Origin: Dactylorhiza incarnata
Taxonomy: Eukaryota > Streptophyta > Magnoliopsida > Asparagales > Orchidaceae
Direction: 5' to 3'
NCBI GenBank assembly: GCA_033032865.1
Contig: JAWHQI010000019.1
Span: 10,024,001 to 10,088,000 of the forward strand
Length of the DNA: 64,000 nucleotides
Shown: piece after piece, positions 1 to 64,000 of the stretch
How positions within the stretch are numbered: position 1 is the stretch's first letter
Layout: each line of letters begins with the position of its first letter
Notes under the pieces: model-generated
The model's input: only the letters and a program-made list of their open reading frames with translations
Told to the model about the DNA's origin: nothing
Databases searched by the model: none
Position numbers and translations under genes: made by a program

Positions 1-323
1 GTGCGAGCCTCTCTAGAGATCAACCTGACCCACCATCTATGAGAGACCGGCAGTGGAATCGATCTGGTGCATTCCAGCACCAAAGAACTTATTACCGTGC
101 CAGCCTCTCTAGAGATCAACTTGACTCACCGTCTATGAGAGTCCGGCAGCGGAATTGATCTGGGGCATTCCAGCACCAAATAACTTGTTACCCTGTCAGC
201 CTCTCCAGAGATCAACTTGACTCACCGTCTATGAGAGCCCGATAGTGGAATCTATCTGGGTCATTTCCAGCACAAAAGAACTTGTTATCCTGCCAGCCTC
301 TCCAGAGATTGACCTGACCCACC
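1..323. repeat. 96-bp minisatellite, left block (part of G2)
   Basis: This tandem array continues off the left edge. The recurring phrase CAGCCTCTC(T/C) starts near 5, 101, 197 and 294, so the period is 96-97 bp and about 3.4 copies are visible. The same unit resumes at 31746 beyond C1, so C1 was inserted into the array. On the far side the array lies just past the 3' end of a Tat-like pol gene. Tat-lineage gypsy elements are known to carry tandem repeats in their 3' untranslated region, so I infer that this is the 3' UTR of G2. Confidence 0.85.
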
Positions 324-566
324 TGTTAGTTATGGAACGTTCACCTAGAGGTGGGGTGGTGTTAGGTGATCTTGGTTCTTTTTGATATATTAGTGTGAGT
401 TATGAGTATTTAAGCACAGCAGTAAAATATCACACACAAAAAGCACAGCAGACGACACAAGATCTATAGAGGTTCCTCAAGACAGGGTGTCTTGAGTAGT
501 CCTCTTTCCCTCTACGCTTACCTAGCAGTGTGCTAGGCTCAGCAAAACTCTGCCAAAAAGCTTCAG

Positions 567-760
567 GCCCTCAATCCTTACAACACGGACCCGCAAGTCC
601 CAACAGCCTAGGACCGCAAGCCCCTACTGCCCCCGAGCCCGCAAGCTCGACACTCAGGCCCTCAAACCCTACAACACGGACCCGCAAGTCCCAACATCCT
701 AGGCCCGCAAGCCCCTACTTCCCCCGAGCCCCAAGCTCGACCAATCGCTCCCTCAAGTAC
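567..760. repeat. 91-bp tandem repeat in the C1 LTR
   Basis: About two copies of a C-rich unit containing 'acccgcaagtccc' and 'gcccgcaagc' recur with the phrase acaacacgga at 580 and 671. The truncated right LTR has the same spacing (31617 and 31708), so the duplication predates insertion of C1. Confidence 0.8.
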
Positions 761-1137
761 ACTGTCCTGGCCCTCAAGCCTCGCAGCTCTCCAGCCTGCA
801 AGCTAGACGGTGTCGGACCCGCAAGTCCACTGCCCTGGCCCTAAAGCCTCACAGGTCTCCAACCCTCAAGCTAGACAAATAGGTCTGCAAGCCTTTACAA
901 GAGATTACAGTAATAAGACTGTTACTTCTGCCGGATGAAGATTGGCAACTTTAGCTTGATGAAGATCGGCTCCTTGAGATTGAAGAAGATGATTCTGAAT
1001 CAGATCTTGAGCGCACGGTTCTTCTTCAAATCTTTTCTTAGCCTGATGAAGATTGGCAACTTAACAGTCGATGAAGATGACTACTTCTTCTTTTTCTCTC
1101 TTTCTTGTGTGTATTTCTTTAGGGCGACCTCCTATCT

Positions 1138-1147
1138 CTTTTATAAG
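1138..1147 (-). promoter_or_regulatory. TATA-like box of the C1 LTR
   Basis: The minus strand reads cttataaaag, a good plant TATA box. The CGACGA array lies about 170 bp upstream of it in the element's own sense. A weaker alternative (cttataaatc) is near 2013. The choice is inferred from position and fit. Confidence 0.5.
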
Positions 1148-1319
1148 ACTGTGAGGATCCCAACGGTCTTCTTAAAAAGTTCCTTAAGTGTCAGACGCTT
1201 CATTCCTTAAGAGCACGCGTAGATTGCTGACATCATTAATTGCTGATAGACATTCAGGCTGCGGCGTTAAGTGCTGTCAGGCAGTTCGACGGTGGCATTA
1301 ATTGCTGACAACGCGTCTG

Positions 1320-1985
1320 CAATATTTGAATTCTGTCTCGACGATATTTCCATCTTCATGCCGATACAGACAGTATCTCGACGATATCACAATATCTCGA
1401 CGACAAGACTTTGTCGATGCCTTGGGTTTTAGTAGACCTTCAAGTCTTCTTACTTCTACCACTGATGGTGGTATCTCGATGACACAGGATATCCTGGCAA
1501 TTCTGCATATACGACGATAAGCTTTCTTTGACTATGTCGTTGAGATCTTCTTTCTTGATGTCTGTCGTCGTAATCATGTTGTTCTCTCGACGACATGAGT
1601 GATGTTATGTCGATGCTTCAGCAGCTGCTATTCTTCAGTTGTCTTTCTTCAGTCGACATGCCTTCTTTACGACGATGTCCAACAACATCAGTCATACTTA
1701 GCCTGCTCAGCGACAAGGCTTCTTCACGAAGATACCTGTTCTTATCAACGACAAGGCCACTTTAATGAAGTCGACGATACTGCGTCTTCTCTACGTTCGA
1801 CGATCTTGCCGAGTCTCAGCGGTCGACGATCTTCATTCTGAGTTCGACGATCTTGCTTCTGTGTTCGACGAACACGCCAAGTCTCAGCGGTCATTGATCT
1901 TCCTTCTGCGTTCGACGAACACGCCAATTCTCAGCGGTCGTCGATCTTCCTTCTGAGTTCGATGAACTTCCTTCTTCGTTCGACG
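1320..1985. repeat. CGACGA/TCGACGAA motif array in C1 U3
   Basis: More than twenty short CpG-rich motifs such as tcgacgatat, ggtcgacgatct and gttcgacgaac recur irregularly, many with dyad symmetry (GTTCG-A-CGAAC, GTCGAC). Spacing is 20-40 bp in the densest part (1790-1985). It lies between the start of the LTR and the TATA-like box in the element's sense. Confidence 0.8.
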
Positions 1986-2105
1986 AATCTTGTTCTACTA
2001 ACTTCCTGAGATTTATAAGCTAGAGAAGTCATCAAATACAAAGTGAAGTTTTCTTGACTTGGTGACTTCTTCAAATTAGGAATCATGTGGGCAAGATTCC
2101 CAACA

Positions 2106-2560
2106 ATCTCCCCCTATTTGAAGAAGTCAGAATCTCAATTCAAGACTACCTTCACTTGACAATAAATATTATAATCTTAACTTTTGAGCATATAAGATTG
2201 TACTTATCTTTGTTGAGCTCTATGAGTACATCAAGTTGGTAGCTCCCCTTTGATTTGAGTGTCTCTTCTTGTATGGCTCCCCCTACTTCTTTGCTCCCCC
2301 TGTCTTTGAGATCTTCTTGAGCATCTTGTCTTTGGCTCCCCCTACTTCTTTGGTCCCCTGTCTTTGAGGTCTTCTTGAGCATCTTGTCTTGAACATTTGA
2401 TGTGATGCCCTTTCTCCCCCTTTCTGACTTCTTTTCTGGAGCTCTTCTTGTAGTAGACAATAGCCCAAGGCTTCCCCTTGCTCGCTTATAGTTCATCCAA
2501 ATCCTGAAAGGTTGTCTAACTAATCATCTAGAAAGGGATTAGTGAAAATTAAGTAGAGGA
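2106..2560 (-). promoter_or_regulatory. C1 3' noncoding region with multiple polypurine tracts
   Basis: The plus strand carries repeated 'ctccccct' blocks near 2108, 2277, 2295, 2334 and 2413, which are GGGGGAG tracts in the element's sense. The one touching the LTR is the likely plus-strand primer. Two near-copies of a ~60-bp segment around 2290-2400 carry some of them. Multiple PPTs are a known Sirevirus trait. Confidence 0.7.
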
Positions 2561-5500
2561 TTACTTGAAGTTCAACATTCCCAGTTGGAATTTGAAGAAG
2601 TTGAACTTAGCTTCATCTAGGGGCTTTGTAAATATATCAGCCACTTGTTTGTCTGTAGGGACAAACTCAAGGGTGATATCTTCATTTTCCACATGCTCCC
2701 TGATGAAGTGATACATGCTCTCAATATGCTTAGTCCTGCTGTGAGAGACAGGATTCTTAGCAATTGAGATTGCGCTTGAAGAGTCACAAAACAGGGGTGT
2801 TTTGGTCATCTTTAGGTTGTAATCTTCAAGTTAATGTTTGATCCATAGCAGTTGGGCACAACAGCTTCCAGCCGAGATATATTCTGATTCTGCTGTTGAG
2901 ATTGCCACACTTGTCTGCTTCTTGCTTCTCCAAGAGATCAGTCTTCCACCAAGGAATTGACATGTCCCTGATGTACTTTTCCTGTCTTCCTTGCAGCATT
3001 TATAATCTGCATCTGAATAGCCTGTTAGCTCACAGCCATTGTTCCTAGGGTACCATAAGCCAAGATTTGATGTACCCTTTAGGTATCTTAAGATTATCTT
3101 GACAGAGACATGATGAGATTCCTTAGGGTTCACCTGATATCTAACACAGACACATGTAGCAAACATTATGTCAGGCCTACTTGCAGTTAGGTAGAGCAAG
3201 GATCCAATCATGCATCTGTACTTGGTTTCATCAAAGGGTATGCTTGTTTCATCCTTGTTCAGAGATACATTGGTTCCCATTGGAGTCTTCATTGAAGAAG
3301 CACTCTCCAATCCAAATTTCATGACTAGATCCCTAGTGAACTTGGTCTGGGAGATGAATATACCATCTTCAGATTGTTTCACTTGGAGACCTAGGAAGTA
3401 TTTGAGCTCACCCATACTGCTCATCTCAAACTTTCCCTGCATCAAGTTGGCAAACTTTTTGCAGAGATTGTTATCTGTAGAGCCAAAAATGATGTCGTCC
3501 ACATAGATCTGCACTAGCAAGATCTTGCCCTTCACTTCCCTTAGGAACAATGTCTTATCAATCTTTCCCCTTGAGAACTTATTCTCAGTTAGAAAGTTTG
3601 ATAGGGTCTCATACCAGGCCCTAGGAGCCTGCTTTAAGCCATAAAGGGCTTTTCTAAGAAAATAAACGTAATCAGGATGAGTAGAATCTACAAAACCTGA
3701 CGGCTACTCTGCATATACCTCCTCTTTGAGGTCACCATTTAGAAAGGCTGACTTCACATCCATCTGATAGACCTTGAATCCTTGGTATGCTGCATAGGCT
3801 AGAAACAGTCTTATTACTTCCAATCTGGCTACTGGAGCAAATGTCTGATCAAAATCTATCCCTTCCTCTTGTATGTAGCCTTTTTCCACTAGCCTTGCTT
3901 TATTCTTGGTGATGATTCCATTTTCATCCAACTTGTTTCTATAGACCCATTTAGTTCCTATGATATTCTGTCCTTGGGGTCTTGGAACCAGTTTCCAAAC
4001 CTTGCATCTTTTAAACTGGTTCAGCTCCTCCTGCATTGCTGCAATCCAAAATGAATCCTGATTTGCTTCCTCAAATTTCTTGGGTTCAATTTGAGTGAGA
4101 AAACTCAGGTACAATGCTTCATTTGCAGCTCTGCTCCTTGTCAGCAAACCTTGGTTGACATTTCCTATTATCTGCTGTTGGGGATGATCTCTTACTTGTC
4201 TCAAGGCATTTGGGAGTATTCTGTGTACTTCTGCATCAACAACTTCTTCAGGTTGCACTTCTTCAGCCGTTTCTGAGCTTTCTGCAGGTTCTTCCTCGAT
4301 TTCAACTGTCACTGACTGATTCTCATTTCTGAGTGAAGTATCAACATTGTCTTTAATGGACAGCTTCTCTATTCTCTCCACTGTACCTGCATTCACCAGA
4401 GAACTAGACCAGCCCTTATGTATAAGGCTAGTCTCATCAAATACCACATGAACAAATTCTTCCACTGCTTGGTTATTGATGTTGTACACTCTATAGGCCT
4501 TACTATGAGAGCTATAGCCAACAAAGATACCCTCACTGCTTTTCTCAAGAAACTTAGTTAACTTGGATTTCCCATTATTAAGGACATAGCATTTGCTTCC
4601 AAAGATCCTAAAGTAGGATAAGGTTGGTTTTCTGCCCTTCATTAACTCATAGGGAGTTTTCTTGTGGTTTTTGATGATTGAAGCCCTGTTTATCACATGA
4701 CAAGCTGTATTGACAGCCTCTGCCCAGAAGTATTCTGGTAGGGATGAATCACTTAGCATTGTCCTACTAGCTTCTATCAAGGTTCTGTTCTTCCTTTCAG
4801 CAACCCAATTCTGTTGAGGAGTTCTGGGTGAGGAGAATTCTTGGGAGATACCTAGTTCTTGGCAGAATTCTGTCATGGCCCCAGACTGAAATTATGTCCC
4901 ATGGTCACTTCTGAGTTTGACCACAGTACAGTCCATCTCATTCTGGATCTGCCTGACAAACTTTTTCAAGATATCTAGGGTATCTGACTTCTTCTTGAGG
5001 AAGAATACCCAAGTGAACCTTGAATAATCATCTACAACTACAAGTGTGTAGGTCTTCCCTAAGCTATGAACTGACATAGGACCAAACAAATCCAGGTGCT
5101 GTAGAAATAGGCACCTAGTGGACTCTTTGTTAGATATGCTTTTAAAGGTGGTCCTAGTCTGCTTACTAAGCTGGCAAGCTTGACATGGACCATCTTTGAT
5201 GCACTTAATGTCAGGTCCATTTCTAACTAGGTTATGTGAGAAATGCTTTCCAATTGTCTTATAGTTGATGTGTGCAAGTCTCTTGTGCCATTGAACACTG
5301 AGAGCCTCTTTACCATCAGCCACAAGACATATGGGCATGGAAGAATTTGTATTGAGAAAATTTAAGCAATAAATATTCCCACTCCTAGTGCCAGTTAAGG
5401 TAGCCTCAGAATCTAAGGACTTCTTAATTAGACACTTGTCCTTGTGGAAGGTAATAACAAAGCCTAAGAAACAAAGTTGACTTATGCTTATGAGATTGTG

Positions 5501-5709
5501 TTTCAATCCCTCCACATAAGCCACCTTTGTGATTGTAACTAACCCATTTGAGATGCTGCCATAGCCCCTGGTCACTCCATTTTCTGAACCTCCAAAAATC
5601 ACTATTGGTCCATTCTCCATAGGGGTGAACTCTTTCAAGTACCTTCTGACTCCAGTCATGTGCCATGAGCAGCCACTGTCCAAATACCAAATTGGAGATT
5701 GGTTGGCAT
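2561..5709 (-). pseudogene. C1 pol: protease start, integrase, reverse transcriptase, RNase H (broken)
   Basis: Reading leftward, the protease motif WYLDSGCSWHMTG (near 5660) is followed by the integrase His/Cys zinc site (WHKRLAH...CQAC, 5160-5290), then the core with DLFGP (about 5070) and SDHGT (about 4900). A stop (TAA at 4892-4894) follows immediately, then the frame resumes. At the catalytic-Glu segment the usual QQNG is QQNW (about 4810), a substitution beside the active site. RT contains [10 protein letters not shown] and YVDDIIFGS (about 3490). RNase H has TAESEYISA (about 2880) and ends after DIFTKPL. In-frame stops lie at 4892, 3704 and 2831; otherwise one frame runs through. This is a recognisable but dead pol with no frameshift seen. 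Confidence 0.9.
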
Positions 5710-7199
5710 TGACGCGCTATTTCCACACCGCTAGTTAGCGGGCACGAAATGCGGTACGACGGCAGTGCACCGATCGTTGTCAAGCAATAAAAGTAGGGAG
5801 TAGCTCCCCGAATATCGTTCTCAAAGAACCGCAAGTTGTGTAGTACAATTTGCCTGTTAGGAGATTAATTATGAGGGTTTCTAAGTTAAACAAAAATAGG
5901 GGGATTTGGTTTTATAGAACAGGAATGAGAAAACTAAACAAACTATGCGGGTCGCAATCACCGCGTCGCTTGGTGGATGGATTTAGTGCAGGCCGCGATT
6001 TCGTGCTTCGCTTAGAGGATGGCCGGTGAGCAAATGGATGAGGTGAGTGCAAATGCGAGAGTTGAGGGTCGAAGGCACCTCTTCGTTATCGCTTCCAGCT
6101 TTTGCTAGAGCGAGTGCTAGAACGTCTGTGTGTGTGTAAGTGGAGCGGGGGCGGAGCGCATTACAACACAGCATTAAGTAAAGAACAAGATCATAAACAA
6201 ACTCCCATTCATAGACAAATAGAGGTTCACTTAGTTCATTACAACTATGAAGAGTACATATCAAAAAAAAGGAGAAGGGGTAGAAGGAACCACGAGATGA
6301 GAAGCCTCGCCATGGATCTTGTTCGGAATGGGGGGTCATCACGCCTCCTCCGAGCTCAGTCCTTGGTTGCTTCCGGGGCTTAGAGGCTGTCACTACCTCC
6401 AACCGTTGCCCGTCTTCTTCTCAGAGCTGGGTCACTTCTGCTTCGCCCAATGGAGATGTCCTCCTCATGGAATGCTGGCTGTAGATGGAGGAGAATGCTT
6501 CCGGGATCCTAGATGGACCTTAGGATCAATGGATGAAGCCTTCCTAAAGGGGGGAATGGATGGGAGGAACTTGGAGAGGTGAAACGGCGGACTGGCGCGG
6601 AGAAATCGCGCCCCAAAACAGTGCTCAATGCCCTAATTTCGCGGAGCAGCGGTTTAAATAAGGAGCAGAATAAACACTGCGCACGATCAGTGGCGCACGA
6701 CCAATGGTCGTGCGCGAAGGAATGCCTGTGAACGTGCGCAGTCAACCTGTAGCAAAGAAAAAGATGGCAAATAACGCACGGTCAGGGGCGCACGACCAGT
6801 GGTCGTGCGCGAAGGAATCCTCTGATCGTGCGCAGTCGCTCTGTCTGGGAAGGGAATTGATGCACGACCACTGGTCGTGCGCCTGATCGTGCGCGAAGGA
6901 ATGCGCACGATCAGAGGCTTTCTAGGCCAAAAATTGCCCCGCACCATCCCGAACGTTCACGCGATCCCAGGACCTGCGGGAAAAATACATATGACCCCGA
7001 TCCGTGCACACCACCAGATCCATAACACAGGCATACAGTGATATATAAGAAAAACATGCCACAAAGGGGGAAGGATTGCACAAGAGGCGCAGATACGCCG
7101 TGATATCAATATAAGCATATATGAACAGCAATTGAAGTGCAATGACACTAAAACAAACCCAGATGAGGTCGGAAATCACTGTATAAACCAGACTCATCA
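5710..7199 (-). repeat. F 3' LTR (1490 bp)
   Basis: The plus-strand ends are tgacgcgct and gactcatca. It matches 21543-23033 over its whole length. It contains the TATA-like sequence TATTTAAA (minus strand, 6653-6660) and, just upstream in the element's sense, an array of GCACGACC palindromes. Its U5 end resembles those of D and B. Confidence 0.9.
6685..6915. repeat. GCACGACC-type palindrome array in F 3' LTR
   Basis: Several inverted repeats lie here, among them GCACGACCAGTGGTCGTGC at 6790-6808 and GCACGACCACTGGTCGTGC at 6862-6880, with half-sites such as gatcgtgcgc between them. The block ends about 25 bp from the TATA-like box at 6653-6660. The 5' LTR carries the same array at 22510-22750. 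Confidence 0.85.
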
Positions 7200-7215
7200 C
7201 ACCCCCAGACTTACC
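7200..7215 (-). promoter_or_regulatory. F polypurine tract
   Basis: The minus strand reads GGTAAGTCTGGGGGTG directly before the 3' LTR. This would prime plus-strand synthesis. The same 16 bases precede the 3' LTR of B (43965-43980), and D has nearly the same (27602-27618). Confidence 0.85.
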
Positions 7216-7534
7216 TGTTTGCGCGACCCGAGCAAACAAATCCGGCGGAGCGAGAAAAGACATAGCTGGGTTAGAAATTGCAAGGACGGAGTAATATGCG
7301 AAGTCTCATACACATGTGCATAGAAATCTAGTTGATAGTGCATTATTTATAGTTATTTTTATATAGTATTTTAGTAGTAATTAATTAGTTTTTATATAAT
7401 TTTAGTTTAATATATATCTAATTCGCTTTATTTTGTGTTTTCAGGTAATCTGGGGCTGCTAATAGCAAATTCAAGCTCACAGCCATGTTCAGGGGAAAGA
7501 ATGGAACAAGTCTGCAAAATTCTTCAGTACACGC

Positions 7535-8030
7535 CCTCGGTCACGGCCATGACCAAGGGCGTGACTTCAAGTCACGGCCATGACTCAACCCAGCCATCTT
7601 CTAGCTGCCAGAACACGCCGTCACATCATTTCCAGCCTACACGCCCCAGGTCACGGGCGTGACTCTATGTCACGGCCATGACCTAGGGGGTGACCCTTCC
7701 CGCAAATGCCAGAATAACTCCAGATCGCGCTGTTTCAAGATTTGGTCAAGTCACGCCCTCTGTCACGGGCGTGACTCCATGTCACGGCCATGACCTAGGG
7801 GGTGACCCTTCCCGCAACTGCCAGAATAACTCCAGATCGCGCCGTTTCCCGCCGTTTCCAGATTCGGTCAAGTCACGCCCTAGGTCACGGGGGTGACCGA
7901 GGCCGTGACCCGTCGAGATGATTAATTTTGGCGGTTTTTCTTCCCCAACGTTCCCGGGCTTTCAAGACGCAATTACGCAGCTTACACGCCCTTGGTCACG
8001 GGCGTGACCAAGGGCGTGACTCACCAATTT
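7535..8030. repeat. GTCACG-N2-CGTGAC palindrome array in A1
   Basis: At least a dozen inverted repeats of the type GTCACGGGCGTGAC or GTCACGGCCATGAC recur, many inside a longer frame acacgcc-ctnggtcacgg. The last, near 7994-8018, lies about 20 bp before the TATA box. A2 has the same array at about 11720-12325 and A3 a diverged one at 14205-14690. Confidence 0.9.
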
Positions 8031-8034
8031 TCTG

Positions 8035-8044
8035 CCTATAAAAG
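8035..8044 (+). promoter_or_regulatory. TATA box of LTR A1
   Basis: cctataaaag follows the palindrome array directly. The matching box in A2 is at 12334-12343, and A3 has agctataaaa on the minus strand (14185-14194). Transcription start would be about 30 bp further on, so the array occupies the proximal promoter. Confidence 0.65.
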
Positions 8045-8945
8045 CCAGCTGCTGCCAAAGTGATGGGAATCCGATCCTAGCTTAGATTGGGTCATTTTTA
8101 TATTAGTTTTTTCAGCATTTTCTTATTGTATTTTCTTTATGCAGATTTACTTTATGTCTTGCAAATTTCAATTCATAGTTTAGATTTCCAATTCCTGCAA
8201 TTGTAATTCTCTTTACTTAGTTATAAAAATGTTTCTCTTTTCAAATATGTTTAGCTGAATTTATAGCATTTGATCGGATGAATTCTTAAGCTTTTCTTAT
8301 TTTGTAATCTCTCATTGTCGTAGCTTTAGTTTAAGAATTATTACGATCCACTTTTGATTTTTCTCGATTGATCTCATATTGCCGGTATATGAATATCAAT
8401 TCTTGATCCATTTTCTAGTGATCGAGAGATCCATGAATTTGTGTAGATCATTCATTAGTGGAAAGAGTTGCATGCATTCCTCGAGAGAGGGTGACACAAA
8501 TCTTTCGGATTGGAGTCAAATCCAATAGTGGGGCTCACCGCATAAAGCAAGCTTAGGGGTTTCGACTGGCCGAGGGGTCTTAATCGATCAACCTAAGGTT
8601 AGGTGGTAGTTCTCTCGAGAGAGGCTCTACCATATTTTGGGAACCTCCACGGTCGAATTATTCTATCGCTTTTGGTTATGAATTTAGATTTTACAATTTA
8701 TTTAACTCAAGAAGGATTTCCGATCAAATGCTCTTTTTTCTTTTCTCTTTTATTATTCTAAAAATCTTCTTAAATCTAGATAAAATAATATTAATTTGCG
8801 TGAGTAGAAGTAATCAACAACCCCGTGGAATACGACACTTGATATTTATTTCTAAATATCCTATACTATGAATGATAGGTGCTCTTGCCTATAGTTCGTA
8901 GAATTTGGAGAAATTTTATATCCTAAGTTTTACGTATCAAGTTTT

Positions 8946-8963
8946 TGGCGCCGTTGCCGGGGA
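8946..8963 (+). promoter_or_regulatory. Primer-binding site of A (tRNA-Asp)
   Basis: TGGCGCCGTTGCCGGGGA is an 18-nt complement to the 3' end of plant tRNA-Asp, seven bases after LTR A1. The same PBS serves F; B and D have one-base variants. This type is known from Athila-lineage elements. Confidence 0.9.
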
Positions 8964-9100
8964 CATATTTTTGTTGATATTTTGAAAGCGTGAATTTTAT
9001 TACTTTTATCAATCTCTTTCTCCGCCCCCATTTCTCTTTTTGATTTATTTTCAAATTTCATTCTATTAAGTGACGGTTGTTCAATTTTCTTTCTTCAAAA

Positions 9101-10120
9101 ATGTTATCTCAATTGGCCGCCAAAGTTGCCGAGCTTCAAAATAAAGTCAATCTTTTGGAAGCTGCACGAAAGCGCCAAGTTAATTGTAATTTTTGTGGAG
9201 CACCGCATCGAAGTGAGGATTGTTATATTAATTTTTACTCTCAAAATTTTTCTTATGGAAATAATTTTGAGTTTATTTATGAAAATAATTATTCAAACTT
9301 TGATGAAAATAATTCATCTAGTTTTCATGCGAATGATTTTTTCGATTCTAATAATATTTCTTCTTGCTCCGATATTAATTATTCATGGTGGCAAGATCAC
9401 CCGGATAGTTTTCGGTGCGATGAAGGAAATTCAGTCAATCAAGATTTTCATTCCTCCTCTTTTACCCCACAAAATTCTTTTTCTTCTACTCTTGGGTATT
9501 CTTCAGATTCTATTTATCAAAATTTAAATATTTATACCCAAGCTCAAGAAGAACTTCTTTACCACGAATTTAAAAGAGTCATGGAGACACCGGACGAAAT
9601 TGATGAAGAACATGTTTCTTCACCTCCTCCGCCCGAATCTCCTCCTATTTTTCATGAATTTTCTCTCTCGCCAATTATTCACTTTAAAAGTGAAATTCAT
9701 GAAAATATTGTGTCCCATGAATTTAGTCCACTTGGAATTTCAAATAAATTTTTGGATACGAATTTTATTTTTGAAAATGAACAACCAGAGCTTAATCATG
9801 TGTTTTCACAAGAAACTCCTCCTTGTGAAATATTTTCTGACTCGCTTAATTTTGATTCTTTTTCTTCTAACGATTTTCATGTAGAGGATGAGCCGGTGCA
9901 ACCAAACGTCTTCACCGATCCATTTTCCGCTCATCTCCAGCAATCCAAATTACCTAAGGTATGTATAGGTAATTTGGATTCACAATTTCGCGCTAACGGA
10001 AAACAAAAGAATCAGGATTATAGCGGAGGAGTCGTCGGGCAACAGTTTTCGGCATTTTTACCTCAGCGTGAATTAAGGGAGTTGCCTGTGCATTTTCAAT
10101 TTGAATATCCTTTTAGCTAA
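9101..10120 (+). CDS. Zinc-knuckle gag-like protein of A (339 aa)
   Basis: This is the only sizeable ORF of A. I start at the ATG at 9101; the open frame extends 24 bases further up but without ATG. Residues 1-25 form a short heptad-like helix (LAAKVAELQNKVNLLEAA). A zinc knuckle CNFCGAPHRSEDC (CX2CX4HX4C) follows at about residues 29-42. The rest is rich in Asn, Ser, Phe and acidic residues, with repeated short motifs such as HEFSP, and no enzyme motif. Athila gag proteins carry a comparable knuckle, so a truncated gag is the likeliest origin. It may bind element RNA; function is unproven. The ORF is intact and AT-rich. Confidence 0.7.
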   Translation: MLSQLAAKVAELQNKVNLLEAARKRQVNCNFCGAPHRSEDCYINFYSQNFSYGNNFEFIYENNYSNFDENNSSSFHANDFFDSNNISSCSDINYSWWQDHPDSFRCDEGNSVNQDFHSSSFTPQNSFSSTLGYSSDSIYQNLNIYTQAQEELLYHEFKRVMETPDEIDEEHVSSPPPPESPPIFHEFSLSPIIHFKSEIHENIVSHEFSPLGISNKFLDTNFIFENEQPELNHVFSQETPPCEIFSDSLNFDSFSSNDFHVEDEPVQPNVFTDPFSAHLQQSKLPKVCIGNLDSQFRANGKQKNQDYSGGVVGQQFSAFLPQRELRELPVHFQFEYPFS

Positions 10121-11521
10121 CCCTTAACGTCTAGCTAAAAGACGTTAAACAAAGCGCTCTTGGGAGGCACCCCTTGCTTATCTTTATATTTTTGCTATTT
10201 TTCTTTTATTTTATGCATTTTCTTTTCCTGTTTGGCCTTTTCATTCTTATTTATAAACATTGGAGACAATGTTTATCTTTAAGTATGGGGGGGTGTTCTC
10301 TAATGTTTATTTTTATAAAAAAAAAAATTTGAAAACATGTTAAAAATCATAAAAAAATTGTTTCTTTGTTTTCTGTTGCAATTTTGATTTAAAAATATGA
10401 AAAATACAAAAAAATTTGTTTTATTTTAAAATGTTTAAAAAACTTATAAAAAAAACTATTTTTCCAATAAGATAAATTTTGTAATATTAAAATTCTCCAA
10501 ACTTTATTTATGCAAAATTAATTTTAATTATGAGTTGTCTTTATAGGTTTTTTTTAAGAGTTTTCTTTTTATGAATTTTTAAATCATATATTTCTCTTCA
10601 AAATATGTTAGATTTAATTTTTAGATGAATTTGATTTAATGAGTTTTTCATTATTTTGATTTGTTTAGAATATTTCTTAGTTTTACTTTCTCTCTTTAAA
10701 ATATCATAATTCAATTTTGTAGTAATTGTGTTAAATATCTTTAGATTTTACTTATATTAACTTGAACTCATAGTTTCTTATAGATTGCTCAATTTATTTT
10801 CTATGCTCTTAAAATATTTCTTTGGAATTTTTGTAGCCTTTAAACCCTAGCCCTTCCCCTACCTTTTTGTTTAACCCTTTTATTTGGCATATAAAAAAAT
10901 ATTTGAAAAGATCATATGTCATGGAAATGAGAGGATAAAATTCATCATTCCTAAACATATGCACCCAAATTAGTAAACGATTATATGGCATGGAGTTGAG
11001 AGGATAAAATTCATCACTCCTAAACATATACATTTGGGATATAAAAAAAAAGAAATTAAAAAAAGATGGAAATGAGAGGATAAAATTCATCATTTTCTAT
11101 ATGCAAAGTAACTTCTTCAATGCCAGCTTTACCCCAATTAGCCAAGTTTATTTGCTTATCCTAAGATATTTTTGAGAGAGCATAGTTAATATTTTGTAGT
11201 TTTCTAAAAGTTTCTAATGATGTTTAAAATTTCTATAATTTTAATCTTGGTTATTTTACTTAATTCAATGCAATTTTGTTTATGAAGATTTAGTTAGAGA
11301 ATTTTGAAACTAATATTTATTCTACTCATCTCAATTTATGAATTATAAATTATTTCTTATAAATCTGAATTTTAATTTCTTAACTTATTTTGACATGAGT
11401 TTTATAAGATTTGGAGTACATAATTAGAAGTAAATCTTTTTGGAAATGTCCTATAAATTCATCTCGTACTTATAAATTAGTTTTTGCTCTGGAATAGCAA
11501 AAGCTTAAGTGTGGGGGTATT
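10121..11521 (+). other. A 3' noncoding region and PPT
   Basis: There is no credible gene here; it is AT-rich. At 10138-10174 it carries gacgttaaacaaag followed by cttgggaggca, a block also found after the D ORF and after F pol. Three copies of GAGAGGATAAAATTCATCA begin near 10929, 10998 and 11074. Phrases near 10270-10290 (tatggggggg) and 11501-11521 (cttaagtgtgggggtatt) are purine-rich; the second abuts LTR A2 and is the likely PPT. Confidence 0.75.
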
Positions 11522-13225
11522 TGATAGTGCATTATTTATAGTTATTTTTATATAGTATTTTAGTAGTAATTAATTAGTTTTTATATAATTTTAGTTTAAT
11601 ATATATCTAATTCGCTTTATTTTGTGTTTTCAGGTAATCTGGGGCTGCTAATAGCAAATTCAAGCTCACAGCCATGTTCAGGGGAAAGAATGAAACAAGT
11701 CTGCAAAATTCTTCAGTACACGCCCTCGGTCACGGCCATGACCAAGGGCGTGACTTCAAGTCACGGCCATGACTCAACCCAGCCATCTTACATCTGCCAG
11801 ATCATGCCGCCAGCCCAATTTAGTATTACACGCCCTCGGTCACGGCCATGACCAAGGGCGTGACATCAAGTCACGGCCATGACTCAACCCAGCCATCTTC
11901 TAGCTGCCAGAACACGCCGTCACATCATTTCCAGCCTACACGCCCCAGGTCACGGGCGTGACTCTATGTCACGGCCATGACCTAGGGGGTGACCCTTCCC
12001 GCAAATGCCAGAATAACTCCAGATCGCGCTGTTTCAAGATTTGGTCAAGTCACGCCCTCTGTCACGGGCGTGACTCCATGTCACGGCCATGACCTAGGGG
12101 GTGACCCTTCCCGCAACTGCCAGAATAACTCCAGATCGCGCCGTTTCCCGCCGTTTCCAGATTCGGTCAAGTCACGCCCTAGGTCACGGGGGTGACCGAG
12201 GCCGTGACCCGTCGAGATGATTAATTTTGGCGGTTTTTCTTCCCCAACGTTCCCGGGCTTTCAAGACGCAATTACGCAGCTTACACGCCCTTGGTCACGG
12301 GCGTGACCAAGGGCGTGACTCACCAATTTTCTGCCTATAAAAGCCAGCTGCTGCCAAAGTGATGGGAATCCAATCCTAGCTTAGATTGGGTCATTTTTAT
12401 ATTAGTTTTTTCAGCATTTTCTTATTGTATTTTCTTTATGCAGATTTACTTTATGTCTTGCAAATTTCAATTCATAGTTTAGATTTCCAATTCCTGCAAT
12501 TGTAATTCTCTTTACTTAGTTATAAAAATGTTTCTCTTTTCAAATATGTTTAGCTGAATTTATAGCATTTGATCGGATGAATTCTTAAGCTTTTCTTATT
12601 TTGTAATCTCTCATTGTCGTAGCTTTAGTTTAAGAATTATTACGATCCACTTTTGATTTTTCTCGATTGATCTCATATTGCCGGTATATGAATATCAATT
12701 CTTGATCCATTTTCTAGTGATCGAGAGATCCATGAATTTGTGTAGATCATTCATTAGTGGAAAGAGTTGCATGCATTCCTCGAGAGAGGGTGACACAAAT
12801 CTTTCGGATTGGAGTCAAATCCAATAGTGGGGCTCACCGCATAAAGCAAGCTTAGGGGTTTCGACTGGCCGAGGGGTCTTAATCGATCAACCTAAGGTTA
12901 GGTGGTAGTTCTCTCGAGAGAGGCTCTACCATATTTTGGGAACCTCCACGGTCGAATTATTCTATCGCTTTTGGTTATGAATTTAGATTTTACAATTTAT
13001 TTAACTCAAGAAGGATTTCCGATCAAATGCTCTTTTTTCTTTTCTCTTTTATTATTCTAAAAATCTTCTTAAATCTAGATAAAATAATATTAATTTGCGT
13101 GAGTAGAAGTAATCAACAACCCCGTGGAATACGACACTTGATATTTATTTCTAAATATCCTATACTATGAATGATAGGTGCTCTTGCCTATAATTCGTAG
13201 AATTTGGAGAAATTTTATCTCATCA
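11522..13225 (+). repeat. LTR A2 (1704 bp) with altered U5 end
   Basis: It matches A1 but has 110 extra bases (11790-11899), an additional unit of the palindrome array. Its last bases also differ: after gagaaattttat it reads ctcatca, whereas A1 has a 20-base end finishing cgtatca. The terminal phrase tttatctcatca is that of A3. Length arithmetic (1607+110-13) shows no other net length change. Confidence 0.9.
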
Positions 13226-13265
13226 AGTTTTATCCCCGGCAACGGCGCCAAAAACTTGATGAGAT
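13217..13265. repeat. Inverted A2/A3 junction with back-to-back PBS
   Basis: The arms atctcatcaagttt (13217-13230) and aaacttgatgagat (13252-13265) are exact inverted copies. The spacer holds the complement of the 18-nt tRNA-Asp PBS (13233-13250), reading toward A3. In the A3 sense the order is LTR end, agtttt, complete 18-nt PBS, then a fold back into inverted LTR A2. The break falls right at the last PBS base. Confidence 0.9.
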
Positions 13266-14874
13266 AAATTCGCGCTGCGCAAAATTAAAATATTATCCAC
13301 GTATAATTCGATAAGGCAAGTGTACCTATCGCTTTATAGTATAGGATTTAGAAAATCAAGTGTCGTATTTTTCCGGGCTTGTTGAGTACTTCTACTCACA
13401 AAGAAGAGCTATTATTTTATCGATCAAAAGTTGGGTTTGTTTTGGAAAAACGATTTGGAGAAAATTAACTACGAAGAAAGATTATGATTAAAAGGATTAG
13501 CACTTGGTCTTGAATCCCTTTGGAATAAAATTTAATTTTATAAAAGATGAAACCGCAAACTCTTATTGAAATATATTCGACCGTGGAGGTTCCCAAAATA
13601 TGGTAGAGCCTCTCTCGAGAGAACTACCACCTAACCTTAGGTTGATCGATTAAGACCCCTCGGCCAGTCGAAACCCCCTGAGCTTGCTTTAAGCGGTGAA
13701 CCCCACTATTGGATTTGACTCCAATCCGGAAGATTTGCGTCACCCTCTCTCGAGGAATGCATACAACTCTTTTTATCTTTGAGTGATCTCCTCGTTCGCA
13801 TGGATCTCTCGATCACTAGCAAACGAATCTTAGATTGAAAGTCATATTCCGGACATATGAAATCAAAACGAAATAATTCAAAGATAAATCGAAGATAAAC
13901 AATACGAGAGTTTGCTAATTAGAAAAATTCAAAACATATTTTATTTCATTCCAAAGTTCATCATGACCAAGTGCTAAAGGAAATTTAGCTACTCATCATG
14001 ATGGAGGAAACACATATGATAAGAGAGAAGTACATGATTTAAAAAAAACTAGAATACTTGAAATGAAATTGCAATAATAAAAGCTTTCAACTTGAAGAAA
14101 AACTAGCTAGAACAACGATAATAGTAGACTAAAGCTGTAAGTAAACTCCAAAATCGAACCCCTGAACTTCTGGAGAATGCTGCCTTTTATAGCTGAAAAA
14201 TCGGGGAGTCACGCCCTTGGTCACGCCCGTGACCAAGGGCGTGTAAGCTGCGTAATTGCTGTCATGAAAGCCCGGGACGTTGGGGAAGAGAAACCGGCAG
14301 AAATCAATTGCATGGCGGGTCACGGCCTCGGTCACGCCCGTGACAGAGGGCGTGTCTTGAACGGGTCAGGAAACGGCGGGAAACGCCGCGAACAGGAGCT
14401 AATCTGGCGGTTGCAGAAGAGTCACGGCCTTAATCACGCCCGTGACCAAGGGCGTGTAAGCTAGAAACGGCGGGAATTGATTGCTGGCTGAATTGAATGC
14501 ATTCCGGGCGTGTCACGCCCGTGACACTTTAGGTCACGCCCTCTGTCACGCCCGTGACAGAGGGCGTGTAATTTTAATCTGACGTGGCGGCTGACTTTTC
14601 AACTGGAATGCGCGGGGCTGGATCACGGCCGTGACAAAATGTCACGCCCTAGGTCACGCCCGTGACCGAGGGCGTGTACTTTGCGATTTTGGCCGAAATG
14701 CTCCAAATAATCTCCTGATTAGTCTTATGAGCTTTAAATTGCTATTGGCAGCCCAAATTATCTGAAATTATAAAAAAGAAGATAAATTAGTGATAAATTA
14801 ACTAAAACTAAATTAAATTAAATTAATTATTAATAAAATATTATGTGAAAATAACAATAAATATAGCATTATCA
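13257..14874 (-). repeat. LTR A3, inverted, diverged subfamily (1618 bp)
   Basis: In the minus sense it opens TGATAATGC, carries an array of GTCACG...CGTGAC palindromes (14205-14690) and a TATA box, and closes ctcatca before the PBS. Layout and motifs match A1/A2, but most of the sequence differs, so it derives from another subfamily. It is not followed by an internal region of its own. Confidence 0.85.
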
Positions 14875-14879
14875 CTAGT

Positions 14880-16711
14880 AAAAAGAATTTTTAGTTATGC
14901 AAAATAGTTTACATAATTCTAACAATGTAACTATATATTATTTCTACTCAAAAGTTGAATCATAGGGAATCACTCGGTCATGCGTAGGAAGAAAGTAGAA
15001 AGGCTGCTGAGGCGAACATTACTCAACACCGGAGTTCGGAACGACCTCCACTGAAATCCATCAGTGTCGATGACTATAAGCTCACCCGTTCGCACTCTCT
15101 CCACGGCATTCGTACGATTCGATGCGCAAATCAATAGGACTTTAGGTTATGATTTAGGCTTAGGCTACGGTGCGGTAAACATTGATAAATGCGGGGGCTG
15201 AGCACACATGACCCAAATGAGCTTGCAAAAGAAACACTATCCCAGCAATAATAAAAAAGTGTACACCACTTATTCCCAAATATATCTCTTTATACATTTT
15301 TTTTTCTCTTTTTTTACTTTCTTTCCTTTTCTCATTTTTTCAAATTTCATAACTTTGCACAATTTAGATACAAAACATCTATATCTTCAATAACGCATTT
15401 CCACCACAATCACAAATATACACCGCATTAACACCCAATTTTTTAAATGCACAAATTGCTTGAGCTCAGAATTTGGTGTGCGGTTAGGATAGTCACTTTG
15501 GCTTTGGTGAATTGAAGGTGGAGCTGAATCAACGGGATCGGGTAGGCACAAGGGGCTAGCAAGGATAAGATGTTAGGACCAGAATACAAAGCTCAAACTG
15601 GCCAACATGATGGCCTACGTCACGCTCACGCACTGAACTAACTCATACCCATGCTTCGAGAGTCGCTTGGGGCAAGTTCTTAGTCACCGAGAAAGATGAT
15701 TCTTCCTCCCGACTCGAGCAATACGAGCCTAGCACCCCTCTACACACATCCCTACACTACCGATTGATTCGCACCGGATTCACCGCTTTTGAGTATAATA
15801 AACTAGAATTACGCTGACAGAATAAAATGTAACACTAAAAGCATAAAGAAAAGTTTAATCTACACAAATTTCTATGCAAGACATGAATAAATGACTAGAG
15901 CACTACACGAGTCAACAAAGTACTTCGTCTCGCAATCCTAACCCATCACCGTGATTTCCCATTCACACAACCGAGACGAGTTAGACTCGTCGCGCGCCTA
16001 CAGTTAAGTGCGCTCACGTGGGTGTCGTGGTGTGCCATGAGATGAACAATGCTACAATATAACACAGATTGTAAATCCTAGTATGATGTGCACTGTGCAT
16101 GTGCACGTGGTAACGATAACTCTCACTCCCCCAGACTTACACTAAGCAAAAAGCATGTTTGATAGCGGCATAAGCTTAAGAGGGCTAGGATGAGAGATTA
16201 CCCCATTCTCAGAAATGAGCATACCAGAAGATATGGCGTTTTGTTCAGAATGCAGTGATTCCGCCATGCTCCAATAGATGCGGACCTGCGATTAAAGAGA
16301 TCCCAAGCACAACAAAAATATAGCAAAAAAGATAACAAGAAAGAACGGAACCAAATGGTCCCCAATGGGTTGTCTCCCAAGAGCCCTTTTGTTTAACGTC
16401 CTTGAAGGTGGACCAAATACCTGTATTAGAGTTTGATAGCAATAGTCTTATAATAAAAAAAACTAAAGAGACAGTACGACGCAGCAAATAACTTGAAACA
16501 GAGAAGCACAGAAACATAACAGATGGCACACAGCACAGCCCGGAGACGAAAAGCTTCAGAAATAATAGTTTCCTCTTGGGGACAATACTCTGATTGACCA
16601 GATTAAGTCTTAACAATGTGGATTACAATTACATACACCTTAGCACCAAAAAAAGGAAAACAACACGACCAAACAAATTAACCACACACCCACAAAGTCG
16701 AGAAGAGCTGC
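14880..16711 (-). other. F 3' noncoding region
   Basis: There is no credible gene on either strand. Read in the F sense, it holds blocks shared with the 3' regions of D and B: a gacgttaaacaaaag/gggagacaaccca block (16362-16437), a tctggtatgctca hairpin block (16201-16230), and a long stretch with tttctcggtgac and cttgccccaagcgac (about 15630-15800). The remaining 133 bp (7200-7332) lie beyond chimera A. An ORF of 123 codons at 16245-16616 overlaps a conserved block, but I judge it noncoding. Confidence 0.75.
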
Positions 16712-19655
16712 TTAGACAACTAAATGTACCACTTGATGGTCAGACAAGGCCGTGCTTCCCTCGTAGATCTTTAGGCGATGCCTGTTCACCTTGAATTTTT
16801 CTCCTTTTTCTCCTTTTTCTCCGGATATTTCAATTGCTCTGAAAGGCGCAACGTCGGTAACCATGAATGGACCATTCCAGCGAGACTTCAGCTTTCCCGG
16901 GAACAGACGGAGACGGGAGTTGTAGAGAAGGACATGGTCTCCAATTTTGAATTCTTTTTGCGCAATACGCTTATCATGCCACTGTTTTGTCCTTTCTTTA
17001 TATATGCGGGCATTTTCATAAGCAAACTGCCAAAATTCATCAAGTTCGTTCAACTGGGCGAGACGTCGGCTTGCTGCGGCATGGAGGTCCATGTTCAATA
17101 ATTTGGTTGCCCACAGAGCTTTATGTTCTAGTTCCACAGGTAAGTGACATGCCTTTCTATAAACTAGCTGAAATGGGGACATCCCGATAGGGGTCTTAAA
17201 AGCTGTTCGGTATGCCCAAAGTGCATCGTCCACCCTCAATGCCCAATCCTTTCGATTAGAGTGTATTGATTTTTCTATTATCCTTTTAAGCTCTCTATTA
17301 GAAACGTCCACCTGTCCGCACGTTTGTGGGTGATAGGCTAAAGCGACTTTATGATGCACCCCAAACTTCTTCAATAGTTGAAGGAACAGTTTGTTACAGA
17401 AGTGGCTGCCTCCATCGCTAATGATTGTCCGCGGTGCTCCGAATCTGGAGAAGATGTTCTTGTGGATGAACTTTAAAACTGTACGGGCATCATTTGCAGC
17501 AACGGCTTCAGCCTCCACCCATTTCGAAACATAGTCCACTGCCACTATCATGTAAAGCTTTCCATGGGAAATTGGGAATGGTCCCATGAAATCAATCCCC
17601 CAGACATCAAATGGTTCGCAGACCAACATGCTATTGAGCGGCATTTCATCCTTCCTCGAGATGTTCCCAGTCCTTTGACATTCATTACATTCCTTCACGT
17701 GCACGTACGAGTCACGGAAGAGGGTGGGCCAATAAAAGCCACACTGAAGAACCTTCTGTGCTGTCCGCGCAGACCCCATGTGGCCACCTGCTTCACGATC
17801 GTGACAATGGAGTAATATAGACTTTTGCTCCGATTCGGGAATACACCGGCGGACGATCCCATCTGCGCACATGCGGAATAACAACGGGTCTTCCCAAAAA
17901 CAGTACTTCGCATCTGAAAGAAATTTCTTTCTTTGCTGAAATGAAAGATTCGGAGGAAGTTTACCGCACGCCAAGAAATTAGCGATATCCGCAAAACATG
18001 GAGAGTTGCTCGGGACCGTTCCCACTGTGAACAGCATCTCGTCCAGAAAAGAGTCAGAGATTGGCGGGGGGCTGAGCTGAGAAAGATCTCCACACTCAAG
18101 CCTGGACAAGTGATCTGCAATAACATTCTCGACTCCCTTCTTGTCGCGGATTTCGAGGTCATACTCCTGAAGCATCATGATCCAACGGAGGAGCCTTGGT
18201 TTGGCATCCTTCTTCTGCTTCAGATACTTTAGAGCAGCGTGGTCCGTGTGCACAATTACCTTGGACAGAATGAGGTAGGAATGAAATTTCTCAAGAGCGA
18301 AAATCACTGCTAACAGCTCCTTATCAGTGGTTGTGTAGTTCTGCTGAGCTCCATTCAGGGTGCGACTGGCATAGTGAATTGTGTAAAAGATCCTGTCCCT
18401 TCTTTGTCCCAAAACGGCACCAACAGCGATGTCACTGGCATCGCACATAAGCTCAAAAGGGAGCGACCAGTCCGGTGATGTCAACACCGGAGCGATCGTC
18501 AAACAGTCCTTCAACACGTTGAACGCATGCAGACACGCATCATTGAAGTCGAACCTCTCGTCCTTCCCTAAGAGATTGGATAACGGCTTGGCTATAGATG
18601 AGAATTTTTGATGAAGCATCGATAGAATCCTGCATGTCCCAAGAAACTGCGAATCCCTCTCACAGATGTTGGAGGGGGAAGCTTCTTGATAATGTCCACC
18701 TTGGCTTGATCAACCTCTATTCCCTTATTTGAAATCTTGTGTCCCAGAACAACTCCCTCCCGGACCATGAAATGACACTTCTCCCAGTTCAGCACAAGGT
18801 TTGTACTTTCACAGCGCGTGAGAACCGCCGAGAGATTCCTCAAGCAGGAGTCAAAATCAGCACCGAAAAGAGTGAAATCATCCATGAAGACCTCAAGGAA
18901 CTCCCCTACCATGTCGTGAAAGATAGAGAGCATACATCGCTGAAAGGTGGCAGGGGCGTTGCACAACCCGAATGGCATTCGCTTGAATGCGAAGGTGCCG
19001 GACGGGCAGGTGAACGTAGTTTTCTCTTGGTCCTCTGGGTCAATGAGAATCTGATTGTATCCTGAGTAGCCATCCAAAAAACAGTAATAGTCCTGTCCAG
19101 GCAACCTCTCGATCATTTGATCAATAAACGGGAGAGGGAAATGATCCTTGCGTGTTGCGTCGTTTAGTTTCCTATTGTTGATGCACACTCTCCATCCTGT
19201 AACAATCCGAGTTGGCAACAGGTTACACTGCTCGTTTTCAACAACGATGATACCACCCTTTTTGGGACAAGCTGCACTGGACTCACCCACTTGCTGTCGC
19301 TGATTGGGTATATGATTCTGGCATCAAGCAGTTTGATCACCTCTTTCTTTACAACTTCCTGCATCCTAGGGTCGAGTTGCCGCTGAGGTTGTGCAGTCGA
19401 TTTGAAGCTCTCTTCCAGTAATATTTTGTGCATACATACAACAGGGCTGATACCTTTTAAATCCGTGATGTTCCAGCCAAATGCGCCCATATGCGTTCGC
19501 AAGAGATCTCCCAAACGTTGCTCATGCTCGAGTGGAAGCAGCGCCGAGATAATAACTGGGTGAGTTTGCTGATCTCCCAAGAATAAATATTTCAGATTTG
19601 TTGGCAGGGGTTTGAGAGACAAAGCTGGAGGGGCATCGAAATATGCTGCAGATGT
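16712..19655 (-). pseudogene. F pol: reverse transcriptase, RNase H, integrase (frameshifted)
   Basis: The RT begins after an in-frame stop at 19656 and runs through VSPVQLVPK (about 19290), where the frame shifts. It continues with LDGYSGYNQI, then FMDDF (about 18875), the YxDD-type active site. A second frameshift lies near 18600-18619. RNase H shows FELMCDASD and TTDKELLAV. The integrase has an HHCC zinc site ([10 protein letters not shown]...CNECQ, about 17680-17800) and core motifs GIDFMGPF and ISDGGSHF. Where gypsy elements have the catalytic Glu (GQVEV) this copy reads GQVDV (codon 17306-17308), a conservative but probably harmful change. Gene order RT-RH-INT is that of gypsy, and the phrases fit Athila. 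Confidence 0.9.
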
Positions 19656-21365
19656 TCATTCCACAGCAGACGTGATGTCGCTGTTGACATTCCAAGAAGC
19701 ATCCTCAACAACATTGCCCCAAAGAGATGGAGACCGAAGGTCGGGTTCATCCTCCACAAGCTCGAGTGCGTCAGCGTATGCATGATGATCTCTGTCAATG
19801 GCTTTATACATGTCAAAGGTAGTCACATCCTCACCTAGACGGAGAGTCAACCTCCCCTTATCAGCGTCAATAAGAGCGCGAGCTGTGGCAAGAAACGCCC
19901 TTCCCACGATAAGAGGGACAGCAACATCCGAAGCAATATCCATAATTACAAAGTCAGCAGGGAATACCAAGTCATTGACCGATACCGCTAGGTCCTCGAC
20001 AACACCAATAGGTTTCTTAATAGACCGATCCGCCAGCTGTAGATTGATGTTCGTAGGCCTCAAGTTACCAGATCCCAGCTCCCGAAAGATTGAAAGAGGC
20101 ATCAGATTAATTGAAGCACCGGAATCGCATAATGCTTGGTAGCGGCCCGAATGCCTAATGGTGCATGGAATGGTGAAATTCCCTGGGTCCTTACGTTTAA
20201 CCGGCCAATGTGCAACAGCAAAAGTGACACCCTCAGTTAGGGTGGATATAGACTTGGAAGTCTCCAGGCGCTTGTTCTGAACAAGCAGATCCTTTAGATA
20301 TTTTGAGTAGCTCGGAATCTGGGTGAGGACGTCCAGGAGAGGAATATTAACTTGCACCCCTTTCATAATCTCTTGAAACTTATGGAATTTTTTCTCCTTT
20401 TTCGTATTCTTCAGTCTGTGCTAGAATGGGGTGGTAGTGGATGATTGAGCAGGAGCTAGGCTAAGAAGCGGCTGAGGAGTGTCGGCATCAGCAGGTGTCT
20501 TATCCTTGCTTGATGGGTTTCGCGACTCTTCTTGAGACTCATTTCTTCTGATGGGTTCCACGGGTGACCTTCCGCTTCTCAGCTGCATGACATTCAATGT
20601 CTCATTTGGGTGGACCACCATTTCCGATACCATAGATATGATGCTCACAACCATGGACTGGAGCCTTAGCAAAGCACAGTTCTGGGCCTCTATGCATCCC
20701 AGGATACATTCGGTAAAAACACGAAATTTATCAACAGAAGGCTCAGGTGGGACGCTGTCATCCGGTGGACATGTCGTAGAGGTGATGCTCATGGTCTCAC
20801 CACACCTTGCGGGAGCACACCACATCACACTGGTTCGTGCAACCTTTTCAAAAATTTGCCACGCATCGGCACTTGTTCTGCTGAATAAAGATCCACCCGC
20901 AGCCATATCGAAGTATGGTCTATACCCAGCCGATACCCCGAAATAAAATATCTGAAGGCATGCTGGTTCTGTGAGGCTATGCACAAACCAGAACTTCTGA
21001 AGGGAAATGAACCTCTCCCATGCGTCAATCAACATTTCGTCTTCGCCCTGCGTAAACAATAACAGTCTATTGTGCATTTCCAGAAGATAGTGGCGTGAAT
21101 AGAATTTAACGAGAAACTCCTCTTCCACTTTGCTCCAAGATTGACCTTCGTTTGCTTGCATCTCCCGATACCAAACCCGAGCTTTTCCTGCCAATGAGAA
21201 AGCGAACAGCTAAATCCTGACTCTCTCCGAATTGAAAGTACTGCACACTTCAAGAAAATTCTGCAAATGGGACAATGCATCCTCACTAGGAGTCCCGGAA
21301 AATATGTCAGCTTGAGACACAAAGGTTATTAGTTCCGTAGATATTTCAAAGCAGTTGTTAGCCAT
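19656..21365 (-). pseudogene. F gag and protease (three in-frame stops)
   Basis: The ATG is at 21363-21365, about 155 bp from the PBS. The gag core is recognisable from LAGKARVWY and EEEFLVKFYSRH (about 21090-21200). I find no CX2CX4HX4C zinc knuckle in it, unlike the ORFs of A, B and D. A protease follows with ALCDSGASINLMP (about 20090-20130), the retropepsin D-S-G type site, and PLIVGRAFL further on. Stops at 21210-21212, 20421-20423 and 19656-19658 lie in the same frame. Gag and pol were probably one continuous frame. Copies without these stops elsewhere in the genome would be the autonomous form. Confidence 0.88.
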
Positions 21366-21518
21366 GTCAGGTATGTAGATAAAAATAAAAGACTATAAGT
21401 ATCCCAACAATCGCGCACAGGCTAGCAAGACAAGGGAACCTACATAAATGAAAAATATCAAAAACCAAAATACCCTTAAACAAATTTCCCAAGAAAGACA
21501 AATCATACACACTTGCAG

Positions 21519-21536
21519 TCCCCGGCAACGGCGCCA
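21519..21536 (-). promoter_or_regulatory. F primer-binding site (tRNA-Asp)
   Basis: The minus strand reads TGGCGCCGTTGCCGGGGA, an 18-base match to the tRNA-Asp 3' end, six bases inside the 5' LTR. Confidence 0.9.
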
Positions 21537-21542
21537 AAAACT

Positions 21543-23033
21543 TGACGCGTTATTTCCACACCGCTAATTAGCGGGCACGAAATGCGGTACGACGGCAGTG
21601 CACCGGTCGTTGTCAAGCAATAAAAGTAGGGAGTAGCTCCCCGAATATCGTTCTCAAAGCACCGCAAGTTGGGTAGTACGATTTGCCTGTTAGGAGATTA
21701 ATTATGAGGGTTTCTAAGTTAAACAAAAACAGGGGGATTTTGATTGGTTTTATAGAATAGGAATGAGAAAACTAAACAAACTATGCGGGTCGGAATCACC
21801 GCGTCGCTTGGTGGATGGATTTAGTGCAGGCCGCGATGTCGTGCTTCGCTTAGCGGATGGCCGGTGAGCAAATGGATGAGGTGAGTGCAAATGTGAGAGT
21901 TGAGGGTCGAAGGCACCTCTTCGCTATCGCTTCCAGCTTTTGCTAGAGCGAGTGCTAGAACGTGTGTGTGTAAGTGGAGTGGGGGCGGAGCGCATCACAA
22001 CACAGCATCAAGTAAAGAACAAGATCATAAACAAACTCCCATTCATAGACAAATAGAGGTTCACTTAGTTCATTACAACTATGAAGAGTACATATCAAAA
22101 AAAAGGAGAAGGGGTAGAAGGAACCACGAGATGAGAAGCCTCGCCGTGGATCTTGGTCGGAATGGGGGGTCGTCACGCCTACTCCGAGCTCAGTCCTTGG
22201 TTTCTTCCGGGGCTTAGAGGCTGTCACTACCTCCAACTGTTGCCCGTCTTCTTCTCAGAGCTGGGTCACTTCTGCTTCGCCCAATGGAGATGTCCTCCTC
22301 ATGGAATGCTGGTTGTAGATGGCGGAGAATGCTTCCGGGATCCTAGATGGACCTTAGGATCAATGGATGAAGCCTTCCCAAAGGGGGGAATGGATGGGAG
22401 GAACTTGGAGAGGTGAAACGGCGGACTGGCGCGGAGAAATCGCGCCCCAAAACAGTGCTCAATGCCCTAATTTCGCAGAGCAGCGGTTTAAATAAGGAGC
22501 AGAATAAACACTGCGCACGGTCAGTGGCGCACCACCAATGGTCGTGCGCGAAGGAATGCCTGTGATCGTGCGCAGTCAACCTGTAGCAAAGAAAAAGATT
22601 GCAAATAACGCATGGTTAGGGGCGCACGACCAGTGGTCGTGCGCGAAGGAATCCTCTGATCGTGCGCAGTCACTCTGTCTGGGAAGGGAATTAACGCACG
22701 ACCACTGGTCGTGCGCCTGATCGTGCGCGAAGGAATGCGCACGATCAGAGGCTTTCTAGGCCAAAAATTGCCCCGCACCATCCCGAACGTTCACGCGATC
22801 CCAGGACCTGCAGGAAAAATATATATGACCCTGATCCGTGCACACCACCGGATCCATAACACAGGCATACAGTGATATAAAAGAAAAACATGCCACAAAG
22901 GGGGAAGGATTGCACAATAGGCGCAGATACGCCGTGATATCAATATAAGCATATATGAACAGCAATTGAAGTGCAATGACACTAAAACAAACCCAGATGA
23001 GGCCGGAAATCACTATATAAACCAGACTCATCA
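21543..23033 (-). repeat. F 5' LTR (1491 bp)
   Basis: The partner of 5710-7199. On the minus strand the palindrome array (22510-22750) precedes TATTTAAA (22487-22494). The U5 end has the cactgccgtcgta phrase seen also in D. The outer end abuts ggcat, the right-hand target duplication. Confidence 0.9.
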
Positions 23034-23038
23034 GGCAT

Positions 23039-23080
23039 TTGGACCTACCTGCAAGACAAATTACTTCCCCTTAGGTACCC
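23039..23080 (-). pseudogene. 42-bp C1 fragment between F and D (gag/protease boundary)
   Basis: This short piece belongs to the C1 frame just before the protease. On the minus strand it follows WVPK, has an in-frame TAA (23061-23063), then a pyrimidine-rich stretch and TTGCAGGT that resembles a 3' splice site. The ends are the target duplications ggcat (23034-23038) and taccc (23076-23080). Confidence 0.8.
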
Positions 23081-23364
23081 TGATGAGTCTCATTTATATA
23101 TATATTCTTGGACTCATTTGGGCTGTTATTCTAGTGTTTGCACCACATTTTAGGCACATTTCCATTCATATGCACTATTCCATGCTAGGTGCACTTTTAA
23201 GCTCGTTTCGGTGTACAATTGCATTCCTTGTTGTTGGGGGTAAGCACATTGTGCTCCCCTTCCCTTCTTTTATGTACTTCTGTGTTGGATGTGTATTCCC
23301 AGCTAGTATATCTTGTGTGCAGGTGACCTGATTGCCCCGTTTTCCTATAAGTAATTTCTGTGCA

Positions 23365-23690
23365 TATCGCACGGTCGTGCGTTTTCCTTGACGCACGGTC
23401 TGTGCGGTCGTGCGTTTGTGTCTGGGCAAGAAAACGGAGCATCGGAGTTTACTCGTGCGTTTTGACGCACGGGCGGATTCGCCCGTGCGTGAACAAAACG
23501 CACGGTCGACCTGTGTCTTGCTGATTTTAGAGCATCGGAGTTTACCCGTGCGTCTTAACGCACAGTCGGCGTTGGTCGTGCGTGAACAAATCGCACGGGC
23601 GGCGCAGCGTCTTCTCCAAGCCTTATTTCTTTCGTTAATATCGCACGGTCTGCGCACGATCGTACGTTCGACCGTGCGTGACCAATTTTC
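23365..23690. repeat. CGCACG...CGTGCG palindrome array in D LTR
   Basis: Inverted repeats such as CGCACGGTCGTGCG (23369-23382) and cgcacgggcg-gattc-gcccgtgcg recur about nine times, mostly 30-50 bp apart. The last one ends about 20 bp before the TATA box. The 3' LTR has the same array at about 27905-28225, with several CpG to TpG changes between copies. Confidence 0.88.
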
Positions 23691-23699
23691 AGCCTGTTT

Positions 23700-23709
23700 C
23701 CTATAAAAG
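23700..23709 (+). promoter_or_regulatory. TATA box of the D 5' LTR
   Basis: cctataaaag, with the counterpart in the 3' LTR at 28238-28247. The position directly after the palindrome array matches A and B. Confidence 0.65.
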
Positions 23710-24614
23710 CAACAGGAATCGAGGACGAGAGGGGGACGACCAGGGCACGAGCGGGAGCGATTCTGAGGGCGGGAAAACTCTTCCTTCCCGCTGCTCTTGA
23801 GGGGTGAAGGCTTCTCCTTCATCTCCTCCACCATCAAGGCCATTTCCGGTGACTTTCCACCTCCATCCTTCCATCGAGGAGCACTAGGAAGCTTCATCCA
23901 CCATTAGGTCAAGCATTCCTCGCCAAGGAGACCAAGGAAGCGCTGAAGATCGTAGGAGCGGTGACAGCCTCCTTCGAGCCAAGCTCACCATCTGAGGGCC
24001 GAGTCCGGAGAGAGCCCGACAACCTCTAATTCCGGCCGTGAACCCAAGACGTGATTTCTTCGTTGTGGTCCTCTCTAACCCTTGTTGCTTGAACTTGTTT
24101 GCAGTTGCTTTATGAATGCGTGTTAAGTAGATCTTATGGATTACTGCTTGTTTTCATATGCAATGTTATTGTGGTGGCATGAATAGCCCCTTTGTTTCTT
24201 GCTATTTTCTGTGTTATGTTGTGGTTGAAGCTGCTAGCAAAAGCTAGCGGTGATGTTTTGAGAAGAGGTGTGTGCGACCCTCAACCGTCATAGTGAGTTT
24301 CCGCCCACGCGCCTTCCGAAGCACGACATCGCGGACGTTGCACCCATCTCACCGTGCGAAGCAGAGTTTAGACCCGCATCTTTCTTCATTCTGCAATAGC
24401 ATAGGAAACCCAATCAAAACCCCCGTCATTACTATTTTATCCTTTGAACTGATTTCCTGCGAGAGCAAATCATACTACCTAACTTGCGGTCCTTGAGAGA
24501 TCGATATTTGGGGAGTTCCTCCCTATTTTATTACTTGACAACGACCGGTGCACTGCCGTCGTATCGCATTTCGTGCCTGCTAATTAGCAGTGCCGAAATA
24601 GCGCATCAAGTTTT

Positions 24615-24632
24615 TGGCTCCGTTGCCGGGGA
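24615..24632 (+). promoter_or_regulatory. D primer-binding site (tRNA-Asp, one mismatch)
   Basis: TGGCTCCGTTGCCGGGGA differs by one base (G to T at position 5) from the site in A and F. It lies six bases after the LTR. Confidence 0.85.
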
Positions 24633-24720
24633 CTGCAAGCGTGTTTGATTTGTTTTTAATTGGAAATTCGTTTTAAGGTATTGTGTATTTCTTCAGTATG
24701 TTATTTTCTTCTTCCATATC

Positions 24721-25869
24721 ATGTGGGCGCATTTGAATATCCGATGTTGTTGGTGTGGGGACACATCCCACGCTAGTGATAGGTGTCCCCAGGAGTATGG
24801 TGTTGTTCAGAAACCGTACGGAGCCCATAAGTCTTTTGGCTACTCTACTGCACCTTCGTTATCGCACCTTTACACGGCTGCCGCACCTTTTGTGCCGGCA
24901 AAGCCGGCAAAGCAGTGCCTATTTTGCAAAAGTAGAGAGCACACCTTGAAGGACTGTGCTGCTTATCTTCGCGAATTGGCGGATGACGATGAGCCGGATA
25001 TCCGGATCGTCCCATCTTCAAATTCTGAGAGCACAGCTTCTTCCTCTGATTACGTGTCACTTCCACCTTCACCTTTTGAAGGCTTTGGAATAGACACGTA
25101 CGTCAGTGTCCCTCATGACTCAGTTTCTGATGCGACACCTCATACTTCTTCGGTTCATGTACCACTTTGCGTGGATTTGTGCCCTTGTGGAGAGAGAGAG
25201 CCCGAACTCTTAAGAAGCACGTCTTCTCCCACTGCACACGAAACTACATCTGTTTCTGATATTATCATTGAGGTCACTTTGCAGGATGTTGCAGACATGC
25301 GCAATGTGGTGCCCACTCTCATGGAGGAGGACAGCCTTGATTGTGCTGAAGCAACCGCTTCGGTCCAGTGCGAGGAAGTCCAAGTTCTAGAGGAGGCCAT
25401 TGCATGCGCTTTGGAGTCTAGCGAAATCTTCGATGATATCATCAGTGTGTCATTGCCTCACCCCATGGGGGATGAAGCCGGGATTGTCCCCTCAGATGAG
25501 ATTTCTTTTAGTTTTTCTTCCAATTTATTTCCTGACCCCCTTTCTTTATGTACAAGGATGCAGGATGCCCCTCCTCCAGTTGATCAGACCTTATGCTTGG
25601 AGGATCTGAAAGCCTGGCGGGATGAGGAAGGTACAGTGAAGGAACATCGTGTTTCCTCATCATCTTTGGTGCTTCCCCTTGAGGATTGGTTACAAGGGGG
25701 CAAGCAGTTTTTCTTTGAAGATATAATACTGGAGGAGAAGAAGAGAGCGAAAAAGGAGGAGATTTGGGGTTGGAGACTGAGCATCTTACTTATTTTCCAC
25801 CCCTACTACAGTGTCTTCGGACCTTTTTCTTCTATCTGCAGTTACTATTTTAAATCAACGTATAGTTGA
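24721..25869 (+). CDS. Two-knuckle gag-like protein of D (382 aa)
   Basis: The ATG is the first after the PBS. Near the N terminus are two zinc-knuckle motifs: CCWCGDTSHASDRC (residues 9-22) and CLFCKSREHTLKDC (about 63-76), both CX2CX4HX4C. The long middle part is acidic and serine-rich, with Asp/Glu clusters and PxP segments, and the C-terminal ~30 residues are hydrophobic/aromatic. No enzymatic motif is seen. The layout (knuckle, acidic middle) matches the ORFs of A and B although the sequences diverge. I infer a gag-derived nucleic-acid-binding protein; an acidic effector role is speculative. The frame is fully open. Confidence 0.75.
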   Translation: MWAHLNIRCCWCGDTSHASDRCPQEYGVVQKPYGAHKSFGYSTAPSLSHLYTAAAPFVPAKPAKQCLFCKSREHTLKDCAAYLRELADDDEPDIRIVPSSNSESTASSSDYVSLPPSPFEGFGIDTYVSVPHDSVSDATPHTSSVHVPLCVDLCPCGEREPELLRSTSSPTAHETTSVSDIIIEVTLQDVADMRNVVPTLMEEDSLDCAEATASVQCEEVQVLEEAIACALESSEIFDDIISVSLPHPMGDEAGIVPSDEISFSFSSNLFPDPLSLCTRMQDAPPPVDQTLCLEDLKAWRDEEGTVKEHRVSSSSLVLPLEDWLQGGKQFFFEDIILEEKKRAKKEEIWGWRLSILLIFHPYYSVFGPFSSICSYYFKSTYS

Positions 25870-27618
25870 TTTCTCCATATGGTTGTGTAATAATACTATG
25901 TAGACGTGGATGATCTCCTCTTTTTAATTCTGCGTGAACAATTCTATAAACTGCTTAATACAGGTATTTGGTCCACCTTTAAGGACGTTAAACAAAAGGG
26001 CTTCTTGGGAGACAACCCATGGGGAACCACCCGGTTCCGTCTATCTTTTTAATCCTTTTTGCGTATTGTTATTTCAGTTTTGCTAACATTGTAGGTGAAG
26101 CTTTGCTCTCGCGTGGAAGGAGATTTATTTTTAGAGAAATTGGGATTACCGCACTTCTGGCATGCTCCTTTGTGAGCATAGGTCAACTCTACCCCTCTCC
26201 TATTTATGTTTGAATCGTTTATTCTGGGGGAGAGAGCAAGCAGTGCAAGTGCACACACGTTGCATGACATGCTAGAATGTGCTGAGTTAGGATTTTTTAT
26301 TTTGTTGCATACATGTGCACCTAGTTCACGCGCACTTGATCACGCGTGCTTATTGGGTATCGCTGTGAGGTTTTCCCGCTCGTAAGAATTGAATTATTAG
26401 CATGTGAGTGAGGAGTGGAGAATAATGTTGACTCGAGTAGTGCTCTAGTCAAGTGCTCCCGTCACGCCTAGAAATTCGATTAGAGTAGAATAAAATTCAG
26501 AGTTGTAATGTACTTATTTCTGTTATAGTAGATGAAATTTATTTTACTTTAGTGGTGAATCCGGTGAATCCAACGGTAGCAATAGGTTGAGTGTAGCAGA
26601 CTAATAGTAGCTTTTTACTAGGGTCGAAAGGAAGGACAACCTTTCTCGGTGGCTAGAACTTGCACTAGGCGACTCTCGACACAATTGTGTTGAAATACTC
26701 GTCATGAAATGTGATATAGGCCATCTCTTGATCCGTTTGTGCTTTTGAAATCCTAACCTACGTAATCACCATTGCAAGCCCACTTGAGCCTACCTCTCCT
26801 CTTTGTTTAGCTCCACTATTTAATGTAACCATGGCCATACAGCCGAACCTATGTTCGCACCAACCGCTGAGCTGAAAGACTTTTCTGTCTCGATCGTATT
26901 TGGTGTCATCTATGTATGTATGGCTGCTTTAATGTAGCTAAACGAGCTGTTTTATTTTGTGTAAAAATGTGCTTTTGCCGAAAAGAAAAGAAAAGAAAAA
27001 AAAAGAGTTGTGCAATAATAATTTTCTCTCGGCAAAAATTTTATTTATTTCTGGCTCAACACGCACCTTGTGTTCAGTTGAAGTCCGGGGGTGTCGTGTA
27101 AGTACTGAAAATGTTATTTTGGTGATTATCATTCTCTTGAGTGCGACGGTTGTGTTGTTTGCGATTCCCATCGCCCTTCTACTTACCTAGCCTATACTCA
27201 ACCTAAGCCTAACAATTGCCTATAAGCCCTATTGATTTTAGATACGAGTTGTCTCATGCAGTAGAGCTCTAGTGTGGACGTGCAAGCCTATGGACACCGA
27301 CTTTGATGGATTTCTTAGGAGATTGTCCCTAGATTCGATTCAAGTAATACTCTACTCATTAGTCACACTATTTTCCCTTTTTGCGCAACCGAAAGATTCA
27401 CCTGGATTCACCATCCAAGTAAAGTAAATTCCAAACTACTGTTTTAGAAATAATTAGATACAACCTTGAGTTTAATTCTGTTCTAATATATTTCTACGCA
27501 CGAGAGCATGCGACTTCGCATAATTCTCTGCCGCTCAAACTCATGCTAACACTCAATTGTTCCGACAGGAGAGCTGAGTAGTTTGCCCGAGACGTGCAAA
27601 TGGTTAAGTCTGGGGGTG
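25870..27618 (+). other. D 3' noncoding region and PPT
   Basis: I see no credible gene. Shared blocks with F and B are the gacgttaaacaaaag block (25957-26022), the catgctc...gagcat hairpin (26153-26183), and a stretch with tttctcggtggc and ggcgactctcg (about 26540-26690). A purine run of aaaagaaaag lies at about 26980-27006. The PPT, taagtctgggggtg, ends at 27618 directly before the LTR. Confidence 0.8.
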
Positions 27619-29146
27619 TGATGAGTCCCATTTATATATATATTCTTGGACTCATTTGGGCTGTTATTCTAGTGTTTGCACCACATTTTAGGCACATTTC
27701 CATTCATATGTACTATTCCATGCTAGGTGCACTTTTAAGCCCATTTCGGTGTGCAATTGCATTCCTTGTTGTTGGGGGTAAGCACATTGTTCTCCCCTTC
27801 CCTTCTTCTATGTACTTCTGTGCTGGATGTGTATTCCCAGCTAGTATATCTTGTGTGCAGGTGACCTGATTGCCCTGTTTCCCTATAAGTAATTTCTGTG
27901 CATATCGCACGGTCGTGCGTTTTCCTTGACGCACGGTCTGTGCGGTCGTGCGTTTGTGTCTGGGCAAGAAAATGGAGCATCGGAGTTTACTCGTGCGTTT
28001 TGACGCACGGGCGGATTCGCCCGTGCGTGAACAAAATGCACGGTCGACCTGTGTCTTGCTGATTTCAGAGCATCGGAGTTTACCCGTGCGTCTTAACGCA
28101 CGGGCGGCATTGGTCGTGCGTGAACAAATCGCACAGGCGGCGCAGCGTCTTCTCCAAGCCGTATTTCTTCCATTAATATCGCATGGTCTGCGCACGATCG
28201 TGCGTTCGACCGTGCGTGACCAATTTTAAGCCTGTTTCCTATAAAAGCTGCAGGAATCGAGGACGAGAGGGGGATGACCAGGGCATGAGCGGGAGCGATT
28301 CTGAGGGCAGGAAAACTCTTCCTTCCCGCTGCTCTTGAGGGGTGAAGGCTTCTCCTTCATCTCCTCCACCATCAAGGCCATTTCCGGTGACTTTCCACCT
28401 CCATCCTTCCATCGAGGAGCACTAGGAAGCTTCATTCACCATTAGGTCAAGCATTCCTCTCCAAGGAGACCAAGGAAGCGCTGAAGATCGTAGGAGCGGT
28501 GACAGCCTCCTTCGAGCCAAGCTCACCATCTGAGGGCCGAGTCCAGAGAGAGCCCGACAACCTCTCATTCCGGCCGTGAACCCAAGACGTGATGTCTTCA
28601 TTGTGGTCCTCTCTAACCCTTGTTGCTTGAACTTGTTTGCAGTTGCTTTATGAATGTGTGTTAAGTAGATCTTATGGATTACTGCTTGTTTTCATATGCA
28701 ATGTTATTGTGGTGGCATGAATAGCCCCTTTGTTTCTTGCTATTTTCTGTGTTACGTTGTGGTTGAAGCCGCTAGCAAAAGCTAGCGGTGATGTTTTGAG
28801 AAGAGGTGTGTGCGACCTTCAACCGTCATAGTGAGATTCTACCCACGCGCCTTCCGAAGCACGGCATCGCGGCCGTTGCACCCATCTCACCGTGCGAAGC
28901 GGAATTTAGACCCGCATCTTTCTTCATTCTGCAATAGCATAGGAAACCCAATCAAAACCCCCGTCGTTACTATTTTATCCTTTGAACTGATTTCCTACGA
29001 GAACAAATCATACTACCTAACTTGCGGTCCTTGAGAGATCGATATTCGGGGAGTTCCTCCCTATTTTATTACTTGACAACGACCGGTGCACTGTCGTCGT
29101 ATCGCATTTCGTGCCTGCTAATTAGCAGTGCCGAAATAGCGCATCA
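27619..29146 (+). repeat. D 3' LTR (1528 bp)
   Basis: The same length as the 5' copy and collinear with it. Most differences noticed are C/T or G/A at CpG sites of the palindrome array, as expected from deamination of methylated DNA. Confidence 0.92.
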
Positions 29147-31195
29147 TACCCAAAATGGATTGGGTCCTTGGTTTCTGTTAGGTTGGTATAAGGGAACACT
29201 AAACCACGAGGGGTTCTACACTCTCTTTGCATTAAGCCCTGTTGGGTTGAACCAACAGTCCAAGGAAAAGTGGCCTACTTTCCCACAGCACCAGCATTCA
29301 TGTCTGTTGTATCTTCTCTTCTGCTTCACCATCTGAGTGGGGTGGCAGTGCTGATGAGCAGAGGAGAATCCTTCTTGTCTAACAGATCTTGGTTGAACCT
29401 CATATGCGTGAGATTGGGGTGGAATCGGTCTCACCACATTTTGATTCACCTTCTTGGGAACAAGCTTTGTAGGAACAACCTTTCTCTTACTCTTGATTAC
29501 TGTCGCTGTAGGTCTGTGGGCTGAAGGACTTGACACCAGCACCTTCTTGTAGGAAGGTCTAGCTTCAGAATCTTTGACCTTAACTGTCTCCTGATTAAAA
29601 CCAATACCAGCTCTGAACTGTCCAGAGAAGGTGTCAATGATAGGCATGATAGTTTTAGGCATTGAGAAGCTGGATGTCAGTTTCTTATCAGCCAACAACA
29701 TTTCCTCAAGGTCCATAATGACCTTGTTCTTCTGTCCTAACTCAGCATTTTTAAGCCTTATGGCTTCCTTGAATTTGTTCACTTCTTTGCTCATAGCAGC
29801 CAGCTTCTCAGTTGTCTCCTGGAGCTCAGATTGAACAGGCTTCAAGGAATCTAACTCCTTGGTCTGGACTTATGGGAGTTTCTTACATCCCTTGAAGGCT
29901 TTCCACATGGCTTTGTATTGCCTTATTAGTTCAGATTCAACTTCATACTAGGATCTTGAGGCTGTGCTGTTGGCAGCAGACACATCCTCATCATCATGCA
30001 AAGAATCTGCCACAGATTCAGAATCAGAAGCAGATAGGGAGGTTCTGTGATTTACCTTTCCAGGAGAGTTGTCATCCTGGTTGCCTTCATTGATGGCCAT
30101 AAATCCAATAAGTGCCTTGTCCTCAGTCCCAGAGGAGCTTGAGTCAGAGTCACTCAACGTTCTCATCTTCTTGGCCACGAACCCTTTTTCAGAGTTCCTC
30201 TTGCTCCTCGAGCTTCTTCTTTCTTCATGGTTCCTTGACTCCTTCTTCTTAGAGGGATAGTCCGCAGCCATGTGATCTGTTTTGCTGCAGGAATAGCAGA
30301 CAGTATTATTTAAATCATGTTTACTAGAGTTGGATCTGTACCTGTCCTTCCTGGGAGCTTTGGATCTGTCACGATAGTCAGATCTTCTGGAGCTTGAGGA
30401 TGAACTTCTATTGTTGTCCCTCCTTCTGTGTAGCAACTTTCTGAACTGTTTTGAGAGGAGTGCCACCTCTTTATCAGTGTCATCAGAATCAGAGGAGCTG
30501 GCTTCTAATTCCTCACTGCTCTCAGATCTATTCTGAGATGCAGAGCTCTTGCTCTTGGATCTTCTGGTGCTCTCAGCCTTTAGAGCCACAGATCTCTCTT
30601 TTGTGCTCACTCTTGAGCTTTCTTCTTCAGCCTTTCTGGTGTTGAGCTGAAGTTCATGAGACAGCAGCTTTCCATACAGATTTTTGGGCTCCATGACGCC
30701 CAGCTGACCCATCTCTCTGATGGCATAGATCTTGATGTCCCATTCTTTTGTAAGTGATCTGAGAAACTTGTCGTTTAGATCAGAGTTGGTGAACTCTCTT
30801 TCGTAGTTTCTCGGACCATTCACAATCTTGAAAAATCTCTCATAGCAGTTGGAGATTGTTTCACTCTTGCCCTGCTTGAAGGCTTCATACTCTTGGTTGA
30901 GGATGGATTTTCTATCATCTCTTACCTCTTCAGTACCCTCCATATATACGATCAGGGAGTCCCACATCTCCTTGGCCGTTTTACAGTGAATTAGGTTCTG
31001 GAGGGTTGAATCATCTACTGCACTTACAATAACATTCTGTGCCATCTTATCCAGGCCTGCCAAAGCTAGCTCGTCCTTGGTCATGTCTTCATATTTCTTT
31101 ATCACCTTCTGCGTCAGATCAATGGTGGAAGGGGTTGTGGGGATAAAAGGACCCTGTTGGACTGTCAGATAGATTCTTGGATCGGCCGCTTCCAT
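29147..31195 (-). pseudogene. C1 gag (stops in frame, zinc knuckles)
   Basis: The frame starts at an ATG (31193-31195) about 155 bp from the PBS. The N-terminal part (to about residue 200) is a copia gag core of the UBN2/retrotran-gag type, with LHCKTAKEMWDSL-like and LRSLTKEW motifs. A Ser/Arg-rich segment follows, then a knuckle CYSCSKTDHMAADY (about 30270-30310) whose last Cys is Tyr. A coiled-coil-like region (about 29700-29850) precedes a second, intact knuckle CWCCGKVGHFSLDC (about 29260-29300). Stops at 29948-29950, 29870-29872 and 29216-29218 share the frame. The end runs to WV at the D insertion point and continues in the 42-bp fragment. Confidence 0.88.
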
Positions 31196-31350
31196 GAACA
31201 GCCTAACTCCTTCCTTCCAGATAGGAAAGTTCTCCTTGGTGCAGATCGGAAGTTACATAGATCTCATCTCCCGATTTTGATCTCCACCGGCCATGGTGAG
31301 TCGTTCCTCGATCTATATCATATGGTTAAGTCTTCCTTTGATCAACCTCC

Positions 31351-31361
31351 CTCTGATACCA
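31351..31361 (-). promoter_or_regulatory. C1 primer-binding site (initiator tRNA-Met)
   Basis: The minus strand reads TGGTATCAGAG, the standard match to the 3' end of initiator tRNA-Met, two bases from the LTR. Confidence 0.92.
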
Positions 31362-31363
31362 CT

Positions 31364-31745
31364 TGTTAGTTATGGAACGTTCACTTAGAGGGGGGGTGTT
31401 AGGTGATCTTGGTTCTTTTTGATATATTAGTGTGAGTTATGAGTATTTAAGCACAGCAGTAAAATATCACACACAAAAAGCACAGCAGACGACACAAGAT
31501 CTATAGAGGTTCCTCAAGACAGAGTGTCTTGAGTAGTCCTCTTTCCCTCTACGCCTACCTAGCAGTGTGCTAGGCTCTGCAAAACTCTGCCAAAAAGCTT
31601 CAGGCCCTCAAGCCTTACAACACGGACCCGCAAGTCCCAACAGCCTAGGCCCGCAAGCCCCTACTGCCCCCGAGCCCGCAAGCTCGACACGCAGGCCCTC
31701 AAGCCCTACAACACGGACCCGCAAGTCCCAACAGCCTAGGCCCGC
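31364..31745 (-). repeat. C1 5' LTR, truncated to ~380 bp
   Basis: It matches the first part of 324-2105, including the 91-bp repeat, but stops within that repeat and joins the 96-bp minisatellite. About 1400 bp, including U3, array and TATA box, are missing. The join lies at a short gcaag/gcag-type similarity and skips about 18 bp of one minisatellite unit, which suggests an illegitimate deletion. Confidence 0.85.
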
Positions 31746-31974
31746 AAGCGGAATCGATCAAGGGCATTCCAGCACCAAAGAAATTGTTATCCTGCCAGCC
31801 TCTCAAGAGATCAACCTGTCCCACCGTCTATGAGAGACCGACAGCGGAATCGATCTGGGGCATTCCAGCACCAAAGAACTTGTTACCGTGCCAGCCTCTC
31901 CAGAGATCAACCTGACCAACCGTCTATGAGAGCCCGGCAGCGTAATCGATCTGGGGCATTCCAGCACCAAAGAA
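31746..31974. repeat. 96-bp minisatellite, right block (part of G2)
   Basis: About 2.4 copies, with CAGCCTCTC at 31796 and 31892. The units match those at 1-323. The block ends about 80 bp before the 3' end of G2 pol. Confidence 0.85.
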
Positions 31975-32055
31975 CGCTTGAAGATTTCTTCTTAGAAACA
32001 ATTTCGAATTCGATAGAAGAAGAGTAAAACATACAACAAGTCAATTACAAAAACT

Positions 32056-35000
32056 TTAAGGATAGAATCGCTTCAAGTCATCCCCACTCCTGGCCCGGCG
32101 GGGATGTACCCCTTCCACATCCTGGAGGTGATACCCTCCCGACCTGAGCACTTCACTTACAATGTAAGGCCCCTCCCAATTGGGGTCAAGTTTACCTACC
32201 GTGGCTCCTCTCCCATCCGCATCGACCTTCATCAAGACCAAATCCCCTTTCTCGAACTGTTTTATTCTGATATGCTGGTCAAAAGTATCTGGCCATCCGC
32301 CTCTTGACCTCCTCTTGCCGAATGGTGGCGAGATCCCGGAGTTCCTCTACCAGGTCCAAGGATAACCTTTGCTCCTCATCATTCTCCGCCCGCCACTCGT
32401 CATCACCTTCCCCCGCGGAGACTACCCGGGGAGACTTCACCTCAAATTCTATGGGAAGAACGGCCTCTGACCCATGAGAGAGTTTGAAAGGGGTCTCCCT
32501 GGTGGCCGTGTTCGGGGTAGTTCTTAAAGCCCAGAGGACCGAGGGCGGCTGCTCTACCCATTTGCCCCTGAGGTTCTCGACCTTCTTCTTGAGCAAATTA
32601 ACGATTATTTTGTTTGCCGCCTCCACCTGCCCATTGCTCCTCGGGTGGTGGGCCAACGCAAATCAGAGATCTTTGCCAAGCTGAGTGCAGAAGCTGAAAA
32701 ACTCATCGCTGGCAAACTGCGGCCCATTGTCCGTCACTATGGCCAGTGGGAGTCCGTGCCTGCAAATTATTTTACCCCAAACAAAATTTCTTACCACTTG
32801 GGATGTCACCTTGGCTAGCACTTTCACCTCCAGTCACTTGGATATGTAGTCTATCCTCACCAGCAGGAACATTCTCTGACCACTTGCCTGGGGGAAGGGA
32901 CCAACCAAATCTAGCCCCCATATTGCGAAGGGCCACGAAGTTGTGATGGTCCGGAGACTCTGAGTCGGGAGAAGCTGAAGTGGAGCGTAGAGTTGACACT
33001 TGGAGGACTTCTTTGCGAACTCCGTTGCATCCTTGCGGAGGGTAGGCCAGAAATAACCTTACCTCAGCACCCTTCCTTCCTATGTCCTGCTCCCTGAGTG
33101 GCTGCCACACTCCCCCGAGTGGATCTCCTCCAAGACCCTTGGGACCTCCCCCTCTGCTACACACCGGGCGAGGAGCCCCGAGAGGGTCTTACGATATAGT
33201 CCACCTGCATGCATGGAGTAATAGGCGGATTTGTATCTGAGCCGCCACTTGTCCATCTCCCCTTCGGGGAACTTCCCCGGCGTTAAGAAGGTGACGATGG
33301 GACTCATCAACGACTCTTGCTGGTCTATCTCCATCAGTTCTCCTTCTTCGATGGATGGTCGGAAGAGTTCTGACACTGTCCCTCCTACCCGAGGACTGAA
33401 CATGGCTAGAAGGTATGTCGGGGTGCTCTCCTCTCTCGGCTCATGCTTGTTGGAGAATGTGCGGAACTGCCCGATGACCCCCTTGACCTTCTCCAGGTAC
33501 CGCTGGAGGGTTGTCTCCTTTGCCTCGAACTCCCCCCTGATCTGGCACGCCAACACCATGGATTCCGTCGTGACCTCCACGTCTTGCACACCCAGCTCAC
33601 GGGCCAGCCGCATGCCTGCTATCACCTCCTCGTACTCAGCCTGGTTGTTGGTGATTGGGAAATGAATGTTGATGTCCTGCTCAATCCTTGTCCCTTATGG
33701 GCTTACCAGGATAACGCCTACTCCAAAGAAGTGCTTCCCTGATGCCCCATCCACTAACATCTTCCAAGCCTCCAAGTGGGATGCATCCTGCTGCTCCACC
33801 TCGGTCACGTTATCTACCAGGAAATCTGCCACCACCTGTGCCTTTATTGATAACCTTGGTACAAACGAGATATCAAACTCGCTTAGTTCCACGGACCACT
33901 TGGACAACCTTCCTGAGTGCTCTACCCCTTCTATGATGTTGCGAAGGGGGTGGTCGGTTGCCACCTTGATTGAATGTGCTTGGAAATAATGTCGAAGCTT
34001 CTGAGCCGACACCACCAAGGCGAAGGCCAACTTCTCTAGGATGGGGTACCGGAGCTCCGCCTTTCTCAGCACTCGGCTGACTTAGTAGATTGGAAGTTGC
34101 CTTTTGCCTTCTTCCTGGATCAGCATGGAACTTACTGCCTCGGATCCTATCCCCAGGTATAAGGATAGATCATCCACTTGCCTTGGCCCCTAGAGCAGAG
34201 GAACCTGAGTGAGTTTCCCATTCAACGCTTGGAAAGTCTCCTCAAACTCCGAGTCCATTCAAATTTTTGATTCCCTCTCAGCACCTTGAAGAAGGGTGCA
34301 CACTTTTCTCCTGCCCGAGAGAGGAACCTACTGAGACCGACCAACTTCCCCGTGAGGCGTTGAACCACCTTGGCATTTCTTGGTGATCCAAGTTCCATGA
34401 TGGCCTTGACTTTATCTGAATTAGGCTCCACCCCGGCTGGGGTGAGCAAGTGACCTAGGAACTTTCCCCGACTATCCCCGAAGACATATTTCAGGGGATT
34501 GAGTTTCATTTTGTACTTCCACAATGTCCCAAATGTCTCTTCGAGGTCCCGGAGGTGGGGTTCAAGGTCTCGGCTTTTGATCATGAGGTCATCTACATAG
34601 ACATCCAGGTTCCTTCCTTTCTGTTTTCGGAAGACCGTATCCATCATCCGTTGATATGTTTCACCTGCATATTTTAGCCCAAAATGCATCATTTTATAGC
34701 AGTAGCACCCATCCCCTGTGATGAAGGAGACATCCTTGATGTCGGGGGGGGGGGGGGGGGGGGGGGGGGGGGTGCATGTGGATCTGATGATAACCTGAAA
34801 AAGAATCTAAGAAAGACATTACAGAGAAAATGACGGCTGAATCAACCAGCGCTTCGATTCTATGCAAGGGGTAGCAATCCTTGGGGCACGATTTATTAAG
34901 CAAAGAAAATTCAATGCACATTCTCCACTTACCTCCCCCATTCTGTACCATTACCACATTAGAGACCCAGCCAGGATACTGGATCTCTGATACAAAACTG

Positions 35001-35540
35001 GCTTGGAGGAGCTTGCCCACGTCCTCTCGGATGGGCCCTTCCATCTTGTCAGCTATAGCCCTCTTCTTTTGATGGATGGTATGGGTGCCAGGATCGAGGT
35101 TGAGGTGATGTCAAGCCACATCCGCATCAATCCCGGGCATCTCCGCGGCACTCCATGCAAAGACGTCCACATTCTCCTGAACGCAGGCCAGGATTTGCTT
35201 CTGCTCCTCCAGCCTGAGCTCGCCGCTGACCTTGACATTTTCTACCACCCCCATCTGGGTGGTGACTTCAAGCTCCACGACCTCATCCATGGCCTTCAGC
35301 CGGGACTGCTCCCCCCAAACACCCTCCTTCTCCTCGTCGTAAGCTGGCGTTTCGACCTCCTCCTCCCTTCCTCCTTCTCAAACCTCCATCAACTCTTCCG
35401 CCCTTTCCTCCCGGGCCTCCCGTTCCTCTACTCTTTCCTCCTCTCCTTCCTCTCTGAGCCTCGCTCACTCACCCATCTCTTGATCCCACTCTTCCTCCTA
35501 GACCATCCAGGAGATGGTGTTCACGGCAGTCACATAGCAC
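32056..35540 (-). pseudogene. G2 pol: RT, RNase H, archaeal-type RNase H, integrase (broken)
   Basis: Reading leftward, ACVQENVDVFAW and MPGID (about 35130-35190) mark the protease/RT linker. RT has GWVSNVVMV, KWRMCIEF, LDSFSGYHQIHM and VYVDDLMI (about 34590). Between the SGYHQI and MHFG segments a run of 29 C replaces or expands coding sequence (34744-34772). A frameshift follows near 34250, then RNase H (about 33800-34070). The archaeal-type RNase H starts at MLVDGASG (about 33760) and continues as NNQAEYE and ARELGV (about 33600). The integrase C-terminal half is at 32279-32656 (AHHPRSNGQVEAANK, HGSEAVLP) and its end is DDLKRFYP at 32060. Several stops and shifts make it dead. Confidence 0.85.
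34744..34772. repeat. Run of 29 G
   Basis: An uninterrupted G tract inside the G2 RT coding region; in the coding sense it encodes a Pro run after MH. It is one of four such long G/C runs in the window. It may be biological slippage or an assembly artefact. Confidence 0.9.
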
Positions 35541-36652
35541 TATCGGGCCACCTTCGGATCTCCCCTTATCTGGACTTGGACTCCTACTGCGTTGAACTTA
35601 AGGCATTGGTGGAAAGTGGAGGGGATGTAGCAAAACGCACTAATGAGCGGTCGTCCAAACTTGGCGTTGTAGCTGCTAGGAGCATCCACTATGATGAAAC
35701 GACAATTCCTGTACTGCCCCCTAGGACAACATGGAGTCCCCCCCATCTACTCCTTCCTCTCTCGGGAGAATCCAAACAAGGGGCATCCGAGGCCAACACC
35801 CTTTGTGCCTCCACCTGCATCTCATCAAACGCCCTCTTGAAGATGACGTTGACAGAGCTCCCGTTATGCACAAGGATCCAAGAGATGGTGAAGTTCTCGA
35901 TCGCTGTTTGAATGACAAGTGCATTGCGGAATGGGTCCTCATGACCCAACATGTCCTTCTGAGTGAACGAGATCTTCTCTGTTGGGGGTGGGGCTAGGGA
36001 CGTCGAATCCACGCTACAACGATACATGGTATGGAGGCTGGCCTTCCGGGTCGCCTCAATCCCTACCCCCACATGGATCACCCCGATCCCGCCTCGGGTC
36101 CCCACATCGGCCCGGTCTTCACACCTCTCGTCCTCCTCATCCTGAGGCAGGACCTCTTCAATCCTCACCGCCCGCTGTTCTCGCGGCACCGGTTCCCTGG
36201 CCTCTCTCACCTCTAGGAACTCCAGGCAGGTGGTCGGTGCATGCCCTTCCTCCCGATGGAAGTCACAATACGGGAACGCCACCCCACCTCTCTCGGCCTC
36301 TGCCCCCATATTCCCCCTTCTTTTCCTGCTCCTGCTCCTGCTCCTGCCAGTTCCCTCCTTTCTCTTCCTCCCCTTCCTCACCTGATTGCCATGGCCTGCT
36401 GAGGGGGGGGGGGGGGGGAGGCATCTGCCTTGGACCTTGCCTCCACCCTAACTGATGGGGTCTTCTCTGACCACCATGGAAGTTACCCCCTCCCGGGGCG
36501 TAACCCCTCCCTTGAACCTGCACTTCTCCGCCTTGATGCCTCCACCCTACCTCCGGGGCCCTGGGCACTTCTCTTCACCGCACATCCTGCTGCTTGACTT
36601 CCGGCTTACTAAGCATTGCTAGCCTCTTAGTTAGCTCCGGATTAGCCTCCTC
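35541..36652 (-). pseudogene. G2 gag C-terminal part and protease (Asp to His in active site)
   Basis: The right-hand end (36400-36600) is Gly/Gln/Arg-rich. A knuckle CDFHREEGHAPTTC (about 36210-36255) has the CX2H...GHxxxxC form found in Tat gag. A Arg/Lys-rich segment precedes it. The protease region reads WILVHNGSSVNVIF (about 35840-35890). In this family the segment is normally VDNGSS, so the catalytic Asp is His here (codon 35866-35868). A 16-G run (36403-36418) sits between gag segments. E3 interrupts gag at 36652, and the N-terminal gag resumes at 48309. Confidence 0.8.
36403..36418. repeat. Run of 16 G in G2 gag
   Basis: A homopolymer within a Pro-rich stretch of the minus-strand gag frame. 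Frame continuity cannot be judged across it. Confidence 0.9.
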
Positions 36653-36839
36653 TGTAACATCCCCCAAACAACTTGACCCCCAAGTTGGTTATGTCATGAC
36701 TAGGTCATGACAAAACCATTGGAAGTGTCTAAGACCATGTCAGCTTGGGTGGGAGGAAGAAAACCCAAAGTGGTCTGCAGATAGCAGTTTTTAGATACCT
36801 AGCCTAGGGTTGGACTTTAGGGCCACACCTTGAGCCTTG

Positions 36840-37320
36840 ACCCCACCATAGTATCCCTAACCCATTAGGGGTCCCCTTGGAGAACCAGGGAATCATTGGG
36901 GTCAACCAAAGAGGCCAAATTGTCCAAAGTCAACCCTAACCCTAAATTGGTCAAACTAACTCAATTAGGGCCAATTGGCCCCCACCATGCCAAATTGACC
37001 CTGCCCCTACCCTTATAGGTACACTAGGGACCTAATGGACCAAAATGCCCCATCATGGGACCTCCAATTTGGCCAATTTTACCAAAGTCAACTCTAGCCC
37101 TAATTTGGTGAAAAGTGCCCTTTTAAGGGGCAATTCACCCTCACCTGGCCAAATTGACTCCACCTAAACCTTCCTAACCCATAAGAGAGTCCAATGGGCC
37201 ACTACCCACCCATTATGGTCAACCCAAGTGGTCAATTTGACCAAAGTCCACATTAGCCTAAGTTTTGGTCAAAATGACCTACTTTACCCAAATTGAACCC
37301 AATCCACTTGAGCTAGACCC
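36840..37320. repeat. Degenerate ~100-bp repeats with TTGACC/GGTCAA in E3
   Basis: Phrases such as ccaaattgacc, caaagtcaaccctaacc and ggtcaa recur four to five times with about 100-bp spacing and strong divergence. TTGAC cores are W-box-like, so they could be stress-responsive sites, but that is only a suggestion. Confidence 0.5.
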
Positions 37321-39061
37321 AATTGATGTGGTCCACCACCTAATGGGGATTGAGTGTTGTTAAGTTGGCCATCCAATTTGAAGAGAGTCATCCAGGAGAG
37401 AGAGAGCCCAATTTGGAAGAGAGAGAAAGAGAGGGGAGTTATTGTGGAGGAAGAAGAAACCCCCAATCTGAGCAATTGATGGCTCCATTCATCTCCCCTT
37501 GGGGAGAGGAAAAGTTTTCAGCTTCTTCCCAGCCTAATTGATGGCCAATTCATCTCCCCCAAGTGTAATCAAAATCTCCACTTATGGCCATTAATGGCAA
37601 TTCGAATAACTTCTCCCACATAGCCTCAATTGACCCCTTTAACATCTTCAGAGGTCAGAAAGGAGTGAAACTCCCCTATTCCCCGAAGAAATCGAGCACC
37701 AGAAGCTAGGATTGACATGGCGCCGAAAGCTCCACCTCCGTCCATGGCGACTCGCCGGAATACGCGCCACCAAGCCCCCACACAGGTCCGATCAGCTTCC
37801 TCTCCTCTAGTGCTAGATCCTCTGATAATTTGGGGCTTGATCCAAGCTCAATTGGGCTCGGATCGTGCTTACGAAATGGCTCGTTTTGATCCCTCATTCC
37901 CCTACCCTAAACCCCCACTCCGGACACCACCGGCCGGCAAGGGACCTCCTATCGCCAGCCACCACCTCAACGAAGGTGGTGGTGGCACTTGCCGGACGGA
38001 GTGAGGTGAGGGTGGCCGGGAAATCATCCCACAAAGATGCCCAGTACGGGCTGTCGCGCGCTGTCCATTAATCGGGCACAATGATCGTGAGCCATTGGAT
38101 CTGCCACGATCTGATAAGCGTAGGCCTAACTGAATTAATAATATGTTTTGTATTATTCTGTCACATATAATGCAGTACCTTGTTTTAAATATTAAAAATA
38201 CTTAGGCTCAGTTTCAGAGGAAATGTCTTACATGATAGTTGTAGGTATTGAGGTTAAATTTAAGTGAAAATTTATTTCAGGCCAATAGGGGCACTATAGC
38301 CCCCTGTGGAGCCATTTTGCTAGGGCTGGTCCCTAGGGTAGGGCAGTCACCTTTCCTTGAATATCTCTTGATAGATAAATGTTAAGGGCTTGAAAATTGA
38401 AACCTAGGCTATTTATACCAACCCCCTTAACATAGCCAATGATGGGAATTTTAGGAGAACATTTTTCTAAGGTTTTTGTAATAATTTCATAATTCAAATG
38501 TTAATTAATTAATGGGTCTAATGACCCCCAATCACTTCGAAATTTTGGTGGGTGCTCCTTAGGGTTATTATTTGACCTTGGTAAAAATTTCAGCCCAATT
38601 GGGACTAATTTAGTTGGGTAATTTGTTAACCCAAGTTGGGTCAAACTAGGTCGAAATTAGGGTATGGTGTTCATCTTGGGGTATTGTGGTCAAAACTCAT
38701 CACCATGATGTGAAACATTGGACACTAGTTTAGGATCACCTAAAACAACCCCATGAATGATTTGGGGTGGTGTGAAGGTGGATATGCCATAGGACCCTAG
38801 CTTTATCCCTAGGGGTGCATATAGAACCTTGTGAAGGTCATGTGGTCAAAACTCCTAGATTGGTCATGGGACTTAGTATATATGTTCATGGGGTGTAATA
38901 ATGCCTTAGGGAATTTTGAGCGAATTTTAGGAGTATTTATTCCACCTAAATTATATTATAACCCCTTTAGGGATTTTTCTTGTAAAGGAAATTTACATGC
39001 TCAAATGGCCTTGGATGATGGTGAAACATTGGTAGTGCCTTTAATATCACATGAAGGACCT
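37321..39061. other. E3 left part, noncoding
   Basis: The stretch includes a purine-rich segment (gagagagag..., 37380-37440) and then a moderately GC-rich region to 38050, followed by AT-rich sequence. Short ORFs are not supported. It ends at the B insertion site, gacct. Confidence 0.6.
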
Positions 39062-39322
39062 TGATGAGTCCTGATCATATACACATATATGGACTCATCT
39101 GGGCCATTTTTCTAGTCTTTCCACTGCACTTTAGCCTTGTTTTAGCTCATATTTGTCATTCTATGCTAGGTGCACTTATTGGCCTATTTTGGTGTGTTTT
39201 GATGTTTATTCTCTTTTGATAGCCATATCGTATTGTTGAGTGCCACTTTCAGTAGCCTGATTAGCATTTCTGTAGGAACAGGAGTCGTGCAGGTGTTCCC
39301 GGTACAATTCTGTACAGGAACA

Positions 39323-39595
39323 CTGCGCACGATCACTGGTTCTATTGCGCACGACCACCGGTCGTGCGCCGCTGATCGTGCGCACTTAACCCCCATTTTA
39401 TGAGTTCTGTCTCGACCAATGCGCACGACCACATACGATAATGCGCACGACCACTGGTCGTGCGCCACTGGTCATGCGAACATTTTATTTTATAAATTTC
39501 TTACATTGCAGGCTCCGCCCAGGCAGGCGCACGATCACAGGATTCCAGCGCGCACGACCACTGGTCGTGCGCCAATGACCGTGCGCACTGTTTAT
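39323..39595. repeat. GCACGACC palindrome array in B LTR
   Basis: GCACGACCACTGGTCGTGC occurs at about 39445-39463 and 39553-39571, and close variants at 39346 onward, with gatcgtgcgc half-sites between them. The core is the same as in the F LTR. The array stops just before the TATA box. The 3' LTR copy lies at about 44243-44515. Confidence 0.88.
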
Positions 39596-39602
39596 TCCAG
39601 CG

Positions 39603-39612
39603 CCTATAAATA
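39603..39612 (+). promoter_or_regulatory. TATA box of the B 5' LTR
   Basis: cctataaata lies directly after the palindrome array; the counterpart in the 3' LTR is at 44522-44531. Confidence 0.65.
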
Positions 39613-40775
39613 TTCCTGCTCGCGATTTAGGTCAAAAGCTCCGCATTTCTTCCTCTCCAGTCCGCCGTTTTCTCGCTCCAGAGCCCCGATTTCGCCCCTC
39701 CATCGCCGCCCACTATCTGGAGGTGCTCTGTGCTTGTTCTTCATGCCAATCTTGAGCCGGAGCTTCCTCTCGGCCTCCTCCTTCATCCTAGAGCTTCAAG
39801 GAAGGTTTAGCCGCCATCGTCATCAAGAAAGGGGAAGTTTGCAACCTCTACCGGATCGTGAGACGAAGAAGACGGGTTCATTGGAGAGTCGTGATAGCTC
39901 TCTCTACCCCGGACATAGTTGCGGACCGAGCTTGGACGCGGATTGACAAACCGGTGATTCCAACCGTGAATCTCCAACGAGCCTTCGGATTCGGTCGATT
40001 TCTTGCCTTGTTCTTCTCTTATTGATGTGTTTGTAGCTAGATCTCTCAAGTATTGATGATGAACACTATGAATCGTGCTTGTAATCTTAGTTTCATGTCT
40101 ATGTGAAGTTATATTTTGTTCATATGTGTACGAGGTGCGCCACAATCCATCCTCCATCCCGCCGTCACGTTCGTGTGCCGCACTAGCAATTGCTAGTGGC
40201 GTGCTTGTCTACGAGGTGCTTGCGACCGTCATCCGTATGCCTACTCTTCCATCCACCTAGCGAAGCGTGGCATAGCGGCCCGTGTAATCCATTCCGACTC
40301 CGCCGGTGCGAACCATTCCATCCGCTTGCCTACTCTTCCATCCGCCTAGCGAAGCGTGGCATAGTGGCCCGTGTAATCCATTCGCCCAACGAAGCAGTGC
40401 GCTCAAGGCCTGCATAGTTCGATTCCGTTTGCTTACTCGTCCATACGCCCTTGCGACGCAGCGCGCTCAAGTCCTGCCTAGTCTCCATTCCGCCAAGTGA
40501 AGCATTGCATAGCGGCATTGCATAGGAGTAGTTGTAGTTGTTTTCTTTTATTTTCCAAAAGCCAAATCAACTCTCCCACATTCCATCCGACTCAAGGACT
40601 TCGATCTCAAGTCCTTCCTTGAACGTTAACTCCACCTTACTGTGTTCCTTGAGAGATTCGATACTCGTGGATTACTCCTCGTTTTATATTACTTGAACGA
40701 TCGGTACACTGCCGTTTCATTTCGCAGTCGAGCTACCGCCTATAGCGGTGTGCGAGATTTGCGCCATCAAGTTTT

Positions 40776-40793
40776 TGGCGCCGTTGCTGGGGA
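40776..40793 (+). promoter_or_regulatory. B primer-binding site (tRNA-Asp, one mismatch)
   Basis: TGGCGCCGTTGCTGGGGA differs from the F and A site by one C to T change. It lies six bases after the LTR. Confidence 0.88.
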
Positions 40794-41025
40794 ACACAGA
40801 CGTGTGAGTTTTCTTGAGAGGGAGAGCTGAGAGAGAGAAGTTTCTTCCAGTGTGTATAGCCGCCTTATTATTTTTGTGTGCTTTTTACTTATTTACTGCT
40901 TGTTATTATTTCTTTCCCTCTTATTTTAAAGTTTTAGGCAAGTCTAATCCAAGAAGTTTTATTAGTTTATGTAAATTTTCTTGCAAAGAATTTCAATCTC
41001 GTTATATCTGCTTTAATTGTCAAAT

Positions 41026-42201
41026 ATGTCATTATGGGACATTTCTCCTAGCACTTACGACAAGATGGTCTATTATATAGACCAAATGAATAAGTTAAAT
41101 GTTAGGCAGTGTAGGAACGTTGTTTGCTTGTTGTGTCGAGGAGAGGGTCATGAATTGAAGGACTGCCCTAGTCTTTTCAATCCTGACCGCCGCTCCTCCA
41201 CTCATGACAACATTGTCCCTATCACTCATTCTTTACCCATGGAGGCAATCATGCCCTCTGCCCCCGATCTTATTTCATGCATGGACTCCTCACTCCCTAT
41301 GTATGGCTTCACTCCTAGTGATGATGATCACTCATCTGTTGGCCAACAAGGAGAGGAATGGGAGCTCCTAGATGCTCCTGAGTGGGATTTGGAAAGTATT
41401 CTTTCCATCGGGGAGGCATTAGCAGATCTTTTTGCGGAGGAACCTGATATTCTACTTTCTGATTCTGATGTTCCTCCAGTTTCTTTGCATGATTTTTCTA
41501 CACACATTCTTTATGATCCTATCGAAGTGAACGAGTGGGGTGATGCTTCTGACTCGGAGGATGCTCCAAAGTGGGATGAGGAGTTTGTTTTCCCCGAAGG
41601 GGAGAATGAATACTTTGAACACGATGGTGCACCTCAGTGGGATGAGGAGGATACTCTCTCTGATGAGGAGGTTTGCACTTCTTCATGGGACGAGGAGGTC
41701 CAAACCACCACTGAGGCCCTTGAGTTCTTGGGTTCCCCTCGCTATGATACTTACGATGATGATAGCGATCTATCCTTGGATCTTGCCGGGAGTGAGACTG
41801 GGATCACTCCCCCGATTGATTTTTATTCATGTTCTTCTTCTTTTTTATCTCTTAATCCCCTTTCTCTATCTAAGCCTGTGCAGGTTGAGTCTTCACAGGT
41901 ACTTCAGGAGGACTTGGAGCATTCTGCTCAAGTCAATGATGAGTGTATCCTCTCACGTGAGGAGGTTGATCCCTCCTCCATAGAGGAAGCCCCACTCATT
42001 GCCTTCTCCTCCTACTGCCTCCCTGGAGATGATACCTTGCTGGGCAAGGATAGTTTTGGTGAGATGAGTGAGGACCATGCCTCCTCCTCTTCTTACTTTC
42101 TTTTCCCTCTACTTGTGAGGAGCAGGTATTTATATTCGGGTAGAGGCGTGACTGTTCTTTCTCCGTATAGGTACCCGCTACCTACACGCATATTAGAATA
42201 G
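41026..42201 (+). CDS. Zinc-knuckle, acidic gag-like protein of B (391 aa)
   Basis: I start at the ATG at 41026; the frame extends 9 bases further without ATG. A single knuckle CLLCRGEGHELKDC lies at about residues 34-47. The rest is strongly acidic and contains a repeated motif of the form (A)P(E/K/Q)WD(E/L)E at about residues 120-220 (DAPEWDLES, DAPKWDEEF, GAPQWDEED, SSWDEEV). There is no enzyme motif. Its position after the PBS, single knuckle and acidic tail match the D and A ORFs. A gag origin is likely; the repeated acidic/Trp motif could be a protein-interaction or activation region, which is inference only. The frame is fully open. Confidence 0.75.
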   Translation: MSLWDISPSTYDKMVYYIDQMNKLNVRQCRNVVCLLCRGEGHELKDCPSLFNPDRRSSTHDNIVPITHSLPMEAIMPSAPDLISCMDSSLPMYGFTPSDDDHSSVGQQGEEWELLDAPEWDLESILSIGEALADLFAEEPDILLSDSDVPPVSLHDFSTHILYDPIEVNEWGDASDSEDAPKWDEEFVFPEGENEYFEHDGAPQWDEEDTLSDEEVCTSSWDEEVQTTTEALEFLGSPRYDTYDDDSDLSLDLAGSETGITPPIDFYSCSSSFLSLNPLSLSKPVQVESSQVLQEDLEHSAQVNDECILSREEVDPSSIEEAPLIAFSSYCLPGDDTLLGKDSFGEMSEDHASSSSYFLFPLLVRSRYLYSGRGVTVLSPYRYPLPTRILE

Positions 42202-43980
42202 TTACCTGTCCACTTTTCTTTTCATAGGCCTATAAGCTAGAACTGTATAAAATCCGAATAAGTCATGCTGGGATGACAATAACCCCATTAGTTATCTTAC
42301 TTTTATTGCATTTTTATTTTCCTAGTTAGAGTAGTTCGTTAATTTATGTTCAGTTTTAGCATTTCTGCTTCCTTTTGTTTTTGTGGAGCTCACCCCTGCA
42401 GGTACTCATTGCAAATTTTGAATGGCGGGTTTGCTTCAGATTTTCATGCATCTTCTGGTATGCTCACTTGCTGAGCATTGGGTAACTTCTCCCACAGCTT
42501 TCTATTTTAATTTTCAATGCTCTATCATTATGATGTATTGCGTAGATTAAGTCTGGGGGGGCGAGCCACATGTTGTTACCCGCTCACGTGCACCTTTTAT
42601 TTGCATACTAGAATAATTAATTGTGTTATGATGTTAATTTGCACCGCACACCACTACACCCACTCGAGCGTGCACTTAGCTGTTGGCACGTCTTGAGCTG
42701 AACTCATTTCTTTTTGTGTGATTTGGAAAATCAATGTGCTGGCTTAGGATTATGAGTAGGAGTAAAATGTTGACTTCGATAGTGCTCCTAGTCGAGTGCT
42801 CATGTCTCACATAGAAATTCGTGTAGATTCAATCTCTTTTTATGCTTTTAGTTTATATTTTTCTATTAGCGTAAATATTGTTTACTACACTCAAAAATTG
42901 GTGAATCTGGTGTGAATCAAACGGTAGCATAGGGATGTGTGTAGACGTTCGTTAGCCTCATATTGCCCGAGTCGGGAGAAAGGATTATCTTTCTCGGTGG
43001 CTAAGAACTTGCCCCAAGCGATTCTTGAAGCATGGGTATACAGTTAGTCAATTGCGTGAATGTGATATAGGCCATCATTTTGGCCCGGTTGAGCCTTTGT
43101 GCCATTCCTATCATCATTTCCTCGCTAGCCCAGTTATGCCTACCCCATTCTTTTGGTTCAGCTCCACTATTGTTCACCAAAGCCTAAACTCCAATCCTAG
43201 TCGCACACCCAAAATGCAAGCATTTTGTTTAAATTTTAAATTGGTGGTGTTGATTGTGGAAGTACAATGTGAAAATGTGGATGTGCATCTTTGAAAATTT
43301 GCTGAAATTGCTAAAGAAAGAAAAAGAAAAGAAGAAAAAGATTTGAAAAGAAAAAGAAGAATGAAAAGTTTAATTAAAAAAATCTGTTTGAGATTTATAT
43401 TTGGGAGTAGGCGGTGCACACACCCATGCGTCTAAGTCTAAGTCTGGGGGTGTGGTGCATCCGCGTGTTTTATGGCTACTTGGATAGTGTTATGCATTTG
43501 CTCATTTGGGTTTTTGTGTTCTAAGCCTTCATGTTTATATTTGTTTACCTCACCTAAACCCAAGCCTCATCTAAAACCTTAAGTCCTATTGATTCACGCA
43601 TTTGAGTCAAACCAGTGCCGTGGAGAGAGTGCGAACGGGCAAGCTTATGGTCACCGACATTGATGGATTTCAATGGAGGTTGTCTCGAGCCCCGATCTTT
43701 GGCAATGCTCGCCTCAGCGTTCAGTTTACTTTCTTCCTATGTACGACCTTATGATTCACCGTGATTCACTTTTTGAGTAAATGTAATATATAAATACGCC
43801 CCTAGAAAAGTATAAACTAATATGTACAATTAGAAATTTTGTCAACTGTATTTCTACACGCATGAGCATGCGACTTCGCATGATACTCCGCTTTACAATT
43901 TCTATGCCAGCTGTGTATTTTTCTCAGCCGCTTGAGGAATTCGTTTGCTCGGGACGCGCAAACAGGTAAGTCTGGGGGTG
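42202..43980 (+). other. B 3' noncoding region and PPT
   Basis: No credible gene. It includes the hairpin tctggtatgctcacttgctgagcat (arms ATGCTCA/TGAGCAT, 42451-42485), a long block shared with F and D (tttctcggtggc, cttgccccaagcga; 42900-43040), a purine-rich segment (43310-43375), a block with gacttcgcatgatactcc shared with F (about 43870-43900), and the PPT GGTAAGTCTGGGGGTG (43965-43980). Confidence 0.8.
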
Positions 43981-45688
43981 TGATAAGTCCTGATCATATA
44001 CACATATATGGACTCATCTGGGCCATTTTTCTAGTCTTTCCACTGCACTTTAGCCTTGTTTTGGCTCATATTTGTCATTCTATGCTAGGTGCACTTCTTG
44101 GCCTATTTTGGTGTGTTTTGATGTTTATTCTCTTTTGATAGCCTTATCGTATTGTTGAGTGCCACTTTCAGTAGCCTGATTAGCATTTTTGTAGGAACAG
44201 GAGTCGTTCAGGTGTTCCCGGTACAATTCTGTACAGGAATACTGCGCACGATCACTGGTTCTATTGCGCACGACCACTGGTTGTGCGCCACTGATCGTGC
44301 GCACTTAACCCCCATTTTATGAGTTCTGTCTCGACCAATGCGCACGACCACTTATGATAATGCGCACGACCACTGGTCGTGCGCCACTGGTCGTGCGAAC
44401 ATTTTATTTTATAAATTTCTTACATTGCAGGCTCCGCCCAGGCAGGCGCACGATCACAGGATTCCAGCGCGCACGACCACTGGTCATGCGCCAATGACCG
44501 TGAGCACTGTTTATTCCAGCGCCTATAAATATTCCTGCTCGCTATTTAGGTCAAAAGCTCCGCATTTCTTCCGCTCCAGTCCGCCGTTTTCTCGCTCCAG
44601 AGCCCCGATTTCGCCCCTCCATCGCCGCCCACCATCTGGAGGTGCTCTGGGCTTGTTCTTCACGCCAATCTTGAGCCGGAGCTTCCTCTCGGCCTCCTCC
44701 TTCATCCTAGAGCTTCAAGGAAGGTTTAACCGCCATCGCCATCAAGCAAGGGGAAGTTTGCAACCTCTACCGGATCGTGAGACGAAGAAGACGGGTTCAT
44801 TGGAGAGTCGTGACAGCTCTCTCTACCCCGGACGTAGTTGCGGACCGAGCTTGGACGCGGATTGACAACCCGGCGATTCCAACCGTGAATCTCTAACGAG
44901 CCTTCGGATTCGGTCGATTTCTTGCCTTGTCCTTCTCTTATTGATGTGTTTGTAGCTAGATCTCTCATGTATTGATGATGAACACTATGAATCGTGCTTG
45001 TAATCTTAATTTCATGTCTATGTGAATTTATATTTTGTTCATATGTGTACGAGGTGCGCCACCATCCATCCTCCATCCCGCCGTCACGTTCGTGTGCCGC
45101 CCTAGCAATTGCTAGTGGTGTGCTTGTCGACGAGGTGCTTGTGACCCTCATCCGTATGCCTACTCTTCCATCCGCCTAGCGAAGCGTGGCATAGCGACCC
45201 GTGTAATCCATTCCGACTCCGCCGGTGCGAACTATTCCATCCACTTGCCCACTCTTCCATCCGCCTAGCGAATCGTGGCATAGCGGCCCGTGTAATCCAT
45301 TCGCCCAACGAAGCAGTGCGCTGAAGGCCTGCATAGTTCGATTCCGTTTGCCTACTCGTCCATCCGCCCTTGCGACGCAGCGCGCTCAAGGCCTGTCTAG
45401 TCTCCATTCCGCCAAGCGAAGCATTGCATAACGGCATTGCATAGGAGTAGTTGTAGTTGTTTTCTTTTATTTTCCAAAAGCCAAATCAACTCTCCCGCAT
45501 TCCATCCGACTCAAGGACTTTGATCTCAAGTCCTTCCTCGAACGTTAACTCCACCTTATTGTGTTCCTTAAGAGATTCGATACTCGGGGATTACTCCTCG
45601 TTTTATATTACTTGAACGATCGGTACACTGCCGTTTCGTGTCGCAGTCGAGCTACCGCCTATAGCGGTGTGCGAGATTTGCGCCATCA
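43981..45688 (+). repeat. B 3' LTR (1708 bp)
   Basis: The exact length match of the 5' copy. It begins tgataagtcc, one base different from the 5' LTR, and ends gcgccatca before the gacct duplication. Confidence 0.92.
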
Positions 45689-45693
45689 GACCT

Positions 45694-48303
45694 CTGGTAA
45701 TTTTTGTGTAATTAATTAAATGATTTAACCAGCACTTCATTCACAATGCACTTATTTTACCTTAACCTTAAGAAATATAATTAAGGGTCCAATAATCTTT
45801 AAAAAAATGTGCAACTTGGTGATAGGACATTTCAAGGCACTAGGAAGCTCTGTAAATTTTTATATAATTTTTGGAGATTATATATCAGTAGGCTACTTCA
45901 TAACATGTTCATATTAGGACTTATTTAGAATATTTATTTAGGTGAGAAAATGATTTCCATAAATTGTGAAACTCAGTCAGCAAGCCTTTATAAACATATT
46001 GGAGATCTAGTATTTCCTTCATAATTTTTGGAATTATTTAACAATAGGTTCCTTCACAATTTTCCCTAGACAGGGTTTCTTTGGAATATTCATTTATGTG
46101 ATTAAATTGCCTTTATAAATTCTGAAACTTGACCAGTAGACTTTTCTGACTAATATGAAGGTCTAGTAATTTTTCCATAATTTTTGGATAATTAATTTTG
46201 ATGGTTCCTTCACTAACCTCTAACTTTGGGAAGATGCTAAATATTATAATTAGAGGACAATTCCTGATTGTAAAATTGTGACATTCTTAACTTATTGTTA
46301 TTTTGGCATGATAGATTTATCTTAATTTTATGGGAGCCATAGCATAAGAATACCTTACACTTCATGTTCATATTCATACTTGGCAAATATCGGAGAAATT
46401 AAAATAAATGCTAAAATGTTTAGGAAAAATATGAATATTTGGATTTAGTCTTATAATGTCATGACAGTCCTCCAGTAAAAAACTTGTGTCATGTGGATGA
46501 ATATTTGGAGTACTTCTACTTATTAGCTTCATATAGTTAGTTTGGTCTGCGTATAGTAAAAATGGGAAACTTGGGCATTTAGGGGCCTACCAAGTGGAAG
46601 TGGCATGTAGTGGGTGTACATGGTCAGGATGAAGAGGTTGAGGTCATCAAAATAAGTTTAGGAGATAAAAGTGCTAGGTGAGCTAAGGGTAAGGTCGTGC
46701 TTGGGTTTGACGAAAGACCGTCTTTCCCCTAGTGTGTCATAAACCACCTAGGGTTAATACAAGTGAAACGTAAGAGGCTTATGCATATGGGTAGATACCA
46801 ATAACATTAAATGCCTTGAGAAAGGGAGCCTTGGGGTATCATCCCAATATAGTTCCTAGTACCGTAGCGAGCCCCTTATAGGGTAATCCTCGGGAAGTCC
46901 AAGGTCAACCATAAAACTGTAGGGTTAAGTTGTTATATAAGATTAACGAAGTAAGATACTCACTCACACTCTATTGTCACGGGTGCTTTAGTTGATTTGG
47001 TCTTACGAGCGGTAGGCTCGGTGGTTGTAACAATAAACTTATTAGTCTGGTGAGTTGTACCTAAACCATGTTTGTTGTGCCGAACGAGTTAGCCTGAGGA
47101 GCTTATGGCTCGGAGATAGATGTAAATATGATTGCATGTGCATATGGTGGTGGGTCCTTAGTGTTGATGGTCGTTGCACCGACATTAATACTTGGGCTCG
47201 GTAAGTGTGGATAACCCTTTACCAAGACAAGTCTGGAGGTCTAACCAGCAAGAGTACGCAGGAGCTCCGCTGTTGTGTTCTTAGCATTGAGGCGTACATT
47301 AGGTCTAGGTTAGGTAATGCAAATACCAACCTAGAGGTGGGCGAGGCCCAACCCACCGCTTCCGTTTGCCACTACGGGAGTATCCTGGGAGTTTTACTAG
47401 CTCCAAAAAATGGGAACTAAAGGTCTGTGCACATAGAGTCGTAGTGTGTGAGTTGCACTTGTGTGAACATAACATTTAACTGCATACCTTGCATGTCATA
47501 GCACCAACATTGCATTTCAACCCCTACCCCTATCGCATAAGTTGGTTATGGGACTTCTTATACGATAGGTCTTGCTAAACGACCCCTTGGTCTATAGGTT
47601 TGTGTGGGCATTCCTATAAATCAATAGTTACTTTTCTTTAAGTACATTTATATATTTGCTCTACTTGTCTACTTTACTTATTCTTACTCTACTTTACTTA
47701 CTGCTTCAGTTATGATATATATTGCATAGTGGTAGACATTCCCTGTAGATTCTATCCCCGTCACCTGCTATTGTTTACACCCCTTGTTGTCCTCTGCTTC
47801 ATTCCTCCCGCTCGGTGCCTTGGAGTCACTGGGGGAGGGGTGGGGGATTGGCTTAGTCTTTTTGACTAACAGTCGGTGGACCTTATCATTTTAGGGGACC
47901 GAGGAGATGTTGCAGCACCAGAGGCCGGTGCAGATGGAGACGGGGCAGTCTAGCACGGGAGCACCATTGGCAGGATCTGCGAGCATCGTTTAGCTTTAGT
48001 ATTTTATGCTTCTGCGAGAGAAATTATAGTGAGGAAATGATGTACAGGGCATGAGCCCTTTATTATTATCGTACCTTTTATTCAAATATTTGATGTGGAC
48101 ATCTCTTTATGATGGTTTTACTTTCTATGTGATATGGACTTGGCTTATATAAGTCTGCTTAAGCTGTACTTCTTTGTGATCGATAAGGCCAGAAGGATTA
48201 GCGTTTTGTAGTGGTGACCTTCCCGAGTGAGGGTGTCACCGCAAAGCGGAGGTTCTGGGCATAAGAACTGGGTTTTGTAAAAGAAAAAAAATGGGGTCTT
48301 ACA
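45694..48303. other. E3 right part, noncoding
   Basis: The first ~600 bp consist of degenerate ~140-bp AT-rich repeats with phrases such as cataatttttgga and ggttccttcac. From 46600 to 48303 the sequence is more mixed, with no supported ORF. The end contains aagcggaggttctgggc and an A run before ggggtcttaca. Confidence 0.6.
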
Positions 48304-48308
48304 TCCTC

Positions 48309-48670
48309 TCCTTCAATCTCCTCCGCCACCCTCTCCATCAACTCTTCCTAGGAGACGGGGGCCTTCCTCTTCAATCTCATCTTAAGAAAACTCTCCCTCA
48401 GCCCTACCGTGAAGGCGAGCTTGAGGGCAAACCCTGGCATCTCCTGGGTAAGCAGAACCTCCTCCTAGAATCAGTTCATGTAATGGGCCAGTGACTCCCT
48501 CGGTTCATGCTTGACCTTGAAGAGCGACTCGGCATCCCTCTTCCTCTTCTTCGAAGTCGAGAAGCACAACAAGAAGCCTCGACGTAAGTCCTCGAACTAG
48601 TAGATCGACCCAGCTGGGAGTTGATGGATCCAGTCCCTAGCGTTCTCCATTAGAGTGATGGCGAAGAGCC
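48309..48670 (-). pseudogene. G2 gag core fragment
   Basis: On the minus strand this fragment encodes a retrotransposon gag core: LPAGSIY followed by FEDLRRGFL, then HEPRESLAHYMN, and EELMERVAEEIE near 48310. At least four in-frame stops interrupt it (for example after SIY and after HYMN). It continues the gag that E3 cut at 36652, and C2 cuts it again at 48670. Confidence 0.82.
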
Positions 48671-48696
48671 TGTTGGATTGTGAGGCGCCCTTAGAC

Positions 48697-48722
48697 GGGG
48701 GGGGGGGGGGGGGGGGGGGGGG
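48697..48722. repeat. Run of 26 G in C2 LTR
   Basis: In the C2 sense this is a C run before tctaagggcgcc, near the end of the LTR. The other C2 LTR has only aggggggagggg at the equivalent place (57218-57229), so the run expanded in one copy or is an artefact. Confidence 0.9.
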
Positions 48723-49330
48723 TGAATAAGGGTTTTAATAACTTATACTTTATTTTAAAACATTTGTAATTAGAAAAGAAGAAATCAAGTGATATGAAAG
48801 AGAAACATGATTTTATTAATTCTTGAGATATGAAATTACAAAACATGATTTCTTATGACGCTAGAAATCGTGGGCGATAAATATGAAAATCCTTTTTGTT
48901 TTCTATCCTGACTCCAATCCCCATGAACCGGTGGCTTTAGTCTATCCTCCCCTGGATATGGCCTCAAGCCACTCTAGCCTATCTATCCCCAGAAAAGGCC
49001 TCGAGCACCCCCTAGATCTACTCCCTAGACCTAGTCGCCAACACAAGGCGAATTCACTCCACGATGGTAATTAAAAGAGTTACAAAAGAAAATACAACAT
49101 ATAATAAAAACTCCCTATAAAGAATTCTGGAGAAGGTGAAGGCTCGCTGGATGTTCTTGAAGTCAAAGTGTGTGTCCTTCATGTTGCATAAGCGTTGATC
49201 CGGCTCTCCTTGAATTCTTTGTCTGAAACTTGTGTGGGAGAAGATGGTCTGGAAATATGGCCCTTGCAGAGATTATCAAGTGCTGGAATAGGGCTCTGCA
49301 AAGTCAGTAGTAAGAGACATCGAAATCATC

Positions 49331-49340
49331 CAATTTATAG
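49331..49340 (-). promoter_or_regulatory. TATA-like box of C2 LTR
   Basis: The minus strand reads ctataaattg, about 10 bp after the last TAACGC palindrome. Confidence 0.5.
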
Positions 49341-49740
49341 ACTTTGAGTTAACGCCGACGTTAAGTGCTAATGTCGGGCGTTGACCATGTATAACAACAT
49401 ATTGATGGCTCAGATCTTCAGAAGAGGAAGGAGATTCTACACTTTAGGAATTGTTTTATTTTAGGCAATACTAACGTTGGCGTTAAGGCTAACGCGGGCG
49501 TTGGGCAAATCATTCCTAAAGTTCCTCCCGCAATCACGGTTGCTTTCTCCTTGCCAAATTCGTCGAACGAATAGCGGCCAGCGTTAAGACCTAATGCCTG
49601 GCGTTGAGTTTCTTTCTCCTTTTAATCAACTGGCATGCCATTTCGTCGATCAGCATCTCATCCAGTCGATAGGCATCCCGTCCCGTAGATTCGCTAGCGC
49701 CCAACGTTAAGACCTAACGCCTGGCGTTAGACAACTTTCA
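49340..49740. repeat. TAACGC...GCGTTA palindrome array in C2 LTR
   Basis: Four to five inverted motifs recur, the best being CTAACGCCTGGCGTTAG (49714-49730). Others, such as gttaacgccgacgttaa (49352), ctaacgttggcgttaa and cagcgttaagacctaatgcctggcgttg, are imperfect. They lie directly upstream of the TATA-like box in the C2 sense. Confidence 0.85.
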
Positions 49741-49898
49741 ATCCTTCTGCTTTTGGTTAGTGACAGACCATTGTTGCAGCAACCTGGTCTCATATCTGTC
49801 CAAACCTGCATGCTAAAAACACAATGGCAAACAAGATCAAATACAAGTAGGATTTGTTATTCTCAAATCAAAGGGATGCGGAAAACCATGTTCTAACA

Positions 49899-52386
49899 AT
49901 CTCCCACTTTTGATAATAACAAATCAAATTAGAGATAAATCAGATTCGTAGATAAAGAATTTGTGTTTTTATAAAGATATATGACACTAAGCAATTATAA
50001 GATAATGATAGGAATTATAGATCATTTAAGAATACTCCCCCTATAAAAATGCTCCCCCTTAGTCTATACTCCCATATACTAGATACATGCTCCCCCTTAA
50101 TCTAGTGAATCCTACTCCGTTTAATCAATATGATTTATTACTTTATTCTCCACCTTTTATTATTAGTAAAAGAAGGTTGAGTTTAAATTATGAACTAGAG
50201 AAAGGAAGACACAAATGAGGGACAAAACTAAAAGAGAATTTAAGAGTTTTAGTTTAACCATAACGAAAGTCGTGATCGATCTAAGGAAGAGAGTAACACA
50301 ACGGAAATAGATATGATAAGCGTGAATGAACATTATTCCAATCCATTATTTTGATTACTAGAGGAAATCACATACTTTAAAAAAATGTTTATAAGCTTGT
50401 TTGCAACAAAGTATGAAAAAAAATCCTATAAGTAGGCATGATTAACCATAAGAACACATAGCATAGTCAAATAGGAATGCGGAATAAGATAAGACATATA
50501 AATATAGAAGAATTTTTTATTAAGAAAGAATATGTTTGACACTAGGTTTTTCACAATAGAGCAATAACACTGAAAGTTCTTATAACAAGTAGGTAAGCTT
50601 GATTTATCATACACAACAAGACAATAACTACAATTAAATCAATTCGAATTTCAAGTGAAGAAAATATTGTAGAAATCATGCATTGCGATCTAGTGCATTT
50701 ACTTGAGTTTTTAGAGAATTTTGTAATTTTGCAATAGGTTCCAATTCTCATGAGTAGAAATTTTATAAAAATCAATGATGTGTGCATAGAATGTTTTGAT
50801 AAAAGTATACAAATGATATAATCAAAAACACATGACATATATAATGAAATAGAAATAATACTATTAAGAATGTAACCTTATGTTTACTTTCACACATCAA
50901 CACAAGAATAGAATTTCAAGGCACAACTCAATGGGTAAAATAAACAAGGTGCTTCTCCCACACAATGTTCATTAAGACTTATCAGGGAGCGAAGTATTGC
51001 TGGGGGATCAATGAAGCAATTTTATTGAATTTTTATTTTTAGTGATCCGGTGTACAAATAGAAGTGATAAAAACAATGTACACAAGACACTTTACAATTC
51101 TTTCCAAGGTTCTCAACCTCTCAATGCTTATTAAGACTTATCAGGAGGGTGAGTAGTGATTGGTTGAGTTATCTTTGGCATTATGTTTCATATTAGTGTA
51201 ATAGTGGGCCAAAGGTCTCAGAATTCACTTATTGTTGTAAATACAATATATTATTTTTCGAAAGTAATCACTTCTATATGTGCAAGAAATTTATTGTTTG
51301 AGTGAAGGTGTTAGTAATGTAGACAAATATCTTAATAGATTAAAACTATTACATTACACAATCATGCAAGTTGAAGATTATGAACATATGTAGATCATCA
51401 AAAAGTGAGTGTATGGATCATTGATTAGCATAAAATATTGCTCATGCTTAGAGGCATGCTAGGCAAAACATACACAATTATCTATAGACTATTTCATTGC
51501 ACATAATTAGATTAAGGTCAAGGCATGAAAAATAGGACAATGTTTAATAAATTTGAAATTAAAATTGCTCATTTGAGAGACTCCTTTTGTGTATGCCTAA
51601 ATAAGATTGACCATTTGAAACATAGATGATTAAGATGATGTGCTCACGTGAATACATATAGTCAAACAATAATTTAATATAGATAAGCAAGAACACATAA
51701 AAAATAACTTTTAGATTTTGGATTATATATATATGTTTTTGTTGAATTTTAAAATAGACCTAACAAGAAAAATGAGAGAAAAACACTAACCAAAAAATAT
51801 TTTGGCAATAACCCCAAAACAAATTTCACATTTACAAAAGAGGGCTAACGTCTGGCGTTAAGTAGTTAACGCCGAAACAGGACACTGTTTTTTTAAGGTT
51901 TTTGAAAAAAATTTGTTGGAATAAATAACATGTATATATTCCTTCATAGTCTAGAAATTTCAGATAATTTGGAAGATACTAGAAGGCAAATCAAGAATGT
52001 TTTTTTTTTGTAAATTATTAAAATGGGTATATAATAATTTTTTTTGTATTTTTGAGGTGAAAGTAATAAATTAAGAGACAAATTAATTTAAGGAAATAGT
52101 AGTAGAGAAATACCAGAAATATGGCAGAGAAGACAGAATTTAAATTTGATCAAAAAGGCTAACGTCTGGCGTTAACTAGTTAACGCCGGGATAGTACACG
52201 ATTTTTTGAGTTTTTTTTTGAAAAATTTTTCTATGGGATAGGGAGTATGTACATAGACCTTCTTAGGGTAGAATATTCAGAGAAAATGTAAATGAATAGA
52301 AGGCTTATTCAGGCATATTTTTGTGGTTTTCAAAATAGTTTTATTTATTTATTTTTATTTGATTTTTCATAACTTGTGATGAGTTT
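49899..52386 (-). other. C2 3' noncoding region with PPT repeats and two palindromes
   Basis: This 2.5-kb stretch is AT-rich and has no convincing gene. Near 50035-50100 it has several ctccccct blocks (GGGGGAG in the C2 sense). Two palindromes of the LTR type lie at 51854-51873 and 52168-52187; the second, GGCGTTAACTAGTTAACGCC, is perfect. They sit in two related segments about 315 bp apart. Confidence 0.75.
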
Positions 52387-55221
52387 TCAATTTGTTAAGT
52401 CTAAGACTCCTAATTCTAATCTAAGTAGAGTAAAGCGGGAGTCAGGTAGTGGCTTGGTAAAGATTTCTGCAAGTTGGGATTCAGTTCCAAAAAATAAAGT
52501 TTACATGAATATGTTCCTTTTTATGTGATCCCTAATGAAATGATATCTAACGTCTATGTGTTTGGATCTTGAGTGATGAACGGGGTTGTTGGTTAAATCA
52601 ATAGCACTCTTGTTGTCACACTTGAGTTCAATATTAGTTAAATAAATTCCGAAATCTTCTAAGGTTTGAGTCGTCCATAAAGCATGGGCACAATAACTTC
52701 CTAGTGCAATATATTCCGCCTCGGTGGTGGAGAGGGCAATGGAATTTTTCTTTCTACTTGACCATGCAACTAAAGAAGGACCTAAGAAATGACATGTGCC
52801 ACTATTGCTTTTTCTATCTAGAGAGCAACCCGCATAAACGGAATCGGAATACCCATGTAATAGAAAGGAATCATTAGTTGGATACCAAAGACCTAGTTTA
52901 GGTGTGCCAATTAGATATCTAAATATTAATTTTACCGCTTTTAAATGAGATTCTTTTGGGTTTGCTTGAAATCTAGCGCATAAGCATACGACAAACATAA
53001 TATCGGGTCTAGGTGCACTAAGGTATAATAAGGATCCAATCATCCCTCTATATAAAGTTTGGTCAATGGAAATTCCAGTTTCATCTTTTTCTAATTTTAG
53101 TGATGCGCTTATTGGAGTACTAGCTTGTTTTAAGTTTTCAAATCCAAATCATTTTAACATATCATAGACATATTTAGATTGACATACAAAGATTTCATCA
53201 TTTCTTTGGGTAATTTGAAAGCCTAAAAAATAAGTTAATTCACCAACTAGACTCATTTCAAATTCATTTTGCATTACAAGTACAACTTCATTACATAGCT
53301 CTTCATTAGTGGCTCCATAAATAATATCATCAACATATATTTGTAAAATAATTATATCATCATTAATATGCCTAATGAAGAGCGTATTGTCGGCACTACC
53401 CCTTTTATAACTGTGCTTTAATAAAAAAGATGTTAGACGTTCATACCAGGCACAGGGCGCTTGTTTTAGCCCATAAAGCGCTTTTTGTAATCTATAGACA
53501 TGATTTAGAAAATTTTCATCTATAAAGCCTGGGGGTTGTTTTACATAGACTTCTTCTTTAATTATCCCATTTAAGAATGCACTTTTTACATCCATTTGAA
53601 ATAGTTTAAAATTCTTATAACTCGCAAAGGCAAGAAAAATCTAATCAATTCAAGGCGAGAAACGGGAGCAAATTTTTCATCAAAGTTGACCACCTCAATT
53701 TGTGAATAACCTTGTGCTACTAGTCTAGCTTTGTTCCTAGTGATTCTAGAATCTCCATCTAATTTATTTTTAAATATCCATTTGACACCAATAACAGGGT
53801 GATTAGATGGTCTTTCTATCCAAACCCAATTGCGTTCAAATTGATTTAATTCTTCATTCATAGCAATAAACCAAAACTCATCATTTAAAGCGGTAGAAAC
53901 AATTTTAGGTTCAATTTCAGAGACAAAGCATAAATTAGAAAAAGATTCATTAAAGGAAGAGCGTGTAGTTACCCCTCTTAATGGTTCTCCAATTACAAGC
54001 TCCCTTGGAGGCACAAACTCTTCTTGCATCAGTTCTACTTCTTTTTCCTTTCCAAGTAATTCACAGTCATCAAGCTCCAAAGGTGAAGGGGGGTCATCTT
54101 CTTTTCCTGCACTATTAGAATCTACACAAGGCATAATTTCATCAAACTTCACATGACTAGACTCTTCAACCTTTTTAGATTTCTTATTATAGATCCTATA
54201 AGCCTTGCTAGTAGACGAGTAACCAAGAAAGACTCCTTCATCGCATTTTTCATCAAATTTAGCTAATGCATCTTTGGTATTTAAGATAAAACATTTTCGT
54301 CCAAAACATGAAAGTACGATACATTAGGTTTCTTTTGGTAATATAATTCATATGGAGTTAATTTCAAAATAGGGCGAAGCATGATACGATTTATAACATA
54401 ACAAGATGTATTTACTGCTTCAGCCCAAAAAGATCTAGGCAACCCATACTCAGATAACATAGTGCGCGCGAGTTCCTGAAGGGTTCTATTTTTCCTCTCC
54501 ACCACACCATTTTGTTGGGGGGTGCGTGGAGCAGAAAATTCATGCTTGATACCTAGATTATTACAGAAAGTGGTGAAACTATCATTTTCAAATTCCCCTC
54601 CATGATCCGGCCTTATGCACTTTATTTTTAAGTCTAACTCATTTTGAATGCGATTACAAAGTTTTGAAAATTTAGAAAATGCATCAGATTTGGAGGTGAG
54701 AAACAAAGTCCATGTGAATCTATAGAAATCGTCAATTAATACACAAGTGTACTTTTTGCCCGCAAGACTACAAGTGCTAATTGGCCCAAAGAGGTCCATG
54801 TGAATTAGTTGCAAAGGTCTTGTGGTGGATATTTCACTTTTACTTTTAAATGATGTTTTTGAAAATTTTCCTTTTTGGCAAGGCGAGCATAAAGAAGATA
54901 GATTTCCATTTAGTATTGGCAACCCTCTAATAATTTTATTTTTTGACAATTTTAAAATTAACTTAGTGCTAGAGTGACCAAGACGCCTATGACATAATTC
55001 AAGTTCTTCATTTTTTGAAATAACACATTTGTAAGAGAGAAAGATTCATTACCCACTGTACCAGTGCCTAGTATTCTTCCTTTTCCATTGCCACCAAACG
55101 TCGCGGTTCCTCCTTTTTTCTTAGAGAGGCTAAGGAACTTTGCTTTATCGCCAGTCATGTGCTTGGAGCAACCCGAGTCCAAGTACCACATGTCTCCTTT
55201 GTCCTTAGCCTGCCAACACAC
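52387..55221 (-). pseudogene. C2 pol: protease start, integrase, RT, RNase H (frameshifted)
   Basis: The protease begins at WYLDSGCSKHMTGD (about 55190). Integrase follows: LCSPCQKGKFS, HMDLFGPIST (about 54800), IRPDHGGEFENDSF and TPQQNGVVERKNRTL (about 54500), so D, D and E are all visible. RT shows [21 protein letters not shown] and IYVDDIIYG (about 53340). RNase H has STTEAEYIALG and DNKSAIDL and ends in LGVLDLTN at 52390. Frameshifts lie near 54955, 54155-54290 and 53590. Stops at 53149 and 52501 share the RT/RH frame. Confidence 0.88.
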
Positions 55222-57145
55222 CTAAGATGAAAATGTTAGTGAAGATCTGGATACCCATGAGGTTCCTCCCATAACATAAGTGGAGACCTTAGGCACCCAG
55301 ATTTGTTGTAAAGTGTGCTTTCCCTTCTTCCTACAAGAGTCCGTAGTGTGCCCAAACAATAAGCAATTGGCACAAGAAATAAAAGTGGTTGAGACCTTTT
55401 TCTGTGACTGTGGTTGACTCTTGCTGGTATACAAATAGGTAGAGGGAGTAAAGGAATTATATTTAGAAAGCATTTTTTGATTCTTGGAAACAGAGCTAAC
55501 GCCAGCGTTAGCAGACAACACTAGGCGGTAGGTTTTGGAGACAAATCCCAACCCATACTTGGCCGACCCATGGCACTAGTTGCCCAAAATCATGTCTAGT
55601 GATTTTTGGCCAACCCCAAATTTGTTTATTGCCATATTGGGATCATTTATTCGGGCTTTTAAGGCGAATTTTTCACTTACTAGATTTCCACATCTCTTTG
55701 CACAATTTTTTTTTTCATTTTCAATTTGAGAGTGAGATATGTTCAACCTTATTTCTAAGTCTCCCTTTTCTTTCATGAGTGATTCGATATTGGAGAGAGC
55801 ATTAGAAAGATTGTTTTCAAGTTCCTTTGCTTTTGTCAAATGATTGTCATTCTCTTGGCAAGACATTATTTCTTTATTTAATTTTTTATTTTGTTTCAAG
55901 AGTATTTTATTTTCTGTTGTAAGAAGTTCAAGATCTTTTAAATTTTTACCAAATTATTTGCATGTATTTAAATATTCAACCTAAAGATCAACAAAAGTTG
56001 AAGGGATTACCTCAGTGTCGCTTTGGGCACTGCACTCGTCATCAGTTGGTTCTTGGTTCCTTCCCATGAGACACAAATTTGCCTCATCATCCTTGCTTGA
56101 ACTCAAATCGTTTGAGCAACCCGATGAAGAATCATCCCATGTTGCTGCCTCCAAGACCTTCTTCTTCTCCTTTTCTTTATGCCGCTTTTATTTTTTCTCC
56201 TTCAAGTATTTTGGGCATTGACTCCTTATATGCCCAGTCTTCCTGCAGTGGAATCACACGAGAGGAGGTCGCACTTCATCGTCTTCGCTTGATTTCCTTT
56301 TTCTCCTTTTTGGAAGATGATCCTTTACGAAAGTACTTGCGGAAGGTATTCCTTCTTTCTGGATTCTTCATGAACTTTGTGAAGTTTTTCATAAAGAGAC
56401 TCTCCTCGTCTTCTTCATCATTATCATCCTCTTTTCTTGACTTTAGTGCCAAATCCTTCTTCTTTGGCTCCTTATTGTATTCTTCATCTTGAATGTTGAG
56501 TTCAACCTCATGGGTTTTGAGATTACCAATGAGGCTCTCAATCTAGAGACGCCTTAGATCATGCGATTCAGAAATTGCAGTCACCTTTGGATTGAACTTC
56601 AGAGGAAGAGACCGTATGATCTTTCTCACCAAGTCACCGTTTGAGAAAGTTTTCCCAAGAATCTTTGAGGCATTTACAATCTTGGTTAAGCGAGTATACA
56701 TTGAGTCCACGTCCTCATTTGGATCCATCATGAACCTTTCAAACTCCGATTCCAGTTGGAATAGCATTGAGTCTTTGACCTGCGAGGTACCTTCATGAGT
56801 TATTTCAAGTAAATTCTAAATGTCATAAGCAGATTCACAAGCACAAACTCTATTAAACTCGGTCCTATCTAATGCGCAGAATAAAGCATTCATAGCTTTA
56901 ACATTATTTTTGCATTTATTTTTATCCACATCATCCCACCTATCTCTAGGCTTTTCCATGGTTACTTCTCCAACAATATAAGTAGGAGTTGTATATGGTC
57001 TTTCAATACTAGCCCAAACATCTAGATCTAAATTAATTAAAAAATAATGCATTCGCGTCCTCCAATAATTATAGTCAGTTCCGGTGAAAATTGGAGGTCT
57101 ACTTATTCCTTGGCCTTCATGAAAAGCGAGATCACGAGACGCCAT
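55222..57145 (-). pseudogene. C2 gag (stops in frame)
   Basis: The ATG is at 57143-57145, about 40 bp from the PBS. The gag core has FTGTDYNYWRTRM and IIRSLPLKFNPKVTAI (UBN2 type). Stops lie at 56816 and 56543. The knuckle at about 56235-56260 reads HCRKTGHIRSQC, and the codon for its first Cys is a TGA stop. A coiled-coil-like segment (55580-55900) follows, then IWVPK (about 55290). Within the final part the DNA palindrome GCTAACGCCAGCGTTAGC (55495-55512) is translated as part of the protein. A TAG at 55222-55224 separates gag from the protease. Confidence 0.85.
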
Positions 57146-57182
57146 TATTCCCGGTTGTTAGACCGTTTTGGAACAACCTAGC

Positions 57183-57193
57183 TCTGATACCAC
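57183..57193 (-). promoter_or_regulatory. C2 primer-binding site (initiator tRNA-Met)
   Basis: TGGTATCAGAG on the minus strand, two bases from the 5' LTR. Confidence 0.92.
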
Positions 57194-57195
57194 TT

Positions 57196-57364
57196 GTTGG
57201 ATTGTGAGGCGCCCTTAGAGGGGGGAGGGGTGAGTAAGGGTTTTAAAAACTTATACTTTATTTTAAAACATTTGTAATTAGAAAAGAAGAAATCAAGTGA
57301 TATGAAAGAGAAACATGATTTTATTAATTCTTGAGATATGAAATTACAAAACTTGATTTCTTAT
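57196..57364 (-). repeat. C2 5' LTR, first 169 bp
   Basis: Matches 48671-48870. The rest is displaced by C3, whose left-hand target bases are cttat (57360-57364). Confidence 0.88.
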
Positions 57365-57486
57365 TGTTGGAACAACCCTATTTGTGATTTGGGCTAGGAT
57401 CACTATTTGTTAACTAAGGACAAGTTGACCCCAATGTATAGTTTATGGGTCAAGAGATTTGGCTGTTAGAATTAGAAATTGCATTC

Positions 57487-57853
57487 AGATTCTGCGTTCG
57501 AAGAAAGGCTAGCTGCGTTCGATGAATGGCGAGCTGCGTTCGACGAATGGAAAGCTATCTGCGTTCGACGAACAGGCTTGTTCTCAGCGGTCGACGAACC
57601 CATCTCAGCAGTCGAAGAATTTGTCTAAGCTCAGCGCTCGACGTTTTTACTCAACCTCAGCGGTCGACGAATTTATCCAGGCTTAGTGGTCGACGAATCC
57701 TTCCGTTCGACAAATTCCAGCCAGCGTTCGACGAATTTCAGCAAATGTTCAGAACAGTAAATCACATGTTCAGGTCAACGAAGCAAATGTTGTGTTCGAC
57801 GAAAATATTGAGGTCGACGAATCTGAGTTCAACGAATCTTATCCAGATCGAAG
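57487..57853. repeat. TTCGACGAA array in C3 LTR
   Basis: About fifteen motifs such as gcgttcgacgaatgg, ggtcgacgaa and gttcgacgaac occur 15-35 bp apart. They end directly before TATTTAAA. The motif type is that of the C1 LTR array, and the same motif recurs in the C3 gag ORF. Confidence 0.85.
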
Positions 57854-59057
57854 AATTATTATTTAAAGTGCAGATTTAATTTCAAAATATTATATTTATT
57901 CATTCTCTGATCTCAGATCGACGACAGTAACGGCCCTTTTCTTCAGATCAAGTAAGAAAATATATTTTCTTTATTATTTAAGTTATAGCCGTTGACACCT
58001 CCTCGGAAAAGGACATATTCATGGAAAAGGAAAGAGATAAAATGACGCAGTAGATTTATGTTTCCAAAGATATCTCTTCAGAATAATTTATTCCTTAATA
58101 TAAGGGATTTGCATTTAATGGCTGTCAGATATTTGAAAACTGAAAAGGCAGAAGATATACAGCAGATTTTATACAAGCCTTCACGACAGATCAAAGACAG
58201 AATACTTTACATATTTGCTGTACAGGAAATCGACAAAAAAGGAAGAGAGAGATTTACAGGAAGAATAGAAGAATAAAAACATAGATCTTCATCTTCTTCC
58301 TGCCAAGCATTATTCAGAGCACAGAACTTCATCTTCTTCTCCTTCAGCAGCACATACTTTCTGAGAACAGCTACACCACCTCTCAGTATTTTCCTGCTGC
58401 AAAAATCAAGAAAGAAAGAAGAAGAAGAGCCAGCATTCAGATCTTCAAAAGAGCAACAACAAATTGGAGAACTTGTTCTCTCAATTTAATCAGCTATAGG
58501 AAGATTATTTCTTCAAGAAAAGCTCCAGCAACATCAACTGTCAAACAAATTTATATCAGACAGAGGAGCATTTCAACATCAAATCCACTAGAGTCTTCTC
58601 TATACATCTTGACAGAGAAGAACATCTAAACCCCTCCCCATTCCATTCTGTATAGGGTTAATACTCCCTTCAAAAGTGTAACCAACTGGTGGCAAGACAC
58701 CTTATCAAAAAATCCTTGTGTGGTTTTTAAGCACCTTATCAAAAGCTTATCGGTGATTTGGGCACCTGATCAAACTCACATTGGTGTGTGGACACCTTAT
58801 CAAAAATCCCTTGGTGTGAGGGCACCTGATCAAACCTCCTAGTGCTTCCTACCAAGTGTGGTAGAAGAGTAGACGTACCCAGGTTTTTGGGGAACTACTA
58901 TAAATTCCTTGTGTCCTCTGTGATTGCTTATTTCTTTGACCTGTGATGTGTGATTTTATTTATTTTGTTTTTATTATCTCACACTGTTTACACATATATA
59001 TAACACTATTTTAATTCCGCTATAAAAACTAAGGAAAAATTTTTAATACTCTATTCA

Positions 59058-59085
59058 CCCCCCCCCCCCCCCCCCCCCCCCCCCC
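59058..59085. repeat. Run of 28 C in C3 LTR
   Basis: It lies in a ctattcacc...tctag context near the LTR end, the equivalent position to the C2 run. Copia LTRs often have a short C tract there, so expansion or misassembly of a normal motif is likely. Confidence 0.9.
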
Positions 59086-59121
59086 TCTAGAGTAACTTAA
59101 GATCTAACCTCCACTTTCAAT

Positions 59122-59132
59122 TGGTATCAGAG
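59122..59132 (+). promoter_or_regulatory. C3 primer-binding site (initiator tRNA-Met)
   Basis: TGGTATCAGAG two bases after the LTR. Confidence 0.92.
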
Positions 59133-59234
59133 GGCTGTTGATCTTATTTACAGGCTAACACCTGGATCACAAAGATCAATTAGATCTTAAATTATTTTAG
59201 AGTTTTTTTTGTTTTTATTTTCTGTTAAAAACTC

Positions 59235-61215
59235 ATGGCACAAAACAAGGAGTATTCAAGCACAAGACCTCCTATGTGCAACCTCAGTAAGTTTGCACTA
59301 TGGAAAGCAAGGATTAGGTAATATATGAGCTCTATTGATGAAGAAATCTTTAATGTCACATTGACAGGACCTCCTGCCCCCTCAGCATCAACAAGTACTG
59401 ATGCAGCAACAAGCAACACTACTGTCCCACCTCCTGAATGGACAGAAGCACAAAAGAAGCAAAGGAGTGATGATGTAAAAGCCATGAATATCCTGGCTCA
59501 AACAATGTCTGATGACATATTTCAGAAAGTAGTGGATTGCACCTCAGCTAGAGAGATATGGACCTCTCTCAACAATATGGTTGCAGGCTCTGCTGATGAA
59601 AGAAAAGACAAGATCTCACTTGATCTCTCTGTATGAGAACTTCAAAAAGGGTGAAAAAGAATCAGTTGCAGATATGTACACTAGATTAAGTGTAATCATA
59701 AGTGAACTCAGAATACTGTACAAGGAAATCTCATTAACTGAGATCAATGACAAAATCCTAATGTGCTTCCCCAGCACTTGGGACTCTAGGATCTGGCCTA
59801 TCAAGGAAGCCAGAAGTCTTTATGAGATAACTACTGAGACACTGCTAGGAAAGCTCAAATCCTATGAGCAACTCATCAAGACAAGGGAAGCTGAACAAGT
59901 GAGCACCTCCTCTTCAACAAAGAAGGAGAGGAACATTGCCTTCAAAGCTACAGAAGAAGAAGAAAAGACTTCTGACAATGAGGAGTTCATGAGCCTTATA
60001 GCCAAGAGATTCTACAAAATGGCTAAGAAGTACTTCAGAAAGAAGGACTCCAGATCATGGGAAAAGCCAAGGCATGACAAAAACAATTCTAAAGAAATTA
60101 TATGTTTTGGTTGCAGAAAACTAGGACACATAGCACCTGATTGTCCAGAAAATCAAAACAAGAAGGACAAGAAGGAAAAGAGAAAAGAAAAGGAAGAAAG
60201 AAGAAACTCCATCAAATCTTCCTCCCACAAACACAAAAAGAAGGGAAGAGGATTTGTAGCTGAAACTTGGAGTGAAACTGAATCAGATTCATCATCCAGC
60301 TCTTCTGATGATGAAGATAATGAAGAAGAAAGAAGTCTCTGTATGATGGCTATCAATGCCTCAGCAAGCAATTCAGATGAAGAATCAGAATCTGAAGCTG
60401 AAAATGATGCAGATCAGGTAATATCTGATTTTGATTTTACTTCAGTTGAATTCAAAGATGAATTCAAGGTTCTTTGCTTAGACTTAATTAAATCTGAGAA
60501 AGAAATAATCTCACTCAGACAGAAGCTAGCTGAAATGAAAAATATAAGTGAAGAAAATGTAAATCTTAAGAAAGATTTGGCTGCCTCTAGAGAACAAACT
60601 ATTCTCCTTGAGAATAAACTTTCTGAGGCCAAGAAGTTTGAAGAATCCCTCAATGGGAGAAGCATCAAACTGATGGACATTACAAGCACAGTAAATGCTA
60701 AACTTAATAGCAAACTAGGCTTGGGTGCTTCATCAAGTGAGCCACCTCTAATTAAGAAGAACATATTATCTACACCTATAAAATTCATCTATCCTAAGAG
60801 CAAAGAGGATGTAGATGAAAATAAATACATTTCAAGTAAGACTGTCGAGAATAGCAGAATTCAGCAGAATTCGTCGAACGATGCTCGACGAAATGTCAGT
60901 CATTTGTCGAACGGAGCTCAACAAACTCTGAAAACAAATTTTCTATATAGTAATTATATGAACGGCGCTCGACGAAATATCAGTCATTTGTCGAACGGCG
61001 CTCGACGAACTCAGCCTAATTCATATAACAGAAACTATACAACAAATCTGAACAATTCTCATTCTTCACATTCTATGAATCCTTTCACTGAATGGATTAT
61101 ACCTCCAAGGAGATATCATCCACAAGGTTATAAGGACCAACCTGAAATGTCTTTTATTTCAAATTTTTGTGGAAATACAAAAAGACCCAAGGTAGTCTGG
61201 GTTATGAACAAATAG
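59235..61215 (+). pseudogene. C3 gag (one stop, one frameshift, otherwise long and open)
   Basis: The ATG at 59235 is about 100 bp past the PBS. A TAA (59319-59321) and a one-base frameshift near 59610-59635 break the N-terminal part; from there the frame is open for over 500 codons. Seen in order: the UBN2-type gag core (FKKGEKESVADMYTRL), a knuckle CFGCRKLGHIAPDC (60103-60144), Lys-rich and acidic/Ser-rich segments, a coiled-coil-like region (about 60420-60680), then a segment where TTCGTCGA/TCGACGAA DNA repeats are translated as a tandem NGARRN-SHLSNGARR block (60850-61010). It ends VVWVMNK-stop (TAG 61213-61215). Confidence 0.85.
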
Positions 61216-61700
61216 TTTTTTTGTTTTTGTTTTTGCAGGTACACAGCTGTCCAAGAATAAATGAAAAATGATATTTGGATAGTGGCTGCTCAAAGCATAT
61301 GATAGAAATCAAATTTTGATGATCTTAATTGGTATCAGAAATCTAATTCTCAATTGGTAAAAAAATTTTCAATTTGGTGATATTTTAATAGATAAGGCCA
61401 ATATATTTAACTATAAGATAATGCTTAAACCTATTGAAAATATTTTTAACTCCAATTGTAATAAACAAAAAGTTATAGGATTCAATTGAATTTTCTCATC
61501 TTAAGAACAAAGTCAGATAACTTCATGTTCCTACAGACTTTCTCAGGTTCATCAAGATTTTAGTATTCTACTCTAGTTGCATTGATCAGAAATGATCATA
61601 GCACTGAGTTTTTGAATCTCCCATGATAAGAGAATTCTGTAAGAAGGAAGGTATCAGGCAATGTATCCTTGAGAAGATAAGAATTTCTTAGAATCCATTA
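61216..61700 (+). pseudogene. C3 pol remnants
   Basis: After the gag stop come ttttgtttttgcaggt, which resembles a 3' splice site, and then, in another frame, YLDSGCSKHM (61272-61301), the protease start. Beyond it the sequence is too decayed to read until an integrase scrap with a DHSTEF motif (about 61590-61610) and EFCKKEGI (about 61630). RT and RNase H are absent. Confidence 0.7.
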
Positions 61701-62897
61701 AAAGCTGTAGTAATTCATCATATTAATAAAATCCTATTGAAACAAAATCTAGGAAAGTTAAAAGAAGAAGAGAAATTAAAAGAAGAAGAAATTTAGTAAT
61801 TTATGATTAAATGCTTTCAAAAGAACAACTTAATTTTTACTATCTGTTCATTCTATATATCTGTTCATTCTAGGATATTTTCTTTCTAATAAAGCATAAA
61901 GGGTTTATAACAAATCCTCTCTTAAAATAGAAGAGTCCGTGCATTGTTGGAACTAACCCATTAAATGAGGAGAGGATCACTAGCTCTACCAGAAACATTG
62001 TGCAGGTACCAGAAGTCACTTTCAATTGGTATTCAATTAGCATCAAACTATCAGAGACCTCAACTGATATTAGAGGACTTTCAATTGGTATCAAAGCAGA
62101 ATATAGATACTCAATTGCACTTTCAATTGGGATCAAACTATCAGTTGCAGAAATAAAAGAAAGGGTTTACATTCTCAAGACAAAGAATGCAAATGAAATT
62201 GCAAGTTCAACATCAGAGAACCAGAACTTTCATTTAACTAAATGCCTACAGAATTATTTCTCTTTCTAGTTCCCATTTGCACTTGATCTCTACTTTATTG
62301 TGCAGGAATAAGAGCAATATAAATCTTGCATCCTTCCCTACCTCCATCAAATGTCCCTTCTTCAAGGGGCCTAGCTTCAGGCCTTTCCTGAAACTAGGCA
62401 GGGGGAGAAGTTTGTATGAACAAGCTCCATTTGATGCAGTGTTTTGCTCAGGGGGAGTTATTCTATGAACTAAGCAAGGAGAGAAAGCTGAAGAACCTCC
62501 AGAACTCAGGGAGAGGCACTCTCAGGGGGAGTTGCTGTTTGAAGAAAAGTTTGATAAAGCTTACAGCAGTTTGCTGATTACAGATTTCTGTTTCAGAAAA
62601 ATTCAGATAAAGTTTAGTTCAAGTTTAGATGTAGATATAGTACAGTTCAGAAGAAGTATTCTATTATAGCAAAATTCAGTATCAGGTATTGTTATAGCTC
62701 AGCTTATCAGAAATTCAGAAATCAGTTAAATATTCAGATCAGAATTCAGAACAACACAGATGAGACAAAATCAGAATTTCAGAATTCAGAAAAAGCAAGG
62801 TTCTGTTTGTATTTTCATTTCTATTTTTATTGAAATGTATTTTCAAAACTCAGAGTACTTTTCATTTTATATCTGATAAAATATTCAAAATAATATC
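61701..62897 (+). other. C3 3' region with PBS-like and PPT-like repeats
   Basis: No gene is seen. At 61945 tgttggaactaaccc resembles the first bases of the C3 LTR. Three ctttcaattgg(t/g)at phrases follow (about 62019, 62078 and 62122), each like the LTR/PBS junction of C3. Three aggggga blocks (about 62400, 62452 and 62524) are PPT-like. The rest (62560-62897) is AT-rich with repeated attcagaa. Confidence 0.65.
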
Positions 62898-62984
62898 TGT
62901 TGGGAAAATGATTTCTCTTAACCCCTTGAATTAAGTTGAATATGAATTCTAAGAAAGAAAAACAAGGTTAAGTAAATATGCGTC

Positions 62985-63245
62985 GAATAGTATTCGACGC
63001 AACGTCGAGCTGTAGTCGACGTTCCCTTCAGATTAAGTCGAAGTAACTTTAGGAAGATTTCGACGTATGTGTTGTCGACGCTACTCTGATTTCTAGTCGA
63101 CGCATATAGAGAAGTCGACGCACCTTAGTCGACGCACCTTAGTCGACGCACCTTAGTCGACGCACCTTCCTTATTCTTCTCTCGACGTCCAGCCAGGATG
63201 AATTCGACGCTTACGTCGAATGGTAATCGACGCACGTCGATTTAT
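62985..63245. repeat. GTCGACG array in C4 LTR
   Basis: It opens with the palindrome CGTCGAATAGTATTCGACG (62991-63009). Four exact copies of gtcgacgcacctta-type 14-bp units start at 63114, 63128, 63142 and 63156. Other single motifs flank them. The array ends about 280 bp before the TATA box. Confidence 0.88.
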
Positions 63246-63523
63246 ATGACAGATTTAAATATGCGCCAGATCTCTTTCCTTCTTTCAGTAGATCTAATTT
63301 ATATGGAATAATGTTAATATTTTATAGCCGTTCTGAATCATTCTTTCCTTCTATTTGATTCTTGGCTAATCTGATAAAACTCATTATGGATATTATTCGA
63401 ATTTGGAATGAATTCTTTCCTTCTATTGGTATGCTAATTATGGAAATATTTCTATTCTTCCATTTCTCTGACTGTTAATTAATTATCCTCCTATAGCATT
63501 ATTTTTACACAGAGCTATAAATA

Positions 63524-63533
63524 AAGAGGAGGT
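63524..63533 (+). promoter_or_regulatory. TATA box of C4 LTR
   Basis: gctataaata, followed by a purine-rich segment, as in the other LTRs here. Confidence 0.6.
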
Positions 63534-64000
63534 CGGCAGAAAATAAGAAGTTGAGTGATCGACCACATACATTTGAAATAGAGGAAAAGCTCCCAAGAGA
63601 ATAGAGAGAAAAACTGAGAAAAGAGATAGTGTGCTGCAGAGAAAAAGCCTTCATCTTCTCCTTCTTCTTCAGAAGCCATTCTACTGCAAACTCTGAAAGT
63701 TCTCTCAAAAGAGAGAAAAGTTTTTACAATCTCCTTCTCACTATAGAAGAGAGATTTTCATTCACTACTTCTTGTGCTTCCAATCTTCTTGCTAGGAAGA
63801 AGATTCATTCTTGTTCTTATTTCTTTCTTTCTTTCTTTCTTACTTATAACATTGTAAAAGAGTTTTTAGAATCTCTCTTCAAAAAATTCAGTGTACTGGT
63901 TCTAAGAGTCTCCTTGTCAAAAGACTCAGTTGGTTCTAAGAGTCTCCTTATCAAAAGACTCAGGGTGGTTCTAAGAGTCTCCTTATCAAAAGACTCAGTA

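What the first reader, a model, noticed from the sequence alone, without database searches (positions are those of the whole stretch)
7333..14874. A single integrated retroelement with U3 ends at both termini and an inverted third LTR
The unit carries one target duplication (ctagt) around LTR-internal-LTR-inverted LTR. A normal element ends in U5 at the right; this one ends in the U3 of a diverged relative. The inverted part is exactly LTR plus the 18-nt tRNA-Asp PBS, which is what plus-strand strong-stop DNA would contain, and A2 has lost its own last bases in favour of the A3 end. I infer that a strong-stop DNA of a co-packaged relative folded back on itself (arms of 14 bases), then switched template into the A2 end at a short ttta(t) match, and that integrase used the two U3 ends. 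I know of no named class of LTR element built this way.
Basis: partly seen in the sequence, partly recalled or inferred. Interest (0 to 1): 0.9.

Follow-up and report, generated by a model that had tools for sequence, protein, structure and literature searches.

The report
Retrotransposon ending in inverted third LTR
A plant-type jumping element was inserted in one step with an extra, backwards copy of a relative's end piece attached exactly where the copying enzyme normally pauses on its tRNA primer, and similar joints elsewhere in the same genome suggest that this copying mistake recurs.

Summary
7333-14874 is LTR (A1) - internal - LTR (A2) - inverted LTR (A3), flanked by one 5-bp duplication (CTAGT). 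A related repeat copy in the window carries the target uninterrupted. A3 is from another family and ends at the 18-nt tRNA-Asp PBS: 22 of 22 inspected A3-family contexts go on differently after the PBS. A2 has A3's last U5 bases instead of its own; 9 of 9 ordinary A elements have native ends and a 5-bp duplication.

New here: three further head-to-head joints in the same genome (sense LTR piece, PBS complement, inverted LTR), at L053, L056 and L067. L067 has its own duplication, GGGAG. Those three overlap the extended PBS complement by 4, 3 and 2 bases; the window's joint by 0-1.

Best explanation: plus-strand strong-stop DNA missed its normal transfer, was fused tail-first to sense LTR sequence during reverse transcription, and integrase used its free U3 end. 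U3 at both ends is shown only in the window. New variant of a known kind.

The parts
7328..7332 (.). left target duplication CTAGT
7333..8939 (+). A1: complete left LTR (TGATAGTGC..TATCA), U3 outermost
8946..8963 (+). PBS, 18 nt complementary to the tRNA-Asp 3' end, after 6-nt spacer agtttt
   Evidence: tRNA identity rests on a recalled tRNA-Asp gene that ARAGORN calls Asp
8964..11521 (+). internal region with a 348-aa ORF (9074-10117), no Pfam match at E<=0.001; G-rich polypurine tract just before 11522
11522..13218 (+). A2: right LTR of the A element up to ..aattttat; its native last 20 bases are missing
13214..13218 (+). TTTAT shared by A2 and A3 U5 (switch site)
13219..13231 (+). A3-type U5 end and spacer (ctcatca agtttt), inverted copy of 13251-13263
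13232..13232 (+). extra A; equals tRNA position 58 if the strong-stop DNA over-extended by one base, or an untemplated base
   Evidence: tRNA-Asp sequence recalled
13233..13250 (-). PBS of the A3 piece (18 nt), where similarity to ordinary A3-family elements ends
13251..14874 (-). A3: complete inverted LTR plus 6-nt spacer of another family, U3 terminus outermost
14875..14879 (.). right target duplication CTAGT
43650..44050 (-). related repeat copy holding the target without the insertion

Best explanation
This is a single integration of an aberrant cDNA. In a particle holding transcripts of two related LTR families, plus-strand strong-stop DNA of the A3 relative (U3-R-U5-spacer plus the 18 tRNA-templated bases, perhaps one more copied from A58) did not make its normal transfer to the PBS of a minus strand. 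Its tRNA-copied 3' end was fused to sense-strand LTR sequence near the U5 end of element A. Either that end primed on, or folded back to, sense sequence, or the sense strand ran off its template at the tRNA border and jumped onto the free strong-stop 3' end. Copying to the 5' end of the strong-stop DNA gives a duplex with an exact U3 terminus, and integrase inserted it together with the ordinary U3 end of A1. Shown: the structure, one 5-bp duplication, the uninterrupted target in a related copy, the PBS boundary, native ends in ordinary relatives, and three similar joints at other loci. Inferred: co-packaging, the direction of copying, and the order of the U5 switch.
For: CTAGT on both sides and the uninterrupted target in a related copy. 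The A3 piece ends at the PBS border that defines strong-stop DNA (review passages of PMC13191261). 9 of 9 whole A elements have native U5 ends and 5-bp duplications. Three other loci join a sense LTR piece to the PBS complement and an inverted LTR: L053 and L056, L067. L053 arms have 0 substitutions and 1 gap over 1,468 identical positions. L067 has GGGAG on both sides and its inverted LTR ends in a U3 terminus. Overlaps with the A-extended PBS complement are 4, 3 and 2 bases at L053, L056 and L067; such matches occur at 0.5%, 1.8% and 9.3% of positions in A1. Each joint used as a query was the only place found with that joint among 40 scored candidates (window; L053; L067), so they look like one-off events.
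Against: The window joint has 0-1 base of overlap and needs an extra switch from A2 to A3 U5. U3 at both termini is shown only in the window. L053's inverted arm stops at LTR position 217 and runs into other DNA. L056's right arm is recognisable for only about 170 bases, and its 3-base overlap assumes that copying slipped back after reaching the U5 end. L067 has a second rearrangement at its left end, so its outer ends are U5 and U3. The other loci were found with a query that already held the base A before the PBS complement, so their sharing of that A is biased. Ordinary contexts prevail: 42 of 42 PBS contexts tallied (20 A, the window's A1 included, and 22 A3) are normal, so the event is rare. 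No reads were available.
Confidence: 0.75

Rival explanations
1. The reader's version (a sub-case of the best explanation): A3 strong-stop DNA folded back on itself, self-primed, copied its own U5 end and then switched into A2 at TTTAT.
For: 13-base inverted arms (18 with TTTAT) around the PBS loop and the TTTAT switch site; L053 looks like mispriming with a GGAT/ATCC match.
Against: In the window the fold-back would have to start exactly at the spacer/PBS border with 0-1 matching bases, a border that end-to-end joining explains without coincidence.
Confidence: 0.3
2. Two linear cDNA ends were joined by host end joining: the U5 end of element A and the PBS end of a double-stranded A3 LTR fragment, before integration.
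For: The border is exactly the end of the spacer, plus one extra base. Host enzymes can handle retroviral DNA ends that integrase does not insert (PMC5041404 passages).
Against: Needs a double-stranded LTR-PBS fragment with a clean U3 end, which the standard pathway does not make, plus an A3-type U5 end on element A that 9 of 9 ordinary A elements lack.
Confidence: 0.2
3. Two separate insertions followed by deletion or gene conversion made the head-to-head unit after integration.
For: Nested and recombined LTR elements are common; L009 looks like one LTR inserted into another.
Against: The outer flanks carry the same 5 bases (1 in 1,024 by chance) and align gaplessly at the join to a related uninterrupted copy. 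A3 would have to end by accident at its U3 terminus beside the duplication and at the PBS inside.
Confidence: 0.04
4. Assembly chimera at 13217-13265.
For: Inverted LTRs are hard to assemble and no reads could be checked.
Against: The joint lies in a 19.2-Mb contig; a chimera would not give matching duplications at the outer ends and a gapless join to a related copy.
Confidence: 0.03

Closest known systems
Template-switch complex LTR elements of grasses (Sabot and Schulman 2007, PMC1950507, whole text read)
   Same: Three LTRs, one 5-bp target duplication, a single reverse-transcription and integration event, co-packaged templates.
   Different: There the third LTR lies between two internal regions and arises by an R-to-R switch; no inverted LTR is described. 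Here the third LTR is inverted, carries only the PBS, and comes from another family.
Three-LTR complex elements found by LTRtype in Arabidopsis (PMC5379124, passages read)
   Same: More than two LTRs in one unit.
   Different: Of the type LTR-internal-LTR-internal-LTR; the word 'inverted' does not occur in that text.
Asymmetric HIV-1 proviruses (PMC9278108, 12 of 19 passages shown)
   Same: Explained by misdirected transfers during reverse transcription, involving plus-strand strong-stop DNA; a figure legend also marks proviruses with genome inversions.
   Different: The asymmetric LTRs are deleted ones; in the passages shown I saw no added inverted LTR, and I did not see details of the inversions.
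Autointegration products (PMC2644782, passages read)
   Same: Inverted retroelement DNA made before chromosomal integration.
   Different: Described there as nonproductive deletion or inversion circles from integrase attack; a PBS-bounded joint is not expected (inference).
DIRS-type elements with inverted terminal repeats (recalled; only search listings of a Dictyostelium review that holds the term 'inverted LTR', PMC5633606)
   Same: Terminal repeats in opposite orientation.
   Different: DIRS elements are a replicating family without integrase duplications (recalled); this is an LTR element of ordinary type with a one-off added end.

Membership tests
LTR retrotransposon (tRNA-Asp-primed, Gypsy type by recall) | direct LTRs TG..CA, PBS after the left LTR, purine tract before the right LTR | tested here: met
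LTR retrotransposon (tRNA-Asp-primed, Gypsy type by recall) | own pol (reverse transcriptase, integrase) | tested here: not met
   among stop-to-stop ORFs of at least 120 aa only 177 and 348 aa lie in the internal region; the 348-aa one has 0 Pfam families at E<=0.001, the 177-aa one was not scanned: taken as non-autonomous
LTR retrotransposon (tRNA-Asp-primed, Gypsy type by recall) | U3 at left end, U5 at right end | tested here: not met
   right end is the U3 terminus of A3; 9 of 9 ordinary A elements end in U5
Integrase-mediated single insertion | 5-bp target duplication and no other change at the join | tested here: met
   (against a related copy, not the allele)
Template-switch complex element (Sabot and Schulman) | third LTR between two internal regions | tested here: not met
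   A3 inverted, no second internal region
Plus-strand strong-stop DNA product | U3-R-U5 plus just the tRNA-copied PBS | tested here: met
   one further base (13232) may be an over-extension
Plus-strand strong-stop DNA product | present as such an intermediate in particles | not testable with these tools
   needs biochemistry

The most novel reading that the evidence does not exclude
[quoted passage not shown] This yields LTR-PBS inverted ends that integrase accepts, including U3-to-U3 elements and hybrids of two families, so such joints could be counted genome-wide as fossils of one reverse-transcription error.
Probability: 0.5. Interest if true: 0.75.

Novelty: new variant of a known kind. 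Interest (0 to 1): 0.62.

Why it matters
It gives a natural, young example of integrase apparently accepting two U3 ends, and of strong-stop DNA from one family joined to the cDNA of another. That is genomic evidence for co-packaging of related elements and for what happens when plus-strand transfer fails. The PBS-complement joint is a simple searchable footprint, so the rate and breakpoints of this error can be measured in any large genome. Inverted LTR pairs are also candidate sources of hairpin transcripts (inference).

Tried and rejected
Rejected: an ordinary U5-to-U5 fusion without A3 sequence in A2, because 9 of 9 whole A elements have the A1-type right end. Rejected: a replicating U3-U3 family. 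Queries centred on three joints each found that joint once among 40 scored candidates: window (382 candidates), L053 (1,855) and L067 (1,430); these are capped searches, so this is a lower bound. The query also matched L053 over its whole length, at 80%, as a different joint. Looked at and set aside: L009 (inverted A3 LTRs 2.7 kb apart) fits one element inserted into another's LTR. L054, L055, L057-L061 and L064-L066 have no inverted LTR before the PBS complement, and L068-L069 match only the LTR part. In all, the loci of 16 of the 44 rows were read. Ten literature searches (open-access PMC library; four of the listings were cut short) listed no paper whose title or abstract start describes an inverted LTR-PBS end; that is not proof of absence. 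Not done: a pattern scan for all such joints, and a query with the L056 joint (neither was ever answered).

Full report
OBSERVATION. The window lies at G000:C1109:10024001-10088000 of an unnamed 3.27-Gb assembly; that it is a plant is my inference from its element types. CTAGT stands at 7328-7332 and 14875-14879. A1 (7333-8939) and A2 (from 11522) are direct LTRs; up to ..aatttta they differ by 3 substitutions, all G in A1 and A in A2, with 1,578 identical positions and 111 gap columns. A3 (13251-14874, inverted) is only about 72-75% like A1, so it is from a relative, not from the same element.

TARGET. The two flanks with one CTAGT align without a gap at the join to a related copy at 43650-44050 (-) in the same window. 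The aligned stretch has scattered mismatches and small gaps elsewhere, and the five bases themselves differ there in part, so this is a related copy, not the allele. A matching pair of 5 bases is expected by chance 1 time in 1,024.

BOUNDARIES OF A3. A search with 13150-13400 scored 40 of 3,083 candidates and gave 41 rows. One is the window itself, one a weak inverted match in the window, and 39 are A3-family places that match only from 13217 (24 places, 97%), 13222 (1) or 13233 (14, 100%) on. I read 22 of these 39 contexts: 22 of 22 share the LTR, spacer and PBS (one, L022, differs in the outermost PBS base) and then go into different internal DNA. In the 7 read of the 24 places that seem to match from 13217, the bases beyond the PBS are internal DNA, not the window's arm. 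The A3 piece therefore ends where plus-strand strong-stop DNA ends. A review says plus-strand synthesis stops after the 18-nt tRNA primer sequence because of tRNA modifications and that incomplete m1A58 gives over-extension (PMC13191261, passages). In the window one extra base, A at 13232, stands where tRNA position 58 would be. The tRNA sequence is recalled and was checked only by ARAGORN, which calls it tRNA-Asp. A single base has a 1-in-4 chance.

ORDINARY RELATIVES. 40 of 40 scored places (of 2,474 candidates; one is the window) carry the A1-type U5-PBS end at 99-100%. The query was A1's own end, so this shows that the end is common, not that no other exists. 9 of 9 A elements fetched whole have both LTRs, the native end TACGTATCA at the right-hand LTR and, as I read the printed flanks, a 5-bp duplication. 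A2's ending in ctcatca is thus foreign and of A3 type, and the switch lies in TTTAT.

RECURRENCE. A query with 13190-13260 gave 44 rows from 40 scored of 382 candidates; I read the loci of 16 rows. Four are head-to-head joints: the window, L053, L056 and L067. L053 (C1220) is an A-like element (about 86% to A1): a sense LTR cut in U5, the PBS complement, then an inverted LTR with 0 substitutions and 1 gap over 1,468 identical positions. Upstream are the purine tract and internal DNA, and a further sense U5 piece lies about 2.8 kb before that LTR (positions; not fetched). Its inverted arm stops at LTR position 217 in other DNA, so no duplication can be tested. L056 (C999) belongs to another family. 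Its arms are 92% alike over about 170 bases each, and the right one then stops at what looks like the start of another LTR. Its U5 and spacer are complete, followed by a repeated gcgta before the PBS complement. L067 (C2518) has the purine tract, the first 81 bases of U3, the PBS complement and an inverted LTR that ends in a U3 terminus beside GGGAG; GGGAG also stands at its left end. The middle of that inverted LTR was not fetched; the distance fits a full LTR. L067's left end is itself an inverted U5-R piece turning back near LTR positions 1217/1259, so its outer ends are U5 and U3.

MECHANISM. Overlaps of native sequence with the A-extended PBS complement are 4 (L053), 3 (L056, if copying slipped back), 2 (L067) and 0-1 (window) bases; in A1, 4, 3 and 2 bases match at 0.5%, 1.8% and 9.3% of positions. 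This favours use of the strong-stop 3' end as a mispriming end or as a jump target at L053 and perhaps L056; L067's overlap alone is unremarkable. In the window the joint instead falls exactly at the border between spacer and tRNA-copied bases, which suggests run-off and end-to-end jumping. I cannot tell the direction of copying from finished sequence. For L067, copying from strong-stop DNA onto plus-sense RNA and then back along minus strong-stop DNA would explain both ends (inference).

COMPARISON. The nearest published kind is the template-switch complex element (PMC1950507, whole text): one duplication and three LTRs, but with two internal regions and no inverted LTR. Three-LTR elements of Arabidopsis (PMC5379124, passages), asymmetric HIV-1 proviruses (PMC9278108, passages; its legend also marks proviral inversions), host-mediated aberrant ends (PMC5041404, passages) and autointegration circles (PMC2644782, passages) differ as listed. 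I found no description of an inverted LTR-PBS end in ten searches of an open library, which misses most subscription papers; older retroviral vector work on strand-transfer errors (recalled, not seen) is the likeliest place for a precedent.

LIMITS. No reads; the genome pattern scan never ran; searches score 40 candidates each, so counts are lower bounds; the recurrence query favours joints with A before the PBS complement; U3-to-U3 is shown once. The confidence figures are not a partition: the fold-back version is part of the best explanation.

Noticed in passing
L002-L022, base(s) just after the PBS: 22 A3-family contexts carry 8 different short sequences directly after the PBS (A family: 20 contexts, 2 variants), as if the tRNA-copied strong-stop end often gains or changes bases before transfer.
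   Followed up: partly
G000:C2795:11189231-11254001 (7 rows): Seven A-family U5-PBS places on one contig, three neighbouring pairs of them about 4.3 kb apart, which looks like tandem LTR-internal arrays.
   Followed up: no
L067, L070, L071, L072 (G000:C2518, about 34834523-34839600): Element with both end LTR pieces inverted relative to its internal region, inserted with duplication GGGAG in DNA that by eye looks like a Copia-type gag.
   Followed up: partly
L053:68-3042 (G000:C1220): Near-perfect LTR palindrome of about 2.97 kb around a PBS loop, arms without substitutions over 1,468 identical positions.
   Followed up: partly
7500-7900, 11690-12100, 14200-14690: LTRs of both families hold many GTCACG/CGTGAC palindromic units, and the number of ~110-nt units differs between A1 and A2.
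   Followed up: no
5709-7199 and 21542-23033: Repeat pair, 96.5% alike over about 1.5 kb, probably LTRs of a surrounding element; the left copy's alignment ends 133 bases before the A/A3 insertion.
   Followed up: no
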